From Nitrospirota bacterium (GTDB lineage Bacteria > JACPQY01), in the NCBI GenBank assembly GCA_016180645.1, contig JACPAV010000019.1:62001-126000 (forward strand): DNA of 64,000 nucleotides, given 5' to 3'. The notes beneath the pieces are model-generated. The model was given only the letters and a program-made list of their open reading frames with translations, searched no databases and was not told the origin of the DNA. Both the position numbers and the translations under genes were made by a program. Below, piece after piece: positions 1 through 64,000 of this stretch. Position 1 is the stretch's first letter; each line of letters opens with the position of its first letter.

Positions 1-1
1 A

Positions 2-766
2 GTGGGATGGACGGCCATGTGCCTCGGCCTGATCTTCCCCCTGGCCTACACTCTCTCGCGAGCCTCCTGGGTGGCCGTGATTCCCGTCTTCCTCGGTTTC
101 CTGGTCCTGAACTACCGGAAACGGGCCTTTCTCGTGTTTCTCGGCCCCGTCGCGTTCGTGGCGCTCGTCCTCATGATCGCTCCGGAAAGCCTGGTGGGTC
201 GGATTCGAGGGAGAATAGACGAGACGTTTGTTATTAATGCCGGCGAGGCATCCACCCAGGAACTTTTCGGAACCCCGCTCGACGCTTCGACCTCGCAACG
301 CGTCCAAAAATACGGCGAGGCGATCCGTCTTGCCGGGGCACACCCATTGCTCGGCCGCGGTCTGACGGGTTGGGGTATTACGGATGCCTGGTTCCCCCGC
401 CTTCTCGTGGAAACGGGCGCCCTCGGCTTGGTGGCCTTCCTGTGGCTCCTGGTAAAAGTTCTCCAAGGCAACCGTGCCGCCGCCCACGCGCAGAGAGAAC
501 GACCGGACCCCGTGGTCCAAGGCCTCATCGCGGGACAGTTGTTGGGGTTTCTCGCGGTAATGACACACGCCGTTGGCGCCGATACGTTCCTCATCGTCCG
601 AATCATGGAGCCGTTCTGGCTCGTGACGGCGCTCACCTTCGCCGTTTCGCATCTCCGCCAAGTGCCGGCGGAGGTTGGCGCGGAGCCGGAACCTCCACCC
701 TCGGCGGAAATGGACCACGACAGGGGCACGAACGCGCTCGCGCCCCGTTCAGATCACTTCCGCTGA
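2..766 (+). CDS. O-antigen ligase / polysaccharide polymerase (Wzy/WaaL family), 5' partial
   Basis: The window opens inside this gene, so the N-terminus and first membrane helices are missing; 254 residues are visible. What remains has several hydrophobic helices, an SRASW motif in the first, and HPLLGRGLTGWG followed by a helix containing LLVETGALGL, the pattern of the C-terminal half of the O-antigen ligase (Wzy_C) family. These inner-membrane enzymes polymerise or transfer undecaprenyl-linked glycans on the periplasmic side. The last ~35 residues are hydrophilic and probably disordered. The gene converges on the minus-strand glycan operon and its 3' end overlaps the methyltransferase gene by 13 nt. 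Family assignment is good; ligase versus polymerase cannot be decided. Confidence 0.75.
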   Translation: MGWTAMCLGLIFPLAYTLSRASWVAVIPVFLGFLVLNYRKRAFLVFLGPVAFVALVLMIAPESLVGRIRGRIDETFVINAGEASTQELFGTPLDASTSQRVQKYGEAIRLAGAHPLLGRGLTGWGITDAWFPRLLVETGALGLVAFLWLLVKVLQGNRAAAHAQRERPDPVVQGLIAGQLLGFLAVMTHAVGADTFLIVRIMEPFWLVTALTFAVSHLRQVPAEVGAEPEPPPSAEMDHDRGTNALAPRSDHFR

Positions 767-1638
767 TCCGCCGCCGGCCGGGATCGCGCCTGCTTTCTGC
801 CGAGGACGTAGATGGAAGGCCCCAACAGACATCGGCCCCCCGAAATCACCCGGACCGCTTCCGCCAGGCCAAACAACACCCCTTTGAGAAGGGCGACGGC
901 CCAACGGCCTCCGTAGGCGTCCTCCAGCACCATGGGACCGTTTCCGGCGGCCACCACGGTGAATCCGAGCCTGGCCAGCACGGCTCGGAGTGTGTCGGCA
1001 TGAAAGGAGTACACATAGAGTATCGGAAGCCACGCTTTCACCCCCGACCCGAGACCCAACCGGAGAACCAGCCGCATGGCCGGTCCGTGCAGGGCGGCAT
1101 TCTTCACGCGAATCAAGAGCCAGCCCCCCTCGCTCAGGGCGGCGGCGGCCTTCCTCAACACGCCCACCGGATCGAGGATCGTCGGGAGCACGTCCTGGAA
1201 AACGATCGCATCCACGCTGCCCTCGCCCAAAGGAACATCCTCGATGCGGCCCGGGATGAGGTCCAGGCCGTGCTTCTCGCGAACGTAGGCCGCGCAGGCG
1301 GGAACCGGCTCGATGCCGGCGACCCCCCACCCCTGGTCTCGGGCGGCCGCCAACAGGTCTCCGTAGCCGGGCCCCACATCCATCAGCCGCGCGCCCGGCC
1401 GCGGCGCCGGGAGCAGGGCCGCCACCTTCCGGGCCAATCTTCCCCTTCCGGAGGGATGACCTTCCCGCGTGTAGTAGCGATCCCCCCCCTCGGACAAATC
1501 CTGTTCGCTCGGAAGGCGGGCCATTCGATAACACCTGCAGACAGGGCATGACAAATAGTCACACCCATTCCGCGTGAAGGCATGCCGCAGTCGCCCCTTC
1601 TCGCAGAAGGCGCACGTCAGTCCTCCGCCGGCCGTCAT
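754..1638 (-). CDS. SAM-dependent methyltransferase with N-terminal zinc-ribbon-like segment
   Basis: 294 residues. The N-terminus has CAFC and later CPVC, a four-cysteine zinc-ribbon pattern common in class I methyltransferases of O-antigen clusters. The Rossmann methyltransferase core follows, with the SAM-binding DVGPGYGDLL motif near residue 90, an acidic IEP at the end of beta-2 and a post-core SEGGWLLIRVKN strand. It is the last gene of the minus-strand polysaccharide operon, 19 nt after the glycosyltransferase stop codon, so it probably O- or C-methylates a sugar or a glycan end. The substrate cannot be read from sequence. ATG at 1638 is the best in-frame start; a GGGG stretch lies about 10 nt upstream. 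Confidence 0.8.
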   Translation of the reverse strand: MTAGGGLTCAFCEKGRLRHAFTRNGCDYLSCPVCRCYRMARLPSEQDLSEGGDRYYTREGHPSGRGRLARKVAALLPAPRPGARLMDVGPGYGDLLAAARDQGWGVAGIEPVPACAAYVREKHGLDLIPGRIEDVPLGEGSVDAIVFQDVLPTILDPVGVLRKAAAALSEGGWLLIRVKNAALHGPAMRLVLRLGLGSGVKAWLPILYVYSFHADTLRAVLARLGFTVVAAGNGPMVLEDAYGGRWAVALLKGVLFGLAEAVRVISGGRCLLGPSIYVLGRKQARSRPAADQRK

Positions 1639-1657
1639 CCTTCCATGCCCCGCCCGA

Positions 1658-2779
1658 TCAGGCCATGCTCTCTTCGATACAGCCCAGCACCCGCCGGGTC
1701 ATCGCGAGCGAGTTGAAGGTCGCCGCGCGCCGACGGCATCGGGCGCCGAGTCGCGCCTGAAGACCGGCATCCGCAAGCAGGGATTCCAGCTTCAACGCCA
1801 AGTCTGCCTCGTCTCCCACGTTGAACAAGAGGCCGGCATCACCCACCAACTCGGGAAGGCTGGACACGTTGGAAACCAGCGCGGGGATTCCGGCGTGCAT
1901 GGCCTCCAACACCGGCAGCCCAAACCCCTCGTATCGGGATGGAAAAACGAAAACGGTCGCGTGAGCGTACAGAGCGGCCAAGTCCGCGTCCTCAACCTCG
2001 CCGAGAAACCGAACGCGGGATCCCAGCCCGCTCCCTCGCATCCATTGTAAAACGTCCTCGGGAAGATTCTCCTTTCTTCCGACCACAACGACCTCGAAGC
2101 GTTTCCTCACCCCCTCCGGCAGCAGGCGATAAGCCCGCAGCAGCGTACCCACGTCTTTGTGAGACCGCAGATTGCTCACATGCAGGATGTACTCTCCGCG
2201 CACCCCGGAGGGAGGACGGGAGTTGCGCTTCCGCTCCATGAGCTTCACCAACGAGGGCCGAAGACCGAGATACACCGTCTCGATCCTGTCCGCCGAAGAC
2301 CCGAACACGCGCAGAATATCCCGCTTGGTCGATTCCGAGATCGTGATCACCTTTCTGGCCTTCGCGAGAGTCAACCTGCACATGGCCCGATAGTAGAGCT
2401 TTTCCAGGCGGCCGGCCGCGTCGGGAAGAAACAGGGGAGACAGGTCGTTGATCCATGCGATCACAACGGGCGCAAGCGCCGGCACTTTGACGTACGGTGT
2501 AAGAAACACATCCAGGCGCTCGTGCCGGCAGGACCAGGAGAGGTAGGCCTGGTCCCACCACACCCCCGGCCACCGGCCCATCGTCGTAGTCCGGATGCGG
2601 CTCCGATCCTCCGCGCCCGGAAACACGGTATCCCGATCGCCATAGAGGTGGAACGTCCAGCGGGGGCGCTCGACCAGGGCATGCGAGAGAAACGCGCCAA
2701 GATAGGACTGGATTCCCGTATGCCGGCCCTTCGCGAACTCTCGCCAGTCAATCCCAACGTTCAGAACCCCCGTGTCCAT
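1658..2779 (-). CDS. Glycosyltransferase family 4 (GT-B fold)
   Basis: 373 residues starting at MDTGVLNVG, whose ATG lies 2 nt after the stop of the upstream glycosyltransferase; an in-frame extension upstream has no coding character. The C-terminal half is typical GT4: an ILHVSNLRSHKD strand-loop opens the nucleotide-binding domain and EGFGLPVLE supplies the EX7E motif that binds the sugar nucleotide. A GRHTGIQSYL segment near the start matches the acceptor-side glycine-rich loop. It should act on the cytoplasmic face of the inner membrane, adding one sugar to the lipid-linked repeat unit. Donor sugar and linkage are unknown. Confidence 0.85.
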   Translation of the reverse strand: MDTGVLNVGIDWREFAKGRHTGIQSYLGAFLSHALVERPRWTFHLYGDRDTVFPGAEDRSRIRTTTMGRWPGVWWDQAYLSWSCRHERLDVFLTPYVKVPALAPVVIAWINDLSPLFLPDAAGRLEKLYYRAMCRLTLAKARKVITISESTKRDILRVFGSSADRIETVYLGLRPSLVKLMERKRNSRPPSGVRGEYILHVSNLRSHKDVGTLLRAYRLLPEGVRKRFEVVVVGRKENLPEDVLQWMRGSGLGSRVRFLGEVEDADLAALYAHATVFVFPSRYEGFGLPVLEAMHAGIPALVSNVSSLPELVGDAGLLFNVGDEADLALKLESLLADAGLQARLGARCRRRAATFNSLAMTRRVLGCIEESMA

Positions 2780-2781
2780 GA

Positions 2782-3939
2782 CTACACGCCCGCCTCCAGC
2801 ACCGACGCGTAGAGACTTTCCATCTGCCGGCACATCTCGTTCTGTGAAAACCGGATCGCCACCCACTCTTTCGCCCTTCGCCCCATGGCGGAGCTGCCGG
2901 CTGCCGCGTTCAAGCCCGCCCGAATCCCCTCCGAAAGAGCCTCCGGCGTGGGTGTGGCGACGAGATATCCGGTCTCCCCATCCCGGATGAGCGAAGGAAT
3001 GCCTCCCACCGCGGGGGCAACGCAGATTCTCTCCATGTATTCCGCCATCACGAGGGTGCGGCCCATCCCCTCGTTGAGCGACGGCTGGACGAAAACGTCC
3101 ATCGCAGCCATGTAAGGCTCCGCCGGTGTCTGCCACCCCAGAAACTTGATGGCGTCGCCCATGCCCAATTCAGAGCTCAGAGATTCCAACTTTGCCCGCA
3201 GAGGTCCGTCCCCAATGATCCAAACGACCACGGACGGGTCCCGCAAAAGGGCCGCCGCTCGAACAAGGAGTTCCACTCCTTTTACCGGCACCAGCCGGGC
3301 CACGGTGCCGACGACCCGTCGGCCCGGACCCCCTCCATGCCTCGATCGAATCGTCTCGATCTCTTCCTTCGCGGGAATTCTGAGGTCTCCGAAATCGACC
3401 CCGCTGGGGATGGATGCCAGTCGCCGACGGGGTCGAATCCCCCAACGCCGATATTCCACCGCTCCGCTCTCCGTCAACGCGATCAACGCGTCCGTGATTC
3501 GCGCCGTGACACGCTCGATCTCCCGGTAGAGTCTGCTTTTCACCGGGCCGAAGTAGCCGTAGAACACGTGCCCGTGTGGGGTATGCACGATGACCGGCCT
3601 GCCCTTCCGCCGCACCGACCACGCCGCCCAGCGCCCCACCACGCCGCCCTTCGAAGAGTGCGTATGAACCAAATCGAAATCGTGCTTCTGCATGTATCCC
3701 CGGATCCGGGCCACCGCCCGGAGGTCCGTCCTCCATGCGATTCCCCGCCGCAGGAACTCCTCCACCTCCACCCGAACTCCCGCCTCCTGCAACATGCCCC
3801 GAAGTCCCTCCCACCGCTCGCTCGGGCCGGTCACCAAGTGAACCTCGTGGCCCCTCCGGGCGAAATGGGCGGCGCTGTGAACCGTGCTCTCCGCCGATCC
3901 CCCCGGATCGAGGCGCGTGATGACATGGAGAATCTTCAA
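2782..3939 (-). CDS. Glycosyltransferase family 4 with altered EX7E motif
   Basis: 385 residues. The start MKILHVITRLDPGGSAE is the classic GT4 N-terminal strand and glycine loop, followed by GHEVHLVTG. HTPHGHVFYGYF resembles the acceptor-domain loop of EpsF/EpsD-like exopolysaccharide transferases. The donor domain has VGTVARLVPVKG and DVFVQPSLNEGMGRTL. The second glutamate of the EX7E motif is displaced: the spacing here is E-x9-E, with Met at the expected position. The gene sits 16 nt after the radical SAM gene and 2 nt before the next GT4, so the three are probably co-transcribed. Family is certain, specificity unknown. Confidence 0.85.
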   Translation of the reverse strand: MKILHVITRLDPGGSAESTVHSAAHFARRGHEVHLVTGPSERWEGLRGMLQEAGVRVEVEEFLRRGIAWRTDLRAVARIRGYMQKHDFDLVHTHSSKGGVVGRWAAWSVRRKGRPVIVHTPHGHVFYGYFGPVKSRLYREIERVTARITDALIALTESGAVEYRRWGIRPRRRLASIPSGVDFGDLRIPAKEEIETIRSRHGGGPGRRVVGTVARLVPVKGVELLVRAAALLRDPSVVVWIIGDGPLRAKLESLSSELGMGDAIKFLGWQTPAEPYMAAMDVFVQPSLNEGMGRTLVMAEYMERICVAPAVGGIPSLIRDGETGYLVATPTPEALSEGIRAGLNAAAGSSAMGRRAKEWVAIRFSQNEMCRQMESLYASVLEAGV

Positions 3940-3955
3940 GTGCGCCCTTGTCGAT

Positions 3956-5122
3956 TCAAAACCGGTAGTACTCCGTGCACTTGTTGCAGGCGGGGTATTC
4001 GCCGCGCTCTTTCAGGTCCCGCCGAAATCGAACGTAGGCCTCGTTGTTCCAGATGGCCTCAAAAGCCTCCAGCCGGATGTTCCCGAAGGAAAGATTCATG
4101 GACTCGCACGCCCGCACGGTTCCGTCCGGGAAGATGTAGCATTGAAGCCAGGGGCTCGCGCAGGAGTGCGAATAGCTCAAGGGATTGAACCACGGCTCCG
4201 CATAGTACCGACCGATTTCACTCTCCTCGTAGTTCGGGTAAAAGAACACCGGCACCCGGTACCGGCGCTTGCGGATGGCGCGCATCTGCTCCAACAGCTT
4301 CGCGGCGTCGATGCGCGGCGGGGCCTCCCTGACGAACCCCCCCCAATCCGGGCTGACCTCGCCGAAGCTCGATCCGAAGACCTCACGGTGGACCTCGTAT
4401 ACTCCGGGACCGAGATAGACCGGATGATGAAACGTAATCGATTCCACTTCCGACCGCTCCGCCACTCGGATCGTGTCCTCCAGACAATCCACATTCTCCG
4501 GATTCAATGTGCTGTTGAGGTGGATCACCGGATACCGCCCCATCCTCCGGGCCCGCGCCGCGCGCACGGCGTCCACCCCCTCCATCGCGCGCCTGAAAGA
4601 GCCATCCTGCCCGCGGATCTCATCGTGAACCTTCTCCGGTCCGTCCACCGACACGATAATCTCCCGCAGACCCGCCTCCACCAGGTCGTCGGCCTTGCCC
4701 GCCAAGCCGGAGGCGTTCGTGATCATGTTCGTGCGGAGACCCCGCGAGGCGGCGTACCGGACGAGCGGCACGAGATCTCGATACAACAGCGGCTCGCCTC
4801 CGAACAACGTGAGAGTCGGACGGAAATCCGCGACGCCATCCACCAGTCGCATCAAGACATCGAGGGGAAGCGATTCACGCAACTGATCGCGGGTGTAGCT
4901 CAGGAAAGACCCGTTCTCACCCCACTGGCCGCACATGCGGCAGCGAAGATTGCAATGGGACGTGAGAACCAGCGTGATCGTCTCGGGATGCAACGCCCGC
5001 CCTCTCAGCCATCGGCGCGCCCAGAAGCCCTGGACCCTCGACCAAGCCGCCCGCGCGGCGTAACCGGGTTGCGATATCGCCTTCCTCGCCAGCCGATCGC
5101 GATGACGCAGAACTCCCCGCAT
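3956..5122 (-). CDS. Radical SAM protein with SPASM domain
   Basis: 388 residues. The radical SAM [4Fe-4S] motif CNLRCRMC has cysteines at about 57, 61 and 64, in a TIM-barrel region with GGEPLLYRDL (SAM-binding GGE). The C-terminal third holds a SPASM-type cluster of cysteines: SCASPW, RACESMN and the ending ACNKCTEYYRF. Such proteins modify peptides, proteins or sugar-related substrates through auxiliary Fe-S clusters. The position inside a polysaccharide operon, between a DegT aminotransferase and GT4 genes, suggests a sugar or glycolipid substrate or an amino-acid decoration. That is inference; the substrate is unknown. Start ATG at 5122. Confidence 0.85.
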   Translation of the reverse strand: MRGVLRHRDRLARKAISQPGYAARAAWSRVQGFWARRWLRGRALHPETITLVLTSHCNLRCRMCGQWGENGSFLSYTRDQLRESLPLDVLMRLVDGVADFRPTLTLFGGEPLLYRDLVPLVRYAASRGLRTNMITNASGLAGKADDLVEAGLREIIVSVDGPEKVHDEIRGQDGSFRRAMEGVDAVRAARARRMGRYPVIHLNSTLNPENVDCLEDTIRVAERSEVESITFHHPVYLGPGVYEVHREVFGSSFGEVSPDWGGFVREAPPRIDAAKLLEQMRAIRKRRYRVPVFFYPNYEESEIGRYYAEPWFNPLSYSHSCASPWLQCYIFPDGTVRACESMNLSFGNIRLEAFEAIWNNEAYVRFRRDLKERGEYPACNKCTEYYRF

Positions 5123-5285
5123 CGGCTAGTACCGCCTTGAATAATTCATGGAAGCGCTCCCAGCGTGGTGGCGGTGCGGTAGCCCCGCTCTCAGCAAGCG
5201 ATTCTCGAATAGAGGCGGGGCGTATGTACCATGTTGCCACGCCGAGCCGATGTTCGAACTGATCAAGTACTTGGGCAACATGGTG
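5123..5285. repeat. Intergenic gap with a degenerate GTAG-headed palindrome
   Basis: Non-coding gap inside the polysaccharide operon. Positions 5179-5191 (GTAG then CCCCGCTCT) pair imperfectly with 5211-5221 (AGAGGCGGGGC), a stem with one bulge and a longer loop. The GTAG head links it to the tighter elements at 12433, 21814, 32829 and 63818, of which this may be a decayed relative. Confidence 0.45.
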
Positions 5286-6485
5286 CTATCTCCCGAACCG
5301 GCGCTCGAAGACGCTCACCATGCGCTCCAAGTCCATCGGTCGAACCCACGGGTGGACAGGCAGGGTGAGCAGTCGCGGCGCCAGTTGCTCCGCATGCGGG
5401 AACTCCTCCCGGCCGGGCGGGAACCCTTCCGGATAGCTTTGGCTCACCGTGCGTGGAAACATCACCGAAGCATCCATTCCCTCTCTCCAGAGATCCTCCC
5501 GCACCGCGCGCACCTTTTCAAGAGACTCGATGATGACCGGCAGGCGGGTGAAAGCGGGAAATCCGCCCGCTCCGATCCGCGGCACGTGAACGCCCTTCAT
5601 CTTTCCCAGCCACGCATGCAGGTAGCGGCCGTTCATCATCCGCCTGTAGCTCTCCCCTTCGAGCCGCGGCCAGCTTCGCTCCAGCAGGCTTGCCCTCGCC
5701 CGATCCATCGAAAAGTAGGACAGCGTCTCATGGCGGCGGCTGGACTTGAAGAGCCGCCAAAACGGATAGCCCCATCCATAGAGCCGGGGCCTTGAGGCCA
5801 TCCCCAGTCCGACGAGAAGAAACGGCAAGGCGGCTCTTGACACGAACGGACGCGCCGGCAGTTCCGCCTCCAGCGACCTCATCCGATCTCCCAGGTCGGC
5901 CTCCCGAGCCACGGCGCTCCCCCCCCCGTAAGCCGAAAGGTTCTTCCCCCTCTCGAAGCTGAAAAAGGAGGCCGCGCCGTGTCGCCCCGCCCAATCCCCC
6001 CGAAGCCTGGACCCGAGAGCCTGGGCCGCATCCTCCACCACGGCGGCGCCCCTCGTCTCCGCCATCCGGAGGATCGCATCCACCTCCAACGGAAACCCGA
6101 ACAGATGGACAACGACCACGGCCAGTGTCTCACGGCCTACCACCTGCTCCAGGGCCGGCAGGTCATAGCCCAAGGTGTCCGGATCCACGTCGCACAACCG
6201 GGTCGCGAGCCCGGCCTTCCCCACCACGAGGTGCAAGCCCGGAACCGTGTAGGCCGGGAGAACCACTTCCCGGCGATCGGACCGCTCCTTCAGCGCGCGG
6301 AGGATGAGCGAAAAGGCGGCGCTGCCCGATCCCGCCAGGGAGGGATCCCTCCCAAAATGACGGCGCAGCGTTTCGCGAAAGGATTCAACCGAGCCCCTGC
6401 GCGCGGAAAAACTCGCGATCAGGATGTCCCGGAAACGGATCCGAACCGCGGCAGGAGGGACTTTCCTGATTCTACTTCGCCCCAT
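5286..6485 (-). CDS. DegT/DnrJ/EryC1-family PLP aminotransferase
   Basis: 399 residues from ATG at 6485; a longer in-frame upstream stretch overlaps the BY-kinase gene and lacks family character. The fold-type I signatures are present: a GSGSAAFSLIL phosphate-loop region, VVLPAYTVPGL, VEDAAQALGS, and SFFSFERGKNL, whose lysine is the expected Schiff-base residue, followed by AYGGGSAV. Members transaminate keto-sugars bound to nucleotides, or act as related dehydratases. It lies 50 nt after the Wzc-like kinase gene in the same orientation. The lysine is kept, so aminotransferase rather than dehydratase chemistry is likely. Whether it makes an amino sugar for this glycan is inference from context. 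Confidence 0.82.
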   Translation of the reverse strand: MGRSRIRKVPPAAVRIRFRDILIASFSARRGSVESFRETLRRHFGRDPSLAGSGSAAFSLILRALKERSDRREVVLPAYTVPGLHLVVGKAGLATRLCDVDPDTLGYDLPALEQVVGRETLAVVVVHLFGFPLEVDAILRMAETRGAAVVEDAAQALGSRLRGDWAGRHGAASFFSFERGKNLSAYGGGSAVAREADLGDRMRSLEAELPARPFVSRAALPFLLVGLGMASRPRLYGWGYPFWRLFKSSRRHETLSYFSMDRARASLLERSWPRLEGESYRRMMNGRYLHAWLGKMKGVHVPRIGAGGFPAFTRLPVIIESLEKVRAVREDLWREGMDASVMFPRTVSQSYPEGFPPGREEFPHAEQLAPRLLTLPVHPWVRPMDLERMVSVFERRFGR

Positions 6486-6535
6486 CCGTGGTCCAGCCGC
6501 CGATGATTGCGGAGCCGTGCTGATCGGAAAGCGGG

Positions 6536-8788
6536 TTACGAACGCAGGTTCAGCCGTTCGCGCGCGGCCTGGATTCGACCCTTGAGCTTCTTGAACTGGG
6601 CCGCAAGACTCGGCCCCACCCGCTCGTGTTTCTGAGGATAGCCGTAGGTGTACGTCCCGCGTCCCATCCGGTAGCGGTAGGCCGGATACATGCCTCCGAT
6701 CTTGAAATCGACGTCGTTGAGCACCACACCCAGCACCTTCCCGCCGACTTTCTCGATCGCCTCGACCGCTCTGCGCACAAGCTGCCGGCCCGTCTTGCCC
6801 CAGCGATACACCAGGATCACCCCGTCGGTCGCCGGCGCAACGATCGTCGCATCCGAGACCGGCAGCACGGGCGGACAATCCACCAAGACGATGTCAAAGG
6901 TCTTCCGGAACTGCTCGATGAGATGACCGCGAACAAAGGAGCCCAGAACATCCGGAGGATTGAGCGGCGTCTCGCCGGCGGGGATGACGGAAAGGTTCTC
7001 CAGGCCCGGCGTCAGCTTCAGGAAATCAAGGCTCAACTCCGAGAGCATCAGATCCGTCACGTCACGGAGAACGTCCTGCAGTTGGGAGGTCCCGTGGACC
7101 AGCTCCACCAGCCCCGGTTTCGGAGCAAACTTGAGGACGTTCTTGTACACCGGGCGACGCGTGTTGCCTTCGATCAGCAGCGTCTTGAGTCCGCTCTGGG
7201 CGAAGCAGATGGCCAGGTTCATCATGGTGGTGGATTTGCCCTCCTGAGGCATCGCGCTCGTGGCCGTGAAGACCCTTCCCCCCTCGCCCGTCTTCCAGAG
7301 ATGCATCTTGAGGGCGCGGTAACTCTCGGCCACCACCGACTTGGGCTGGAGATGCGTCACCAAACGATGGACCTCGTGCCCCAACCCCTGCGCCGCCTCG
7401 CGCACCGCGGGGGACATGTCCCGCTCCGTCTCCATGGGCTCGTAGTGAGGAATCACCCCGAGCACGGGCAGGCCCAGGTACTTCTCCACCTCCTCGATCG
7501 TCACCAGCGAGAAATCGAGACTCTCCTGCACAAAAGCGAGGCCGATGCCGAGGACCAGCCCGAGGATGACAACCGCAAAAAGCGCTCCCCACGACTTCCG
7601 CACCAACGGGACCGCCGGGACCATCGCCGGCTGAACGATCCGCACATTGTCCGCGCGGATCGAATTCTGAAGCTTGACTTCCTGGTACTTCTCCTCGAGG
7701 CTCGCCAGAATCTTTTGAACGATCTCCAGCTCCCGGTCCATCCGCCCAAGCTCGATCTGCTGGTGCAGGGCCGTTCGGTGCTTCTGGTCCAATTCGACGA
7801 TTTTCTTGTAGACCTCGTTCAGTTGTTTGTCCCATCGTTTCCGCACTTCCTCGGCCTGTTTCAGCAGGTCCCGCTCATAACTCTTGCGCCGCAGCCGAAG
7901 ATCCGCCATCGTCGGGTGCTCCTCCGTCAGCCCCACCGCCAGCGATTTCTCCTCCGCCAGGAGACCGCTGTACGTTTGGTACATCGCCACGAAGGACTGA
8001 CCGACATCCTCCCCCGAGAAAGGCGAGTATTCTCCGGACGCGCCCTCCGGTGAATTGAGGCGCTCGATGAAGCGTTCCATGTCCCCCAGCGCCGCCTCGA
8101 GGTGATTGCGCTCTTCCATGAGATTCGTAAAATTGGTCACGTAGAGTTGGGTCTCGGACGGCAGATCCAGGATGTTGTGCTTCTCTTTGAACTCGATGAG
8201 CTCCTTCTCAACCTTGTTCAGGGAATCGACGAGCACTCCCCGCTGCTCCTTCACGAACCAGTCCGCCTCGCTGTTCCGGGTCTCCGCCGTCATCCGGCTG
8301 TAGGCCCGATACTCCTCCGCCACCGCCTGGGCCAGATCGCGCGCCCGGAGCGCGGTGCCCGCCACCGCAAGAATCTCGATGATGTTGGTATTCTCCTGAG
8401 GGCTGGCGCGCACGCTGTCCTGGAGGCGCCGAACCTGGGACTGGAAACTCGGATCGAGCACGATCTCCTCCTCGGTCTTGTCCTTCGGGACATCCCCAAG
8501 CCTCTTGGCCACCTGGGCCAGGACGGGAAAACTGGTCATGATCGTGCTCTCCGTGGCAATTTTTCCCCGCGCGGTCGAATACCGCGTAAACAGTTGTTGG
8601 AAAGTAACCTCCTCCTTGATTTCCACGCTGGCCTTCGATTCGTAGAGCGGCTCCTTGGATTGGACGACAAACCATCCCACGAAGAAACCGACGCCTACGG
8701 TGATGAAGATGATGAACTTTCGCCGCCTGAGAATGCGGAGGATGTCCGAGAGATCGGCCCTGGTTTCGGGCTTCCTAATTTCGGCCAC
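6536..8788 (-). CDS. Polysaccharide co-polymerase / bacterial tyrosine autokinase (Wzc-like)
   Basis: 750 residues from a GTG start at 8788, 14 nt after the GT9 stop. N-terminal Wzz domain with a first membrane helix at about 24-42, a long periplasmic coiled-coil region, a second helix near 425-447 (WGALFAVVILG), then a cytoplasmic BY-kinase domain: Walker A SAMPQEGKST, Walker B FDIVLVDCPP and a C-terminal cluster of six tyrosines within about 20 residues. Phosphorylation of that tail normally controls polymer length and export. The Walker A' motif reads LLIEGNTRRP, with E and N where D and D are usual. It implies a Wzx/Wzy-dependent polysaccharide pathway; no Wza-type outer-membrane channel is in the window. 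Confidence 0.88.
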   Translation of the reverse strand: MAEIRKPETRADLSDILRILRRRKFIIFITVGVGFFVGWFVVQSKEPLYESKASVEIKEEVTFQQLFTRYSTARGKIATESTIMTSFPVLAQVAKRLGDVPKDKTEEEIVLDPSFQSQVRRLQDSVRASPQENTNIIEILAVAGTALRARDLAQAVAEEYRAYSRMTAETRNSEADWFVKEQRGVLVDSLNKVEKELIEFKEKHNILDLPSETQLYVTNFTNLMEERNHLEAALGDMERFIERLNSPEGASGEYSPFSGEDVGQSFVAMYQTYSGLLAEEKSLAVGLTEEHPTMADLRLRRKSYERDLLKQAEEVRKRWDKQLNEVYKKIVELDQKHRTALHQQIELGRMDRELEIVQKILASLEEKYQEVKLQNSIRADNVRIVQPAMVPAVPLVRKSWGALFAVVILGLVLGIGLAFVQESLDFSLVTIEEVEKYLGLPVLGVIPHYEPMETERDMSPAVREAAQGLGHEVHRLVTHLQPKSVVAESYRALKMHLWKTGEGGRVFTATSAMPQEGKSTTMMNLAICFAQSGLKTLLIEGNTRRPVYKNVLKFAPKPGLVELVHGTSQLQDVLRDVTDLMLSELSLDFLKLTPGLENLSVIPAGETPLNPPDVLGSFVRGHLIEQFRKTFDIVLVDCPPVLPVSDATIVAPATDGVILVYRWGKTGRQLVRRAVEAIEKVGGKVLGVVLNDVDFKIGGMYPAYRYRMGRGTYTYGYPQKHERVGPSLAAQFKKLKGRIQAARERLNLRS

Positions 8789-8802
8789 GTGAGACTCTTA
8801 TA

Positions 8803-9909
8803 TTAGCTCAATCTTCGATCATCGTCAAAGATTTCGTGACTCAGCCGCTCGAAGGCCCGCAGGACTTCCTCTTCTGCAATCCCGCGCAGGCAAGATTGGT
8901 TTTCCGCGACCGGGTTTGGACACGCCCAATGGTAGCACGGGGCGCAGGGAACGGAATGAGCGAGCATAACGGACCGACCGGGGCTGACATGGGGTCGATG
9001 GGTGATTCCATCCCCCGGCCCGACCAGGACCAGCGTCGGTTTGTCCCAAATCCCGGCCAAATGCTGGGGCGCGCTGTAGGTGGTGAGTATGAGGTCGGAA
9101 ACCGCCAGCACCGCCGCCGAGCGGACAAGATCAAACCGGCCCCGGGCGTCGAGGTGACAAATCCCCGATGAGGGCGGAATTCCCGGGTCTGCGCCCTTCC
9201 CCCAAACCACGGGGCGAATGGCGAACTTGTCCTGGAGCAAGCGGACCAACGTCTCCACCCGGTCGGCCGGCAGGCGCCGCGTCGGTCGTTCGCCCCCCAA
9301 CGCCACCGCCACGAGAGGGCCCGAGAGTCCCCTCCAGTCGTGGTGATGGATGAAGGCCCTTGCTTCTTCAATCTCCTCAGACCTCAACCGCAAATGCGGC
9401 CGTAAAGAGGGTTCCCCTCCCTCTCCCGCCGATCCGACGGTTCGGACCAGCGCCGCCATTCGTTCCATCTGGTCCGCCGGCCGATCGTCTTCGTCCAAAC
9501 GATTTGTAAAAAATGGGGCGCGATTCGCCGTATTTCTCCCCACGGTTTCGGGGGCGCCCAGCCAGCCCAGGAAAAGTCGCAACCACCAGCCTCCGAGCCC
9601 CGAGCTCACGTGATGCAGACTGATGACGACGTCAAACCGACCGCGCAAAGAAGCAACCCTCCGGAGCCAGCGCGGCCAGTCCCCCAAGGAAGGCGCGCTC
9701 CGCGCGCGGCTCGTGGGAAGCGCCAAAACCTCGTCGGCATCGGTACACCGCTCCGCCAACGGCAGGGCTTTCTCCGATACCAGCAGGGTCAGTCTGGACC
9801 TCGGCGCCCGGTTCCTCAGGATGCGTACGGCTGGGGTGGAGTCCACAAAGTCTCCAATGCCCGAGACGTTGAGGACAAGAATCCTCCGGCCTTCAAGCGA
9901 CGACATCAT
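8803..9909 (-). CDS. Glycosyltransferase family 9 (heptosyltransferase-like)
   Basis: 368 residues. The N-terminus ILVLNVSGIGDFVDSTPAV is the GT9 signature (usually R-x-GD-x2-x2-TP), followed by the two-domain GT-B layout. The C-terminal domain has LTTYSAPQHLAGIWDKPTLVL and VGPGDGITHRP, the nucleotide-sugar pocket. A cysteine-rich segment near the end (PCAPCYHWACPNP) recalls the C-rich tail of some ADP-heptose transferases. It is the first gene of the minus-strand glycan operon, 92 nt downstream of a TATAAT box. Role in LPS core or polysaccharide assembly is likely; the sugar is not determinable. Confidence 0.8.
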   Translation of the reverse strand: MMSSLEGRRILVLNVSGIGDFVDSTPAVRILRNRAPRSRLTLLVSEKALPLAERCTDADEVLALPTSRARSAPSLGDWPRWLRRVASLRGRFDVVISLHHVSSGLGGWWLRLFLGWLGAPETVGRNTANRAPFFTNRLDEDDRPADQMERMAALVRTVGSAGEGGEPSLRPHLRLRSEEIEEARAFIHHHDWRGLSGPLVAVALGGERPTRRLPADRVETLVRLLQDKFAIRPVVWGKGADPGIPPSSGICHLDARGRFDLVRSAAVLAVSDLILTTYSAPQHLAGIWDKPTLVLVGPGDGITHRPHVSPGRSVMLAHSVPCAPCYHWACPNPVAENQSCLRGIAEEEVLRAFERLSHEIFDDDRRLS

Positions 9910-10264
9910 AGACCTGCTTCACACCTTCCCGCGCTCCGCGGCCGGTCCGTCCTGCCCGATCCGCTCCCGCCCGGACCGGCCCGTGGCGCCGACTCGCGCG
10001 AATTATACTCCCTGTCGGACACCCAGTTCACCTGAGTTCATCGGATCCTGATGAACTCCCTTGGATCCCCGCACGGGGCTTCCGCCCCCGCGCGCGGGCC
10101 GGGGTGAAGACTTTGTAAACAATTGGGGCTAGAATCCCGACAGGCGCAAGAATGTTTGTTTCCGCTTGTGAACACGGAGCTTGTCCACCCGCCCTCCCGG
10201 TCGCCGGCCGCCGCCCGGGAGCGAGCGGCGAACAGCCCAGGAAGTCGGCCGGACGCGGCTTCTG
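9910..10264. promoter_or_regulatory. Divergent control region: glycan operon promoter and AGTTCA operator
   Basis: Gene-free stretch between the GT9 gene (minus) and the TPR-kinase (plus). On the minus strand a perfect TATAAT lies at 10007-10002 with a weak -35 (TGAACT) at 10030-10025, predicting a leader of roughly 85 nt. Overlapping and upstream are three half-sites: AGTTCA at 10025-10030, AGTTCA at 10035-10040 (10 bp apart, one helical turn) and the inverse TGAACT at 10052-10057. The latter two form a perfect 9-bp inverted repeat, 10034-10042 / 10050-10058. This is a good operator candidate for the polysaccharide operon. For the kinase only a lone TAGAAT at 10130-10135 was seen. The rest is GC-rich without structure I recognise. 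Confidence 0.55.
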
Positions 10265-12064
10265 ATGCCCCTCTTCGGCTCCAAGGAAGAAAACGAACTC
10301 AAGAAGGCCGCGAAGCTCGAGCAGGACGGTCAATGGCAGCTCGCGGCCCAGGCCTTCATGAAACTCGGTCGACAGGACGACGCGGCGCGCCTCTATGCCA
10401 AATCGGGTGACGCCAAGACCGCAGCCGACATCTATCTCCGCAACGGAAACGGCGAGAAGGCCTTCTCCCTCCTGCGAACGGCCCGCAACAAAGAGGAAGG
10501 GGCCAGGCTCCTCCAGAAGCACGGGCAACGCGAATTCGCCGCCCGCCTGTTCATCGAGGCCGGACGATACATCAGCGCCGCTGAGATCTATGAATCGACG
10601 GGGCAGTTCCTCCAAGCAGCCGATCTGTTTTCCAAGGGAGACATGATTTCAGAAGCCGCGCAGTGCTACGAAAAAGCGGGGGACTTTCCCAAGGCCACGG
10701 GCATGTTCCTCAGAATCTTCCAGACGGAGCTTCATCGCCACCAGATCGAGCCGGGCTACCCCAAGGAACGCCTCGTTCCACTCGCCACCAAGTGCGCCTC
10801 CCTGAAGTACCAGATGGGGCAATTCCCCGAGGCGGCGGAAATCCTTCAACGAGTGGGAATGCTGGACAAGGCGGCGGCCATCTACGCCAAAATCGGCCAC
10901 CTGGACAAGGCCGCCAAGATCTACGAGGACGTCGGGGATTTCGCGCGCGCCGCGGACATCTACGAGAGGCTCGGCAAGAAATCCGATGCGCAATTGATCA
11001 AGGCCCGCTACTACGAGAACAAGGGCGAGATCGACCAGGCCGCCAAAATGTACTACGCCGCCGGACACTATACCGAAGCGGGCAACCTGTACTGGCGCAT
11101 GGGCCAACTCATGGAAGCCGCACAGTGCGCCGAGAAGGAAACCAACTACTCCTGGGCGGCGGACCTCTACCGCGAAGCCGGCCAGACCGAGAAGGCCCGG
11201 CAGTGCGACCTCAAAGCGGGACGCATCCCCCCTCCGGCGGCGGGACCGGCCGCTGCGGCTATACCTCAACCAAAGCCTAAACCTGTCGTCTCAAGATATC
11301 AAAAGAACGAGATTCTTGGGCGTGGCGGGATGGGAGTAGTATACCGGGCACTCGACAAGATTCTCAACCGGACGGTGGCCTTGAAGGTTCTGGCCGACGA
11401 CCTCAAAAAGGATCCGGAGGCCATCGAGCAGCTCATGCGCGAGGCTCGCGCCGCCGCCGCCCTAAACCATCCCAACGTTGTGACGATCTATGATGCAGGG
11501 CGCGAGAATGAGCAATACTTCATCGTGATGGAATACGTGGAAGGGACGCTCTTGAAGAGCCTCATCAAACGCACCGGGCCGCTGAACGTCCAGGAGTGTC
11601 TTCCCATCCTGCGCCAGCTCTGCCAGGGACTCGCCTACGCCCATGGCCGCCAGATCGTGCATCGCGATATCAAGCCGGGAAATGTCATGATTACCGCCGA
11701 TAAGACCGTGAAGATCATGGATTTCGGCCTTGCCAAGAAACTGGGACAAAGCCACACTAAGAGCACCGTCATGGGAACGCCGTATTACATGTCGCCCGAA
11801 CAGGTGGAGGGCGCGGAAACCGACCACCGAAGCGATATCTACTCCCTCGGGGCTACGCTTTTCGAAATCCTGGCGGGACGCCCCCCCTTCACCGACGGGG
11901 ATGTCCCCTACCACCACCGCCACTCCCCCCCCCCGGATCCGACGCTCTTCGCGACCGAGCTTCCGTCGGAATGGTCCGCCGTCATCCTTCGATGTCTGGA
12001 GAAAGACCCCGCGCGCCGTTTCGATTCGGCGCTGGAAATTCTGAAAGGGGTGGAGTCCATTTGA
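10265..12064 (+). CDS. TPR-repeat Ser/Thr protein kinase (Hanks type)
   Basis: 599 residues from ATG at 10265; an upstream in-frame extension is arginine/proline-rich and unlike the protein. Residues 1-330 are short alpha-helical repeats with A-x2-Y and A-A-x2-Y spacing (AAEIYESTG, AAKIYEDVG), a TPR-like solenoid. The kinase domain runs from about 345 to the end: glycine loop LGRGGMGVVYRA, catalytic lysine in VALKVL, HRDIKPGN, DFGLAKK, activation-segment GTPYYMSPEQ and the APE-side DIYSLG. No membrane helix follows, so it is probably cytosolic, with the solenoid as interaction domain. A run of 10 C in the 3' part encodes SPPP. The next gene's TTG start overlaps the TGA stop, so the two are translationally coupled. 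Confidence 0.88.
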   Translation: MPLFGSKEENELKKAAKLEQDGQWQLAAQAFMKLGRQDDAARLYAKSGDAKTAADIYLRNGNGEKAFSLLRTARNKEEGARLLQKHGQREFAARLFIEAGRYISAAEIYESTGQFLQAADLFSKGDMISEAAQCYEKAGDFPKATGMFLRIFQTELHRHQIEPGYPKERLVPLATKCASLKYQMGQFPEAAEILQRVGMLDKAAAIYAKIGHLDKAAKIYEDVGDFARAADIYERLGKKSDAQLIKARYYENKGEIDQAAKMYYAAGHYTEAGNLYWRMGQLMEAAQCAEKETNYSWAADLYREAGQTEKARQCDLKAGRIPPPAAGPAAAAIPQPKPKPVVSRYQKNEILGRGGMGVVYRALDKILNRTVALKVLADDLKKDPEAIEQLMREARAAAALNHPNVVTIYDAGRENEQYFIVMEYVEGTLLKSLIKRTGPLNVQECLPILRQLCQGLAYAHGRQIVHRDIKPGNVMITADKTVKIMDFGLAKKLGQSHTKSTVMGTPYYMSPEQVEGAETDHRSDIYSLGATLFEILAGRPPFTDGDVPYHHRHSPPPDPTLFATELPSEWSAVILRCLEKDPARRFDSALEILKGVESI

Positions 12065-12405
12065 AACCCCGTGCCCTCGCCCTGCTGCTGTCGCTTGTCG
12101 TCCTGGGATCAGGATGTGAAAAGGTCAGATCCCTCGCGGGGATGGCCGAGAAGAACTCTGTGGCGACGGGACAGCCCGCCGCATCGCGCCAATCCGGCGC
12201 CGCGAAGAAACCACCGGCGGCCAAGCCGCCGCTCCCCTTCCCCAAGGAACAGGCCGAGGCCATCCTGGACCAGCAGGAGAAAATCTCGACTGAAACCCGG
12301 GACGCCTTTCTCGCCCGCCAGCTCTCGAAATCCGAAGAGGATGATCTCTATTTCGAGCCGCCGGCGGACGAAACCTGGTCCAAGCTCACGCCGGAACGAC
12401 GGTAG
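12061..12405 (+). CDS. Small lipoprotein coupled to the TPR-kinase
   Basis: 114 residues. The start is inferred as TTG at 12061, which overlaps the kinase TGA stop (TTGA) and has GGAG five bases upstream; no ATG or GTG fits. The leader KPRALALLLSLVVLGSGC ends in a lipobox (LGSGC), predicting a lipid-anchored protein. The mature part is an Ala/Lys/Pro-rich linker, then a charged helical segment with AEAILDQQEKI. No family recognised. Coupling to a Ser/Thr kinase suggests a shared process, but the kinase is predicted cytosolic and this protein periplasmic, so direct interaction is not obvious. Confidence 0.65.
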   Translation: MKPRALALLLSLVVLGSGCEKVRSLAGMAEKNSVATGQPAASRQSGAAKKPPAAKPPLPFPKEQAEAILDQQEKISTETRDAFLARQLSKSEEDDLYFEPPADETWSKLTPERR

Positions 12406-12432
12406 GCCTCAGCAAAGCAATTCGCGAAAGCG

Positions 12433-12455
12433 GTAGCCGCGGGCTCTAGCCCGCG
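12433..12455 (+). repeat. GTAG-headed REP-like palindrome
   Basis: GTAGC at 12433-12437, then a perfect 8-bp stem CGCGGGCT / AGCCCGCG (12438-12445 / 12448-12455) with a 2-nt loop CT. The stem is identical to that at 21814-21831. It lies between convergent genes (lipoprotein and AI-2E permease) and could also act as a transcription end, although no U-run follows. Confidence 0.7.
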
Positions 12456-12504
12456 ATTCAGGAATACACGCTGCGGCGCACACCTACCCAGCAGGGCGCA
12501 GAAA

Positions 12505-13593
12505 CTACGCGGGGGGTGGGCTTTTCGCCGAATCCCCCGGAGCCTGATACTCGCGCCTGTAGATATCGAGGAGGCTGAGGAAGACCGCCAGGATCGAAGG
12601 TCCAAGCAGAATCCCCGTAAACCCGAACAGCTTGAGCCCTCCAAGGATGCTGAAAAAGAGCAGAAGGGTCGGTATCCTCGCCCGCCCCCCGATAATCATC
12701 GGCTTGACGATGTTGTCGATGGAACTGACCACGAGCGCCCCGACCGCAAGAAGAATGGCGCCCTTCCAAACGTGCCCCGTCAAAAACAAGATGATCGACC
12801 CCGGAAGCCAGACCAGCGACGCCCCGCCGATCGGCAACGTTCCCCCGATGAATGTGATGACTGCACCCAGAATGGGATAGGGAAGGCCCAAGGCTATGAG
12901 GAGAAGCGCCACCATGCCGGCCTGGACGGCGGCCGTGATGAGTACGCCTGCAATGACCGAGTGAAGAATCTCGTAAAACGTTTTGAAAATTCGATCCTTC
13001 TGGTCCTGGGACATGGGGAGGAAGGATTTGAGATTGCGAACGAGTCCGGGCCCGTCCCGGAGAAAGAAAAATAGCGTGAAAACCAGTATCGCCAGGTAGA
13101 GGATACCCACCAGGAACCCCTTGGCTCCGATGGGAATGAGCGACACGACCCCCGAGGCGATCCTTTCGAAAATCCCCTCCATCGTTTCCGGATCGGAGAG
13201 GGCATGAATCCCCAGCTTCTCTTCGGCAAACTCGAACCACGCATGGGGAAACATCGACAGCACGCTGTTCATGGCCCGGTTGATGTTTTCCTTCGAGAGG
13301 TAACCCTTGACCTGTCCGAAGGCGTCCACCAGCTCCGCGCCGAGCGTCGTTGCCACCAGGGTGAGCGGGATCAGCAGGGCAAGGAGAATCAGGAAGGTAA
13401 CCACTCCGGCGGCCGGGGCTTTCCGCCCCTGGAACCACCGCTCGAATCGCTCCTGGACGGGATAGAAGACAATCGCGAGAGTCGCCGCCCAGAAGATTAC
13501 GAAGTAAAAGGGACGCAGGATCTGGAGAAAAATGTACAGGAGGAATAGGAGCACGCCGAAAAAGAAACCCGCGACAAGATACCTTCGATCCAT
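12505..13593 (-). CDS. AI-2E family (PerM-like) membrane transporter
   Basis: 362 residues with about seven to eight hydrophobic helices. It has the family pattern: paired N-terminal helices (FGVLLFLLYIFLQILRPFYF), a soluble central region with amphipathic stretches, then the glycine-rich C-terminal block GLPYPILGAVITFIGGTLPIGG and GGARIPTLLLFFSILGGLKLFG. The family (PF01594) contains AI-2 exporters, Na+/H+ antiporters and many members of unknown substrate, so quorum-sensing export should not be assumed. It lies 23 nt downstream of lolC and probably ends the prfB-lysS-lolC transcript. Confidence 0.82.
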   Translation of the reverse strand: MDRRYLVAGFFFGVLLFLLYIFLQILRPFYFVIFWAATLAIVFYPVQERFERWFQGRKAPAAGVVTFLILLALLIPLTLVATTLGAELVDAFGQVKGYLSKENINRAMNSVLSMFPHAWFEFAEEKLGIHALSDPETMEGIFERIASGVVSLIPIGAKGFLVGILYLAILVFTLFFFLRDGPGLVRNLKSFLPMSQDQKDRIFKTFYEILHSVIAGVLITAAVQAGMVALLLIALGLPYPILGAVITFIGGTLPIGGASLVWLPGSIILFLTGHVWKGAILLAVGALVVSSIDNIVKPMIIGGRARIPTLLLFFSILGGLKLFGFTGILLGPSILAVFLSLLDIYRREYQAPGDSAKSPPPA

Positions 13594-13616
13594 GCGGTGC
13601 CTATCCTTCCGAGGAT

Positions 13617-14849
13617 CTATTCATAGCGGAGGGCCTCGATGGGGTCCAAGCGCGCCGCGCTCCGAGAGGGATAGAGTGTGGCCAGAAGACACGTGAGGAG
13701 GGCCGCTACGCTGACGAGGGCGAAGACGGCGGGCTGGATCTTCACCGGCAGGGTCGAAATGTAATACACGTCCGCCGGGAGATGGATGAATTCGTACCGC
13801 TTGAGGAGGAGACACAGGCCATAACCTCCACCCAGCCCCAAGAGCGTTCCGGAAACTCCGATCAGCAGCCCTTGCCAGATGAAGATCCTCCGCACCATCC
13901 CCGAGGGCGCGCCCATGGCTTTCAGGATGGCGATGTCCTTCCCCTTCTCCATGACCATCATGATGAGCGTGGCAATGATCCCGAAGCTGGCCACGATGAT
14001 GATCATGAGGAGGATAAGAAACATGACCGTCTTTTCGAGTTTCAACGCGGAGAACAGATTCTGGTTCATTTCCATCCAGTGACGGGTGTAGAACTCCGGA
14101 CCCAGCGAGGACTCAATCAAGAGGGCGATCTCGCGCGCCCGGTAGATGTCGTCCACTTTCACCTCGTATCCCGTGATTTTGTCCCCCATGTTGAAGAATT
14201 CCTGCGCTTCCTTCAACGGGATGTACACGAAGCTGGAATCGTATTCGTACATCCCGGTTTGGAAAACGCCCTGAACTTGGTAGGTGCGGAACCGGGGGAT
14301 CATCCCCATCGGCGTCACTTCCCCCAGCGGCGAGATCACATCGAGATTCTCCCCCACAAAAACGGCCAGGTTTCTCGACAGTTCCTTCCCCACCACCATC
14401 GGAGGAGGTCCGTCCTTCGGAACCGTCGCCAAACTCCCCAGCGATCCCTCCACAATCCTCTTCCCTACATCGGTCACCTCCGAAAAAGAGGTGGGATCGA
14501 TGCCCTTCACCACCACTCCCATCAGGTTGCCCACCGACCTCGCCATGGCCTGCGAAAACACGAAAGGCGCCAGGCCGGAGACGCCCGGAACGTTCCGCAT
14601 GGCCTGCTCCACCTCCTTCGACCGCTCCGCTCCCGATCCTCCCCGCTTGAGAACCACGATGTGGGAGTTGGTCCCGAGGATTTTCGTCCTCAGGTCCTCC
14701 TCAAATCCCGCCATGACCGAGATGACCACCACGAGCGCGGTCACCCCCAGCGCCACACCCAGGACCGAGAAACCGCTGATCACGGAGATGAAAACCTGTT
14801 TGCGCTTGGCCATGAGATACCGCCGCGCGATGTAGAGCGGTACATTCAT
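13617..14849 (-). CDS. lolC: Lipoprotein-releasing ABC transporter permease LolC/LolE
   Basis: 410 residues. Layout of the LolC/E (FtsX/MacB) family: a first helix at about 20-45 (ISGFSVLGVALGVTALVVVISVMAGFE), a periplasmic domain to about 270, then three C-terminal helices. It works with the ATPase LolD to extract lipoproteins from the inner membrane. The start ATG overlaps the lysS stop (ATGA), so the two are translationally coupled. In related genomes lolD follows lolC; here the next gene is an AI-2E permease and no lolD is in the window. Length and topology are normal. LolC versus LolE cannot be separated when one permease serves both roles. Confidence 0.85.
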   Translation of the reverse strand: MNVPLYIARRYLMAKRKQVFISVISGFSVLGVALGVTALVVVISVMAGFEEDLRTKILGTNSHIVVLKRGGSGAERSKEVEQAMRNVPGVSGLAPFVFSQAMARSVGNLMGVVVKGIDPTSFSEVTDVGKRIVEGSLGSLATVPKDGPPPMVVGKELSRNLAVFVGENLDVISPLGEVTPMGMIPRFRTYQVQGVFQTGMYEYDSSFVYIPLKEAQEFFNMGDKITGYEVKVDDIYRAREIALLIESSLGPEFYTRHWMEMNQNLFSALKLEKTVMFLILLMIIIVASFGIIATLIMMVMEKGKDIAILKAMGAPSGMVRRIFIWQGLLIGVSGTLLGLGGGYGLCLLLKRYEFIHLPADVYYISTLPVKIQPAVFALVSVAALLTCLLATLYPSRSAARLDPIEALRYE

Positions 14850-16339
14850 TCCTGAATACCCTTTATGCTACGCATGAGAGGAAATAATATAACCTCCCGT
14901 ATCGACGATGAATTAGTTAGAAGCATGACCAGCCTATCGATGCCGATCCCTTCGCCGGCCGCGGGAGGCATCCCGAATTCGAGGGCCTGGACGTAGTCTT
15001 CGTCCACAGCCATACATTCCTGTTCCTCCCCCTTCTTGTGGGCCAGTTGTTCTTCGAATCGCTTTCTCTGGTCGGCAGGATCGTTGAGCTCCGAGAAGGC
15101 ATTGGCCATTTCACGTCCGGCTATGAACAGCTCGAATCGATCGACCAGCTCCGGTTGATTCGCGTTCCTTCTCGCCAGCGGCGAGACCTCCACGGGGTAC
15201 TGGGTGATGAACGTCGGCTGGATAAGCTTCGGCTCCACCCTCTCCTCAAAGAGCACCATTTGGAGGCCGCCCAGCCCAAGGCTCTTCAGGTCGCCCTCTT
15301 CAGGTTTGATCCCGCCTGCTTCGGCAAGGCGTCGCAAGGCGGACGCATCACGAACGATCGACCGTTCGAGGCCTGCCACCGCGACCAGCGATTCCTCCAT
15401 GGTGTAACGCTTCCAAGGAGGCGTCAGGTCGATCTGGTGCTCCCCGTAAGGCACGAGGAATGACCCGCAGATCTCCCGGGCGATTGTGGACATCATCTCC
15501 TGCGTGAGGTCGATCAGGTCTTCGTACGTCGCGAAGCTCTGGTAGAACTCGAGCATAGTAAACTCAGGGTTGTGCTGGGTGGAGAGCCCCTCATTCCGGA
15601 AGTTTCGCCCGATCTCAAACACGCGCTCGATCCCCCCGACCAGCAGGCGCTTGAGATACAGTTCCGGAGCGATCCGCATGAAGAGCTTCATGTCCAGCGC
15701 GTTGTGATGGGTCACAAAGGGGCGCGCCGCCGCCCCGCCCGCCATCGGTTGCATCATGGGCGTGTCCACTTCCACGAATCCCCGCGAGGTCAGAAAGGCC
15801 CGCACGCCATTCACAATCTGTTGCCGCGCCAGTACGATCCGCCGCGCGTCGGGATTGACGATCAGATCGACGTACCGCTGGCGAAATCGCGTTTCGACGT
15901 CCGTCAGGCCGTGCCATTTCTCCGGCAGCGGCCGCACGCATTTGGACAGGATCCGGAGGCGGCTTGCCGCGATCGTCAACTCGCCCGTGCGGGTGCGGAA
16001 GATACGCCCTTCAACGCCCACCCAGTCGCCCACGTCCAGAAAATGGGCAATTTCGAAAGCCTCGTCGCCCATGGCATCCTTTTTCATGTAGATCTGAATT
16101 TTCTCCAGGCGATTCAGGATGTGGCCGAACCGGGCCTTTCCGAATGAGCGAAGGGCGATCAGCCGCCCCGCCACGTGAAAGATCGTCTCCACGTGTTCCA
16201 AATCCTCCGTTTTCGTGGCGCCGAACTGCGCGATCAAGTCGCCGGCCGTATGCGTCGGACGGAAATCGTTGGGATACGAAGGCACCCCCTTTTCCTTCAG
16301 GTCCAGTTGTTTCTGAAGCCTTTGCAGGTGTTCTTCCAT
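14846..16339 (-). CDS. lysS: Lysyl-tRNA synthetase, class II
   Basis: 497 residues, normal for bacterial LysRS. An N-terminal OB-fold anticodon-binding domain is followed by the class II core: motif 1 around EVDTPMMQP, motif 2 around FEIGRNFRNEG and motif 3 GEGIGIDRLVML. HNPEFTMLEFYQ is the conserved active-site stretch. It charges tRNA-Lys in the cytoplasm. The start ATG is 2 nt after the prfB stop and the end overlaps lolC by 4 nt, giving one tightly packed operon prfB-lysS-lolC. Confidence 0.95.
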   Translation of the reverse strand: MEEHLQRLQKQLDLKEKGVPSYPNDFRPTHTAGDLIAQFGATKTEDLEHVETIFHVAGRLIALRSFGKARFGHILNRLEKIQIYMKKDAMGDEAFEIAHFLDVGDWVGVEGRIFRTRTGELTIAASRLRILSKCVRPLPEKWHGLTDVETRFRQRYVDLIVNPDARRIVLARQQIVNGVRAFLTSRGFVEVDTPMMQPMAGGAAARPFVTHHNALDMKLFMRIAPELYLKRLLVGGIERVFEIGRNFRNEGLSTQHNPEFTMLEFYQSFATYEDLIDLTQEMMSTIAREICGSFLVPYGEHQIDLTPPWKRYTMEESLVAVAGLERSIVRDASALRRLAEAGGIKPEEGDLKSLGLGGLQMVLFEERVEPKLIQPTFITQYPVEVSPLARRNANQPELVDRFELFIAGREMANAFSELNDPADQRKRFEEQLAHKKGEEQECMAVDEDYVQALEFGMPPAAGEGIGIDRLVMLLTNSSSIREVILFPLMRSIKGIQE

Positions 16340-16341
16340 GC

Positions 16342-17473
16342 CTATTGCGCCAGGGCCGTGCCGGAGCCCCGCCGTTTCAGCTCTTCATAAAGGGCGGCCT
16401 CAATGAAGGGATCCAGATCGCCGTCCAGCACGCGCTCCACGTCGCCTCGCTCCATGCTCGTCCGATGGTCTTTGACCAGCCGGTAGGGCTGGAGCGTGTA
16501 CGACCGGATTTGGGACCCGAAGGAAATATCCCCTTTCTGATCGTGAAGCTCCTTGCTCTTCTGGTCCCGTTTCTGCTTCTCCAGATCGAAGAGACGCGCC
16601 TTGAGAATTTTCATCGCTATGTCCCGGTTCTTGTGCTGATAGCGCTCATTCTGACACTGCACAATGATGCCGCTGGGCAGGTGGGTGATCCGGACCGCGG
16701 TCTCCACCTTGTTCACGTTCTGGCCCCCGTGCCCGCCGGCGCGGTAGGTGTCGATCTTCAGGTCCTCCGGCTTGATCTCGATCTGAATGTCGTCCTGCAC
16801 TTGCGAGATGACGGAAACGGACGCGAAGGACGTGTGGCGTCGATGATTGGCGTCGAAGGGCGATATTCGGATGAGACGGTGAACGCCCGACTCGGGACGG
16901 AGAAATCCGCACGCGCGATCGCCTTCGACCAGGACCGTTGCGCTCTTGATCCCCGCCTCTTCCCCTTCCAGTTGGCTCACCACCTCGGTCTTGAACCCCT
17001 TCACCGCGCACCAACGAAGATACATGCGCAGAAGCATCGAGGCCCAATCTTGGGCTTCGGTTCCGCCGGCTCCGGCATGAACGGTGAGAATGGCGTTCTT
17101 CTCATCCTCCTCGCCGGACAGAAGGAGTCGAAGCCGGGCGCCGTCGAGTGCGCCCCGAACTTCGCCGAGAAACGCCGCGGCCTCCCGGAAGGACTCCGCG
17201 GTGGGATTCTCACCCACGAGGTCCGCCATGACTTGAGCTTCTTCGACCTGGCGGTCCACCTTTCCCCAGAAGGTGATGGATTCAAGAAGACGGGTTCTTT
17301 GTTTCAGGAGGGACTGGGTCCGGCGAGCGTTGGCGTTCGCCCACGCGTCACCCCTTTCAAGTTCCCGGTCGATCTGTTCGATGTCGCGCTTGAGTTTGGA
17401 GAGGTCAAAGATGGCCCCGGAGCCTGGCGTGGTCCGCCTGCAACTGCTGCAACATGTCCGTTAGTTCTTTCAC
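16342..17473 (-). CDS. prfB: Peptide chain release factor 2, expressed by programmed +1 frameshift
   Basis: RF2, recognising UGA and UAA. The gene is in two frames. A short leader frame opens with GTG at 17473 (ATG at 17455 is the alternative) and ends at an in-frame TGA (17407-17405) after a CTT codon. A +1 shift at CTT-TGA-C continues as LDLSKLKRD into the main frame. The signals match known prfB sites: the slippery CTT, TGA followed by C, and a purine-rich, SD-like CGGGG just upstream. The protein has the RF2 tripeptide SPF (IRISPFDAN) and catalytic GGQ (GHGGQNVNK). Frameshifting rises when RF2 is scarce, giving autoregulation. Without the shift only about 22 residues would be made. Confidence 0.95.
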
Positions 17474-17526
17474 CGGGGCACCTACCCTTTCAAGTCTTTG
17501 ATGAGTGCAAACCTTCCGACAGGCTC

Positions 17527-17554
17527 ATTCTACCAGCATTCGCCGTCTTATCAA
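17527..17554 (-). promoter_or_regulatory. Sigma70-type promoter of prfB-lysS-lolC
   Basis: On the minus strand TTGATA (17554-17549), a 16-nt spacer and TAGAAT (17532-17527) preceded by TGG, an extended -10. The predicted leader to the prfB GTG is about 45 nt and contains a GGGTAGG SD-like stretch. It is divergent from the PilT-like gene, whose own -10 is at 17579. Confidence 0.65.
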
Positions 17555-17578
17555 TGTGCACGCGTCACAGCCAGCGCG

Positions 17579-17594
17579 TATACTCCCGTTGGCC
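17579..17594 (+). promoter_or_regulatory. TATACT -10 box predicting a leaderless mRNA
   Basis: TATACT at 17579-17584 ends 10 nt before the ATG at 17595. No SD-like sequence is present in that gap and no convincing -35 was found. The transcript would start within a few bases of the start codon. One of several such arrangements in this window. Confidence 0.5.
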
Positions 17595-18812
17595 ATGAAC
17601 CTTATTCTTGAAACATCCATCCGGGCCTTGCTCGAGAACTCCCCCCGCGCATCGGACCTGATCTTCGTGCCGGGCCGCGCGCCGCAGGCTCAAGCCGACG
17701 GCGCCCTGGCCGATTCTCCCCCCGGCCTCCCCCCCCTATCCCCGGAGGACATGCGCGTCATCGCGGAGGATTTCATGAAGGACCAATCGTATCTCCGTGC
17801 CCAGTTCGATTCCCAGGGCAATTGCGATCTGTCGTTCGCCTTTCGCGATCTCTGCTACTTCCGTGCAAGTCTTTTCCAGGCGCGCCAGGGCATCACCCTC
17901 GTGCTCCGCGTCATCCCCAAGGGGGTGCCGACCCTGGAGGATCTCCATCTTCCCAAGCCACTCCACGATATCGCCCGCCAGAAGGCCGGCCTCGTGCTCG
18001 TGACGGGGGCGACCGGCTCCGGCAAGAGCTCCACCCTCGCCGCCATGATCCACCTGATCAACAGCGAACAGCCCGTCCACATCATCACCGTCGAGGATCC
18101 CGTGGAGTTCGTCCACACCCCCATCAAAGCAACCATTACTCAACGTCAACTTGGACAGGATGTCCCTACTTTTTCCATGGCGCTCCGGGCCGCCCTTCGG
18201 CAGGCCCCCCAGGTTCTTCTCGTGGGGGAAATCCGGGACGCCGAGACTGCCGAGATCGCCTTTGAAGCGGCGGAAACCGGCCACCTCGTCCTAAGCACCC
18301 TGCACACACCGGATACCCTCCGAACCGTGGAACGGTTCATCGGGCTATTTTCGGAGCGGGACATCGACTACGTCCGCACGCGCTTCTCACGGGCATTCAA
18401 GACCGTCGTCAGCCAGAAACTCCTTCCCCGCAAGGATGGCCCCGGCCGTATTCCGGCCGTCGAAATCCTCCAGGCGACGCTCCGCACACAGGAGTACGTC
18501 CGACTTGGCGACCGGCCGGGCCGTTACTTGGAAGAGGCCCTCGAAGAAGGCGCCCTGGAAGGAATGCAGTCGTTCGATCAGGACCTCGAACGACTGACCA
18601 AGGCCGGACTGATCACCCTGGAGACCGCCCTCGCCCATGCCACGCGTCGCGCCAACCTGGAACTCCACCTGAGAGCGGATGAAGACATCCAGCTCGATCG
18701 GCCTGATCGTGTCTTCTTCCGCCTCAAATCCCCCCATTCGGCAAACGCTCCGTCTCCGGACCGTTCCAAGACCGGCCCGGTCGTCTTGCCGTTGAGGCCC
18801 AAGAAAAAGTAA
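17595..18812 (+). CDS. PilT/PilU-like type IV pilus retraction ATPase
   Basis: 405 residues from ATG at 17595; residues encoded upstream in frame are poorly conserved in character. A PAS-like N-terminal domain is followed by a secretion-ATPase core: Walker A GATGSGKSST near 138-147, Asp box ITVEDPVEF, Walker B VLLVGEIRDAET and His box TGHLVLSTLHT. ISQ-like VVSQKLLPR and IPAVEIL match PilT. The C-terminal AIRNLIRE motif required for retraction by PilT is not visible, so a PilU-type or divergent role is possible. The N-terminal signature is also loose. No other pilus gene is nearby, so the assignment rests on the ATPase core. Confidence 0.8.
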   Translation: MNLILETSIRALLENSPRASDLIFVPGRAPQAQADGALADSPPGLPPLSPEDMRVIAEDFMKDQSYLRAQFDSQGNCDLSFAFRDLCYFRASLFQARQGITLVLRVIPKGVPTLEDLHLPKPLHDIARQKAGLVLVTGATGSGKSSTLAAMIHLINSEQPVHIITVEDPVEFVHTPIKATITQRQLGQDVPTFSMALRAALRQAPQVLLVGEIRDAETAEIAFEAAETGHLVLSTLHTPDTLRTVERFIGLFSERDIDYVRTRFSRAFKTVVSQKLLPRKDGPGRIPAVEILQATLRTQEYVRLGDRPGRYLEEALEEGALEGMQSFDQDLERLTKAGLITLETALAHATRRANLELHLRADEDIQLDRPDRVFFRLKSPHSANAPSPDRSKTGPVVLPLRPKKK

Positions 18813-18845
18813 GCATGGGGTGATGGAGTCATGGAATCATCTGGA
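18813..18845 (+). repeat. Degenerate CATGG-type repeats, 5' flank of the four-helix-bundle gene
   Basis: Positions 18813-18845 contain GCATGGGGTGATGGAG and TCATGGAATCAT. Read as reverse complement this is the same ATGATTCCATGA/CCCCATG unit as the tract at 19218-19345, so the gene between them is flanked by inverted copies of one repeat type. The start codon of the next gene lies inside this tract. Confidence 0.6.
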
Positions 18846-19217
18846 AATCCATCTCAATCGGAGGGATTGAAACAGCGTACGAAAACTTTCGCCCTAACCG
18901 TCATCCGCCTGTTCCGAACACTGCCGAAAACGGCAGATGCCCAGGTCATCGGCAGACAACTGCTTAGATCATCAACTTCCGTTGCGGCGAACTACCGCGC
19001 CGCGAGGCGCTCCCGTTCACGGGCGGAATTCATATCCAAGATCGGGCTTGTCGTGGAAGAGACCGACGAATCGCTTTTTTGGCTTGAACTGATTGCAGAG
19101 AGTGGCATCCTTCCACCGGAACAAATTGAGGATCTGATGAAGGAGGCAGGTGAACTGTTGGCGATATTCGCCGCGTCGCAGCGGACGGCGAAGGCCAACC
19201 GTACTAAACTTCGATGA
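18831..19217 (+). CDS. Four-helix-bundle protein (23S rRNA IVS / Avd-like family)
   Basis: 128 residues. The segment TFALTVIRLFRTLPKTADAQVIGRQLLRSSTSVAANYRAA is the family core (RSS-x-S-x2-ANY), followed by SRAEFISKIGLVVEETDESLFWLEL and a last helix ending before a basic tail. The family (TIGR02436) includes proteins encoded in intervening sequences of 23S rRNA and is related to Avd of diversity-generating retroelements; most members are free-standing with unknown function. No rRNA or reverse transcriptase is near. The ATG at 18831 overlaps a short degenerate repeat tract, and a larger inverted tract follows the stop codon, suggesting that gene and repeats travel together. Confidence 0.8.
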   Translation: MESSGNPSQSEGLKQRTKTFALTVIRLFRTLPKTADAQVIGRQLLRSSTSVAANYRAARRSRSRAEFISKIGLVVEETDESLFWLELIAESGILPPEQIEDLMKEAGELLAIFAASQRTAKANRTKLR

Positions 19218-19345
19218 TCCGATGGCCACATGAACATGATTCGATGAATCCATGACCCCATGTTTCCATGAATCCATGACCCCATGACCCGATGATAACG
19301 TGAATCCATCAAAACATGACCCCATGATTCCATGAATACATTCTA
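19218..19345 (+). repeat. Degenerate ATGAATCCATGACCCC tandem repeat tract
   Basis: About 130 bp built from variants of an 8-10 nt unit, for example CCATGAATCCATGACCCCATG at 19248 and 19268 and CATGACCCCATGATTCCATGAAT near 19316. The units are irregular and have no spacers of constant length, so this is not a CRISPR. Read in frame on the minus strand it gives meaningless MDSWGHG-type peptides. The tract ends just before the acyl-CoA dehydrogenase start. Confidence 0.75.
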
Positions 19346-19360
19346 CGGAGGTAGCCACTA

Positions 19361-20524
19361 ATGGACAGCAGCCTGCACTGTGACTGGAGCCAATACTTCA
19401 AGGAAGAGCACAATATCTTCCGTCAAACGATCCGCAAGTGGATCGAGGCCGAGCTGGCCCCGAATGCGGACAAGTGGGAGGAAGCCGAGGATTTCCCCAA
19501 CTGGGTCTTCAAGCGCGCGGGCGAACAGGGATTCCTCGGTCTCCGTTATCCCGAGGACGTGGGCGGCCTCGGCGGCGACTACTGGTACACCGTCGCCTAT
19601 GCGGAAGAACTTCCCCGTGCCCAATGCGGCGGGGTCCCCATGGCCCTCATGGTCCAGTCGGATATGGCCACCTACTCGATCCACCTGCACGGCACGCCCG
19701 AGCAGAAAAAGGAATTCCTGATTCCCGCGATCAAAGGTGAGAAGATTGCCGCCCTCGGCGTCTCCGAACCGTTTGTGGGATCGGACGTGGCCAACCTGAA
19801 AACGACGGCGAAGAAAGTCGGCGGCGACTACATCATCAACGGCTCCAAGACCTTCATCACCAGCGGCGCGCGCGCGAACTTCATCAACCTGGCGGTCCGC
19901 ACAGGGGACACCGGCTTTGGCGGCATCTCCATGATCCTGTTCCCCACCGACACGAAGGGCTTTCAGGTGACCAAGCGCCTCAAGAAAGTCGGGATGCACT
20001 CCTCCGATACGGCGGAGCTGTTTTTCGACAACTGCAAGGTCCCGGCGCGATACCTCCTGGGAGAGGAAGGACACGGTTTCTACTACATCATGGAAGGATT
20101 CCAAGGCGAACGCCTGATCGCGGCGATCACGGCGCTGTCGGGCGCCCGGCTGACGTGGGACCAGACGTACAAATACGCCCTCGAAAGGAAAGCCTTCGGG
20201 AGGCCGATCGGAAAATTCCAGGTTCAGCGCCACCGCTTGGTGGAGCTGATCTCGGAGATCGAATGCAATCAGGCTTTTGTCTACTACGTGTGCGATCTGT
20301 TCAACCGCAACGTTCCCTGCGTGAAAGAAGTGTCGATGGCCAAGATTCTGGCCGGCGAGCTCCAGACGAGGGTCACGGACCGCTGCATGCAGGTTCACGG
20401 CGGCTATGGCTACATCGAGGAGTACCACGTCGCCCGCGCATGGCGTGATTCCCGGCTGATCACCATCGGGGGTGGTACGACCGAGATCATGAAGGAGATC
20501 ATCGGGAAAATGATCGGGCTGTAG
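19361..20524 (+). CDS. Acyl-CoA dehydrogenase
   Basis: 387 residues, full length. The N-terminal helical domain, the middle beta domain with ALGVSEPFVGSDVANLKT (FAD- and substrate-binding signature, usually ALTEPxAGSD) and the C-terminal helical domain ending in the second signature QVHGGYGYIEEYHVARAWRD are all present; the glutamate in YIEEY is the expected catalytic base. It oxidises acyl-CoA to 2-enoyl-CoA with transfer of electrons to ETF. A CGGAGG sequence lies about 10 nt before the ATG. The CaiB-type CoA-transferase gene starts 24 nt later, so the two may serve one acyl-CoA pathway. Confidence 0.92.
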   Translation: MDSSLHCDWSQYFKEEHNIFRQTIRKWIEAELAPNADKWEEAEDFPNWVFKRAGEQGFLGLRYPEDVGGLGGDYWYTVAYAEELPRAQCGGVPMALMVQSDMATYSIHLHGTPEQKKEFLIPAIKGEKIAALGVSEPFVGSDVANLKTTAKKVGGDYIINGSKTFITSGARANFINLAVRTGDTGFGGISMILFPTDTKGFQVTKRLKKVGMHSSDTAELFFDNCKVPARYLLGEEGHGFYYIMEGFQGERLIAAITALSGARLTWDQTYKYALERKAFGRPIGKFQVQRHRLVELISEIECNQAFVYYVCDLFNRNVPCVKEVSMAKILAGELQTRVTDRCMQVHGGYGYIEEYHVARAWRDSRLITIGGGTTEIMKEIIGKMIGL

Positions 20525-20548
20525 AACGTAAGGAGAGAGGCGGGAGGA

Positions 20549-21802
20549 GTGAGGCGCAGGGCGAGGGGCGAAGGGCGCAAGGCGAAGAAGTCACCAGGAA
20601 CCAGGAACGAGGAACCCGGAACTCCGCCCCTTCCCCTTGCGGGAATCCGCGTACTCGACCTATCGAGGCTGCTGCCGGGTCCGTACTGCACGATGGTCCT
20701 CGCGCTCATGGGAGCCGAGGTCATCAAGATTGAAGATCCGGGGGGGGGCGACTACGTGCGCTACCTGCCGCCGTTGATCGGAGATACGAGCTCGATTTTC
20801 TGCGCGCTGAATCGAAACAAAAAAAGCATCACGCTCAATCTCAAGCAACCGGACGCCAAGGCGATCTTCCTCAAACTCCTCAAAACCGCAGACGGCGTGG
20901 TCGAGAGTTTCCGTCCCGGCGTCATGGAAAAGCTCGGCCTCTCCTACTCCTCACTCCTCACTCATCACCCGTCACTCATCTACCTGGCCATCAGTGGCTA
21001 CGGCCAGACCGGTCCTTATCGGCTGAAGGCCGGGCACGACATGAACTACAACAGCCTTTCCGGAGTTCTCAGCATCACCGGTGACCAAGCGGGCCGGCCG
21101 ATTATCCCCGGGGCTCAACTCGCCGACGTCCCCGGCGGCGCCCTCTTTGGAACGATCGCGTTTCTCGGGGCATTGGAGGCGAGGCACCGCACGGGCAAGG
21201 GGGCGTACATCGACATGTCGATGACCGAGGGATCCCTCGCCCTGCTGACGCAGTATTTCACTCAATTCGGCGTCGATGGCATCAATCACGCGCCCCGCTC
21301 CATGCCCCTGAACGGTCTGAATCCCTGTTACAACATCTATCGGACGAAGGACGGCCGCTACATGAGCCTCGGTGCGCTCGAACCCAAGTTCTGGGAGGCG
21401 TTTTGCAACGTGGCGGGCAAGCCGGAATGGATCGGCGACGCCTTCCCGACTTCCGATCAGCGTCAGGCCGTGCTTGAACGCGTCGAGGAACTCTTCAAGA
21501 CCAAGACGCAGGCCGAATGGGTCGCGCTCCTTTCGAATGTAGATTGCTGCTGTGAACCGATCCTGGATTTCTCGGAGGTCGTGCGGCACCCCCAGCATGC
21601 CGAGCGGGGCGTCTTCCTCCGGGAGAAACACAATGGCGAGGACGTCACCTTGGTCCGCGCACCCTTTCTCTTCGACGGTCGTTCCGTGAATCCACCCTAC
21701 CTGCCCGCTCCCACATTGGGCGAGCACACGGAATCCGTTCTCGCTTCCGTGGGAGTTCGCCCCGCGGACCTCGCTCGTCTCCGCTCCGCCGGCGCCGTCT
21801 GA
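20549..21802 (+). CDS. CaiB/BaiF family (family III) CoA-transferase
   Basis: The family starts at LAGIRVLDLSRLLPGPYCTM, with GAEVIKIEDPGGGD, LNRNKKSITLNLKQP and a conserved aspartate in DMSMTEGSLALL. These enzymes move CoA between carboxylic acids through an aspartyl-CoA intermediate. The start is uncertain: GTG at 20549 gives 417 residues, but the first ~28 codons are a low-complexity tract of GGCGAAGGGCG and GGAACCAGGAAC repeats, resembling a spacer that has become coding. No nearer ATG, GTG or TTG precedes the family core. A second simple-repeat patch (TCACTCCTCACTCATCAC) is inside the gene near 20945-20975. It probably works with the acyl-CoA dehydrogenase upstream. Confidence 0.85.
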   Translation: MRRRARGEGRKAKKSPGTRNEEPGTPPLPLAGIRVLDLSRLLPGPYCTMVLALMGAEVIKIEDPGGGDYVRYLPPLIGDTSSIFCALNRNKKSITLNLKQPDAKAIFLKLLKTADGVVESFRPGVMEKLGLSYSSLLTHHPSLIYLAISGYGQTGPYRLKAGHDMNYNSLSGVLSITGDQAGRPIIPGAQLADVPGGALFGTIAFLGALEARHRTGKGAYIDMSMTEGSLALLTQYFTQFGVDGINHAPRSMPLNGLNPCYNIYRTKDGRYMSLGALEPKFWEAFCNVAGKPEWIGDAFPTSDQRQAVLERVEELFKTKTQAEWVALLSNVDCCCEPILDFSEVVRHPQHAERGVFLREKHNGEDVTLVRAPFLFDGRSVNPPYLPAPTLGEHTESVLASVGVRPADLARLRSAGAV

Positions 21803-21813
21803 TTTCCGGAGAA

Positions 21814-21836
21814 CGCGGGCTAAAGCCCGCGCCTAC
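21814..21836 (-). repeat. GTAG-headed REP-like palindrome
   Basis: On the minus strand GTAGG, then stem CGCGGGCT / AGCCCGCG (21831-21824 / 21821-21814) with a 2-nt loop TT. The stem is identical to that at 12438-12455. It lies at the 3' end of the CoA-transferase gene, in the 243-bp gap before the inositol-phosphatase-like gene. Confidence 0.7.
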
Positions 21837-21870
21837 CAAGCATACACACCCTCGTCTCGGTAGCCGCAGG

Positions 21871-21918
21871 CCATGTTCATGCCGCACCATCCGTGGTGCG
21901 GCGACATATCATGGTCCC
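21871..21918. repeat. Palindromic repeat, family C copy 1
   Basis: Perfect inner stem GCCGCACCA / TGGTGCGGC (21881-21889 / 21894-21902) with loop TCCG, inside an outer CCATG / CATGG pair (21871-21875 / 21910-21914), followed by TCCC. A second copy lies at 60514-60564 with matching compensatory changes in the inner stem. Confidence 0.65.
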
Positions 21919-22045
21919 ATTCCCTCCGTGGCATGGGGCTTCAGCCTGCGTCTTCAGATCATGGCTGAAAGGCGACCTATGCCGCTTTTTATTCGAGGGG
22001 GTCGAGCCGGCGCTCGATGTCCTTCAGTTCCTGGCGGACCGAGGA

Positions 22046-22861
22046 CTATCTCGGCCGGAGCAGCCGTTGCATCGCCGTGTGTATCCGGCCGTTGGAGGAA
22101 AGAATGTTCTTCGCATAGGGATCGAACGGCTCACCGCGGAGGCCGGTCACGCGACCGCCCGCTTCCGTCACGATCAATGCGCCGGCCGCCACGTCCCACG
22201 GGCTTAGGCGCAGTTCCCAGAAGCCGTCGAACCGGCCACACGCCGTGTAGCACAAATCCAACGCCGCCGAGCCGTCCCGCCGAATGGCCTGGGCCTTGAG
22301 AAGAAAGCGTTTCCAGCATTCCAAATTGCGCAACGCCCACCGCCGGTTGTACGAAAAGCCCGTACACACAAGCGATCGCTCCAGTTTCGACGCCGTCGAT
22401 ACGTGGATCCGCCGACCGTTGAGGAAGGCCCCCTTCCCTTTCACGGCCGAAAACATTTCTCCGGCCATCGGATCGAAAACCACTCCAACCTGAATCTTCC
22501 CGCGGTACGCGAACGCGATCGAGACGCAAAAGCGGGGATAGCTGTGCGCATAGTTGGTCGTTCCGTCGAGCGGATCCACAAACCACTGACACTCGGCCTC
22601 CCGGCTCCCCGCCATCGGGTTCTCCTCCTCCTCCGCCACGACCACGTGATCGGGAAAGGCGGCGCCGACCCTCCGGAGAATCAAGGCCTGTGCTCGGTGA
22701 TCGAGATCGGTGACGAGATTCCGCCGACCTTTGAAGCGAACGTTCAGCGCTCGACCGTAGGATCCCCGCAGCAATGCGCCCGCCTCCTTCGCGGTGGCCG
22801 ACGCCACTCGCGCGATGTTCGAGTCATCGACGCTCAGAGTCCGCGGTGGAGGTGTTCTCAT
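22046..22861 (-). CDS. Inositol monophosphatase family protein (SuhB-like)
   Basis: 271 residues from ATG at 22861, where family similarity begins. The Mg2+-binding motifs are complete: VVAEEEENP, WFVDPLDGTTNYAHS (DPxDGT) and LSPWDVAAGALIVTEAGG (WDxAAG). Such enzymes hydrolyse inositol-1-phosphate or related sugar phosphates; some, like E. coli SuhB, also have RNA-related roles. It is a single gene, divergent from the zinc-ribbon membrane protein at 22904, with 42 nt between the start codons. The physiological substrate cannot be set from sequence. Confidence 0.88.
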   Translation of the reverse strand: MRTPPPRTLSVDDSNIARVASATAKEAGALLRGSYGRALNVRFKGRRNLVTDLDHRAQALILRRVGAAFPDHVVVAEEEENPMAGSREAECQWFVDPLDGTTNYAHSYPRFCVSIAFAYRGKIQVGVVFDPMAGEMFSAVKGKGAFLNGRRIHVSTASKLERSLVCTGFSYNRRWALRNLECWKRFLLKAQAIRRDGSAALDLCYTACGRFDGFWELRLSPWDVAAGALIVTEAGGRVTGLRGEPFDPYAKNILSSNGRIHTAMQRLLRPR

Positions 22862-22903
22862 GCGATTGCTTCGCTCCGCTCGCAATGACACCATACGCCC
22901 GTC

Positions 22904-23428
22904 ATGGTCGAACCCGGCTCCCCCGTATTTCAAGCCTTCTGCACGGCCTGCAAGCACGAGATCGATGTTTCCATTCTCGAACCGCTCGATACCTTCGCGT
23001 GCAGCCGCTGCCTCACGATACAGACCTTCGGCCAGGACCAGACCCGACCGGCGTTCGTCGACCCCGTCCCACGGCGTGTGGTGACGGCGCTCTTGCTCCT
23101 CCAGATCGCCATCGATTCGCTGGTTCTATGGAGACTCCAACGCCTCGGCGGTTCCGTTGGGACGATCCCCATCGTCGCTGTGGCCACGATGGCCGCCTCA
23201 GTCGTCTTCTTCCTCCGCGTCAAATCACCCCCACTCAACGCAGGCTTCGCCCTGCTTTCGATCTCCGTCGCGCTGGCTTTCGTGGCCATGAGAGGATTCC
23301 CCACAGAACGGGCCGGAGGGGCGGAGGAGTGGACGGTCCTTGTGTTTGCACTCGCAGCCATCCTCTCCCTTGGGTTGGTCTTCATGGTGGGGGAACTTCT
23401 CCGGATTTCTCGATTGCCGCGAGCGTAG
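22904..23428 (+). CDS. Zinc-ribbon integral membrane protein, unknown function
   Basis: 174 residues. An N-terminal CTAC ... CSRC pair of knuckles (residues about 13-36) makes a small zinc ribbon facing the cytoplasm. Four hydrophobic helices follow: LLLLQIAIDSLVLW, IPIVAVATMAASVVFF, FALLSISVALAFVAM and VLVFALAAILSLGLVFMVG. No named family recognised. It starts divergently from the inositol-phosphatase-like gene and converges on larE, so the context gives no functional hint. Confidence 0.6.
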   Translation: MVEPGSPVFQAFCTACKHEIDVSILEPLDTFACSRCLTIQTFGQDQTRPAFVDPVPRRVVTALLLLQIAIDSLVLWRLQRLGGSVGTIPIVAVATMAASVVFFLRVKSPPLNAGFALLSISVALAFVAMRGFPTERAGGAEEWTVLVFALAAILSLGLVFMVGELLRISRLPRA

Positions 23429-23433
23429 GCGTT

Positions 23434-24288
23434 CTACGCGCGGCTCAAACGACCGCTCTTGAACTCTTCCAGGTCCAGGCAAACGTACTTGAATCCCTCT
23501 TCCTTCAAACCCGCCACCACCTGCCTGCGGATAGGCTCTCGATTCAAGCGATCAAACTCTTCCGGGGAAACCTCGATCCGCGCAATGTCCTCGTGCAGGC
23601 GAACCCGGAATTCACGAAATCCCAGCTTCCTGAGCAGTGATTCGCTTCGACCCACGCGCGTCAGGTTCTCCACGGTGATCCGTGTGCCCTGCGGAAATCG
23701 CGACGACAGGCACGGCGAGGCCGGTCGATCCCACACGTCCAATCCCACTCGACGGCCTAGTTCGCGGATCTCACTTTTCGATAGTCCGGCCTCCGCGAGC
23801 GGACTTCGTACGCCGATTTCGCGAGCGGCTTTCAAGCCCGGTCGGATATCCCCCAGGTCATCGGCGTTCGTTCCATCTGCGACAACCGGGATGCCGCGCT
23901 CCTCGGCGATCCGTCCACACGTGGTGTACACCTCCGTCTTGCAGAAGTAGCAACGATCGGCATCGTTCCGCACGAAATCCTCGATCTCCATGTGACGAGT
24001 GGCGATCACAAGATGCTCCACGCCCAGTTCGCCCGTGATTCGGGCGGCATCGCGTCGATCATGCTCCGGGACGGTATCCGACAGGGCCGTGAGGGCGATC
24101 ACCCGCTCCGCCCCCAGTAGGTCGCGCGCCGTCTTGAGGACAAACGCGCTGTCCACCCCCCCCGAGAAGGCCACCAGGACACGCTCGAACGCCTGGATGC
24201 CGGCCTTCAGGTCGCCGTATTTTTGGTCGAGACCACGGGTGGTATCCGACCCCTCATCCCTTGCGGTGGCCGGCTCAAAAACGCCCAT
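23434..24288 (-). CDS. larE: ATP-dependent sacrificial sulfur transferase LarE
   Basis: 284 residues. PP-loop SGGVDS at 42-47, then DRCYFCKTEVY and DRPASPCLSSRFP. LarE adenylates a carboxylate of the pyridinium mononucleotide made by LarB and inserts sulfur, making the nickel-pincer nucleotide cofactor of lactate racemase and its relatives. In Lactobacillus the sulfur comes from one sacrificed cysteine in the PxxCLSSR-type site (here Cys193). Two further cysteines (113, 116) in CYFC could with it bind an Fe-S cluster that supplies sulfur catalytically, as reported for some LarE proteins; that is inference. The end of larB is at the right edge of the window. The ATG lies 6 nt after TAGACT, suggesting a leaderless mRNA. 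Confidence 0.88.
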   Translation of the reverse strand: MGVFEPATARDEGSDTTRGLDQKYGDLKAGIQAFERVLVAFSGGVDSAFVLKTARDLLGAERVIALTALSDTVPEHDRRDAARITGELGVEHLVIATRHMEIEDFVRNDADRCYFCKTEVYTTCGRIAEERGIPVVADGTNADDLGDIRPGLKAAREIGVRSPLAEAGLSKSEIRELGRRVGLDVWDRPASPCLSSRFPQGTRITVENLTRVGRSESLLRKLGFREFRVRLHEDIARIEVSPEEFDRLNREPIRRQVVAGLKEEGFKYVCLDLEEFKSGRLSRA

Positions 24289-24303
24289 CTGTACAGTCTA
24301 GCA
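24289..24303 (-). promoter_or_regulatory. Extended -10 box predicting leaderless larE mRNA
   Basis: On the minus strand TGC-TAGACT (TAGACT at 24300-24295), then six bases and the larE ATG at 24288. It is an extended -10 with no clear -35 and no SD. It gives larE its own transcription start just after hisH. Confidence 0.45.
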
Positions 24304-24318
24304 TCATCGGAAGCACCC

Positions 24319-24918
24319 TCACAGCAATCCGTTCGGACGCAGGAACCGCTCCCGAAGAAACCGAAGTCCCGCCGCCTGACTCTTCTCAGGGTGGAACTGG
24401 CAGGCCAGAACGTTTTCCCACTCGATCGCGGACACGAAACGGGCTCCGTACTCGGTCTCCGCCGCGATCACGTCGCGGTCCACCGGCACGGGAGCGTACG
24501 AGTGCACAAAGTAAAAGAACTCCCCCGACCCGTTCCGAAACTGCGCGCGATTCCATCCCATGTGTGGAAGCTTGAGGCGCCTGCCACCCCTGTCCAACTC
24601 CCCCACACGACCACGGAGAATCCCCAGGCCTTTCGAGCGGGGAGCTTCGTCGCTCCCATCGAAGAGGAGTTGGAGCCCCAGGCAGATCCCCAGAAACGGC
24701 TTTCCGGATTGGATCGCGCGCACGACGGCCTCGCGCAGCCCCGAGGCCGCCAGGTTGCGCTCCGCGGCGCCGAAGTGGCCCACGCCCGGCAACACCACGG
24801 CGGCGGCTCGATCGACGTCCCGTGCCTTCCCGCTTACTCGAACCGTGGCCCCGAGAAATTCCAGCGCCTTCGAAACGCTTCGGAGGTTTCCCATGCCGTA
24901 ATCGATTACGACGATCAT
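24319..24918 (-). CDS. hisH: Imidazole glycerol phosphate synthase, glutamine amidotransferase subunit
   Basis: 199 residues, class I amidotransferase. DYGMGNLRSV at the start, nucleophile elbow GICLGLQLLF with the catalytic cysteine, and FHPEKS with the His-Glu of the triad. HisH supplies ammonia to HisF in histidine synthesis. It is the last his gene of the cluster, 17 nt after hisB. hisA, hisF, hisC, hisI and hisE are absent here and must lie elsewhere, since HisH is useless without HisF. Confidence 0.94.
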   Translation of the reverse strand: MIVVIDYGMGNLRSVSKALEFLGATVRVSGKARDVDRAAAVVLPGVGHFGAAERNLAASGLREAVVRAIQSGKPFLGICLGLQLLFDGSDEAPRSKGLGILRGRVGELDRGGRRLKLPHMGWNRAQFRNGSGEFFYFVHSYAPVPVDRDVIAAETEYGARFVSAIEWENVLACQFHPEKSQAAGLRFLRERFLRPNGLL

Positions 24919-24935
24919 CAGCGCGGAGAGGGTGG

Positions 24936-25553
24936 CTACAGAACGCCCTTCGTCGAGGGCACGCCGGGCAGACGGGTATCCGCGGCCACCGCGCTGCGCA
25001 GGGCATGCGCGGCCGCCTTGAAGATGGCCTCCAGGATGTGGTGGCGATTCTTGCCGTACGGCGCCTGAATGTGCAGCGTCATATCCGCGTGGGTGCAGAA
25101 CGATGAGAAAAAACTCTCGGCCAGCTCTACGTCGAACGATCCGACCCGCCCTTTGGCCACTCTCACGTCATACCGCAGGAAGGGCCGTCCGGAGAAATCC
25201 AGCGTCACGTCCGCCAAGGCCTCATCCATCGGAACGCGGCCGTGGCCGTAGCGATTGATTCCCTTCTTGTCGCCCAGGGCTTTCTTGAACGCCTCGCCCA
25301 GGCAGATGCCCACGTCGTCCACCACGTGGTGATAATCCACCGCAGTGTCTCCCGTCGCTTTCACCGTCAGATCGAATCGCCCGTGCAACGCGAGCAGCTC
25401 CAGCATGTGGTCCAGGAACGCCACGGTCGTCGAAATGGAATACTGCGCGGACCCGTCGATCCGCAGGTCGACGGCCACGTCCGTCTCCTTCGTCTTGCGT
25501 CGGATCTCAGCTTCCCGTTTGGCTGATTCTACTTTTCTTGCGATCTTTGACAC
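24936..25553 (-). CDS. hisB: Imidazoleglycerol-phosphate dehydratase
   Basis: 205 residues from GTG at 25553, which overlaps the hisD 3' end by 47 nt. Manganese-binding histidine motifs FLDHML, DYHHVVDDVGICLGE and ILEAIFKA are present; a monofunctional dehydratase without the HisB phosphatase domain. It converts IGP to imidazole-acetol phosphate. The N-terminal ~18 basic residues are longer than usual, so translation may begin a little further in. Confidence 0.94.
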   Translation of the reverse strand: MSKIARKVESAKREAEIRRKTKETDVAVDLRIDGSAQYSISTTVAFLDHMLELLALHGRFDLTVKATGDTAVDYHHVVDDVGICLGEAFKKALGDKKGINRYGHGRVPMDEALADVTLDFSGRPFLRYDVRVAKGRVGSFDVELAESFFSSFCTHADMTLHIQAPYGKNRHHILEAIFKAAAHALRSAVAADTRLPGVPSTKGVL

Positions 25554-26811
25554 GTTTCACCACCGAGTAGGCATGATAAACGAAACCTTCCGCGTCGGCC
25601 AGTTCCGCCGCGCTCCTCGCCAGCCGATCGAAATCCGCTTCTTGCACCGAGATCAGATTCATTCGTCGGAGAAAGTCTTCGACTCCGAGCGGCGATGAAA
25701 ACCTCGCGCTCCCGCCCGTGGGCAGGACATGACTCGGCCCCGCCACGTAATCTCCCAGAGCCACAGGCGACAGAGGACCGACGAATACGGCTCCTGCGGT
25801 GTGGATGCTCTGGACCATCGCCCCGGCCTCCCGTAATTGGATGTGGACGTGCTCCGGCGCCAGTCGATTCGTCAGATCCGCCGCCGCCTGCCCGTGGGAC
25901 ACCATCACCGCCGCACATCGCTCCCTGGCCTGGGTATCCATCGTTTTCAACTTCCGCTCTTTACCGAGCGCCCGGGCCACCCCGTCCGCCAGGGACCTGG
26001 ACGCCGTGACCAAGACGGCCCTCGACCCCGGCCCATGCTCCGCCTGGGCCGCCAGATCGGCAGCGATCCACTCGGCGTTCACCGAGTCGTCGGCAATGAC
26101 CACCAGCTCCGTCGGTCCCGCCGGCATGTCGATCCCAACACTCCCATACACCAGCCGCTTCGCGAGCGTGACGAATGCATTGCCGGGACCGACGATCTTG
26201 TCCACGCGCGGGATCGTTTCCGTTCCGTACGTCAAGGCGGCGATCGCCATGGGTCCACCCACCTGGAACAGGCGGTCCACCCCGGCCACCTCGCAGGCGG
26301 CCAGGACGGCCGGCGAAGGTCCACCCTTTCGCGGAGGCGTGACCACCACGATCTCCGGCACCCCCGCCACCTTCGCGGGCACGGCGGTCATCAGCACGGT
26401 GGACGGATAGCCGTTCTTTCCGCCCGGCACATAAATCCCCACGCGCCGCAGAGGAACAAACATCTTGCCGAAGTGGGAGTCGCCGTCTTTCCATATAGCG
26501 TTTACCGGAACCCCCTTGAGATGGAATTCCCGGATGCGCTCGGCCGCCACATTCAATGCGCGGCGCGTCTTCGATTCCAATTTGGCCGCCGCTCTTCCCC
26601 ACTTCGCGCGGGGAACCTCAATCTCCGCCGGCCGCAGACGGATGCCGTCCAGCTTTTTCGACCACTCACCTATCGCCTTGTCGCCGCTCTTTTGCACGGC
26701 GTCCAGAATCGATTGCACACGCGCAGCGTCGGCACGCGAAACCACGGAGTCGGATTCGAGTTGCTGGGCGGCCCACTCTACGGGCCGGCGACCGAGTTCA
26801 ATGACCTTCAT
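25507..26811 (-). CDS. hisD: Histidinol dehydrogenase
   Basis: 434 residues, normal length. VGIYVPGGKNGYPSTVLM, the zinc-ligand motif LAAQAEHGPGSRAVL (Gln and His), LGDYVAGPSHVLPT and the C-terminal YHAYSV histidine match the family. It catalyses the last two steps of histidine synthesis, histidinol to histidine with NAD. The ATG overlaps the hisG stop (ATGA). About 30 lysine/arginine-rich residues at the C-terminus overlap hisB. Confidence 0.95.
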   Translation of the reverse strand: MKVIELGRRPVEWAAQQLESDSVVSRADAARVQSILDAVQKSGDKAIGEWSKKLDGIRLRPAEIEVPRAKWGRAAAKLESKTRRALNVAAERIREFHLKGVPVNAIWKDGDSHFGKMFVPLRRVGIYVPGGKNGYPSTVLMTAVPAKVAGVPEIVVVTPPRKGGPSPAVLAACEVAGVDRLFQVGGPMAIAALTYGTETIPRVDKIVGPGNAFVTLAKRLVYGSVGIDMPAGPTELVVIADDSVNAEWIAADLAAQAEHGPGSRAVLVTASRSLADGVARALGKERKLKTMDTQARERCAAVMVSHGQAAADLTNRLAPEHVHIQLREAGAMVQSIHTAGAVFVGPLSPVALGDYVAGPSHVLPTGGSARFSSPLGVEDFLRRMNLISVQEADFDRLARSAAELADAEGFVYHAYSVVKRVKDRKKSRISQTGS

Positions 26812-27494
26812 CGACCGACCGCCTTCTCAACGCGGGATAGCCAACGGTGGATTTCTTCATATCGCAGCTTCGAGGCCGCTCGGTTGAGGATCACCCAGGT
26901 TGAGATGTCCTGGATCGTTTCGATTTCGGCCAGCCCGACGCTCCGAAGTGTGCTGCCCGTCTGCACGAGATCCACCACCGAATCCGCCAGCCCGAGGGAT
27001 GGGGCCAGTTCGATGGAGCCGTAAAGCTCCACCACCTCGACCGTCCTCCCGTGGGACTCGAAGAATCGGGCAGTGAGCCGCGGGTACTTCGTTGCCACGC
27101 GAGAGCCCAATACGGATGAAGCGCGCGCGCCTCCGTTTCGCCCCATCCTCCCCGTTCGATCCGCACCCCCCCTTGCGGACGGCCCGCACCAGACCAGCCG
27201 GCATCGACCCAGCCCCAGGTCCAGCGGCTCGTACACGTCCTTCTCCTGCTCCATCAGAACGTCCTTCCCCACCATGCCGACATCACAGACGCCGTATTCC
27301 ACGAAGGTGGGGATATCCCGGTCGCGAACGATGTAGAATTCCGTGCGGGAGGTGGGATCGGAAAAACGAAGGGCGCCCGCCGCCGCCGGCCTACCGGCCG
27401 CGCGGAATCCGGCCCGGACGAGGAGATCCAGGATCGGGTCCTGCACCTTCCCCTTGGGCAAAGCTACCTTCAGGAATGGAGTGTGCTTCCGCAT
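26808..27494 (-). CDS. hisG: ATP phosphoribosyltransferase, short form
   Basis: 228 residues: LPKGKVQDPIL, CDVGMVGKDVLMEQ, VATKYPRLT and LYGSIELAPSLGLADSVVDLVQTGSTL (PRPP loop). It is the first step of histidine synthesis. It lacks the C-terminal regulatory domain of the long HisG, so it belongs to the short class that needs HisZ; no hisZ is in the window. Between LVWCGPSA and SRVATKYP it has about 22 extra Gly/Arg-rich residues not expected in short HisG. The gene starts 14 nt after murA. Confidence 0.92.
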   Translation of the reverse strand: MRKHTPFLKVALPKGKVQDPILDLLVRAGFRAAGRPAAAGALRFSDPTSRTEFYIVRDRDIPTFVEYGVCDVGMVGKDVLMEQEKDVYEPLDLGLGRCRLVWCGPSARGGADRTGRMGRNGGARASSVLGSRVATKYPRLTARFFESHGRTVEVVELYGSIELAPSLGLADSVVDLVQTGSTLRSVGLAEIETIQDISTWVILNRAASKLRYEEIHRWLSRVEKAVGR

Positions 27495-27508
27495 GGTCGC
27501 CTTTCGAA

Positions 27509-28765
27509 CTATGACACACGGTCAATGGTGGCACCCACGGCCTTCAATTTGTTTTCGATTCTCTCATATCCCCGATCCAAATGGTACACGCGATGCACCG
27601 TGGTCGTTCCCTTCGCGATCAATCCCGCCAGGATGAGACACGCGCTCGCCCGAAGGTCCGTGGCCATGACCTCGGCCCCGACCAGCGAGGGCACGCCTTT
27701 CACCACCGCCTGGGCGCCCGTCACGGTGATGTGCGCCCCCATTCGTCGCAGCTCGCTGACGTGGATGAAACGCTGCGGGAACACGCGCTCGGCAATAGTG
27801 CTCGAACTCTTCCCCACGGCCATCCAGGACATGAATTGCGCCTGCATATCCGTGGCAAACGCCGGGTATGGATCCGTCGTGATGTCGACGCTATCCGGCC
27901 GGTCGATCCCGATCACACGGAGTCGCTTTTCACCCTCCTCGATTTGCCCGCCGGCCGCCGCGATTTTCTCCAGCAGCGCGGAGAGGTGAGACGGCCGACA
28001 ATTCTCAAGAACCAGGTCGCCGCCGGTCATCGCCGCGGCCAGGGCGAACGTTCCGCTCTCGATCCGATCCGGAATAACGTCCCAATCCACCGGCTTCAGC
28101 GCCTGCACACCCTGAACACGAATCGTCGGGGTTCCCTCCCCTTCGATCCTGGCTCCCATCGCTCGAAGCAGGCGGGCCAATTCCACAACTTCCGGCTCCC
28201 GGGCGGCGTTTTCCAAGACGCTCTCGCCCTCCGCAAGAACGGCAGCCATCAGGATGTTCTCCGCACCCGTCACGGTCGACACCGGAAATACGATTCTTGC
28301 CCCTCGCAGTTTCGCCGCTTTCGCGTGGATGTACCCCTCGACCAAATCTATCTCGGCCCCCAACTTTTTCAGCCCTTCGATGTGGAAGTCCACCGGCCGG
28401 CTTCCGATGGAGCAGCCACCCGGCAGCGAGACCCTGGCCCGCCCGAATCTCGCCATCAGCGGGCCGAGAACCAAGACCGACGCCCGCATCGTACGGACGA
28501 GATCGTAGAGCGCCTCGGGCTTATGGGTTCCCGTACCGTCCACGGTCATCACCCCGGCGTCGGTATCGTACTCACACGCCGCTCCCATGCTGGCCACCAG
28601 TTTCTGCATGGTCCTGACATCCGCCAAGTTCGGTACGTGGCTGAAGCGCTGCGGCCCCTCCGCCAGGAGCGCCGCCGCCATGCACGGGAGGGCGGAGTTT
28701 TTCGCGCCGCTGATCCGGACCGTTCCCTTGAGCGGACTCCCGCCCATCACTTTGATCTTATCCAC
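27509..28765 (-). CDS. murA: UDP-N-acetylglucosamine 1-carboxyvinyltransferase
   Basis: 418 residues, the first committed step of peptidoglycan synthesis. Catalytic Cys118 in SLPGGCSIG is present, so fosfomycin sensitivity would be expected from this residue. SGAKNSALP and FATDMQAQFMSW are further signatures. The start is GTG at 28765: GGAGG lies six bases upstream, and GTGGATAA overlaps the prmC stop by eight bases, coupling the two genes. An ATG further upstream adds residues without family character. Confidence 0.95.
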   Translation of the reverse strand: MDKIKVMGGSPLKGTVRISGAKNSALPCMAAALLAEGPQRFSHVPNLADVRTMQKLVASMGAACEYDTDAGVMTVDGTGTHKPEALYDLVRTMRASVLVLGPLMARFGRARVSLPGGCSIGSRPVDFHIEGLKKLGAEIDLVEGYIHAKAAKLRGARIVFPVSTVTGAENILMAAVLAEGESVLENAAREPEVVELARLLRAMGARIEGEGTPTIRVQGVQALKPVDWDVIPDRIESGTFALAAAMTGGDLVLENCRPSHLSALLEKIAAAGGQIEEGEKRLRVIGIDRPDSVDITTDPYPAFATDMQAQFMSWMAVGKSSSTIAERVFPQRFIHVSELRRMGAHITVTGAQAVVKGVPSLVGAEVMATDLRASACLILAGLIAKGTTTVHRVYHLDRGYERIENKLKAVGATIDRVS

Positions 28766-29561
28766 GCGGAGCCTCCATGGAACCCTTCCTCCCACAGACA
28801 ATACGTTTCCGGCCCGCGAGGTCGCGGCGCACCTCCACGTCCTGCCAGCCGGAACGCGTGAACACCCGGCACACCTTGTCCGCTCGAAGGGGTGAAACTT
28901 CCATCATCAACCAGCCATCCGGACGCGTAACGTACTGGAGATCGGCCACGGATGCCAGATAGAACCGCATCCCATCCGGGCCTCCATCCAATGCTTCACG
29001 GGGTTCGAACCGCACCTCGCGTTGAACCTTCCGCAGTTCATCCGATGTGAGATAGGGTGGATTAAACACCACGAGATCGAAGGCGCGCCGCAGCGCCACG
29101 CCTTCGGCCAGGTCGCCTCGCCATAGAGACACTCGTTCTTTCATCTCCAGTCGAACCGCATTCCGAGCGGCCCAATCGATCGCCTGCCGCTCCCGGTCCA
29201 TCCCGAAACCCCGCGAGTTGGAAAACTCCCTCAGCAGGCTGAGGATGAGCGCCCCCGATCCCACTCCCAACTCCAGGATGTTTAGCCTCTCTCCGTTTCG
29301 GGTAGCCAGCTTCTCCACCGCTGTTTCCACCAGCAGTTCCGTCTCGGGTCGCGGCACCAAAACGCCCGGACCCACTAGGAACGAATCCTGCCAGAAGCCC
29401 CACTCGCCGAGCAGATATTGGATGGGATAGTGTGACCGTCGGCGACGAATCCATCGACGGTACCGAGCGGCATCCCGGCTCGGAACGGGCGCCTCGCAAT
29501 TCATGATGAGCCACTCCTTTGAAACGCCCAATGCGGAGGCCAGGAGCAGTGTGGATTCCAA
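28758..29561 (-). CDS. prmC: Release factor glutamine methyltransferase
   Basis: PrmC methylates the GGQ glutamine of RF1 and RF2. PIQYLLGEWGFWQ and VLVPRPETELLVE, SAM site ILELGVGSGALIL and catalytic NPPY are intact. The start is odd. TTG at 29561 gives 267 residues, but the codons upstream still read family-like (SSAGLESTLLLASALGV), with no ATG, GTG or TTG before them; an ATT at 29576 is the only near-start. The true N-terminus may use a rare codon, or the family N-terminal helix has been shortened. It lies between a cNMP-binding gene and murA in the rho-prfA block. Confidence 0.88.
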   Translation of the reverse strand: MESTLLLASALGVSKEWLIMNCEAPVPSRDAARYRRWIRRRRSHYPIQYLLGEWGFWQDSFLVGPGVLVPRPETELLVETAVEKLATRNGERLNILELGVGSGALILSLLREFSNSRGFGMDRERQAIDWAARNAVRLEMKERVSLWRGDLAEGVALRRAFDLVVFNPPYLTSDELRKVQREVRFEPREALDGGPDGMRFYLASVADLQYVTRPDGWLMMEVSPLRADKVCRVFTRSGWQDVEVRRDLAGRKRIVCGRKGSMEAPRG

Positions 29562-29646
29562 GCCGGCGGAGGAAATGTGGGACCGGCCGAGGCTCCGCTT
29601 CCCCTCCAGGAGAAGCGAACGTACGCTCGGCCTGCCTGCTCTCCGA

Positions 29647-30117
29647 TTAATACTGGATATTGCCGAAGGTCAGGACTTCGTCCGCCTCACGGAGTCGTCC
29701 GCAAAGCTCCCGTACGAAGCCTTTGTACACCTTCACCGCCATATCCGAATCTTCCGCCAGCAGTCCGTGGAATTTATCGCCGGGGATTTGATAGATCTCG
29801 CAGTCCCTCTGCGCCAGGACGGAAGCGGACCGGGGATGGGCGTCCACCAGGCTGAGCTCGCCGAAGTGTTCGCCGGGCGCGAGCACCGTCAGAAACACCT
29901 CGTTGCCCTGTTCGCCTTTCTTCACCACCTTCACGTAGCCGGTGCGCACAATGAACATGGCCTGCCCCTGGCTGCCCTCTTCGACGATCTTCTCGGATTC
30001 CTTGTACCCGTGCTTCTCCGTGATCCCCGCAATTTTCTGAAACTCCTCCGGAGAGAGATCTTTGAAGATCGAGACTTTCCTCAGGAATTCAATTTCGGCA
30101 AGATCGGCTTTTCCCAT
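29647..30117 (-). CDS. Cyclic nucleotide-binding domain protein
   Basis: 156 residues, essentially one cNMP-binding domain: IFKDLSPEEFQKIAG, EKIVEEGSQGQAMFIVRTG and FGELSLVDAHPRSASVLA (phosphate-binding cassette). No DNA-binding helix-turn-helix follows; the C-terminus is a helix ending in GNIQY. It is therefore a stand-alone sensor or a partner subunit, not a CRP-type regulator. It has a strong SD (GAGGAGG) and sits between prfA and prmC, where other genomes have none. The pairing with translation termination genes is unexplained. Confidence 0.82.
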   Translation of the reverse strand: MGKADLAEIEFLRKVSIFKDLSPEEFQKIAGITEKHGYKESEKIVEEGSQGQAMFIVRTGYVKVVKKGEQGNEVFLTVLAPGEHFGELSLVDAHPRSASVLAQRDCEIYQIPGDKFHGLLAEDSDMAVKVYKGFVRELCGRLREADEVLTFGNIQY

Positions 30118-30134
30118 CGGTGGTCCTCCTCGTC

Positions 30135-31223
30135 TCAGGCGCGCGACAGCTCCTGGATTTGTTCTTCAACAACGCGATTCTGGTCGACTTCCATGAGCGG
30201 CACGATGATCTTTGCCATCTCACCATCCAGGAAAGTCTTGAGATCGTACAGGGTCAGCTTGATGCGGTGGTCGGTCACCCGGCTCTCCGGGAAATGATAC
30301 GTCCGGATCTTCTCGCTCCGCTCCCCGGTCCCGACCTGCGACCGCCGCATCCGGCTGATCTCGCTCTTCTGCTCCTGCTGCTTCAGATCGTACAGGCGGG
30401 CCATCAGAATCTTCATAGCACGGCCCTTGTTTTTATGCTGAGATTTCTCGTCCTGGCAGGTGACCACGATCCCCGTCGGCACGTGGGTCAGTCGGACGGC
30501 CGAATCGGTCTTGTTCACGTGCTGGCCGCCGGGTCCCGACGCCCGGAACGTATCCAGCCGCAATTCGCCCGGATCGATCTTCACTTCCACTTCATCCACT
30601 TCCGGGAGTACGGCCACGGTAACGGTCGAGGTGTGAATCCGTCCCTGCGACTCGGTGACGGGCACACGTTGCACGCGATGCACGCCGCTTTCGTATTTCA
30701 AATGGGCATAGGCGCTTGCCCCCTCCACCGCGGCGATGACTTCCTTGTACCCTCCCTTGCCCGTGTCGCTGGCACTGAGCACTTCGAATTCCCAATCCCG
30801 AAGCGCGGAAAAGCGCTGATACATTCGAAGAAGATCCGCCGCAAATAGGGCCGCCTCCTCCCCTCCCGCTCCCGCGCGAATTTCCAGGATCACGCCCTTG
30901 TCGTGGCCCGATCCCCCCTCGTTGAGCATGGTGATGAGCCGGGATTCGAGGCTGCTCTTTTCGCGCGTGAGGTCTTCCCTCTCCTGGCGGGCGAGTACGG
31001 CCAGCTCGGTGTCGTTCTCCGCCAGGAGCTGCTCCACGCCCCGCAACTGTTCGTGGGTCTTCTTGAGCTTTCGGAAGATGTCGACCAGCTTCCCCAGGCG
31101 CGCGTACCGCTGGGTGAGCTGTTTGTATTCCCTGGGATTGACGACCGATTGCTGGTTCGAGAGCTGCCGGGCCAATTCTTCGTACCGCTCTTCCACACCG
31201 CCGAGCCGGCTGACCAGTTCCAT
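30135..31223 (-). CDS. prfA: Peptide chain release factor 1
   Basis: 362 residues from ATG at 31223; an in-frame extension upstream runs antiparallel to rpmE and is not coding. GGQ motif SGPGGQHVNK and coiled-coil N-terminal domain are normal. The UAG/UAA-recognition tripeptide reads PVT (VPVTESQGR) where most bacterial RF1 have PAT or PxT, so specificity should be kept. It is 11 nt after rpmE. Confidence 0.95.
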   Translation of the reverse strand: MELVSRLGGVEERYEELARQLSNQQSVVNPREYKQLTQRYARLGKLVDIFRKLKKTHEQLRGVEQLLAENDTELAVLARQEREDLTREKSSLESRLITMLNEGGSGHDKGVILEIRAGAGGEEAALFAADLLRMYQRFSALRDWEFEVLSASDTGKGGYKEVIAAVEGASAYAHLKYESGVHRVQRVPVTESQGRIHTSTVTVAVLPEVDEVEVKIDPGELRLDTFRASGPGGQHVNKTDSAVRLTHVPTGIVVTCQDEKSQHKNKGRAMKILMARLYDLKQQEQKSEISRMRRSQVGTGERSEKIRTYHFPESRVTDHRIKLTLYDLKTFLDGEMAKIIVPLMEVDQNRVVEEQIQELSRA

Positions 31224-31234
31224 GCGCCCTGGCC

Positions 31235-31435
31235 CTAGGAGCGCTTGTATTTCTTCCTGAATCTTTCGACTCGGCCCTCGGCATCGACCAGTTTCTGCTT
31301 CCCGGCGAAGAAGGGATGACAGGCCGAGCAGACGTCCACCTTGATCGACTTCATCGTCGATCGCGTCTCGAACGTGTTCCCGCACGCGCACTGCACGGTA
31401 CACACTTCGTACTTCGGATGGATGCCTGATTTCAT
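31235..31435 (-). CDS. rpmE: 50S ribosomal protein bL31
   Basis: 66 residues: MKSGIHPKY at the start, QCACGNTF and [10 protein letters not shown] giving the four zinc cysteines of the C+ type, and a basic tail. It lies 58 nt after rho and before prfA, the conserved rho-rpmE-prfA order. Confidence 0.95.
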
Positions 31436-31493
31436 CGGTGTGTTCTCTATCGTATTTTGCAGCGAAATTCAACGGGATCGGACCCCTTCGGGG

Positions 31494-32747
31494 TCACGCG
31501 TTCATCTTCTTCAGAAACTCCTCGTTGCTCTTGGTCTTGCGCATGTTCTCCACGAGGAATTCCACCGCTTCCACGTTGCCCATGTTCTGCACGACCTTGC
31601 GGAGGATGTAGATTTTTGGGAGCCACTCCTTCGGGATGAGGAGATCCTCCTTGCGGGTCCCGGAGCGCCCGATCTCCAGCGCAGGATACACGCGCCGATC
31701 CGCCAGGCGCCGGTCCAGATGAAGCTCCATGTTGCCCGTGCCCTTGAACTCCTCGAAGATCACCTCGTCCATCCGGCTCCCGGTGTCGATCAGCGCCGTG
31801 GCGATGATCGTGAGACTCCCGCCTTCCTCGATCGCGCGCGCCGCGCCGAAAAAGCGCTTCGGCTTCTCCAGCGCCGTGGCCTCGATACCCCCGGACATCA
31901 CGCGTCCGCTGGACGGCGTGACGCTGTTATAGGCCCGCGCCGTCCGCGTGAGGCTGTCCAATAGAATGACCACGTGCCGTCCGTGCTCCACCAACCGCTT
32001 CGATTTCTCGAGCACCATCTCGATCACCTGCACGTGCCGGGAGGGCGGCTCATCGAAGGTGGAACTGACCACCTCACCCTTGACGTTCCGAATCATGTCC
32101 GTCACCTCTTCGGGGCGCTCGTCGATGAGCAGCACGATCAGATACACCTCGGGATGGTTCTTCGTGATGCTGTTGGCGATCTGCTGGAGGAGAATCGTTT
32201 TTCCCGTCCGCGGGGCGGCCACGATCAGCGCGCGCTGCCCCTTCCCGATCGGCACGAGCAGATCGAGGATCCGCATCGCCACGTGCTCCTGGGTGGTTTC
32301 CAGCTTCAGTTTCTCGAAGGGATGAAGCGGCGTGAGGTTGTCAAACATGACCTTTTCCTTGAGCCGCTCCGGTTCGTCGTTGTTGACTTTCTCGATCTTG
32401 ACCAGCGCAAAATACTTTTCGCTGTCCTTCGGGGGGCGAATGACGCCGGACACGGTGTCGCCCGTGCGCAACGCAAACTTCTTGATCTGAGAGGGAGAAA
32501 CGTAAATGTCGTCCGGGCCGGGAAGGTAACTGTAATCGGGCGCCCGGAGGAACCCGAAACTCTCCGGCAGGACGTCCAGCACTCCCTCACCCATGATGTT
32601 CCCGTCCTCGCCGGCCCGCGATTGCGCGTTCAGGATCGAGAAAATGAGCTCCTGGCGGCGCATGTTGGCCGCGCCGTCGATGTTCAGTTTCTTCGCGAGG
32701 TTGACGAGCTCGCTGACTTTCTTAACTTTCAGTTCGTTGAGATGCAT
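31494..32747 (-). CDS. rho: Transcription termination factor Rho
   Basis: 417 residues. N-terminal helical domain ([14 protein letters not shown]), RNA-binding cold-shock-like domain with [20 protein letters not shown], then the ATPase: P-loop [21 protein letters not shown] (Walker B and catalytic Glu) and the Q/R-loop residues. It is the hexameric 5'-3' RNA translocase that ends transcription. A strong SD (GGGGGAG) precedes the ATG. The predicted promoter at 32972-33000 gives a leader of about 215 nt that contains two palindromes, so leader-based autoregulation, as known for E. coli rho, is possible. Confidence 0.96.
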
Positions 32748-32789
32748 ACTCTCCCCCTACGTTCCCGCGCATGTCATGCGAGGGATAAC

Positions 32790-32850
32790 GTAGCCGAGCC
32801 CAAAGCCCGGCTACAACACTGCCCCTCCGTAGCGGAGCCTTCAGGCTCCG
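32790..32850. repeat. Two GTAG-headed palindromes in the rho leader
   Basis: First: GTAGCCG / CGGCTAC (32790-32796 / 32808-32814), an imperfect member. Second: GTAG at 32829-32832, then a perfect stem CGGAGCCT / AGGCTCCG (32833-32840 / 32843-32850) with a 2-nt loop TC. Both lie within the predicted rho 5' leader. They belong with the elements at 12433, 21814 and 63818. Confidence 0.7.
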
Positions 32851-32971
32851 CGAGGTTTTCAGGACATCACGCAACATTTGTTACCCCGTGTTTGGGAAAG
32901 GCACATGGCATGAATTCAGAGTCCTCTGTGCAAGTGCTAGCTGTTCTTGTTCCTTGCGGTGAGCAAAATCC

Positions 32972-33029
32972 AATTTAGACAACCCCCTCCGGTTTGTCAA
33001 GCTCTCACTTTCGCGGATACAATCCCACG
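32972..33029. promoter_or_regulatory. Back-to-back promoters of rho and the DUF255 gene sharing one -35 site
   Basis: Plus strand: TTGTCA (32994-32999), 18-nt spacer, TACAAT (33018-33023), then six bases and the ATG at 33030 with no SD, predicting a leaderless mRNA. Minus strand: TTGACA (33000-32995), 17-nt spacer, TAAATT (32977-32972), serving rho. The two -35 boxes are the same bases read in opposite directions, so polymerase binding should be mutually exclusive. Confidence 0.6.
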
Positions 33030-34844
33030 ATGAGATTCATTCTGCTTCTGGTGACGCTCCTTCTTGCCGCGCCTCCGCTCCCGAGCCACGCCGACCGGCC
33101 GATCCCATGGTCCACCGATCCCGACGCCGCCCTCAAGCGCGCGCGTTTGGAACACAAACCCATTCTGCTCAGCATGTCGCCGCCATGGTCGTATTGGAGC
33201 CGGCGGATGGAAACGGAAACCTTCACGGATGCCAAGGTCGTCCGGGCCGCAACCGAACGAAGCATCCCGCTGAAGCTCGATCCCGATCTCCGCCCGGATG
33301 TAGCCAGCCGCTATCTCAACCGTGGGTATCCGATCACCGCGTTCCTGACGGAGACCGGACGCGTTATCGCCTCCGCCCAGACGATCGACAAGGATCACAT
33401 GGTGCGCCTGCTGGATTCGCTCACCGATGTCTATCGCAACTATGCGGGGCCGATGCCCCCGCCCGGCGCGAAGACATCCTCGCCCTCGACTACTCCCCTC
33501 ACCTCCAAGCAGGTCAAAGCCACCCTCGAAGAGTGGTTGAAAAAGGAATTCGATCGGGCCCACGGTGGATTCGGTCGCGGTGGAAAGAACCTCCCGATCG
33601 ATGCCCTCGAATGGTCGCTCCACGAAGCCGGCACCACCCGCACGGCCGTTTTTGAAGACATGGCCCTCAAAACGTTGAACGGCATCCTGGGCGGAACGGT
33701 GTACGACCCGGCACAGGGCCGGTTCCGCCGGTCGTCCAAGGATGCCGATTGGAGCACCGCCTCCGCGGAAGTGCTCCTGGACGACCAAGCCAGAATGGGA
33801 TGGCTTCTTTTTTTCGCCTACCAGGTGACCGACCGGAGCGCGTTCCTCGACGCCGGATTGAAGACCATCGGTTACATGCGGAACGATCTTTGGTCCCCCA
33901 AGCAAAAGTTATTCTCTTTTGGGCGAGCCGGAAAGACCGAGTCGGTTACCCGCCTAACCTCCACAGGCCCCGCCGGACCCCTCCTCCCGATGCTCCTCAC
34001 CGGCTCCAACCTGCGGGCCGCTCGCGCGCTGATGTACGCTCACGTCTTCAAGCCCCAGGCCGGCTACTGGGATCAGGCCCGGGACGTCATTCAACGCATT
34101 CGGGCCGCCGCCCACACACCCGGCCAAGGAATCGTGAGGGAAATTCGGGCCGGCAAGGGAACAGGCATCCGATACCTGGAGGATCAGGTGGAATGGGCAT
34201 CGAGCCTTCTGGATTTGTACCAGCTCACGGCGGATCCCGGCACACTCAAAGAGATCGAGGCATTTGTTGAGCAGGACATGGCCCAGTTCGTCGAGGGCGA
34301 TCTCTTCGCGGATCTCCCCCGCGCCGACCGAAAAGGCCTCGTCTCCGACGCCCGTTTCCCCTTGGCGGAAAACGCCCGGATATTTCTCCTGCTCCAATCT
34401 CTCGCGGCCCTCACAGGGGAGTTCGAGTATCGCGACCGCGCCGATCGGCTCCTCCGCTCGCTCATCGCGGAATCGGGCCGGCTCCTCACGAGGGAGGGCG
34501 CGGTCGGCACCGAACTGGGGCTTCCCCTCGTCGCCCTCGCCATTCTCCGCCAACAACAGGAACCCTTCCACATCTCCATCCTGTCGCCGGCCGCCCATGC
34601 GGAAAGCCGCTCACTTCTCCAGAGAAGTCTCACCTGGCCTCGTCCCTTCACGCTCGTTCAGGCCCTGGATCCGTCCCGCCACCGCGCGCAGATCGAACGC
34701 CTCGGCTATGAAATCCCCACCCGGCCGGCCGCGTACGTGTGCCAGGGACTCGTCTGTCTCAGCATGGTGGAAACAGCCGACAAGCTCGATGCCTTCAGAA
34801 AAGAATTGACGCAACGCGCCATAGGACTACAATCGAAACCGTGA
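33030..34844 (+). CDS. Exported DUF255 / YyaL-type thioredoxin-like protein without CxxC
   Basis: 604 residues. A signal peptide (FILLLVTLLLAAPPLPSHA) is followed by a thioredoxin-like N-terminal domain and a long helical-barrel region (HGGFGRGGKNLP, AYVCQGLVC), the order of the DUF255/spermatogenesis-associated family. In family members the thioredoxin motif reads about STCHWCHVM; here residues 50-60 read SPPWSYWSRRM, so both cysteines are gone while the flanking METETFTD is kept. Redox chemistry is therefore unlikely; a sugar- or ligand-binding role of the barrel is possible. Most relatives are cytoplasmic, this one is exported. A leaderless start is predicted. The cupin gene overlaps its stop (GTGA). 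Confidence 0.78.
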   Translation: MRFILLLVTLLLAAPPLPSHADRPIPWSTDPDAALKRARLEHKPILLSMSPPWSYWSRRMETETFTDAKVVRAATERSIPLKLDPDLRPDVASRYLNRGYPITAFLTETGRVIASAQTIDKDHMVRLLDSLTDVYRNYAGPMPPPGAKTSSPSTTPLTSKQVKATLEEWLKKEFDRAHGGFGRGGKNLPIDALEWSLHEAGTTRTAVFEDMALKTLNGILGGTVYDPAQGRFRRSSKDADWSTASAEVLLDDQARMGWLLFFAYQVTDRSAFLDAGLKTIGYMRNDLWSPKQKLFSFGRAGKTESVTRLTSTGPAGPLLPMLLTGSNLRAARALMYAHVFKPQAGYWDQARDVIQRIRAAAHTPGQGIVREIRAGKGTGIRYLEDQVEWASSLLDLYQLTADPGTLKEIEAFVEQDMAQFVEGDLFADLPRADRKGLVSDARFPLAENARIFLLLQSLAALTGEFEYRDRADRLLRSLIAESGRLLTREGAVGTELGLPLVALAILRQQQEPFHISILSPAAHAESRSLLQRSLTWPRPFTLVQALDPSRHRAQIERLGYEIPTRPAAYVCQGLVCLSMVETADKLDAFRKELTQRAIGLQSKP

Positions 34845-35218
34845 GCAAGCCCAATTCATCCGTCAAACCCGTGCGGGTGCCCAAGCCATGGGGCCACGAA
34901 CTGATTTTCGCGCGCACGCGCCGCTACGTGGGCAAGGTTCTGCACATTCGCAAGGGGCGCCGTCTTTCTCTCCAGTTCCACAAGAAGAAGGATGAGTCGA
35001 TCCTCGTCGTGGATGGCAAGCTCCACTTGACGTACGGCCGGAATCCGAAGCGCCTGGCCACGCGCGTTCTCAAACCCGGACAGACCTTTCACGTGACACC
35101 GCGACTCATTCACCGATTCCGCGCCCTTGAGACGTGTTCCCTGTTCGAGGTGTCGACCCCTGAGCTGTGGGACGTGGTGCGGCTCCAAGACGACTACGGC
35201 CGGGGCGGATCGGCATGA
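34841..35218 (+). CDS. Cupin, mannose-6-phosphate isomerase type II-like
   Basis: 125 residues from GTG at 34841, overlapping the previous stop. KPWGHELIFARTRRYVGKVLHIRKGRRLSLQFHKK followed by ILVVDGKL and LIHRFRALE is the cupin fold of the C-terminal isomerase domain of bifunctional ManC/AlgA proteins. Metal-site histidines are plausible (QFHKKKDE, TPRLIHRF). It is immediately upstream of the guanylyltransferase gene, so the two activities that are usually one polypeptide are here separate and in reverse order. Isomerase activity is inferred from context; stand-alone cupins of this type may be inactive or act on another sugar phosphate. Confidence 0.75.
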   Translation: MSKPNSSVKPVRVPKPWGHELIFARTRRYVGKVLHIRKGRRLSLQFHKKKDESILVVDGKLHLTYGRNPKRLATRVLKPGQTFHVTPRLIHRFRALETCSLFEVSTPELWDVVRLQDDYGRGGSA

Positions 35219-35321
35219 CTCTTCCTATCGCCGTCCTTGAAGCCCAGCGGCCGCTCCGGGCTCCTGCCCTCACGCGGCACTTCCTCCTTCCTGGAGGTCG
35301 GAAAGGGCGGGGTGAGTCAGC

Positions 35322-36404
35322 ATGACTCCCTGGCGGGGCGGACGGCCCCAGGCCATCATCCTGGCGGGCGGACAGGGACAGCGTTTCTGGCCCCTCTCGC
35401 GTGTGGACCGCCCCAAACAACTTCTCAACATTTTCGGAGGCGTTACCCTCCTCCGCTCGACCTACGAACGGCTCAAGTTTATTTTCGGCCCGGAAAATAT
35501 CTGGCTCGTCACACTCGAACGCTACAAGAATGCGATTCCGGTTCAGCTCCCGGAGGTGCCGCCCGACCAGATCCTCCTTGAACCCTTCGGACGTAACACG
35601 GCGCCGTCCATCGCCCTGGCGGCCCACTTGGTGGAGAAAAAAATCGGACCCACCACGGCCGCGGTGTTCCCCTGCGACCACATCATCACCGGCCGCGAGC
35701 AGTTCAATCTTGCGGTCGAAACATGCCTGAAAGCCCTGGAAACCGAAGATCTCATCGTAACGATCGGCGTCAAACCCCGCGGCTTTGAAACCGGTTTCGG
35801 ATACATCCGCAAGGGCAGGAAATTGGCCACGGTGAACTCAATTCCGCTCTTCCGGGGGGAACGTTTCGTCGAGAAACCGGACCGCAAGCGCGCCGAGGCC
35901 TTCGTCCGATCGAAACAGTACGTCTGGAACGCCGGCATGTTCATCTTCAGAACCCCCACCATGCTGGCCGCCTTCAAGAAACACCTGCCCAAACTCTACA
36001 AGCTCCTCTCGCCCCTTCCCCATCCGCCGTCCGCCGACCAGATCCGCGCGCTTTATGAAAAGTGTCCGTCCGATTCCATCGACTACGCCGTGATGGAGAA
36101 ATCGAAAAACATCGCCGTCTATCCGGGGAATTTCGTGTGGAGCGACGTGGGAAGCTGGAGCGCCCTGGAAAGATTCTTCGAAAAGGATGCCAGCGGCATC
36201 GCGGCCAAAGGGCGCGTCGTCCAAATCCAGAGCAAGGACTGTTTCGTATTCAACACCACGCGTCTTGTCGCCCTCGTCGGCGTGGAGAACCTCCACGTGG
36301 TGGAAACGGACGACGCCATCCTCATCTGCCGGAGGGATCTCGACCAGAACATCAAACCGGTGGTGCACGCGTTGAACGACAAGGGATGGAAGGAGTTCGT
36401 TTAG
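35322..36404 (+). CDS. manC: Mannose-1-phosphate guanylyltransferase
   Basis: 360 residues. The N-terminal nucleotidyl-transferase signature AIILAGGQGQRFWPLSR, PKQLL, EPFGRNTAPSIA and FVEKPD are all present, with VWSDVGSWSAL near the end of the catalytic domain. It makes GDP-mannose from mannose-1-phosphate and GTP. It ends where bifunctional ManC would continue into the cupin isomerase, which is encoded upstream as a separate gene. The stop overlaps the next GTG (TAGTG). It likely feeds the polysaccharide genes. Confidence 0.9.
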   Translation: MTPWRGGRPQAIILAGGQGQRFWPLSRVDRPKQLLNIFGGVTLLRSTYERLKFIFGPENIWLVTLERYKNAIPVQLPEVPPDQILLEPFGRNTAPSIALAAHLVEKKIGPTTAAVFPCDHIITGREQFNLAVETCLKALETEDLIVTIGVKPRGFETGFGYIRKGRKLATVNSIPLFRGERFVEKPDRKRAEAFVRSKQYVWNAGMFIFRTPTMLAAFKKHLPKLYKLLSPLPHPPSADQIRALYEKCPSDSIDYAVMEKSKNIAVYPGNFVWSDVGSWSALERFFEKDASGIAAKGRVVQIQSKDCFVFNTTRLVALVGVENLHVVETDDAILICRRDLDQNIKPVVHALNDKGWKEFV

Positions 36405-37870
36405 TGGGTGGGGCGGACGTCCAATTCGGAACCGACGGCTGGCGCGGCATCATCGCGGACAATTTCACGTTCGAGCGCGTCGACCGCGTCGCCCGCGCGA
36501 TCACGCGTTTTCTGCTCCAGGAAAAAAAGAGCCGCCCCGCCCCGGTTGGCGGCAGCAAGCCGGCTGCGGCACGACCGAGCCACCCTGGCGCCGTGGTCAT
36601 TGGATACGACACGCGCTTCCAGTCCGATCGCTTCGCGGAATGCGCAGCTCAAGCCGCCGCCGCCACGGGCGCGAAAGTTCTCCTGGCCGACCGTTTTGTC
36701 ACCACCCCCATGGTCTCCCTCGCCGTCAAGCGCCTCGGCGCGGCTGGCGGTATCGTGGTCACCGCCAGCCACAACCCACCGATCTACAACGGCCTCAAAG
36801 TGAAAGCCTCCTACGGCGGGCCTGCCATCGGCAACATGATCCAGAAAATCGAACTGAACTACGCTCGGATGCCCAAGCGCCCCCCCACAAAGCCCGGGGT
36901 TGCCCCGATCAAATTGATCGATCTTACTAATGTTTATGCCGATTACCTAAACGAAGTCATCCAGTGGGAACCCATCAAGAAGCTCAGCCTGCGCCTAGCC
37001 GTGGACTATATGTACGGTGCCGGCCAGCGGTATTTCTCGCGCTTCGTTCAGGGGCATGTTTCCGAGGTGATCGAACTTAGGGCCGATTGCAACCCGGGGT
37101 TCAATGGAGTGGCGCCGGAACCCCTGGAACACAAATTGGAGACCCTCAAGAAGACCGTTGTGGAGCACCGGCTCGACGCGGGGTTCGCGTTCGATGGCGA
37201 TGCCGACCGGATTGCCGCGGTGGACGATCTCGGGCGATACGTCGATTCCCATCGCATCTTCGCCCTGCTCCTCGAATACCTCTGGAACCACAAGAAAATC
37301 CGTGGGAAGGTCGGCAAAACCTTTTCTTCCACGTCCATGGTGGACAAGATTGCGAAAAAACTGGGGGCAACCGTCAAGGAGACCCCGATCGGGTTCAAAC
37401 ACATCTGCGAACAGATGCTCAAGGACGACGTCTTCATCGGCGGCGAGGAAAGCGGCGGCGTGGGCATGAAGCACCACATGATGGAACGCGACGGCTTCTT
37501 CTGCGCTCTCCTCCTCCTGGAGTACAGCGCCATCTCGGGGCGGAAACTGAGTCAGCTGGTGGACGACCTCCATAACCGCTTCGGGCCGCATCACTTCACC
37601 CGGGAAGACGTCCATTGGCAGAAGCTCACCGTCCCCCGCGAACGGCTCTACGCCTCGCTCAAGAAGAAGCTGGGCACCCAGATTGCAGGCCGAAAGATCG
37701 AGCGCATGGACGACATGGACGGCCTGAAGGTCTTTTTCGACAACGGCGATTGGCTCTTGTTTCGCTTTAGCGGTACCGAGCCAACCCTACGAATATACGC
37801 TGAAATGTCACAGCCTTCTCAGCTCACAGAGTCGATCGCCCAGGCGAAGGTAATCGTCGCCAAGCTCTAG
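36404..37870 (+). CDS. Phosphomannomutase/phosphoglucomutase (alpha-D-phosphohexomutase)
   Basis: 488 residues from GTG at 36404, whose G is the last base of the manC TAG; the N-terminus VGGADVQFGTDGWRG is the family start (FGTDGWRG). Catalytic serine loop TASHNPP, metal loop DGDADR, sugar loop GGEESGG and phosphate loop RFSGTEPTLRIY are intact. It interconverts 6- and 1-phospho sugars and completes the mannose-6-P to GDP-mannose route with the two genes upstream. Mannose versus glucose preference is not determinable. Confidence 0.9.
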   Translation: MGGADVQFGTDGWRGIIADNFTFERVDRVARAITRFLLQEKKSRPAPVGGSKPAAARPSHPGAVVIGYDTRFQSDRFAECAAQAAAATGAKVLLADRFVTTPMVSLAVKRLGAAGGIVVTASHNPPIYNGLKVKASYGGPAIGNMIQKIELNYARMPKRPPTKPGVAPIKLIDLTNVYADYLNEVIQWEPIKKLSLRLAVDYMYGAGQRYFSRFVQGHVSEVIELRADCNPGFNGVAPEPLEHKLETLKKTVVEHRLDAGFAFDGDADRIAAVDDLGRYVDSHRIFALLLEYLWNHKKIRGKVGKTFSSTSMVDKIAKKLGATVKETPIGFKHICEQMLKDDVFIGGEESGGVGMKHHMMERDGFFCALLLLEYSAISGRKLSQLVDDLHNRFGPHHFTREDVHWQKLTVPRERLYASLKKKLGTQIAGRKIERMDDMDGLKVFFDNGDWLLFRFSGTEPTLRIYAEMSQPSQLTESIAQAKVIVAKL

Positions 37871-37915
37871 TCCTCCGCCGCCGGCCCCGCCCTTTTCAAG
37901 CCCCCCAAAACGGCG

Positions 37916-37927
37916 TACCATATACCC
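37916..37927 (+). promoter_or_regulatory. TACCAT -10 box directly before the 37928 gene
   Basis: TTTTCA (37893-37898), a 17-nt spacer and TACCAT (37916-37921) end six bases before the ATG, again with no SD. It is weaker than the others but has the same leaderless geometry. Confidence 0.35.
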
Positions 37928-38515
37928 ATGGCATTCCATCTCGCCGACGTGAATGACCTGCGCTTGGTTCTTCCCCGAATGGCCGCCCCCGTCAGCCAGG
38001 CCGTCGAGATGCCCATCCGGGCCGTTGCGGGCGTAAAGAACTCCTCCCCACAGTCTTCCGCGCCACGGCTGGAGACAGGTGAAGCCGCCGACAAGCCCCG
38101 GCGCCCCGTACGCGTGGGGCTCAGGTCCATTTTTGACATGCTGGCTCAGGACGAACTCCACGATCTTATCAACATCGCGAACGCCCAGTTCCGGAACGGC
38201 AACCTCGCCTCCGCGGCCAACATGATTCGCCGTGCCCACCGGTTGGTGAACCGCCCACCGGAAGACCAGGAGGAGAGCATCCAAGGACTTCCATCCCCCT
38301 ATGAGGATGAAGAGGATGCCCAGTCCGCACCGGAGTCGTCCTATCTCACCCGCGAAGGCGCGAATGCCACCGTGCACAGCCGGCTGCAAACCGCCGCCCC
38401 GTTCGACTTCCCCGAATTCGACGACGCCGCCAAGGCCACCCTATGGCGCTCCACGCAGGAGTTCATGACCGTCCAGCCCCCTTCGGCCGGCATACAAGTC
38501 AGCCTCTACATCTGA
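37928..38515 (+). CDS. Hypothetical protein
   Basis: 195 residues, no signal peptide or membrane helix. The centre holds one helical stretch, SIFDMLAQDELHDLINIANAQFRNGNLASAANMIRRAHRLV, that resembles a single TPR-like helical hairpin. The flanks are low-complexity, with an acidic YEDEEDAQS region. No family recognised. It is 57 nt after the phosphohexomutase and in the same direction, but appears to have its own promoter. Confidence 0.5.
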   Translation: MAFHLADVNDLRLVLPRMAAPVSQAVEMPIRAVAGVKNSSPQSSAPRLETGEAADKPRRPVRVGLRSIFDMLAQDELHDLINIANAQFRNGNLASAANMIRRAHRLVNRPPEDQEESIQGLPSPYEDEEDAQSAPESSYLTREGANATVHSRLQTAAPFDFPEFDDAAKATLWRSTQEFMTVQPPSAGIQVSLYI

Positions 38516-38557
38516 TCCCGCCTCTCGCCTTGCGCCCTGCGCCATGACATCGGATCG

Positions 38558-39304
38558 ATGAGACCCACCACCATCGGCTTGGATTTCGTCGAGACTCTCT
38601 ATTCCGTGGACACTCAAAATCTGCCTGAAGTCGAATTCGGCGGACGTCCCTTCAGGAGCACCATACCCCTGACGTTCGAGTTGGTGAGGGCTCAGGCCCG
38701 CGATCTCACCCTGGATCGTTACTGCCAGGCCGTGTTCGAGGCGTACCGGGATGCCGAAGTGGAACGCGAGGCGACCTCCAGGGAGATTTTATCCGACGAC
38801 ATCTACAGAAAGATCGTGCGCTCCGTCCTCCCGGCGGGAACGGCCGAGGATCTTGCCTTGGAGGTCGGCCGGCTCCATAGAACCCATCTCGCCACAGCAC
38901 TGGTCCTCCCCCGGGAGCACGTGGCCATGCTGAAACAGCTCCGGGAAAGATTCGCCCTTGGGGTCATCTCGAACTTCGACTCAACCTCAGTAGTGGAAAC
39001 GGTGCTTCGGCGGGACGGGATCGCCGACCTCTTTGCGGCCGTCGTCATCTCGGCGGAAGTCGGCTGGCGCAAGCCCCACGCCAGGATATTCCAAACTTTC
39101 ACCGATCGGCTCGGTGTCGAGCCGTCGGAAGTGCTTTTTGTCGGCGATCACTACCGATACGACGTCGTCGGCGCCCGGAAGGCCGGAATGCAGGCGGTAT
39201 GGCTCGGCAAGAGCGGCGACCACGGCATGCCCCCGGAATCGGACCGTGCATCCACTCTGGCTGCGCTCACTGAATTGCCCGCCTACATCGACTCGCTCTC
39301 GTAA
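38558..39304 (+). CDS. HAD-superfamily hydrolase
   Basis: 248 residues. Motif I reads IGLDFVETLY: the nucleophile aspartate is present but the second aspartate (D-x-D) is Val, as in haloacid-dehalogenase-type members where it is not Asp. Motif II VISNFDS, motif III lysine in GWRKPHARIF and motif IV VLFVGDHYRYDVVGARKAG are normal. A helical cap lies between motifs I and II. A phosphatase needs the missing acid/base, so dehalogenase-like or another activity should be considered. Function unknown. Confidence 0.78.
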   Translation: MRPTTIGLDFVETLYSVDTQNLPEVEFGGRPFRSTIPLTFELVRAQARDLTLDRYCQAVFEAYRDAEVEREATSREILSDDIYRKIVRSVLPAGTAEDLALEVGRLHRTHLATALVLPREHVAMLKQLRERFALGVISNFDSTSVVETVLRRDGIADLFAAVVISAEVGWRKPHARIFQTFTDRLGVEPSEVLFVGDHYRYDVVGARKAGMQAVWLGKSGDHGMPPESDRASTLAALTELPAYIDSLS

Positions 39305-39331
39305 TCCATGGACAATTTCATAGGAGGCCCC

Positions 39332-39847
39332 ATGAAACATCTTGTTCGCAACATCCTTGTCGCCCTGCTCCTCGCAACCCCCGCGTGTTCCCGAGGCTCC
39401 CGCAGACTTCCGGCATCACACGAAGCCCTTCAGGGCCAGATCCAGGAACTATGCACCGCCGCCCTGGAGCACCTCGACCGGAATCGCATGCCCATGCAGA
39501 AGTATCTTTCCCCGCTTGACCAAGGCGTGAATTACGTGCTCATCCACAAGGGTGAATTGTCACTGGATGAAGGAACGGTGGAAGACCTCCTCGACCTCCG
39601 CGTTTCGGTGGAGAAAGACGTCAACAAGATAGAAGCCAAGATCAAGACCCTGTCCGCGCAAATTCGTGCCGCCATCGAAGTGGACGGCCTGGCGGACGCC
39701 GACATCGAGGACCCCCTCCAGCAGATCGGCGAGCTTCAGGCCGAAATCGAACACCTCAAGGCGAAAGGACTCGCCAAGGCCATGAAAGAGTTATCCGACG
39801 GTCAACAAAAAGACCTCGGGAAAATACTTCTGGAAGAATTGGGCTGA
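39332..39847 (+). CDS. Putative lipoprotein, alpha-helical
   Basis: 172 residues from ATG at 39332 with a strong SD (AGGAGG). The leader KHLVRNILVALLLATPAC suggests a lipoprotein signal with the cysteine at 19, though the -3 Thr makes the lipobox imperfect. The mature part is helical and coiled-coil-like (KDVNKIEAKIKTLSAQIRAAIE, EIEHLKAKGLAKAMKEL). No family recognised. It precedes a 22-bp inverted repeat. Confidence 0.55.
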   Translation: MKHLVRNILVALLLATPACSRGSRRLPASHEALQGQIQELCTAALEHLDRNRMPMQKYLSPLDQGVNYVLIHKGELSLDEGTVEDLLDLRVSVEKDVNKIEAKIKTLSAQIRAAIEVDGLADADIEDPLQQIGELQAEIEHLKAKGLAKAMKELSDGQQKDLGKILLEELG

Positions 39848-39850
39848 GCA

Positions 39851-39907
39851 GGATAAACGGTGACAGTATACTCTATTGGAATAATAGTATACTGTCACCG
39901 TTTATCC
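39851..39907. repeat. Palindromic repeat family B, copy 1
   Basis: A perfect 22-bp inverted repeat, 39851-39872 and 39886-39907 (core GGTGACAGTATACT / AGTATACTGTCACC), with a 13-nt loop. It starts 4 nt after a stop codon and lies between convergent genes. A second copy is at 58580-58624, also between convergent genes. Confidence 0.8.
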
Positions 39908-39994
39908 AACCTGCGCGCGGGACGAACGGTTGAGTCTTCCGAATCCCTGCGACGACGAAGGTGATACGATCAGCCTGTCGCCCAGCACCGCATG

Positions 39995-42103
39995 TCAATG
40001 ACAGTGTCGGGCAAGATCCGTGAAACGATATTCTTGGCAAAGTCTGCGGAAAGCGTCCAACGCATCGGGATCATGTCCCAAATCGATTGCTCTACGATAC
40101 GCCGAAATGGCCTCGCCGATATTGCCTTCAACTTGTGAAATCGCACCATACACCTTCCACGCTTGCGGACTGCTACTGTCGATATCCTTCGCTTTTCGAA
40201 TATGTTTATTTGCGGTAGCCAGATCCTGCCTCTCGAACGCATTGATGGCTAGGTTGAGGTGTGCGGATGCATTCCGAGGATCGATGTCGATCGCCTTGAA
40301 ATACATTTCACGGGCCTCCGCGTGCAGACCCTCCTCGGAGAATGTGTTCCCGAGCCCCACGTAAGCATCACTGTAGTGAGGATCGCGATCAATGGCCATC
40401 TTGAAGTACCTTGCCGACTCTTCCAATTCTCGCGCCTTGCGCGCAATTACCCCCAGTTCGTACGGAACCCTAGGATCGAGCGGCGAACTCGCAAGGAGCG
40501 TCTCAAAAAGGTCCCGAGCTTGATCGAGCCTGCCGAGCTGACTCCAGCAGAGCGCTCTGAGGAAGGACACCTCCAGATTGACCCGATCTCCAATCTCTTG
40601 GAGGAGATCTAGCATGTCCGCACACTTACTCTGCCTGAAAAGGCCGATCGCCTTGTTTAGAAGTGCCGGATTTCTAACGTCATCGTTCTTGGGTATCTGC
40701 GGAGGTAACAAGAACCCGATCAATAGCACGCCGACGGAGGCTGCAAGACCGAGAAACCGTCCCAAGCAGCGCCCAATGAATGCGGTCGCGGGAGCGCGAA
40801 TGGCTGCCGATGCCCACGCGATTAGGGCATCGGTCCCCACTCCCGCGAGGACACCTAGCCATGGCACAAGCCAGACTCGAAATCGGGTGCTGACGAAGAA
40901 GACTAGTATGCTCAAGGCCAATGATCCGGCGCACATTTTAGCCAGCCCAGGAACTGTGCTGGACAAGACGCCAACCAGAGCCAAGGCACATAGGAGCGCG
41001 AATGGGATCAATTGATCGCCAGCCTTCTGCGGGCCAAGCGCACGAACCCTTTCCCAGTCGATATGTTCCGAGGCTTCCTCATTGGCAACAAGAAACCGGA
41101 CCTTTCTCACTTGTAATGTGAGGAAGCGGAGCGGCATTTTGCGCATGAATTCGACAACTTTCCCTGTCCAGAAAGCGGATTGCACACCCGGACTTACGGG
41201 AGACCCCGATTCTCTTTCCACGATGACCTGTGAAGTTCTTGCAAGGTCCAGCGGTCCCCCGAAAAAGTGTTGCGGCAATGTGAACAGCCCCGTTGCCTCC
41301 GGATTGTTGCCAAAATATAGATTCAGCCCAGAGTGTGACGATAATGGAATCAATTCCCCATGCACGGCAAAATTCCGGACAGTGAAAGGGAGAATAAACA
41401 GCCAGAGCCCCGCCGCAAACGACAGTGCCCTCCCCCACCGAGATCTCCTTACGGTTACGAGGTGAAAGACAACAAGAATGGTTCCGACCAAGAGCCAGTG
41501 GGGCCGAAACAGACAGGCAAGAGAAATTGAGGCCCCGTGCAAGAAGTACCACAATCTGCTCGCTTTCCTGTGAAGCATGACTATTGTGAACAAGATGGCA
41601 GCGGAGAGGGGTGATGCAAGTGCTTCACCCAAGTAGAAGTTCTCGTGGCTCATGAGTAGGGGAGAAACCGAGAGTATGATCCCTGTTATCAGCCCCGCCC
41701 GGTTACCGCCAAGGGACGCCACCAAGGATGCGATCACGGCCGCTCCACTGGCCCCAAGAACTATCTGGACATGCCTCAGAGATCCTAGGAAGTCGTCGCC
41801 AAAAGCGTACAAGACGCTTAGCAGGTAGGGGTATCCAGGCGTGAAGTATATCGCGGTATCTTTGAGAAGGACGTCTCCCGCCGAGATGCGCTTGGCTATT
41901 GCGAAATAGGCGGCTGCATCAGGCATGCCGGCGAGATCTATCGAAGCAAGCGCAATCGAGGCCCAAACACGAAACGAAAGGGCCAAGCAGAATACAACCA
42001 GAGGCAGCAATATTCTCTGCGAGCGGAAGTGAGACACGCAGTTCACTCTGTCGATGGATTTGCGACCCGAACGACTAGGCGCGTATGGGGATCGCGCTCC
42101 CAT
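39995..42103 (-). CDS. Membrane glycosyltransferase (PMT/GT39-like) with C-terminal TPRs
   Basis: 702 residues from ATG at 42103 (a TTG precedes it). The N-terminal two-thirds has about 11 hydrophobic helices and GT-C features: an early acidic loop DLAGMPDAAAYFAIAKRI, FTPGYPYLLSVLY, and LGGNRAGLITGI. The C-terminal ~230 residues are TPRs (ARDLFETLLASSPLDPRVPYELG, AREMYFKAIDIDPRNASAHLNLA). This layout is shared with dolichyl/polyprenyl-phosphate-sugar mannosyltransferases that modify exported proteins or glycans. It sits next to a giant exported protein, which could be a substrate; that is inference. GC content looks lower than in neighbouring genes. Confidence 0.72.
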   Translation of the reverse strand: MGARSPYAPSRSGRKSIDRVNCVSHFRSQRILLPLVVFCLALSFRVWASIALASIDLAGMPDAAAYFAIAKRISAGDVLLKDTAIYFTPGYPYLLSVLYAFGDDFLGSLRHVQIVLGASGAAVIASLVASLGGNRAGLITGIILSVSPLLMSHENFYLGEALASPLSAAILFTIVMLHRKASRLWYFLHGASISLACLFRPHWLLVGTILVVFHLVTVRRSRWGRALSFAAGLWLFILPFTVRNFAVHGELIPLSSHSGLNLYFGNNPEATGLFTLPQHFFGGPLDLARTSQVIVERESGSPVSPGVQSAFWTGKVVEFMRKMPLRFLTLQVRKVRFLVANEEASEHIDWERVRALGPQKAGDQLIPFALLCALALVGVLSSTVPGLAKMCAGSLALSILVFFVSTRFRVWLVPWLGVLAGVGTDALIAWASAAIRAPATAFIGRCLGRFLGLAASVGVLLIGFLLPPQIPKNDDVRNPALLNKAIGLFRQSKCADMLDLLQEIGDRVNLEVSFLRALCWSQLGRLDQARDLFETLLASSPLDPRVPYELGVIARKARELEESARYFKMAIDRDPHYSDAYVGLGNTFSEEGLHAEAREMYFKAIDIDPRNASAHLNLAINAFERQDLATANKHIRKAKDIDSSSPQAWKVYGAISQVEGNIGEAISAYRRAIDLGHDPDALDAFRRLCQEYRFTDLARHCH

Positions 42104-42190
42104 CAATCTTCATGCCAGCAAGCCACTCCACTCATTTGCACACACAGGGCGATTTCTTATGTCCAACGCCCCCCAAGACCGCGCAAGACG

Positions 42191-45100
42191 TTACTTGAAC
42201 AGGCATGTCAGGCGGTAAATATCACTGTCCGAAGGGCCGGCAGGGGGGTCATCCCAGTGGGTAAACACGACGCCGAGGGCATCGCCGGAGATGTCAGGAT
42301 CCGCGTCATGGAATTCTGTTGACACCAAGAGCAAGCTGCCATCCGTACGCGCGACACACAAGCGGTCGCCGGCCCCGCAGGCGAAGATCGCGTTGCTCCC
42401 GTCAAGACTCAATCTTATGTGGAAACCAGTATCATTTCCGGAAATGTGAGTCAGTCCTGTGCCATCAGCTTTGACAACGTATCCGCCCCCAACATTCGCA
42501 CCGTTCCGTGTGAAGGCAATCAGCAAACCGTCACCCGAGATGTCAGACACCAGATCCACCTCAGGGAAACCCAACCCTCCTCTGTCCGTGAGTTGAGTCG
42601 GGCTACCTCCACTGGACGAAACGACATACACGTCCCCTCCCGAATCAAAGGCAACAAACCTTCCGTCATCGGAAATGACCGGTCTGCGCGCATCAGCCAA
42701 CTGTGAAGTCAGTTGAGTCTCGCCGGCACCCTCTCGGAAGAGGAACACCTGCCACATCCCCATCCGCGAGGAAGAGTAAACGATCCTAGACCCGTCTCCC
42801 GCGATAGATGGTGGATCCCAGTGCGAGCCGCTTCCATTCGGCGTAATCTGTACGAGGTTGGCCCCGTTTGAATCGATTGCAAACACATGGACCTCAGTTC
42901 CCACCTGTCCAAGAAAGGCCACTCGTCTCCCATCTCCAGAGATAGCGGGAGCAAACTCAGACAATGGTGTAGCTGCCAAGGCAACCTGGTTTGATCCGTC
43001 GAAATCCATGAGAAAAATGTCCTGTGATCCCTGCCGTGTTGACACGAATGCTATCTTGGCCCCGTCATTTGAAATGGATGCTGAACCATCTGACGCGGGA
43101 TCAAACGTGAGCCTCGTTCTTCCCGTGCATCCATTGACCGACCAAGCACAAGTGGCAGGCGTGTGGTCGGTATTGCCCCCAGGGTCCATGGCTCGCACGC
43201 TGAACAAGTGGGTTCCGATTGAAAGGGAGATGAACGTTTGAGGGGAAAAACACAGATAGAACCCCGAGCCGTCCAGTTCACACTCGAAGCTCGACCCCAG
43301 TTCCGTCGACAGAAAGTTGAAACTCTGTGAGGGTTGGTCCGTCGAGCTTGTTGGACAATCAAGAATGCTCGTCTCCGGGGGAACGGTATCGACCGTCCAC
43401 GTACACGTCGCGGGCGTCGTATCTACATTGCCAGCCGCATCAACCGCTTGAACCCTAAAGGCATGACTTCCGTCCGACAAAGAAGAAAATGTCTGTGGGG
43501 TCGTACACCCCGAATACCCGAGCCCATCCCATTCGCATCCGAAACCGGAATCGGGTTCCGTGGAAGCAAAGTCAAAAGTGGCGCTCGTCTGGTTCGTCAC
43601 ACTTGCAGGACATGCCGCGATGCTTGTCTCCGGGGGAACGGTATCGACCGTCCACGTGCACGTAGCTGGCGTCGGGTCGATGTTGCCTGCGCTGTCAACC
43701 GCACGGACTCGGAACACGTGCGAGCCATCGGAGAGACCGAAAAAGTTCTGTGGGGAAAAACAGGCAACAAATCCTCCGGAATCCAGTGCGCATCGAAATG
43801 AGGAGCCAATCTCCGTGGAAGAAAAGGCAAAGCTTGCACTCGTCTGGTTTGTGAGGAAAGGCGGGCATGCTGAGATGGTTGTCTCCGGAGGGGCCGTGTC
43901 CGGGCTGACCACGCTGACTGGAACAGGCAAGCTGGTCACCGAATCGGCCGATGCGGTGACGAACGTGGTTCCCGGTGACAACGCGGTGAGGACAGCCGTA
44001 CCCTGCTGGACCGTGGCGACAGAGGGGTTGGTAGAGGAAAACGTGACCTGATCCGCGCATGGGAAGGTCTGGCCGAGGCTGTTGGTGCAGGCGACTCCGA
44101 GCTGGATCTGCTGGCCCACTTGGAGGCTGAACCCGGTCGGCGGCGCGAAAATCTGCACGGCCACAATCGTGGGCGGCGGAGGCGGCGGCGGGGCGATGAT
44201 GACGTTGGCGCTACCCAAGTTCCAGAAGTAGTCAAAGCCAAAACCGCGTTCGTCGGCCGAGAGGATGTTCTCGATGAAGGCATCGACGACGGTTCCGGCG
44301 GGCAGATTGAAGTACACGAAGCGCTGAAATCCGTTGAGATCGAGGGGCACATAAAGGGTGCCATTTGCAATGGTATCTCCGAAAGGGATCGAGAGGAGTG
44401 CTGCGCTGAAATTCGTCACGCCATCCACACCTGGGACGGGGGTATTGTCGGCGAACACAAATCCGGGCTCACCGCCTAGTGATGGAATGAGGAACACTGT
44501 TGCCGGTCCCGGTACTATGGGAGGCCCGAGGACATAGGGGACGCCAGACAAGGATAGCGGTGTCAAGGAAGATACATATCCGCCAGTAGCGACATCGAAA
44601 TCGAGAAATCCCGGAAACGTGAATCCGGCGACCCCGGAGATCGGCGAGCTTGTGACCGTCACTTGCACGAAATCGCTCGTGGCACCCTCTACGGAACCGG
44701 AAACCAACGCCACCCCAGGGGTGAGGGCTTGAAGCGTGGCCGTCCCGTTTGCAACCGCCACTTGGGCCACGGCGGGATCGGTCGTCACCCAGTCGACCCG
44801 ACCCGTGCAGTCGGCTGAACTCGCATCGGAGAGGCTGCACCCCGCTTCCAGGCTGAGAGACCCCCCTACCGTCAGAGTGACGGCCGGGTCGGCGCCCGAA
44901 ATGTGAACGCCAGTGATAAACGGGGTCGAGGCGACCACGTAGAATTCAAAGGAGTTGCTGATGACGTCACTCAAAGAAGCATGGATGGAAACCGTTCCAA
45001 AGCTCGATGCATGAAACACCCCACCGCCGAGGGAAGCGGCAACGGTGGTGTTCTCCGATTGCCACTGCACGCGGCTCGTGCAATCCGTCGAGTCGCCAAA

Positions 45101-47968
45101 CGCAAAATTGCAGAACGCCGCAAATCGGATGTCCTCTCCCGGACGCAGGACAACGCTGGACAAGGGATCGACAAGCTGAACTTCGATCGAGACGAGACCG
45201 CCCTCGCCCGAATCGGCCAGCAAGCCGTTCAATTGGGCCTCCAACTGATTCCGCAGCCCCGGATCGGTCACGAGTCTATCCAAGGCGGGCAGCAGGTCCC
45301 GAATAATTTCCCGTTGAAAGCCGGGAAGATTACCGGCCTCGATTCTCCTGCGAAGAACCGTGATCTTCCCCCGAAGACCCGTCCGCCCGCCGGGCGCGAA
45401 CGCGGCATCGGGCGCTCCGTCCACGAGGGTGATCAACTCGTCCACCCCCTCCTCCAGAAAATCCATGCCGGCCTGATCCTGCTCTTTCTTCATCTCCTCG
45501 AGATCCAAAACAAGTTGGACTATCCCTTGGATGGTGTTTGTCCAACGGTCGGATGTTTCCTGATCAATAAGGCCCGCGCTGAGAGACTCCCCGATGAAAT
45601 CGACCAATCCGCGCAGGAGCGACACCGATTCGTCCAGGAAAGCCAACCCCGCCGCCAGATCGCCCTCCGAATTGGCGAGAATCGCGTCGTTCACAAGATT
45701 GATGCAGTTGATGATGTCCTCCACGATCCGATCGATCGGTGGAGGGACTTGACCGTGGTACCGCTTGCCTATCTCGCGGACAAGAACGGGGAGCCGGTCG
45801 GTAATGATGCGCTGATAGTCGGCCGGGAGCGGCAAGGGCTGGCTCTCGATGTCACCGATCACTGTCCGCGGATGGACAAACGGCGGTGGAGGCGACGGTG
45901 GCGGGGAGCCCGCCGGAGCGGTCACTACGCCGCCTCCCCCGCCCGGTGGAACCGGTTGGAACGGAGGCTGGGGAAGATACGGATTCAGGGCCTCGATCCG
46001 GGGCCTGGGATTGCCCCCACGCTGGATGATGGTAACGATCTCTTCGATGGGTGGCAGCAGTTCCGGGGGAATGGGCGGCGAGTAGGTGAAAACGTCGGGA
46101 GGGGGACTCGGAACGATCTCAATCGGCACGGGCTGGACGACGATTCGCTCCAAGGGCTGCCGGGGCGCTGCTGTCCGGATTTCAATGGGGGTCGTTCCGA
46201 TCACGGGGGGCACGGGCCTGCCAGGGAACGGAGGAACAAACCCGGATCCCGGCTGGATTCCGATGACCACGCCTCCCTCGGAAGGTCCACCTGGCTCGAA
46301 AATCAGATCGCCCGGTTCCGCTTCCGCCCCGAACTGCGGAGTGGTGCGAGTGCCGACCCTCACGACGGTTCGCGTTCCCGGCCTGCGATTCCTGACGGGG
46401 ATGGGATGAATTCTCTTGCGAGGGGTGGGGACGAAGATGCGCGTGAGCATGCTGAAGCAGTCGGCCTTCACATTGTTCGTCTCATCGCACTCCGCCACTT
46501 GATCGAGGGAATCCACGGTGACGCGATAGTGAATCAGAGTGGGGAGCGTCGGGATGCTTTGGCGGGATACGAGGGCCGATTGCCCGGGCGCGAGGCAGCC
46601 GGTGTACATCTTGGTCCCCAGTTCGACGTAATCCTTGAAGAAGCCCTCGGCGGCCACTTCAAACTTCACACGGAAATCACAAGCCGGTGCGAACCCCTTG
46701 TTCCGGATCTGGGCAAAAACCTCCACGCGCTGGCCGGGCCGGGGATTGAGCGGGCGCTGGTCGAATCGAAGGATTTGAAGGTCCGGCAGGCCCGTGCACT
46801 GGGCGGGCGGAGGTGGAAGGCCCGGCGGCCCGTCGAACACCGATTCCGTCTCGACGAGGTTGCCCCCGAGATCCTGCACCGAGGCTTGAAGAACGTTTCG
46901 GCCGGAGGTCAGAGGAACGAGCGACGACGTGGCCCCACCTCGCGTGGCCACGAAGCGATCGGAAATATCCTCGCCGTTGAGATCGACCGATAGAGTTTCC
47001 GGATCGACGCCGGACACGGGCTCCTCGAAATCAAGCTCTACGGATAGCGCGCTGTCCGTCTGGATCGAACCCGGCGCCGGAGCGGCAACCATCCGCGGTG
47101 GGGTCACGTCCAGGGTGACGCTCCCTGGCTCCGTCGATACCACATCAATGAGCTTGACCTCCACGCGAAGGTCCTTCGAAGAACCGGCCAGAGTGCGCTT
47201 GAGAGTCTCCACCAAGGACTGCTGCTCGGCGGACAGGTGTGCAGCCCCTCCAATCCGAACCTCGGGCCTGGGACCGCCTCTCACTTTGATCTTCAGCTTC
47301 GAATGGGGGGTTCCGGGGGACACAATCAAGGCATCGCGAAGATGATCAAGTGCGGTTCTTTGGACGGGTGAGAGGGCGACCCCTCCCTGCTTCTCACGGG
47401 AAAGCGCGGCGAAAGGTTTATACGAATAGACCGCATCCGGCACGGCCTGACCGGATTCATTGAGTCCGTTCCAAAGCATGGCGAGGGAAACGGAAAGCTG
47501 TCCCCGATCGTTCCGGCGTCCGCGATGGACCCTGGCTTGGACCTCGCTTGAATCATCGATCAACCGGACGGGCAAACCGAACGGATCTCCGATCTGCGCG
47601 ACTCCCACAACCACAAAACGCGTGGAGGTCTTTCCGCCGCTCTCGCCGGGATCGTCGTCATCGTCGTCTCCCCCTCGCTTGTCGACTTGGATCGCTTCTT
47701 GGGAAACCTGCACGAGGGCCAGGATGCCGGCTTCATCTTTCACGCCATCCCGGTTGGGAGAAAACGGATTGGGTTCGGCCTGCACGGAAAGGATCTTCAG
47801 CTTCCCGTCGCCCTTGTGACGGTCACCTTCGTGATCTCGCCCGGCCGCTCCGCGAGTCGACAGGGAGCTTTCCGAAACGATGCCACGAGACTCAACTGGA
47901 TCTTGAGCCGGATTCCCCCCCCCCCCCCGCGCATGAGAAACACAAAGTATCGCAACGAGTCTTTTCAC
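42191..47968 (-). CDS. Giant exported multidomain protein (FlgD-Ig, CARDB, Big_2, Cys repeats, beta-propeller)
   Basis: About 1925 residues from GTG at 47968, with SD AGAGGGGG. Signal-like KRLVAILCVSHA is followed by a Gly run encoded by 14 G. Then: FlgD-Ig-like domain (NPFSPNRDGVKDE, LWNGLNESG) near 55-190 with a DDDDDD tract at 101-106; a CARDB-like domain near 395-500 (PGQRVEVFAQIRNKG, ECDETNN); a long Pro-rich stretch; a helical region; three Big_2-like Ig domains; three 85-residue Cys repeats; and a C-terminal PD40/TolB-type propeller of about 310 residues (AFVSTRQGSQDIFLMD). Such architectures are extracellular or surface scaffolds. No sorting motif is visible at the C-terminus. A minus-strand TTGACA at 48072-48067 could serve it. 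Confidence 0.85.
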   Translation of the reverse strand: MKRLVAILCVSHARGGGGNPAQDPVESRGIVSESSLSTRGAAGRDHEGDRHKGDGKLKILSVQAEPNPFSPNRDGVKDEAGILALVQVSQEAIQVDKRGGDDDDDDPGESGGKTSTRFVVVGVAQIGDPFGLPVRLIDDSSEVQARVHRGRRNDRGQLSVSLAMLWNGLNESGQAVPDAVYSYKPFAALSREKQGGVALSPVQRTALDHLRDALIVSPGTPHSKLKIKVRGGPRPEVRIGGAAHLSAEQQSLVETLKRTLAGSSKDLRVEVKLIDVVSTEPGSVTLDVTPPRMVAAPAPGSIQTDSALSVELDFEEPVSGVDPETLSVDLNGEDISDRFVATRGGATSSLVPLTSGRNVLQASVQDLGGNLVETESVFDGPPGLPPPPAQCTGLPDLQILRFDQRPLNPRPGQRVEVFAQIRNKGFAPACDFRVKFEVAAEGFFKDYVELGTKMYTGCLAPGQSALVSRQSIPTLPTLIHYRVTVDSLDQVAECDETNNVKADCFSMLTRIFVPTPRKRIHPIPVRNRRPGTRTVVRVGTRTTPQFGAEAEPGDLIFEPGGPSEGGVVIGIQPGSGFVPPFPGRPVPPVIGTTPIEIRTAAPRQPLERIVVQPVPIEIVPSPPPDVFTYSPPIPPELLPPIEEIVTIIQRGGNPRPRIEALNPYLPQPPFQPVPPGGGGGVVTAPAGSPPPSPPPPFVHPRTVIGDIESQPLPLPADYQRIITDRLPVLVREIGKRYHGQVPPPIDRIVEDIINCINLVNDAILANSEGDLAAGLAFLDESVSLLRGLVDFIGESLSAGLIDQETSDRWTNTIQGIVQLVLDLEEMKKEQDQAGMDFLEEGVDELITLVDGAPDAAFAPGGRTGLRGKITVLRRRIEAGNLPGFQREIIRDLLPALDRLVTDPGLRNQLEAQLNGLLADSGEGGLVSIEVQLVDPLSSVVLRPGEDIRFAAFCNFAFGDSTDCTSRVQWQSENTTVAASLGGGVFHASSFGTVSIHASLSDVISNSFEFYVVASTPFITGVHISGADPAVTLTVGGSLSLEAGCSLSDASSADCTGRVDWVTTDPAVAQVAVANGTATLQALTPGVALVSGSVEGATSDFVQVTVTSSPISGVAGFTFPGFLDFDVATGGYVSSLTPLSLSGVPYVLGPPIVPGPATVFLIPSLGGEPGFVFADNTPVPGVDGVTNFSAALLSIPFGDTIANGTLYVPLDLNGFQRFVYFNLPAGTVVDAFIENILSADERGFGFDYFWNLGSANVIIAPPPPPPPTIVAVQIFAPPTGFSLQVGQQIQLGVACTNSLGQTFPCADQVTFSSTNPSVATVQQGTAVLTALSPGTTFVTASADSVTSLPVPVSVVSPDTAPPETTISACPPFLTNQTSASFAFSSTEIGSSFRCALDSGGFVACFSPQNFFGLSDGSHVFRVRAVDSAGNIDPTPATCTWTVDTVPPETSIAACPASVTNQTSATFDFASTEPDSGFGCEWDGLGYSGCTTPQTFSSLSDGSHAFRVQAVDAAGNVDTTPATCTWTVDTVPPETSILDCPTSSTDQPSQSFNFLSTELGSSFECELDGSGFYLCFSPQTFISLSIGTHLFSVRAMDPGGNTDHTPATCAWSVNGCTGRTRLTFDPASDGSASISNDGAKIAFVSTRQGSQDIFLMDFDGSNQVALAATPLSEFAPAISGDGRRVAFLGQVGTEVHVFAIDSNGANLVQITPNGSGSHWDPPSIAGDGSRIVYSSSRMGMWQVFLFREGAGETQLTSQLADARRPVISDDGRFVAFDSGGDVYVVSSSGGSPTQLTDRGGLGFPEVDLVSDISGDGLLIAFTRNGANVGGGYVVKADGTGLTHISGNDTGFHIRLSLDGSNAIFACGAGDRLCVARTDGSLLLVSTEFHDADPDISGDALGVVFTHWDDPPAGPSDSDIYRLTCLFK
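43133..43891 (-). repeat. Three tandem ~85-codon repeats inside the giant gene
   Basis: Repeats of 85, 85 and 83 residues (43891-43637, 43636-43382, 43381-43133), each starting PPET and containing four cysteines in the order CP, C, C, C plus SPQ/TPQ-x-F, LSDGSHxF, AGN and TPATCTW. Similarity extends to the DNA, which suggests recent duplication. They resemble the Ig-like repeats of other bacterial surface proteins. Confidence 0.8.
47915..47928 (-). repeat. 14-nt homopolymeric G tract in the 5' coding region
   Basis: Fourteen consecutive C on the plus strand, so G on the coding strand, encode the Gly run just after the signal region. Only this reading frame stays open: a shift of one base either way meets a stop within about 40 codons. 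Runs of this length slip readily. Confidence 0.85.
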
Positions 47969-48149
47969 CGCACACCCCCTCTGGAACGCATACGCCACAT
48001 CCTCATTTTGGGGTCCTTACCGCACCCTCCGATCACTTCCGCACACGTATCGCGCCTGGATGCACATGTCAAGCATGATCGTCCTCGAGTTTACTGATTC
48101 TCCCTCGTGCCCAACGGGGCGTGAGCATTCGGTCTGCGACCGTCTCATT

Positions 48150-48188
48150 GAGGCTAAACCTCGATAGCGGCTATCGAGGTTTAGCCTC
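48150..48188. repeat. 18-bp perfect palindrome
   Basis: Perfect inverted repeat 48150-48167 / 48171-48188 (GAGGCTAAACCTCGATAG and its complement) with loop CGG. It lies 3' of the broken regulator and 5' of the giant gene. No U-run follows on either strand and there is no GTAG head, so terminator or repeat nature is open. The rest of the 47969-48246 gap shows nothing else convincing. Confidence 0.7.
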
Positions 48189-48246
48189 GGGACCTGAGCC
48201 ACTCTGCCTGCGACTGGCTGGATGCCACCAAGCTGGGCCGATGGCA

Positions 48247-48995
48247 TCACCCCAGGTTGAACTTCGCGAGCCTGGATCTCAACTTGGACCGCGTGAGGCC
48301 GAGGAGCTTCGCGGCCTCGCTCTGATTGCCGCCGCTCATTTCCAAGGCGCGCTCGATCATCTGCTTTTCGACCGTGTCAATCGGCACGCCCCGTGAAATC
48401 CAATCGCCGACGTCCATCGCTCCACCCGCCTTTTCACCGGATGCGTCCCCAAGTCGCAGTTCCGCCTCCGTGAGGTACTCGCCGGAACAGAGGATCACCG
48501 CGCGCTCGATGACGTTCTCCAGTTCGCGAACATTCCCCGGCCAGGAGTAGGCCTCCAATCGGCGCCGCGCACCATCCGTCAGGCCGCGAATCTTTCTTCC
48601 CACCACTCCGGCATGGTGCTTCAGGAACAAATCCGCCAGAAGGCCGACGTCGCCTTTCCGCTCGCGCAATGGCGGGAGATGAACGGGAAACACGCTCAGT
48701 AGTCATACGCCCCCTCACGAACGGCCTCAACGGCCGACTCCACCGTACCGAACGCCGTCAGCACGATCACCGGCACGCCCCCACCCTTCTCTCGCACCGC
48801 CTTGAGCACCCCCAATCCATCCCCATCTCCCAGTTTCAAATCGGTCAGGATCACATCGGCTGCCTCCAACTTGCCGAGCGCCTCGGAAACAGAACCCGTA
48901 GGAATCGCCTCATACTTCCGGCTCCGCAGCAGCACGCAAAGCACGTCCCTCAGCCCGGTTTCATCCTCAACCACGAGCACCGTCCCCCGGCTCAT
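48247..48995 (-). pseudogene. NtrC-type response regulator, broken by internal deletion
   Basis: Two open pieces of one gene. Piece 1 (48995-48696): receiver domain VLVVEDETGLRDVL, VILTDLKLGDGDG (phospho-Asp), VIVLTAFGT and ending GAYDY then TGA. Piece 2 (48693-48247): begins VFPVHLPPLRERKGD, the C-terminal part of the sigma54 AAA+ domain, then a Fis-type helix-turn-helix NQSEAAKLLGLTRSKL. Reading across the junction in the +1 frame gives LSVFPVHLPP, the family sequence, so the receiver frame was joined out of frame to the AAA+ end. Roughly 190-200 residues including Walker A, GAFTGA and Walker B are missing. Loss is real or an assembly collapse. The partner kinase upstream is intact and overlaps the receiver start by 4 nt. 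Confidence 0.82.
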
Positions 48996-50239
48996 GCCTC
49001 CTCCGGTAGTACGATCTTGAACGCGGCCCCGCCGCCCTCCCTCTCCCCCACGTCCAATGTTCCTCCGTGAACGTCCACAATCTGCTTCACCACCGAGAGG
49101 CCCAACCCCGATCCCTTGGCTTTCGTCGTGAAGAACGGCTCGAGGATCTTTCGGCGAAGTTCAATCGACACGCCCGGACCATTGTCATTCACCTCCAGCG
49201 CAACAGCGGATGGCCCGACGGGCATTACCTTGATCCACACCCGGCCGCCCACGGCGACGGCTTGCCTCGCGTTCTGGACGAGATTCAGCAGCGCCTCGAA
49301 TAATTGATCGGCATCGGCTCTCACGCGGTGGGGACGGCCGCCGGTTTCACAATCAAGCTTCACGCCACTGGGAGCGAACTCCATCCGCACCTGATTCTCG
49401 ACACGGCGGACGATCTCCCCCAAGTCAACCTCTCTCAGATTCGGCTCCCGCGGCCTCGCGAAGCGAAGGTAGTCGACGACCAGGCGATCCAATCGGTCCA
49501 CCTCGCCTCGGATGGTATCGCTCATGCGGGTCCGATCCGGAGCGGACAGGTCATCGCGCCCCAAGAGACCCGCCGCTCCCCGAATAGCGCCGAGCGGGTT
49601 CTTGATCTCATGAGCCACAACCGCGGAGAAATGCCCCAGTGCCGCCCAGCGCTCCTTCTCCTGCATCCGCAGTTCTATTTCTCTTTCCCGGATTTTCCCC
49701 GCCAGGGAGCCGCTCCCGTAGGAGACGAGCAGCATGAACGCCAGGAGGGACACAGGGATAAACACTACGTAAGGCAACTGGAGGTAAAGGCCCGGATCCT
49801 CCCGGTGGGAGAAAAGCGGCACGTGCGGGAGCGCACCCTCATATTCCAGAAGTCCCATGGCCAGCAGGAGCAAGCCCGCCAGAACGCTCATCAACACACT
49901 TGTCTTGAAGTCCACGTGAACGCTCGATCCCACGGCCAGGATGGCGAAAAGCGGCAGGAACGGGCTCTGCACCCCACTCGTCCAGTGAATCGCCACGATA
50001 AGGAGGAACACGTTCAGCACAATGCCAAGTAGAACGATCCCGCCGACATGGGTGGACCTCCGATAGAGGCGTCTACCGACCAGATTCGCGGGGAGCAGAA
50101 CGGCGCCCAAAACAAGAAACGCGAGGCCGGTTCGGATGCTGAAGAATCCCAAGAGCCGCATCAGGGGATACAGAACCCCAATGCCTACGGCCGTCACTTC
50201 ACCGTAGCGCAGGCCCCAGATAAAGCGCTCGCGGGTCAT
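48992..50239 (-). CDS. NtrB-like sensor histidine kinase
   Basis: 415 residues from ATG at 50239. About six hydrophobic helices in the first 200 residues (GVLYPLMRLLGFFSI, GIVLLGIVLNVFLLIVAIHW, VFIPVSLLAFMLLV) form a sensor without an extracytoplasmic domain. HisKA H-box VVAHEIKNPLGAIRGA, N-box LVQNARQAV, G1 NDNGPGVS and G2 GSGLGLSVVKQI follow. It should phosphorylate the sigma54 regulator encoded next, whose ATG overlaps this stop. As that regulator lacks its ATPase core, the kinase may now act on another protein or on a truncated receiver. Confidence 0.88.
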   Translation of the reverse strand: MTRERFIWGLRYGEVTAVGIGVLYPLMRLLGFFSIRTGLAFLVLGAVLLPANLVGRRLYRRSTHVGGIVLLGIVLNVFLLIVAIHWTSGVQSPFLPLFAILAVGSSVHVDFKTSVLMSVLAGLLLLAMGLLEYEGALPHVPLFSHREDPGLYLQLPYVVFIPVSLLAFMLLVSYGSGSLAGKIREREIELRMQEKERWAALGHFSAVVAHEIKNPLGAIRGAAGLLGRDDLSAPDRTRMSDTIRGEVDRLDRLVVDYLRFARPREPNLREVDLGEIVRRVENQVRMEFAPSGVKLDCETGGRPHRVRADADQLFEALLNLVQNARQAVAVGGRVWIKVMPVGPSAVALEVNDNGPGVSIELRRKILEPFFTTKAKGSGLGLSVVKQIVDVHGGTLDVGEREGGGAAFKIVLPEEA

Positions 50240-50298
50240 GAACCCCGCTACCTCGCCGGGGCCTGCCTGCCCGACGGGCGCCGCGCGCTGGCGCGTAT

Positions 50299-50841
50299 CT
50301 ACCACTTCTTCGGCTCGGTTCCCCCTCGCTTCTGGGCGGCGAGCGCCATGGCGAAGAGGAGATCCGAGAGCCGATTCAGATACCGGATGGCCAGAGCCGG
50401 CACAGGTTCTTTGCGGGACAACTCCACCACGCGTCGCTCCGCGCGTCGGCACACCGTTCTGGCCACGTGCAGTGCGGCCGATTCCGGCGTACCCCCCGGC
50501 AGCACGAAGCTCTTGAGAGGTCCAACTTCCGCCATGCAGCGATCAATCGATCCTTCAAACCGTCCGATCCGGTCCGGCGGGATCGCCGTCTTCTCTTTCA
50601 CTCGATGCTTCCCGTACGCGGGGTCGGCGAGCTGTGCCTGGATCGCGAAGAGGTCGTTCTGCACATCGCTAAGATCCGCCCTCAACTCAGCGTCGGCGAG
50701 CTGCGTCAGCATCCAGCCGAGTACAGAATTCAATTCGTCCACCTCCCCGTAAGCTTCCACGCGCAGCGAGTATTTCTTCACCCGCTTCCCGCCCATGAGC
50801 GACGTTTCGCCTTCATCCCCTTTCCGCGTGTAAATCTTCAC
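50299..50841 (-). CDS. Cob(I)yrinic acid a,c-diamide adenosyltransferase, PduO type
   Basis: 180 residues. ATP-binding N-terminus YTRKGDEGETSLMGGKRV, VDELNSVLGW, RTVCRRAERRVV and YLNRLSDLLFAMA match the PduO-type family. It adenosylates cob(I)alamin to coenzyme B12. It is 59 nt upstream of the histidine kinase and 24 nt after the ferritin-like gene; no other cobalamin gene or B12 riboswitch was seen nearby. Confidence 0.92.
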   Translation of the reverse strand: MKIYTRKGDEGETSLMGGKRVKKYSLRVEAYGEVDELNSVLGWMLTQLADAELRADLSDVQNDLFAIQAQLADPAYGKHRVKEKTAIPPDRIGRFEGSIDRCMAEVGPLKSFVLPGGTPESAALHVARTVCRRAERRVVELSRKEPVPALAIRYLNRLSDLLFAMALAAQKRGGTEPKKW

Positions 50842-50865
50842 TTTTCCTCCCGCCTCACGCCCAGC

Positions 50866-51522
50866 CTAGCATCCCGGCGCGTGATGAATACCGCTCTTTC
50901 TCCTCACCACCTCCTGAAGCTCCTCCGCCAGGGCAAGCGTCCGCTCGGCTGCCGCCCGGGCCGCACTCTGAGCTTCCTCAGCCTCAGCGTATCGCTCCAG
51001 CATCGAACGGCCCAACTGCTGATGGTAAGTTTCGTCAGGCTGAATGATCTCTTCGTACAGCTTCGCGGTCTCCGCATCCCCCTGACTCCGGCAGAGTTCG
51101 ATGAACTGTCCGTTCTTGATGATCGCGATGGCTTCGCGCGTGAACTGCCCGGCGGCGACACGTTCCACCGTCGTCTTGAGTCCCGCGAGAAACGTGAACA
51201 GCGGGCTGTAGCCCTTCTCCAAGGGATTGAACCCATCGAGCGCATCTCCAAGCTCGATTAGGCGTTTCTCGATCAATCGATAATGCCGGCTCTCATCGCC
51301 CACCTGCCGGCCGAAGCCCATCTTCGCGTCGATTTCCGGGGTGGTCGACATCCAGAGCGCCGCAATCTCCGCAGCCTCGATTTCGTTTTTGAGCGCCATT
51401 CTGAGCATCGGAACGATTTGGAACGCAGGGTCTTGGAGGGGAATCGGCAGAGGCGATTTCAATTGGGCGAGGGATTTCTCATTTTCTTCGGAAAGCGACT
51501 GAACAAACCTACGGGAATCCAT
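50866..51522 (-). CDS. Ferritin-like (di-iron four-helix) protein
   Basis: 218 residues, helical. Carboxylate and His motifs fit a di-iron four-helix bundle: ALKNEIEAAEIAALW, VGDESRHYRLIEKRL (DExxH) and QPDETYHQQLG (DExxH) with an acidic helix between. Such proteins bind iron or catalyse oxidations. It overlaps no other gene and is divergent from the fMet tRNA, with a TTGTCA-like box near 51552-51557 on its strand. The exact family and reaction are not identified. Confidence 0.68.
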   Translation of the reverse strand: MDSRRFVQSLSEENEKSLAQLKSPLPIPLQDPAFQIVPMLRMALKNEIEAAEIAALWMSTTPEIDAKMGFGRQVGDESRHYRLIEKRLIELGDALDGFNPLEKGYSPLFTFLAGLKTTVERVAAGQFTREAIAIIKNGQFIELCRSQGDAETAKLYEEIIQPDETYHQQLGRSMLERYAEAEEAQSAARAAAERTLALAEELQEVVRRKSGIHHAPGC

Positions 51523-51550
51523 TCAACGGTGGTAGCAAAATTGGGCTACC

Positions 51551-51578
51551 TTGACAACAACCGCTGATAGGCTATGGT
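51551..51578 (+). promoter_or_regulatory. Promoter of tRNA-fMet
   Basis: TTGACA (51551-51556), a 16-nt spacer and TATGGT (51573-51578), with the tRNA 5' end 13 nt further on, the expected geometry for a stable RNA. The divergent ferritin-like gene uses the same TTGACAA bases as its own -35 on the opposite strand. Confidence 0.6.
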
Positions 51579-51591
51579 GAAGGAACCTGAT

Positions 51592-51665
<74 letters not shown>

Positions 51666-51771
51666 CCCGCCGCGCGGGGAGCGGGATCCGCACGCAGGAG
51701 GGGAGTCCGACCTCATTGGAATTGCGCGGATCAGGGTCGCCCGGCCAACCCGGCCCATTCGCATCATCCCA

Positions 51772-53043
51772 TCATGAGATGTGATTCATGCCTCCCATGT
51801 ACGGACGGAGCGCCTCCGGCACGACGACCGTTCCGTCCGATTGCTGATGGTTTTCCAACACGGCCACAAGAGTTCGCCCCACGGCCAGGCCGGAGCCGTT
51901 CAGCGTATGCACAAAATCCAGTTTCTTGTCCTTGGAGCGGCGGTATCGGATGTTCGCCCGCCTCGCCTGGAACGCCTCGCAATTGCTGCACGACGAAATT
52001 TCCTTATATCCCCCCTCGCCGGGCAGCCACACCTCCAAATCATAGGTCCTTGCCGCTGAAAACCCCAGATCGCCCGCGCACAGTTCCATGACTCGATAGG
52101 GCAACCCCAGTTTCTGAAGTATGCTTTCCGCATCGGTCGTCAGACTCTCAAGCTCCGAATACGACTGCTCGGGTGTCGCAAATTTGACGATCTCGATCTT
52201 GTTGAACTGGTGCTGGCGGATGATCCCCTTCACGTCTTTCCCATGAGAGCCGGCCTCTTTTCGGAAGCAGGGCGTGTACGCCGCATACTTCAGCGGGAGT
52301 CGCTCCTCCTCCAGAATCTCGTCGCGGTGGAGATTCGTCAGAGGCACCTCCGCCGTGGGGACCAGGTAGTGATCCCACCCCTCCACCTTGAACATGTCCT
52401 CCGCGAATTTCGGGAGTTGTCCGGTGCCGACCATGATCTCGCGTCCCACGAGCGAGGGCGGCAGAATTTCCTCGTAGCCGTTTTCCCTCGTTTGAGTATC
52501 GAGCATGAAATTGATCAACGCACGTTCCATCCGGGCCGCGGCGCCTCGGTAGACCACGAACCGGCTGCCGGAAAGTTTCGCGGCGCGCTCGAAATCAAGA
52601 ATGCCCAGCGTTTCGCCGATGTCCCAATGCGCGCGCGGCTTGAAGTTGAACGAGGGTTTTGCTCCCGATTCACGCACCAGCCGGTTGTCCTGAGCCGTCT
52701 TCCCATCGGGCACGCCGTCACTGGGAAGATTGGGAATCAGCAGCAGCCAATCGCGAAGCGCGGCCTCAGCCAGCACCACCTCCTTCTCGATCGCCGCGAT
52801 CTCCTCCCCCAGCTTCCGCACTTCGGCCTTCTTTTCCTCGATTCCCTCGCCCTTCCCGCGCGCTTTCCCAATTTGCTCCGACATGGTCTTCCGCCGGTTG
52901 CGCATCGCATCGGCCTTCGGCACCAGTTCGCGCCGTTTCTGATAAAGCTCCTGAAACCTCCCCCAATCGCACTCCCCCCCCCGACGCGCCATCCGCGCCT
53001 TCACGGCCTCCAGGTTTTCGAAAATGAACCGAGCATCGAGCAT
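51772..53043 (-). CDS. serS: Seryl-tRNA synthetase
   Basis: 423 residues from ATG at 53043; the earlier ATG at 53055 overlaps the -10 box and is rejected. Long N-terminal coiled-coil tRNA arm ([18 protein letters not shown]), then class II motifs: [15 protein letters not shown], motif 2 [21 protein letters not shown] and motif 3 [17 protein letters not shown]. Serine specificity is supported by [20 protein letters not shown] lies 10 nt before the start with no SD, so a near-leaderless mRNA is predicted. Confidence 0.95.
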
Positions 53044-53109
53044 GATCGCGGGCATTATAATTCAGAACTGCGTTGATTGTGACTGGATTCCACCCTACAA
53101 TCCGCTCCC
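53044..53109. promoter_or_regulatory. Compact divergent leaderless promoters, serS and lipoprotein gene
   Basis: 66 bp between two start codons carry both promoters. Plus: TTGATT (53073-53078), 17-nt spacer, TACAAT (53096-53101), 8 bases, ATG 53110. Minus: GTCACA (53083-53078), 18-nt spacer, TATAAT (53059-53054), 10 bases, ATG 53043. Neither start has an SD. Confidence 0.6.
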
Positions 53110-54615
53110 ATGTACCTACGGAGGGGGAGCATCGAAAGGGCTCTCGCGGTCTTCACGGCATGGGCAGTTGCCGGATGCGATGCTTTCCGAACTCCGGCGC
53201 CCGTCGGCCCGATCCTCCTCTCCCGGTCGGAACCCGCGTCGCTCGACCTCCTGCTGGCGGACTCGACCTTGCCCGTGCAAGTCGACGCCACCCATCTCTC
53301 GCCGGGGGACTACTTCGGTTCAATCACCATCACGGAACCATCGTCGGATTCCAATCCGGTCTCCGTTCGCCTCCATGCACGAGTCCGCTCGCCCTCAGCG
53401 GAAGAACCACCCAACATGGATACAGCGACGGGAACGGATTCCGTTTCCTCCGACTCCGTCCGCAAGGATGGCTCGGGGAAAACCGAGGAACCGTCGTGGG
53501 TCGTTCCTCCTCCCACCGAAGTCGAGCCCGGAGTCGAGTACGCCGTCGAATACACCCGCCCGCGGTCCGCGGAAGGAGATCTCCTGTACAGTTCGTTTCG
53601 TGTCTCCTCCGATCCAGACGGATCCGGATACGTTTCCCATAGTTCGGACACATCGATCGACCCTGCCGACCAAACGAAAGCCAAGGCAACCATTACGTTC
53701 ACCTCATGTTCATCGGGTCCGGTGTATGTTTTCTTCGAGTGGTTCGAAGGAGGAACGTGGCGCCTCTCCCAAACCTCAATCACCATCAACCTCCTCCGTC
53801 CGACGGCGCCCACACCGGCACTCGATTTCGACTCCAGCAACCTATTTCGAACGACTCCCACCGTATCACGCCAGCGGATAGGCCAACTCTACGTGTCGTC
53901 TATCTGCGGCCTCCCGATGGCCTGGAGAGCATCCTCAAGCGAACGCTGGCTTGAGATTGCTCCGTCTGCCGGCAACATCCGTGAAGGGGATTCGGGGCGG
54001 AACCGCATGGAACTGTGGACCACCAAACTTCTCATGCCCGGAAGCTACGCGAGCACGGTGACGGTCACCGCCGATGAATCGGGCCGACATGACTCGCAAA
54101 GTGAATACCTCGTGGTCGCCCCCGTGCGCCTCGAATGGTTGGACGCCGCACCCGCAAGTGTGCAATCCGGGGAGGAGATCCTCCTGAGACTCCGACCCCT
54201 GAGCGGATATGCACCTCAGAGCATCTGGATCGAACCGATCAACCTGGGTGGCCCGAGATGGTCCACCGACCCGGGCACGATCCCGGCGCTTCCGTTGCCC
54301 GATGGAACCTTCGTAGCGCCCCTTCGACTGGTTGCCTGTAGCGAATCCCGCTATCGCATCTCCGCATGGGGAGGTTATTCCCAATACTCCACCTCCGCGG
54401 ATCAGGACGGCGCCAGCCCTCCCGTCGAAATCCAGGTGACTCCGTTGGGTCGCACGGTCTTGATCGTTAAGCCGACCGTGCTGATAGTTGAGGTTGCAGC
54501 CGGGATGAAATCCAGGAGCCAGGAGATTCGGCTGGATTTCCCCTGTCAGAACAGCGGAGAACGCCTGAAAATTTCCCCGAGCCATTCGTGGATCCTCTTG
54601 GCCCCTCCCGAGTAG
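53110..54615 (+). CDS. Lipoprotein with Ig/BACON-like domains
   Basis: 501 residues. Signal ERALAVFTAWAVAGC ends in a lipobox. A first beta domain (residues about 55-95: VDATHLSPGDYFGSITIT) and a second near 235-325 (WRASSSERWLEIAPSAG ... LMPGSYASTVTVTADE) have the spacing of BACON-type Ig domains. A low-complexity Ser/Asp/Thr linker lies near 100-125. BACON domains are often carbohydrate-binding or spacers on surface proteins; the function here is unknown. The outer-membrane protein gene at 54629 begins 13 nt after its stop, so the two are likely co-expressed. Confidence 0.65.
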   Translation: MYLRRGSIERALAVFTAWAVAGCDAFRTPAPVGPILLSRSEPASLDLLLADSTLPVQVDATHLSPGDYFGSITITEPSSDSNPVSVRLHARVRSPSAEEPPNMDTATGTDSVSSDSVRKDGSGKTEEPSWVVPPPTEVEPGVEYAVEYTRPRSAEGDLLYSSFRVSSDPDGSGYVSHSSDTSIDPADQTKAKATITFTSCSSGPVYVFFEWFEGGTWRLSQTSITINLLRPTAPTPALDFDSSNLFRTTPTVSRQRIGQLYVSSICGLPMAWRASSSERWLEIAPSAGNIREGDSGRNRMELWTTKLLMPGSYASTVTVTADESGRHDSQSEYLVVAPVRLEWLDAAPASVQSGEEILLRLRPLSGYAPQSIWIEPINLGGPRWSTDPGTIPALPLPDGTFVAPLRLVACSESRYRISAWGGYSQYSTSADQDGASPPVEIQVTPLGRTVLIVKPTVLIVEVAAGMKSRSQEIRLDFPCQNSGERLKISPSHSWILLAPPE

Positions 54616-54628
54616 AAAGGAGATTCCC

Positions 54629-56050
54629 ATGCGTCTTGATGACCACACACGGATTGTCCTGGCGACCATCCTTGGCCTTGCCGTGGCGCACGCTTCGCCC
54701 GAATCGGCCACGGCCACCCCTGCCCGCTCCCAATCCCTTCTTCAAAACCGCGGGATGGCGGATGACACCGACCTCTTCATCTTCCCGGCATCCATTTTCC
54801 TGTTCGACAACGCCGTCTACGCGGACTTGGGGGTGAATTCGTTCAACGGCGCGGGGGGTGTCCTCTTCCATCGGCACCGGGGCGCGGGACTGTTTGTCAA
54901 TCGCCACAACGTGGGGCGTACCTCCCTGGGTTCGACCGACGATCTTACCCAGACCCAACTGTCCCTCTCGGAATCCACCCAGACGCCCTCGATTCGGACG
55001 ACCACACAATCGGACCTCCCTCCGTCGCCGGACAAAGTTCTCGACCTGATGCTCGCCAAGCCGCTTCGGGGGCCGGGCCGGTGGATGGGCCTTGGTCTCT
55101 CGATGAGCCACAAATCCGATGACCGCGGCGCGGCGGCCGCCACCCTGACCGACGATACCGGCCTTCCGATCACCGTTACCCGATCCCAAAAGGCCCGCTC
55201 CACACTCTTCGCAATCATGCCGGGCTACACGCGAATCACGGACTCCGACCGCATGGAAGTCTCTCTGAACGCCACGCTCTCGCTGTTCAGGATCGAGAAC
55301 AGACTCGCGCAGGAAATCCCCCCGGATGTCAATGTCATTCCCCTCGGAAAGTCAGAGGGCACCGCGCTCAATCAGGCCGGTCCTCCTTCGGTGGGCGGCG
55401 CGTTCCGTTGGCAAACCAATCGAAATCCGGCTGCAACCGACTGGGTCTTCTACACCTCGCTGGACAGGAGGGACTATGACTCGGTTAGCCCCATCAATGA
55501 GACAAGCACCGAGGCCGATCAATACCAATTCTCCGTCCAGACCGGACCGCGTTGGCAGCCCGTCGAAAACGTCACGCTTACACTCCTGGGTGAAGCGGGA
55601 TTCGACCAACTGGCCGTGGCGCCGAATCCCGGACCCAGCCGGCGCGTCACCACATACATCTTTCCGGCGGTCCACGGTGCGGCCGAGGCCCGGATCTCCA
55701 AGCACATTTCCGTACGGGGAGCGGTGGTCAACGGCTTCGAGTGGACTCGTTCACGACTACCGGGGACTCAACCCGAATCGCCTCGTCGGACGCTGAGCGA
55801 AACGGAGACCCGCTTCAATTGGGCCGTGGGCCTTTCCGGGCACCACAAGGCCTTCGACCTCGACGCCTCCGTTCGGTCAGCCCTTCTCACCAACGGCCCC
55901 GCCTTCATCGGCGGCGAAACGTCCCAATCGGGCGGCCCCGGACTATTCTCCCTCCTCTCCCTGACCTACCGATTCGGGGAGCCGGCCCAGACCAGCACGA
56001 ACGACCCTCCACCCCCCTCATCAGACTCCGCCCCAAGTCCCTCACCCTGA
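54629..56050 (+). CDS. Outer-membrane beta-barrel protein, unknown function
   Basis: 473 residues with signal peptide (RIVLATILGLAVAHASPESATA) and SD AAGGAG. The mature protein is dominated by alternating amphipathic strands (KARSTLFAIMPGYTRI, MEVSLNATLSLFRI, ARISKHISVRGAVVNGFEW) and ends in a YRFGE strand followed by a short Pro/Ser tail. No named family recognised. It is paired with the lipoprotein just upstream, an arrangement seen again at 60727-63779. Confidence 0.62.
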   Translation: MRLDDHTRIVLATILGLAVAHASPESATATPARSQSLLQNRGMADDTDLFIFPASIFLFDNAVYADLGVNSFNGAGGVLFHRHRGAGLFVNRHNVGRTSLGSTDDLTQTQLSLSESTQTPSIRTTTQSDLPPSPDKVLDLMLAKPLRGPGRWMGLGLSMSHKSDDRGAAAATLTDDTGLPITVTRSQKARSTLFAIMPGYTRITDSDRMEVSLNATLSLFRIENRLAQEIPPDVNVIPLGKSEGTALNQAGPPSVGGAFRWQTNRNPAATDWVFYTSLDRRDYDSVSPINETSTEADQYQFSVQTGPRWQPVENVTLTLLGEAGFDQLAVAPNPGPSRRVTTYIFPAVHGAAEARISKHISVRGAVVNGFEWTRSRLPGTQPESPRRTLSETETRFNWAVGLSGHHKAFDLDASVRSALLTNGPAFIGGETSQSGGPGLFSLLSLTYRFGEPAQTSTNDPPPPSSDSAPSPSP

Positions 56051-56061
56051 AATTCCAACTC

Positions 56062-56082
56062 TCGGTACGCCGACTTTTTTTG
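56062..56082 (+). terminator. Weak Rho-independent terminator
   Basis: A short TCGG / CCGA hairpin with loop TACG is followed by seven T, 12 nt after the barrel gene stop. The stem is only 4 bp, so efficiency is doubtful. It also lies just upstream of tRNA-Cys, whose -10 candidate TAGGAT is at 56086-56091. Confidence 0.4.
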
Positions 56083-56102
56083 TGATAGGATTCCCGAAAC
56101 CT

Positions 56103-56177
56103 GGCGCGGTAGCCAAGTGGTAAGGCGGCAGTCTGCAAAACTGCTATACATCGGTTCAATTCCGATCCGCGCCTCCA
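56103..56177 (+). tRNA. tRNA-Cys (anticodon GCA)
   Basis: 75 nt including CCA. Acceptor stem GGCGCGG / CCGCGCC; D-arm GCC-AAGTGGTAA-GGC; anticodon stem GCAGT / ACTGC with loop CTGCAAA, anticodon GCA; variable TATAC; T-arm ATCGG TTCAATT CCGAT; discriminator T73 as expected for Cys; CCA encoded. The following 56178-56374 gap holds only an imperfect CCCCGCC / GGCGGGG palindrome. Confidence 0.93.
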
Positions 56178-56374
56178 GCCATGGACGGTGCGGTACCCCG
56201 CCCTGAAGGCCGACCACGACGGGAGGCGAAGGGAGGCGGGGTGCGTGCGTAGATCGCGCCGGCCACCTAGGCGACCTTCCGCGGTCGCCCATCCAGAATT
56301 CCCGATCCGCTCTGCACCCGGCCCACTCCTTGCCCCTTGATTTCATGGCTCGTCCGTGGTCCCCTTGAACGGCG

Positions 56375-57727
56375 ATGAGCACACCCGACAATCTGGCGCT
56401 CCGTTGGAAGGGACCTCTTGACGTCCTCTTCCTCCGACTCCTTCCCGCGAAGCCCATTGCGTTCATTCGTCGATCGGGAACGGTCTTCATCGGCTTCCAA
56501 GCAGCGGACCGATTCACACACACCTCCACCGCAGACACCACCCACCCATTCGACCGCCTCGAAGCCTGGGTCAACTCCCACTCGGTGCAGGACTCGGGAC
56601 CCCAACTTTCGGTCGGATACATCAGCTACGACACCAAGAACTTCCTCGCGGATTTCAGCCGTCGCCGCGGCTACGCGCCCCTTTACCCCGAGATAACCTT
56701 TCTCCATTTCACCGAAGGCCTCTTTCTCGATACCGAAAAACAGGTCATGTATCTCCGCATCCCGTCCGAATCCAAACGCGATGAGATCGCCGCTCTCCTC
56801 CTCGCAACCGAAAATCCCCGCTCGGCCATTCCCTCCTCACCGACCGACGTCCGTTTCACCGCCTTCCCTGCCTACAGCGAAAAAATCCGCCGCATACAGC
56901 ACTACCTCCGCGAGGGCGATTCCTACGAGGTGAACCATACGGAGCGCTTCACGTTCAAGTATCGGGGCGCCGCGGGGCCACTCTTCGCGCGACTCCTCGC
57001 CGAATCCGACGCCCTCCGCGCCACGTGGATCCGCGATGACTCGCTGACGATCCTTTCCGCCACCCTCGAGGATTTTGTGGCCGTCCGAGGTGAGAAAATC
57101 GAGAGCAAGCCCATGAAGGGAACCCGCGCCTCCGCGGGCCATAAACAACTTGACGACGCCCTCATCGAGGAACTTCGAAACAGTCGAAAGGATCGCGCGG
57201 AGCACGTCATGATCGTCGACGTCGTCCGGAATGACCTGGGACGCGTCTGCCGGCCGGGAACGGTGGCCGTTACCCGCCCCTTCGAAGTGATCTCCTACCC
57301 CACCGTGCATCACATGGTTTCGACGATCGAAGGGCAACTCCGAACGGACACGCGCATGGCCGACATCCTTCGAGCCGTCTTCCCCGCGGCCTCCGTCACC
57401 GGCGCCCCCAAAATTCGCGCCACCGAAATCATCGACGAACTGGAGGAAACGCCGCGCGGCATCTACACCGGCGCGATCGGACTGATCGGCGGGCCGCAGG
57501 ACTACGACCTCTCCATGGGCATCCGCACCCTCACCCTCCGCGGGGAAGATGCCGTTTACGGAACCGGCGGCGGCATCGTCATCGATTCGGACCCCCGCGC
57601 CGAGTATGAGGAATGTTCGGCGAAGACCGAGGTCCTCCTCCGAGCCCTTTTCGGCGGATCTCCCGCCGCCCCCGATGAAGAAAACATCCATCTGCTGGGT
57701 CAACGGCCGCTATCTCGCCCAGCCTGA
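56375..57727 (+). CDS. pabB: Aminodeoxychorismate synthase component I
   Basis: 450 residues, chorismate-binding family. The catalytic lysine of ADC synthases is present in KPMKGTRAS (anthranilate synthases have Ala there), and SVTGAPKIRATEIIDELE, IVDVVRNDLGRV and YGTGGGIVIDSD are the core signatures. It makes 4-amino-4-deoxychorismate for folate. The glutaminase PabA is not in the window. The pabC-like gene overlaps its 3' end by 53 nt, so the pair is translationally linked. Confidence 0.9.
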   Translation: MSTPDNLALRWKGPLDVLFLRLLPAKPIAFIRRSGTVFIGFQAADRFTHTSTADTTHPFDRLEAWVNSHSVQDSGPQLSVGYISYDTKNFLADFSRRRGYAPLYPEITFLHFTEGLFLDTEKQVMYLRIPSESKRDEIAALLLATENPRSAIPSSPTDVRFTAFPAYSEKIRRIQHYLREGDSYEVNHTERFTFKYRGAAGPLFARLLAESDALRATWIRDDSLTILSATLEDFVAVRGEKIESKPMKGTRASAGHKQLDDALIEELRNSRKDRAEHVMIVDVVRNDLGRVCRPGTVAVTRPFEVISYPTVHHMVSTIEGQLRTDTRMADILRAVFPAASVTGAPKIRATEIIDELEETPRGIYTGAIGLIGGPQDYDLSMGIRTLTLRGEDAVYGTGGGIVIDSDPRAEYEECSAKTEVLLRALFGGSPAAPDEENIHLLGQRPLSRPA

Positions 57728-58550
57728 AGCCCGCGTCTCTCCGTTCGACTCCGGATTCCTGTATGGCGACGGAGTGTACGACACCCTGCGCGCCTACCGC
57801 GGCCGGATCTTCAAATTGGAGCAACATCTCGGGCGCCTCCGGGAGAACCTTCGCTTCGTGGACATTCCCTTCTCCAAGTTCGATCTGCTCCAACGAGTGT
57901 TCACGAAACTCATCGTCATGAACCACAGCCCGGACGCGGTTCTCCGGGCCCAAATAACGCGCGGCGTCCAGCGGGAATTTCCGCCATACCCCCGTTTCGA
58001 TTCGCCTACGGTTCTTGTATCCCTTCGCCCCGTTCCGCGCTATGACCCCACCCACTACACGCGCGGTGTCGTCGTGACCCTGCTGGAGGCGCCGTTCGTT
58101 TTCGCCGGGCCGAAACCCAAATCGACCAACTTCCAGGCCAATCTACTCGCCCGCCTCCGCGCCGCTCGCGAAAAGGCGTTCGAAGCCGTTTTCATCTCCG
58201 GGAACCGAGTTCTCGAGGGGAGCATGTCGAACATCTTCTTCGTTCGCCGCGGACGACTCTTCACCCCGCGGCTTGACGGCATCCTGCCCGGAATCACTCG
58301 ATCCACGGTTCTCGGCCTGGCGCGGCAACTCCAAATCCCCGCGCACGAATCCGTGTGCACCGTCTCTCAACTCATGAAGGCCGATGAAGCCTTCCTCACC
58401 AGTACCACGCTGGAAGTCATGCCGATTTGCAAACTGCGGCGGCGTCGCCGCGCTCGCGCCTACGCCCGCCATCCCGTTGCGGATGCGTTGCGCGCTGCCT
58501 ACCGGAAACGCGTGGAAGCCGACTGCTCTTCCCTGACCCCTGAACCCTGA
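57675..58550 (+). CDS. pabC: Aminodeoxychorismate lyase / class IV PLP aminotransferase
   Basis: 291 residues from ATG at 57675. Fold-type IV features: VSPFDSGFLYGDGVYDTLRAYRGRIFKLEQHLGRL, catalytic lysine in PKPKSTNFQANL, EGSMSNIFFVRRGRLFTP and GILPGITRSTVL. By sequence alone branched-chain or D-amino-acid aminotransferase is possible, but overlap with pabB favours 4-amino-4-deoxychorismate lyase. It ends in a basic tail. Confidence 0.8.
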   Translation: MKKTSICWVNGRYLAQPEARVSPFDSGFLYGDGVYDTLRAYRGRIFKLEQHLGRLRENLRFVDIPFSKFDLLQRVFTKLIVMNHSPDAVLRAQITRGVQREFPPYPRFDSPTVLVSLRPVPRYDPTHYTRGVVVTLLEAPFVFAGPKPKSTNFQANLLARLRAAREKAFEAVFISGNRVLEGSMSNIFFVRRGRLFTPRLDGILPGITRSTVLGLARQLQIPAHESVCTVSQLMKADEAFLTSTTLEVMPICKLRRRRRARAYARHPVADALRAAYRKRVEADCSSLTPEP

Positions 58551-58579
58551 CCCCCCTCCTCAGCCCTCTGGGTATAATA

Positions 58580-58624
58580 GGTGACAGTATCCTCTATTTG
58601 GCCTAATAATAGTATACTGTCACC
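58580..58624. repeat. Palindromic repeat family B, copy 2
   Basis: GGTGACAGTAT (58580-58590) pairs with ATACTGTCACC (58614-58624); one mismatch extends the stem. Same arms and flanking TTTAT as copy 1 at 39851, but a longer loop. It lies between pabC and the acyl-CoA ligase, which converge. Confidence 0.78.
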
Positions 58625-58630
58625 GTTTAT

Positions 58631-60424
58631 TCATGTGTACATCGAGTCCAACACCGACTGGTACTTCTTCGTCACTTCCTTCCGACGGACCTTCAGCGTC
58701 GGCGTCAGCATGTTGTTCTCCTGCGTGAAGTCCTCCTGAACCAGCTTGAACTTCTTCACCTGCTCCCAGCTTCCCAGCTTGGAGTTCACCCCGTTCACCG
58801 CCTCCTGAACCCGGGCGACGAGCTTGTCGTTCTTGACGGCGTCCCCCATTTGTACCGATTCGCCCAACCCGTTCGACTTCGCAAATACCTTGACTTCATC
58901 CGGATTCAAGGTAATCAGCGCCGTGCAGAATGGACGTCGGTCGCCATGAACCATCGCCTGACTGATGATCGGATCCTTCGCCTTCAGCAGATTTTCCACG
59001 TACTGCGGTGCGACGTATTTTCCACCCGCGGTCTTGATGAGATCCTTCTTCCGATCGGTGATTCGAAGGAATCCATCCGCATCGAACTCCCCGATGTCCC
59101 CGGTGGCGAACCAACCGTCGTCGAGAAACGCCTGTTTCGTCTCCTCCGCCAGTTTGTAATAGCCCTTCGCAATGTTCGGTCCCCGACCCAGGATCTCCCC
59201 GTCCTCCGCGATCCGGATTTCCACCCCGGGAATCGGCTTCCCCACGGTGCCGAACTTGAAATCTTCCACGCGGTTGATCGTCACCGCGGGACACGTCTCC
59301 GTCAGCCCGTAGCCTTCGATCACCAGAATCCCCGCGGCGTGGAAGAACTCCGCGATTTCACGCGAAAGCGGAGCACCACCCGAAATGCAAAACCGGATTC
59401 TCCCTCCCAGTTTCTCATGCAGCTTCGAAAACACCAGCTTGTGTGCCAGTTTCTTCTGGAGCCCCAGACTCAAAGGAATCGGCTCCTTCTTCTGAATCCT
59501 CCGGCTCACCTCCGTGCCCACGGCCACGGCCCAGTCGAAAATCTTCTTTTTCGCCGGAGAGGCCGCCGCGCCCGCAAGAACTTTCCCGTACACTTTCTCG
59601 TACACCCGGGGCACGCTCGCAAAGATGGTCGGGTGCGACTCCATCAGATTCTCGCCGACCTTGTCGATGTTTTCCGCATACCACGTCTCATAGCCAAGAT
59701 GGATCCCGGCGTACTCTTCCGAACGCGCAAAGGAATGGGCCAGAGGCAGAAAGAGGAGATTGGAATCCCCCTCCCTGAAGTCACCGATGGTCCCGAGCAT
59801 CCGCGCCATGCTGAGGTGATTGTCGTGGCTCTGCATGACGCCCTTCGGCACGCCGGTCGTCCCCGACGTGTAGACGATGGTCGCCAGATCGTCCGGCTTG
59901 ATCGCGGAAATCCGCTTCTCCATCTCCCTCAAGTCGCCCTTCCGCCCGGCCTCGCACACCTCGCGGAGAGAAAGCACGCCTTTTCCCTTCTTGTCCTTCT
60001 CTTCCATCACGATGATGTGCTTCAACGTCTTGAGCTGGTCCCGCAGGGCCTGGATTTTCTCGACCTGCGCGGCATTTTCCGCAATCACGGCAACGGATTC
60101 CGAATCGTTGAAGATGTAAGCGGCCTGCTCCGGCGTGCTCGAAGGGTAGATCGGGATACTGATCCCGCCCGCGCTCATGATGGCCACGTCCGCCCATACC
60201 CACTCCGCGCGGCTCGCGCTGAAAATGGCCACGGCGTCTTTCGGTTGCGCGCCCAGGCCGATCAAACCCAACGCCAGGTCGTCCACAATTTGGCGGATCT
60301 CCTGCCATGTACGCGTGTCCCACTTCCCGTCCTTCTTCGAATGCTGGGCGGGCCTGGGACCCGACTTGTTCACCCGCTCGCGGAAAAGCGCGGGAATGGT
60401 TCTCGCTTTCATCTCTTCAGCCAT
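58631..60424 (-). CDS. Long-chain fatty acid-CoA ligase (AMP-binding)
   Basis: 597 residues from ATG at 60424. ANL-superfamily motifs: P-loop YTSGTTGVPKGV, ISGGAPLSREIAEFF, EGYGLTETCP, FATGDIGEFDADGFLRITDRKKDLIKTAGGKYVAP. The length and C-terminal extension match the bacterial FACL15-like group. It activates fatty acids with ATP and CoA. It may supply substrates for the acyl-CoA dehydrogenase at 19361, though it is far from it. Confidence 0.92.
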   Translation of the reverse strand: MAEEMKARTIPALFRERVNKSGPRPAQHSKKDGKWDTRTWQEIRQIVDDLALGLIGLGAQPKDAVAIFSASRAEWVWADVAIMSAGGISIPIYPSSTPEQAAYIFNDSESVAVIAENAAQVEKIQALRDQLKTLKHIIVMEEKDKKGKGVLSLREVCEAGRKGDLREMEKRISAIKPDDLATIVYTSGTTGVPKGVMQSHDNHLSMARMLGTIGDFREGDSNLLFLPLAHSFARSEEYAGIHLGYETWYAENIDKVGENLMESHPTIFASVPRVYEKVYGKVLAGAAASPAKKKIFDWAVAVGTEVSRRIQKKEPIPLSLGLQKKLAHKLVFSKLHEKLGGRIRFCISGGAPLSREIAEFFHAAGILVIEGYGLTETCPAVTINRVEDFKFGTVGKPIPGVEIRIAEDGEILGRGPNIAKGYYKLAEETKQAFLDDGWFATGDIGEFDADGFLRITDRKKDLIKTAGGKYVAPQYVENLLKAKDPIISQAMVHGDRRPFCTALITLNPDEVKVFAKSNGLGESVQMGDAVKNDKLVARVQEAVNGVNSKLGSWEQVKKFKLVQEDFTQENNMLTPTLKVRRKEVTKKYQSVLDSMYT

Positions 60425-60726
60425 GTGTCCTCCAATTGGTAGTAGCACTCATATCATGGTTCCCAGCGGCATACGACCTTCTCGCCGTTCCCGCGAAGAC
60501 GGGAACCCAGACTGGACCATGGTCCATGCCGCGCCATCCTGGGCGCGGCGACATTGCATGGTCCCGTGGCATCCTGGACACGGGATACCTGCTTTCGCAG
60601 GAATCACGAAGCCCGTTGCTGAGGCCGGTATCGGCACAGCTAGGTCATCAATGTGGGCGATTCTACCCCGCTCTCCGCCATTTTCAACTTGACAATTCGT
60701 CCCATTTCTCTAATCTACGCCCACCA
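60425..60726. repeat. Composite intergenic hairpin region
   Basis: 302 bp without a gene. It contains a hairpin TTCCCG / CGGGAA (about 60488-60505, the common CCCGCGAAGACGGG type), family C copy 2 at 60514-60564, a TATCC-type half palindrome and CCTGC-TTTC-GCAGG near 60590. At its right end are TTGACA (60689-60694), a 16-nt spacer and TAATCT (60711-60716), ending 10 nt before the next ATG with no SD. Confidence 0.65.
60514..60564. repeat. Palindromic repeat, family C copy 2
   Basis: Inner stem GCCGCGCC / GGCGCGGC (60528-60535 / 60542-60549), outer stem GGACCATG / CATGGTCC (60514-60521 / 60557-60564). Compared with copy 1 at 21871, the A:T pair in the inner stem is replaced by G:C on both arms. 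Confidence 0.65.
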
Positions 60727-62508
60727 ATGAGGTTTCAACCATCCACAAGAATCTTCCGCTTGGCGACCCCGGCCATCCTTGTTTGCGCGATTTCGCTATC
60801 GACGTGCGGCGGCTCCGCCGAAGAGAAAGCGCAATTGTGCCTGGACCAAGGCGACTGGGATTGCGTCATCACCGAATCCAATAACGTCCTGACCGGGCTG
60901 GGCGGAAGCGCCACCCCTCCTGCGGACACCGAGGGGTATGCCTCCTGGGTCAACGCCAAACTGAATCTTGCAACGGCCTTTCTGGGTCAGGCCGGGTTCG
61001 ACATGAGAAAATTTCTGCACGCTGCCGTGGACATCCAGAAGTCCAAGGACCCCACGAAAGATGCCTTCGATATCATTAAGAAGAAGGTTTTCGGCGTCGA
61101 CACATCAAAATCCGAGGATATCTGGGTTCCCCAGTTGAATACCCAAATCATCAAGGTGTTTGCCGCGCAGAAGCAACTGGAAGAGCTCCTGTATGACAAG
61201 GGGAGTTTCGATGGGCGTTCGGGAACCGCCGCCGTGGAAGTGGACGACTCCGGCCTTCCGAAGCTCTCCGATTACGATTGCGGCAAGGCCACAGCAACCT
61301 CCGGCACGAGCTCGACCACAAAGACCAGCACCACCACCTCCACAGCGGCCACCACGGGGACCACTGCCAAGAAGCAGACCGGCACTGGAACAACGACCAC
61401 GGGCGCCACGACGGGTACCACCGCCACAACGACCAGCAGCTCCGGGGCCAAACTCTGCCGGTCGTTCCCGACCGGAACGACGGACCAAACTCGATATCTG
61501 ATCGGCGACGGCGAATTCCTATTCGGCGCCGTTCTCCTTACGCGCACCATCATGCAGGCCTCGCTCATGGGGCTGGATACGGTGCTCTCCAGCTCAGACG
61601 TTTCCGCCGCCATTAAGAAGGCCGCTCTGTGTTTGCAATATGAAGCCTCTTACGCAGAGTTTGAACCCTTCGGAACGAGCAAACGTTACACCCTCCAAAA
61701 TGCTTTGGCGGACATCACGGGGGCATTTTCCTACGTCATTAATAGCGATCCCGCTTTATCAGACTCTTCGATCAAAACAACCTTCGACAGCATCAAGACG
61801 TCGATTTCGGATACCAAATCAAAGGCCATCGATCCCGCGATTGAAAGCGCCTGCACACAAATCGACGGTATTGCCACGCAGGCCGAGACCCAGCTGAAAA
61901 CTCTTACCAGCTCCGGCGCCTTGGCCGGCGCAACCGTCGCCTGCACGAAGGACACCGGCAATATCTCCTGTTCGGTCTCCGTCTCCCAGACCCTGCCCGC
62001 TCCCCTCAGCACCGCCGTCACCGTCAAGATTACCCTCCCCATCACCGTGGGAGACCCCAAGAAAGATTGCAAGGACGAGCTCAAGGAGGCTTTCGGGCCG
62101 ACGGGTATCGACAAATTCCTCTGCAAGGTGGACGACGACGGGGACGGCAATCTGGACCTTCTGAGCGCCGCCACGCCCCGCGTATGCGACAAAGTCAGCA
62201 CCTCCTGCCCGACGGCGGTCTCAACCGACATCAACCCGACCACGGTCCTCGGTCAGGACGTGAAGACACTGCTGGCTTCTTCCGGGCTCGTCGATGTGGA
62301 CGCTCAACTCAAAGATCTTTCGTCCAAGTTCAATACCATTGTGTCGGAAGGTCTGGCTACCGTGAAAAAGACCCTCGATGAAGCGTTTGGCAAGCCGGTC
62401 ACCCGCGGAGGAAAGCTTCCGGCCGGAGTGGGCACCAAGGTCACGGCCACAACTTCGACCACATCGACGACCTCTACAAGCAGCACAACCACCGGGAGCA
62501 CAAAATGA
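60727..62508 (+). CDS. Large lipoprotein with Thr-rich linker
   Basis: 593 residues. The leader RLATPAILVCAISLSTCGG ends in a lipobox (Cys27). A helical N-terminal domain, a Thr/Ser-rich linker (residues about 188-240) and a C-terminal helical region (AFSYVINSDPALSDSS) follow, with a DDDGDGNLDLL calcium-loop-like motif and a second Thr/Ser-rich tail. No family recognised. Its stop overlaps the ATG of the PorV-like gene (ATGA), so the two are translationally coupled. Confidence 0.65.
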   Translation: MRFQPSTRIFRLATPAILVCAISLSTCGGSAEEKAQLCLDQGDWDCVITESNNVLTGLGGSATPPADTEGYASWVNAKLNLATAFLGQAGFDMRKFLHAAVDIQKSKDPTKDAFDIIKKKVFGVDTSKSEDIWVPQLNTQIIKVFAAQKQLEELLYDKGSFDGRSGTAAVEVDDSGLPKLSDYDCGKATATSGTSSTTKTSTTTSTAATTGTTAKKQTGTGTTTTGATTGTTATTTSSSGAKLCRSFPTGTTDQTRYLIGDGEFLFGAVLLTRTIMQASLMGLDTVLSSSDVSAAIKKAALCLQYEASYAEFEPFGTSKRYTLQNALADITGAFSYVINSDPALSDSSIKTTFDSIKTSISDTKSKAIDPAIESACTQIDGIATQAETQLKTLTSSGALAGATVACTKDTGNISCSVSVSQTLPAPLSTAVTVKITLPITVGDPKKDCKDELKEAFGPTGIDKFLCKVDDDGDGNLDLLSAATPRVCDKVSTSCPTAVSTDINPTTVLGQDVKTLLASSGLVDVDAQLKDLSSKFNTIVSEGLATVKKTLDEAFGKPVTRGGKLPAGVGTKVTATTSTTSTTSTSSTTTGSTK

Positions 62509-63779
62509 GCCGCCGCATTCTCGCCGCAGCCGTCGCCCTCATGACGATCGGCTACACCGTTGAGTCCGCACTGGCCAAACCGATTCCCCGAACCTATCGG
62601 AGCGCCCGCGTCCTCTCGATGGGCGGCGCCCACACGGCCATCGCCGATGACGATGCCACCCTCTTCATGAATCCCGCAGGGCTGGCCCAAACCCGAAGCT
62701 TTGATTTCCCATTCCTGTTGGAGCTTGAGACCAACATGGCGACCGTGGAAACCGGATTGGGCGCGGCCGATATCGCAACCGGCGGCACGGATGAGCAGTT
62801 GGAGAACGTGGCGAACCTCGTGGATGATCGTTTCGGAGACTCGATTGGAATCACCACCCGACTCTTCCCCAATATCATTGTCGGTGGTTTCGGATTCGGC
62901 CTGCTCGTCGACATTCCCATCGCGGTGCAAATTGCCAACCCTACTCTCACGGAGGCCCGCCTCGGCACCACACCCCAGGTGGGAATGGCCCTGGGATATG
63001 GCCTGAGCTTTCTTGAAGAGGAATCCCTCCGAGTGGGTCTCGTGGCCAAGGGTATGCTCCGAGCCGCTTTGCAAGCGAATGGACGGGTCAACCGTCTCAT
63101 TGCGCTCACCGGCGAAGGCGAGAAAACGTGTGATTTCCTCGCGGAGGACGTACTCCCTGGAAGCCTCTGCCCCGATGCCCAGGGCGGCGTGGCGGCCAAT
63201 GTCGATGTCGGAACGCTCTACAGCCTTCCCTCGTCGATGGGCGACCAGGTGGCCAAACTGAAACCGACGTTTGCCCTGGTGGCCCGGGACATTCCTGTCT
63301 GGGACCTCCCCGGCTCGAATTTTGCCGATGCCCTCAACCTCACCCTTTCTTCCGAAGAAACACCGGTCATCCCCTGGTCCATCGGCCTCGGAGCCTCCAT
63401 CTCCCCCTGGCTCGTTCCCTGGGACGAAGATTCCACCGGCAGCCGCTACATCCGCACAAAAGTCGGACTCGACATTGAAGACGTGACCCTGCACACCACG
63501 GATGACGGTGATCTCCTGAAACGAACCCACCTTGGCGCCGAATTCCAATTCGGGCCGTTTTTCAAGCAGCGAAAGAAATTTTTCCGCAGCGATACCAAAG
63601 TGAAAGAAGTTCCCTTTTTCTCCCTCGAAGCCGGCCTCAATCAGCTTCAATGGACTGCCGGCTTCAACCTGAATATCTGGAAGCTGCTTCAGATCGGCGC
63701 GGCCACCTATGGAGAGGAATTGGGTTCGACGGTAGGCGACCAAGTTGACCGCCGCTTCGTCGTCCGGATCGCGCTGTAG
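62505..63779 (+). CDS. PorV/UPF0164-like outer-membrane barrel protein
   Basis: 424 residues with signal peptide (ILAAAVALMTIGYTVESALA). The start of the mature protein, SARVLSMGGAHTAIADDDATLFMNPAGLA, is the signature of PorV/UPF0164-type barrels. Later strands alternate and the protein ends in VDRRFVVRIAL, a C-terminal beta-signal-like end. In Bacteroidota, PorV shuttles proteins of the type IX secretion system; this member may only share the fold. It is coupled to the lipoprotein upstream. Confidence 0.75.
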   Translation: MSRRILAAAVALMTIGYTVESALAKPIPRTYRSARVLSMGGAHTAIADDDATLFMNPAGLAQTRSFDFPFLLELETNMATVETGLGAADIATGGTDEQLENVANLVDDRFGDSIGITTRLFPNIIVGGFGFGLLVDIPIAVQIANPTLTEARLGTTPQVGMALGYGLSFLEEESLRVGLVAKGMLRAALQANGRVNRLIALTGEGEKTCDFLAEDVLPGSLCPDAQGGVAANVDVGTLYSLPSSMGDQVAKLKPTFALVARDIPVWDLPGSNFADALNLTLSSEETPVIPWSIGLGASISPWLVPWDEDSTGSRYIRTKVGLDIEDVTLHTTDDGDLLKRTHLGAEFQFGPFFKQRKKFFRSDTKVKEVPFFSLEAGLNQLQWTAGFNLNIWKLLQIGAATYGEELGSTVGDQVDRRFVVRIAL

Positions 63780-63795
63780 CTCGTAAGTCGTAGGA

Positions 63796-63892
63796 GCCTC
63801 TAACAGAATGCCGACACGTAGGGGAGCATCTTCAGATGCTCCCTCTTGTCGGGAGGGTCTGAAGACCCTCCCCTACGCATTCTATTAGAGGC
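63796..63892. repeat. BIME-like pair of GTAG-headed hairpins inside an outer stem
   Basis: Outer arms GCCTCTAACAGAATGC / GCATTCTATTAGAGGC (63796-63811 / 63877-63892) enclose two inverted REP-type hairpins. First: GTAG at 63818, stem GGGAGCATCT / AGATGCTCCC (63822-63831 / 63834-63843), loop TC. Second, on the minus strand: GTAG ending at 63873, stem GGGAGGGTCT / AGACCCTCCC (63872-63851), loop TC. A degenerate GCTGACCGCTGAAAGCTGACCGC spacer follows to 63921. Confidence 0.8.
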
Positions 63893-63921
63893 GCTGATGG
63901 CTGACCGCTGAAAGCTGACCG

Positions 63922-64000
63922 CTACATCCTGTTAATCACCGCCGCCAGGTATCCGGCGCCGAATCCGTTATCGATGTTCACCACCCCGATTCCAGGGGCG
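63922..64000 (-). CDS. larB: LarB (nicotinate-nucleotide carboxylase), C-terminal fragment
   Basis: Only the last 25 residues are inside the window, ending at TAG (63924-63922). They read APGIGVVNIDNGFGAGYLAA then VINRM, the typical C-terminus of LarB/AIR-carboxylase-like proteins (NIDNGFGAG). LarB carboxylates and hydrolyses nicotinic acid adenine dinucleotide to give the substrate of LarE, whose gene is at 23434. The call rests on a short but distinctive motif. Confidence 0.7.
   Translation of the reverse strand, partial: APGIGVVNIDNGFGAGYLAAVINRM

Follow-up and report, generated by a model that had tools for sequence, protein, structure and literature searches.

G tracts longer than seven nucleotides are hypermutable, changing at 1e-5 to 1e-2 per division (PMC4235727). 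In the capsule and LOS genes of Campylobacter jejuni, a coding-strand G run lies in frame and a change of one unit truncates the product. Campylobacter poly-G tracts have a modal length of 9-10, and in a large set of draft genomes the share of phase-variable tracts in the ON state is reported to lie nearer to neutral drift (PMC6321876). The haemoglobin receptors hmbR and hpuAB of Neisseria meningitidis are surface proteins under poly-G ON/OFF control (PMC4235727). In the GC-rich genome of Bordetella, poly-C/G tracts occur above chance in cell-envelope genes that are predicted to be phase variable (sphB2, tcfA, bapC, fimX promoter; PMC1891110), and their polymorphism was seen by strain comparison.

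Here we describe a run of 14 G near the 5' end of a gene for a large, probably secreted protein. The window, a 64-kb stretch of DNA (contig C19, positions 62001-126000), belongs to a 4.72-Mb genome in 65 contigs, one of two genomes from its phylum among those compared. We put the chances at about even that this is a translational phase-variation (contingency) locus, switching by slippage, with its consensus in the ON state. The locus is mechanistically of a known kind (PMC4235727, PMC6321876, PMC1891110); what is new is the lineage in which this candidate member occurs.

The likenesses are of three sorts. As in C. jejuni, a coding-strand G run lies in frame and a change of one unit truncates the product. 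As with hmbR and hpuAB, the candidate would be a surface protein under poly-G control, although the protein families are other than that of the window gene. As in Bordetella, the genome is GC-rich and a poly-C/G run above chance lies in a putative cell-envelope gene. The usual C. jejuni tract has 9-10 G, whereas this one has 14, in a GC-rich genome with MutS and MutL. Moreover, unlike the C. jejuni tracts, G runs here lie mostly in ordinary genes, in frame, and this locus is known from one consensus length; in contrast to the strain comparisons in Bordetella, a single assembly provides it.

The tract itself is unambiguous in the assembly. A first-pass annotation had placed a 14-G homopolymer just after the signal region of a gene for a giant surface protein. 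Indeed, the plus strand reads exactly 14 C, the minus strand is the coding strand, and the run follows a short hydrophobic leader predicted by inspection (Table 1). No other homopolymer in the window is as long (the next has 10 nucleotides, at 11925-11934, then 9), and it is also the longest coding G tract in the genome. Its length is far above the threshold of the hypermutable range (>7 G; PMC4235727), and since the run sits in frame close to the start of the gene, a gain or loss of one base leads to early truncation. When the tract length was changed in silico, 8, 11, 14 and 17 G kept the leader in frame with the body. The 14-G form gives 1,925 residues, the 13-G form 56 and the 15-G form 25, so the earlier statement was right that the frame closes within some 40 codons once a single base is gained or lost. 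The consensus sequence is in the ON register, because 14 G keeps the leader joined to the body.

Table 1. Features of the locus and long G runs elsewhere in the genome. Positions without a prefix are those of the window.
Feature	Position	Strand	Remarks
CDS, 1925-aa predicted secreted protein	42191..47968	-	CARDB, Big_2, Big_13, C-terminal PD40 repeats; open at 14 G
14-G tract (14 C on +)	47915..47928	-	Coding; starts 13 codons plus 1 base into gene
Short hydrophobic leader MKRLVAILCVSHA	47930..47968	-	Probable export signal; sequence inspection
Shine-Dalgarno-like AGGGGGTG	47973..47980	-	4 nt before GTG 47968; inspection
39-nt perfect palindrome (2 x 19, central G)	48150..48188	.	Between upstream regulator gene and 14-G gene
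C33 13-G tract	L042 4001-4013	-	Coding; after AAGGAGGTG-AAACA-GTG, leader MKHSGASGIKPWILAAVIGFVGLVDVGGIVSA-GGGG
C4 12-nt run			Coding
C17 12-nt run	C17:48271-48282 (L039 4001-4012)		Coding; in lpxA
C49 12-nt run			Coding
C7 14-nt run			Non-coding
C16 33-nt run	L036:4028-4060		Non-coding; intergenic repeat
C8 12-nt run			Non-coding

The open reading frame from its first GTG spans 42191-47998 on the minus strand (1,935 aa, with the stop at 42191). The GTG at 47968 appears the better start because the frame is open, a Shine-Dalgarno-like motif lies 4 nt upstream and the leader lies downstream. From there the protein would begin V(M)KRLVAILCVSHA-RGGGG-NPAQDP.... A crude gene caller puts the start downstream of the tract, because the first 60 codons carry weak coding signal. 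Pfam assigns to the 1,925-aa protein a CARDB domain (residues 405-512), Big_2 and Big_13 repeats and PD40 beta-propeller repeats. This domain set suggests a secreted, adhesin-like architecture, with export predicted from the short leader. The cell-surface location in the first-pass label is what leader and domains together would predict. No anchor was identified among the leader and the CARDB, Big and PD40 domains. For the N-terminal half, a search gave no true orthologue. The paralogue L195, which shares the C-terminal repeats and has a clear lipoprotein leader, has no G tract; it is the sole paralogue with a clearly read N-terminus.

Local composition is not expected to generate such a run by chance. 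From the base-step frequencies of the window (P(C|C)=0.33, P(G|G)=0.27) we estimate that 64 kb would hold ~0.01 runs of 14 or more and a 4.7-Mb genome ~0.6, and on the former figure we ruled out this source. Runs of 8 or longer exceed expectation only mildly in the window (20 matches against 11.1 +/- 4.4 expected). The earlier remark that the tract is hard to explain by composition is weakened by a genome rich in in-frame runs of 9 to 11 G within ordinary genes.

That background raises the possibility of an incidental by-product. Long G runs may build up wherever Gly-Gly-Gly or Pro-Pro-Pro is tolerated, driven by mutation pressure and by GGG/CCC codon use, and the 14-G run would then be the tail of the distribution, at a site where the protein tolerates a variable Gly linker; slippage could occur there, yet no switch would have been selected. 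We consider this possible, if somewhat unlikely. The counts speak for it. Over both strands, and with the window tract included, this genome has 151, 79, 110, 21, 4, 1 and 2 runs of exactly 8, 9, 10, 11, 12, 13 and 14 nucleotides, plus one 33-G run. Its sister, from another genus of the same phylum, has 200, 139, 185, 37, 1, 5 and 0, plus one of 15. The 110 and 185 runs of exactly 10 compare with 0-11 across 58 other genomes. Three other genomes show a steep fall with length (180/32/9, 100/22/7 and 131/23/5 at lengths 8/9/10), whereas the two genomes of this phylum both rise to a mode at 10 and fall off abruptly at 11. A genome-wide mode is a feature shared with C. jejuni, at 9-10 there (PMC6321876). 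This phylum-wide excess of 10-G runs is a less expected result than the switch candidate, and deserves separate study. One further genome (1.8 Mb) has two runs of 8 and three of 9, yet 11 of 10, the profile expected for phase-variable poly-G loci.

The genes that carry the runs fit the same account. We took ~0.98 Mb of the genome, mostly surrounding G runs, and called genes there; the loci were picked for holding runs, so that their run densities do not represent the genome as a whole. Runs of at least 9 are mostly intragenic and spread evenly along gene length, with G on the coding strand in 88 cases and C in 41. Apparent housekeeping genes are among the carriers, for example a seryl-tRNA synthetase look-alike (by inspection). 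Where coding signal is clear on both sides, 59 of the 10-G runs are in frame and one is out, and all nine 11-G runs are in frame. Assembled run lengths up to 11 are therefore reliable in this assembly, and the 59:1 ratio also led us to reject the idea that sequencing had cut longer runs down to 10. It follows as well that a long G tract alone is weak evidence for phase variation here. A 10-G run in this genome is usually no neutral switch, and we counted the difference from the near-neutral ON share in Campylobacter against the switch reading.

Mismatch repair bears on the question in two ways. MutS and MutL homologues were both found in this genome, which rules out their loss as the source of the long G runs; their presence also weighs against a switch, since they are expected to reduce slippage. 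In the sister genome, which is 84% complete, the search gave no MutS.

A broader reading, which we hold to be unlikely, is that this little-known phylum has a genome-wide G-run equilibrium at 10 that extends into essential in-frame genes, with the 14-G tract and a second, OFF-register gene on C33 as surface-protein switches at its exaggerated end. If so, the lineage would have unusual replication or repair, or would tolerate poly-G slippage at transcription or translation.

Eight runs in the genome reach at least 12 nucleotides, three of them non-coding. The only coding tracts of at least 13, the window tract and that of C33, both lie at the leader/mature junction of predicted secreted proteins. 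By a crude leader count, leader zones occupy 0.27% of strand positions, and two of the six non-repeat runs of at least 12 fall inside them (p ~1e-4, computed after the pattern was seen). Such a position for the two longest coding tracts argues against a by-product, as does the rarity of coding runs of at least 12 (five, two of them out of frame). A general habit of Gly linkers after leaders is a weak reason for the position of the tract: Gly or Pro runs follow 5 of 117 leaders. In the sister genome, the six runs of at least 13 lie in or between other genes, none at a leader junction. The sister also has a HAD-type phosphatase gene beside a NeuB-like gene (L152:3899-4435) whose register appears to change at a 12-G run close to the 3' end of the gene.

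The C33 gene has a strong Shine-Dalgarno sequence (AAGGAGGTG), a classical leader (MKHSGASGIKPWILAAVIGFVGLVDVGGIVSA) and an intact body of ~680 codons, encoding a ~700-residue BNR-like protein. At 13 G its frame ends after 47 residues; the register of the body is reached at 12 or 15 G. Because the rest of the gene shows no decay, it looks like the OFF allele of a reversible switch. A third case is found on C49, where a gene for a 1,156-aa lipoprotein-like protein carries an in-frame 10-G run soon after the lipobox and a second in-frame run, of 12 G, further on.

Among the non-coding runs, the 33-G run is flanked by interrupted G runs and may be an assembly artefact; it belongs to an intergenic repeat type shared with the 14-G run of C7 and an 11-G run of C50. 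We rejected the window tract as part of this repeat, since the flanks are absent.

The 12-G run of C17 tells a different story. It splits lpxA (L039:3704-4479), which adjoins a fabZ-like gene, into pieces of 103 and 155 codons (names by inspection); the gene is broken solely at the run and otherwise intact. lpxA is normally required for lipid A. A selected switch is unlikely here; the break suggests wrong run lengths, genuine slippage that serves no function, or slippage during expression. It also makes the lengths of long runs in this assembly uncertain, and the OFF state of the C33 gene could have the same cause.

Two further explanations for the 14-G tract start from this break. Assembled runs of at least 12 may simply be wrong, the true tract being shorter or longer and its ON/OFF register unreadable from the assembly. 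The split lpxA and the 33-G run would fit, and Illumina errors are frequent in G/C runs of at least 8 (PMC4235727). We nevertheless think this unlikely: the in-frame record of the 10-G and 11-G runs vouches for lengths up to 11, and the leader and body of the window gene are in frame at 14 G. Alternatively, transcriptional or ribosomal slippage on poly-G would let a single DNA length give rise to mixed messages or frames and would rescue the apparently broken lpxA, intact as it is save at the run. Polymerase slippage on Buchnera poly(A) tracts has been reported to give mixed mRNAs (discussed in PMC2831843), but the analogy is drawn from A/T tracts, and we regard this explanation as very unlikely.

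Our preferred reading is a phase-variable switch at the window gene. Slipped-strand mispairing in replication would add or remove G in the tract. At 8, 11, 14 or 17 G, the export leader would be fused to the 1,925-residue protein body (ON); at other lengths translation would end at about 23-57 residues and no secreted protein would be made (OFF). We infer slippage of the tract in the living population, display of the product at the cell surface and selection for switching. The first-pass annotation had proposed phase variation, and much agrees with it: the length, the G on the coding strand, the leader/mature junction, truncation by one base either way, a large predicted secreted repeat-domain protein and the OFF-register parallel on C33. 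The proposal is tempered by the background of G runs, by the tract-less L195 and sister leaders, and by the lpxA break. If it is true, giant secreted proteins are subject to poly-G phase variation in a phylum that is little known and has mismatch repair genes, in a setting far from the host-adapted pathogens that are its usual study subjects. The lineage-wide excess of in-frame 10-G runs in ordinary genes would then also offer a natural experiment on the real danger of long G runs, and on whether phase variation can be predicted from tract length alone.

The neighbourhood of the gene has features of its own. The palindrome upstream is perhaps a putative hairpin closing the upstream transcription unit; a second full copy is absent from the 0.98 Mb examined. 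Beyond it lies an NtrC-type response regulator gene (48247-48995) with a receiver domain (48696-48995) and, at 48247-48693, an AAA lid and a Fis-type HTH. It lacks the central sigma-54 AAA+ core, through an internal deletion or a misassembly, and is preceded by a histidine kinase gene (48992-50452). Elsewhere in the window, at 19235-19341, is an imperfect tandem array of CATGAATC-like 8-mers with a 32-nt period.
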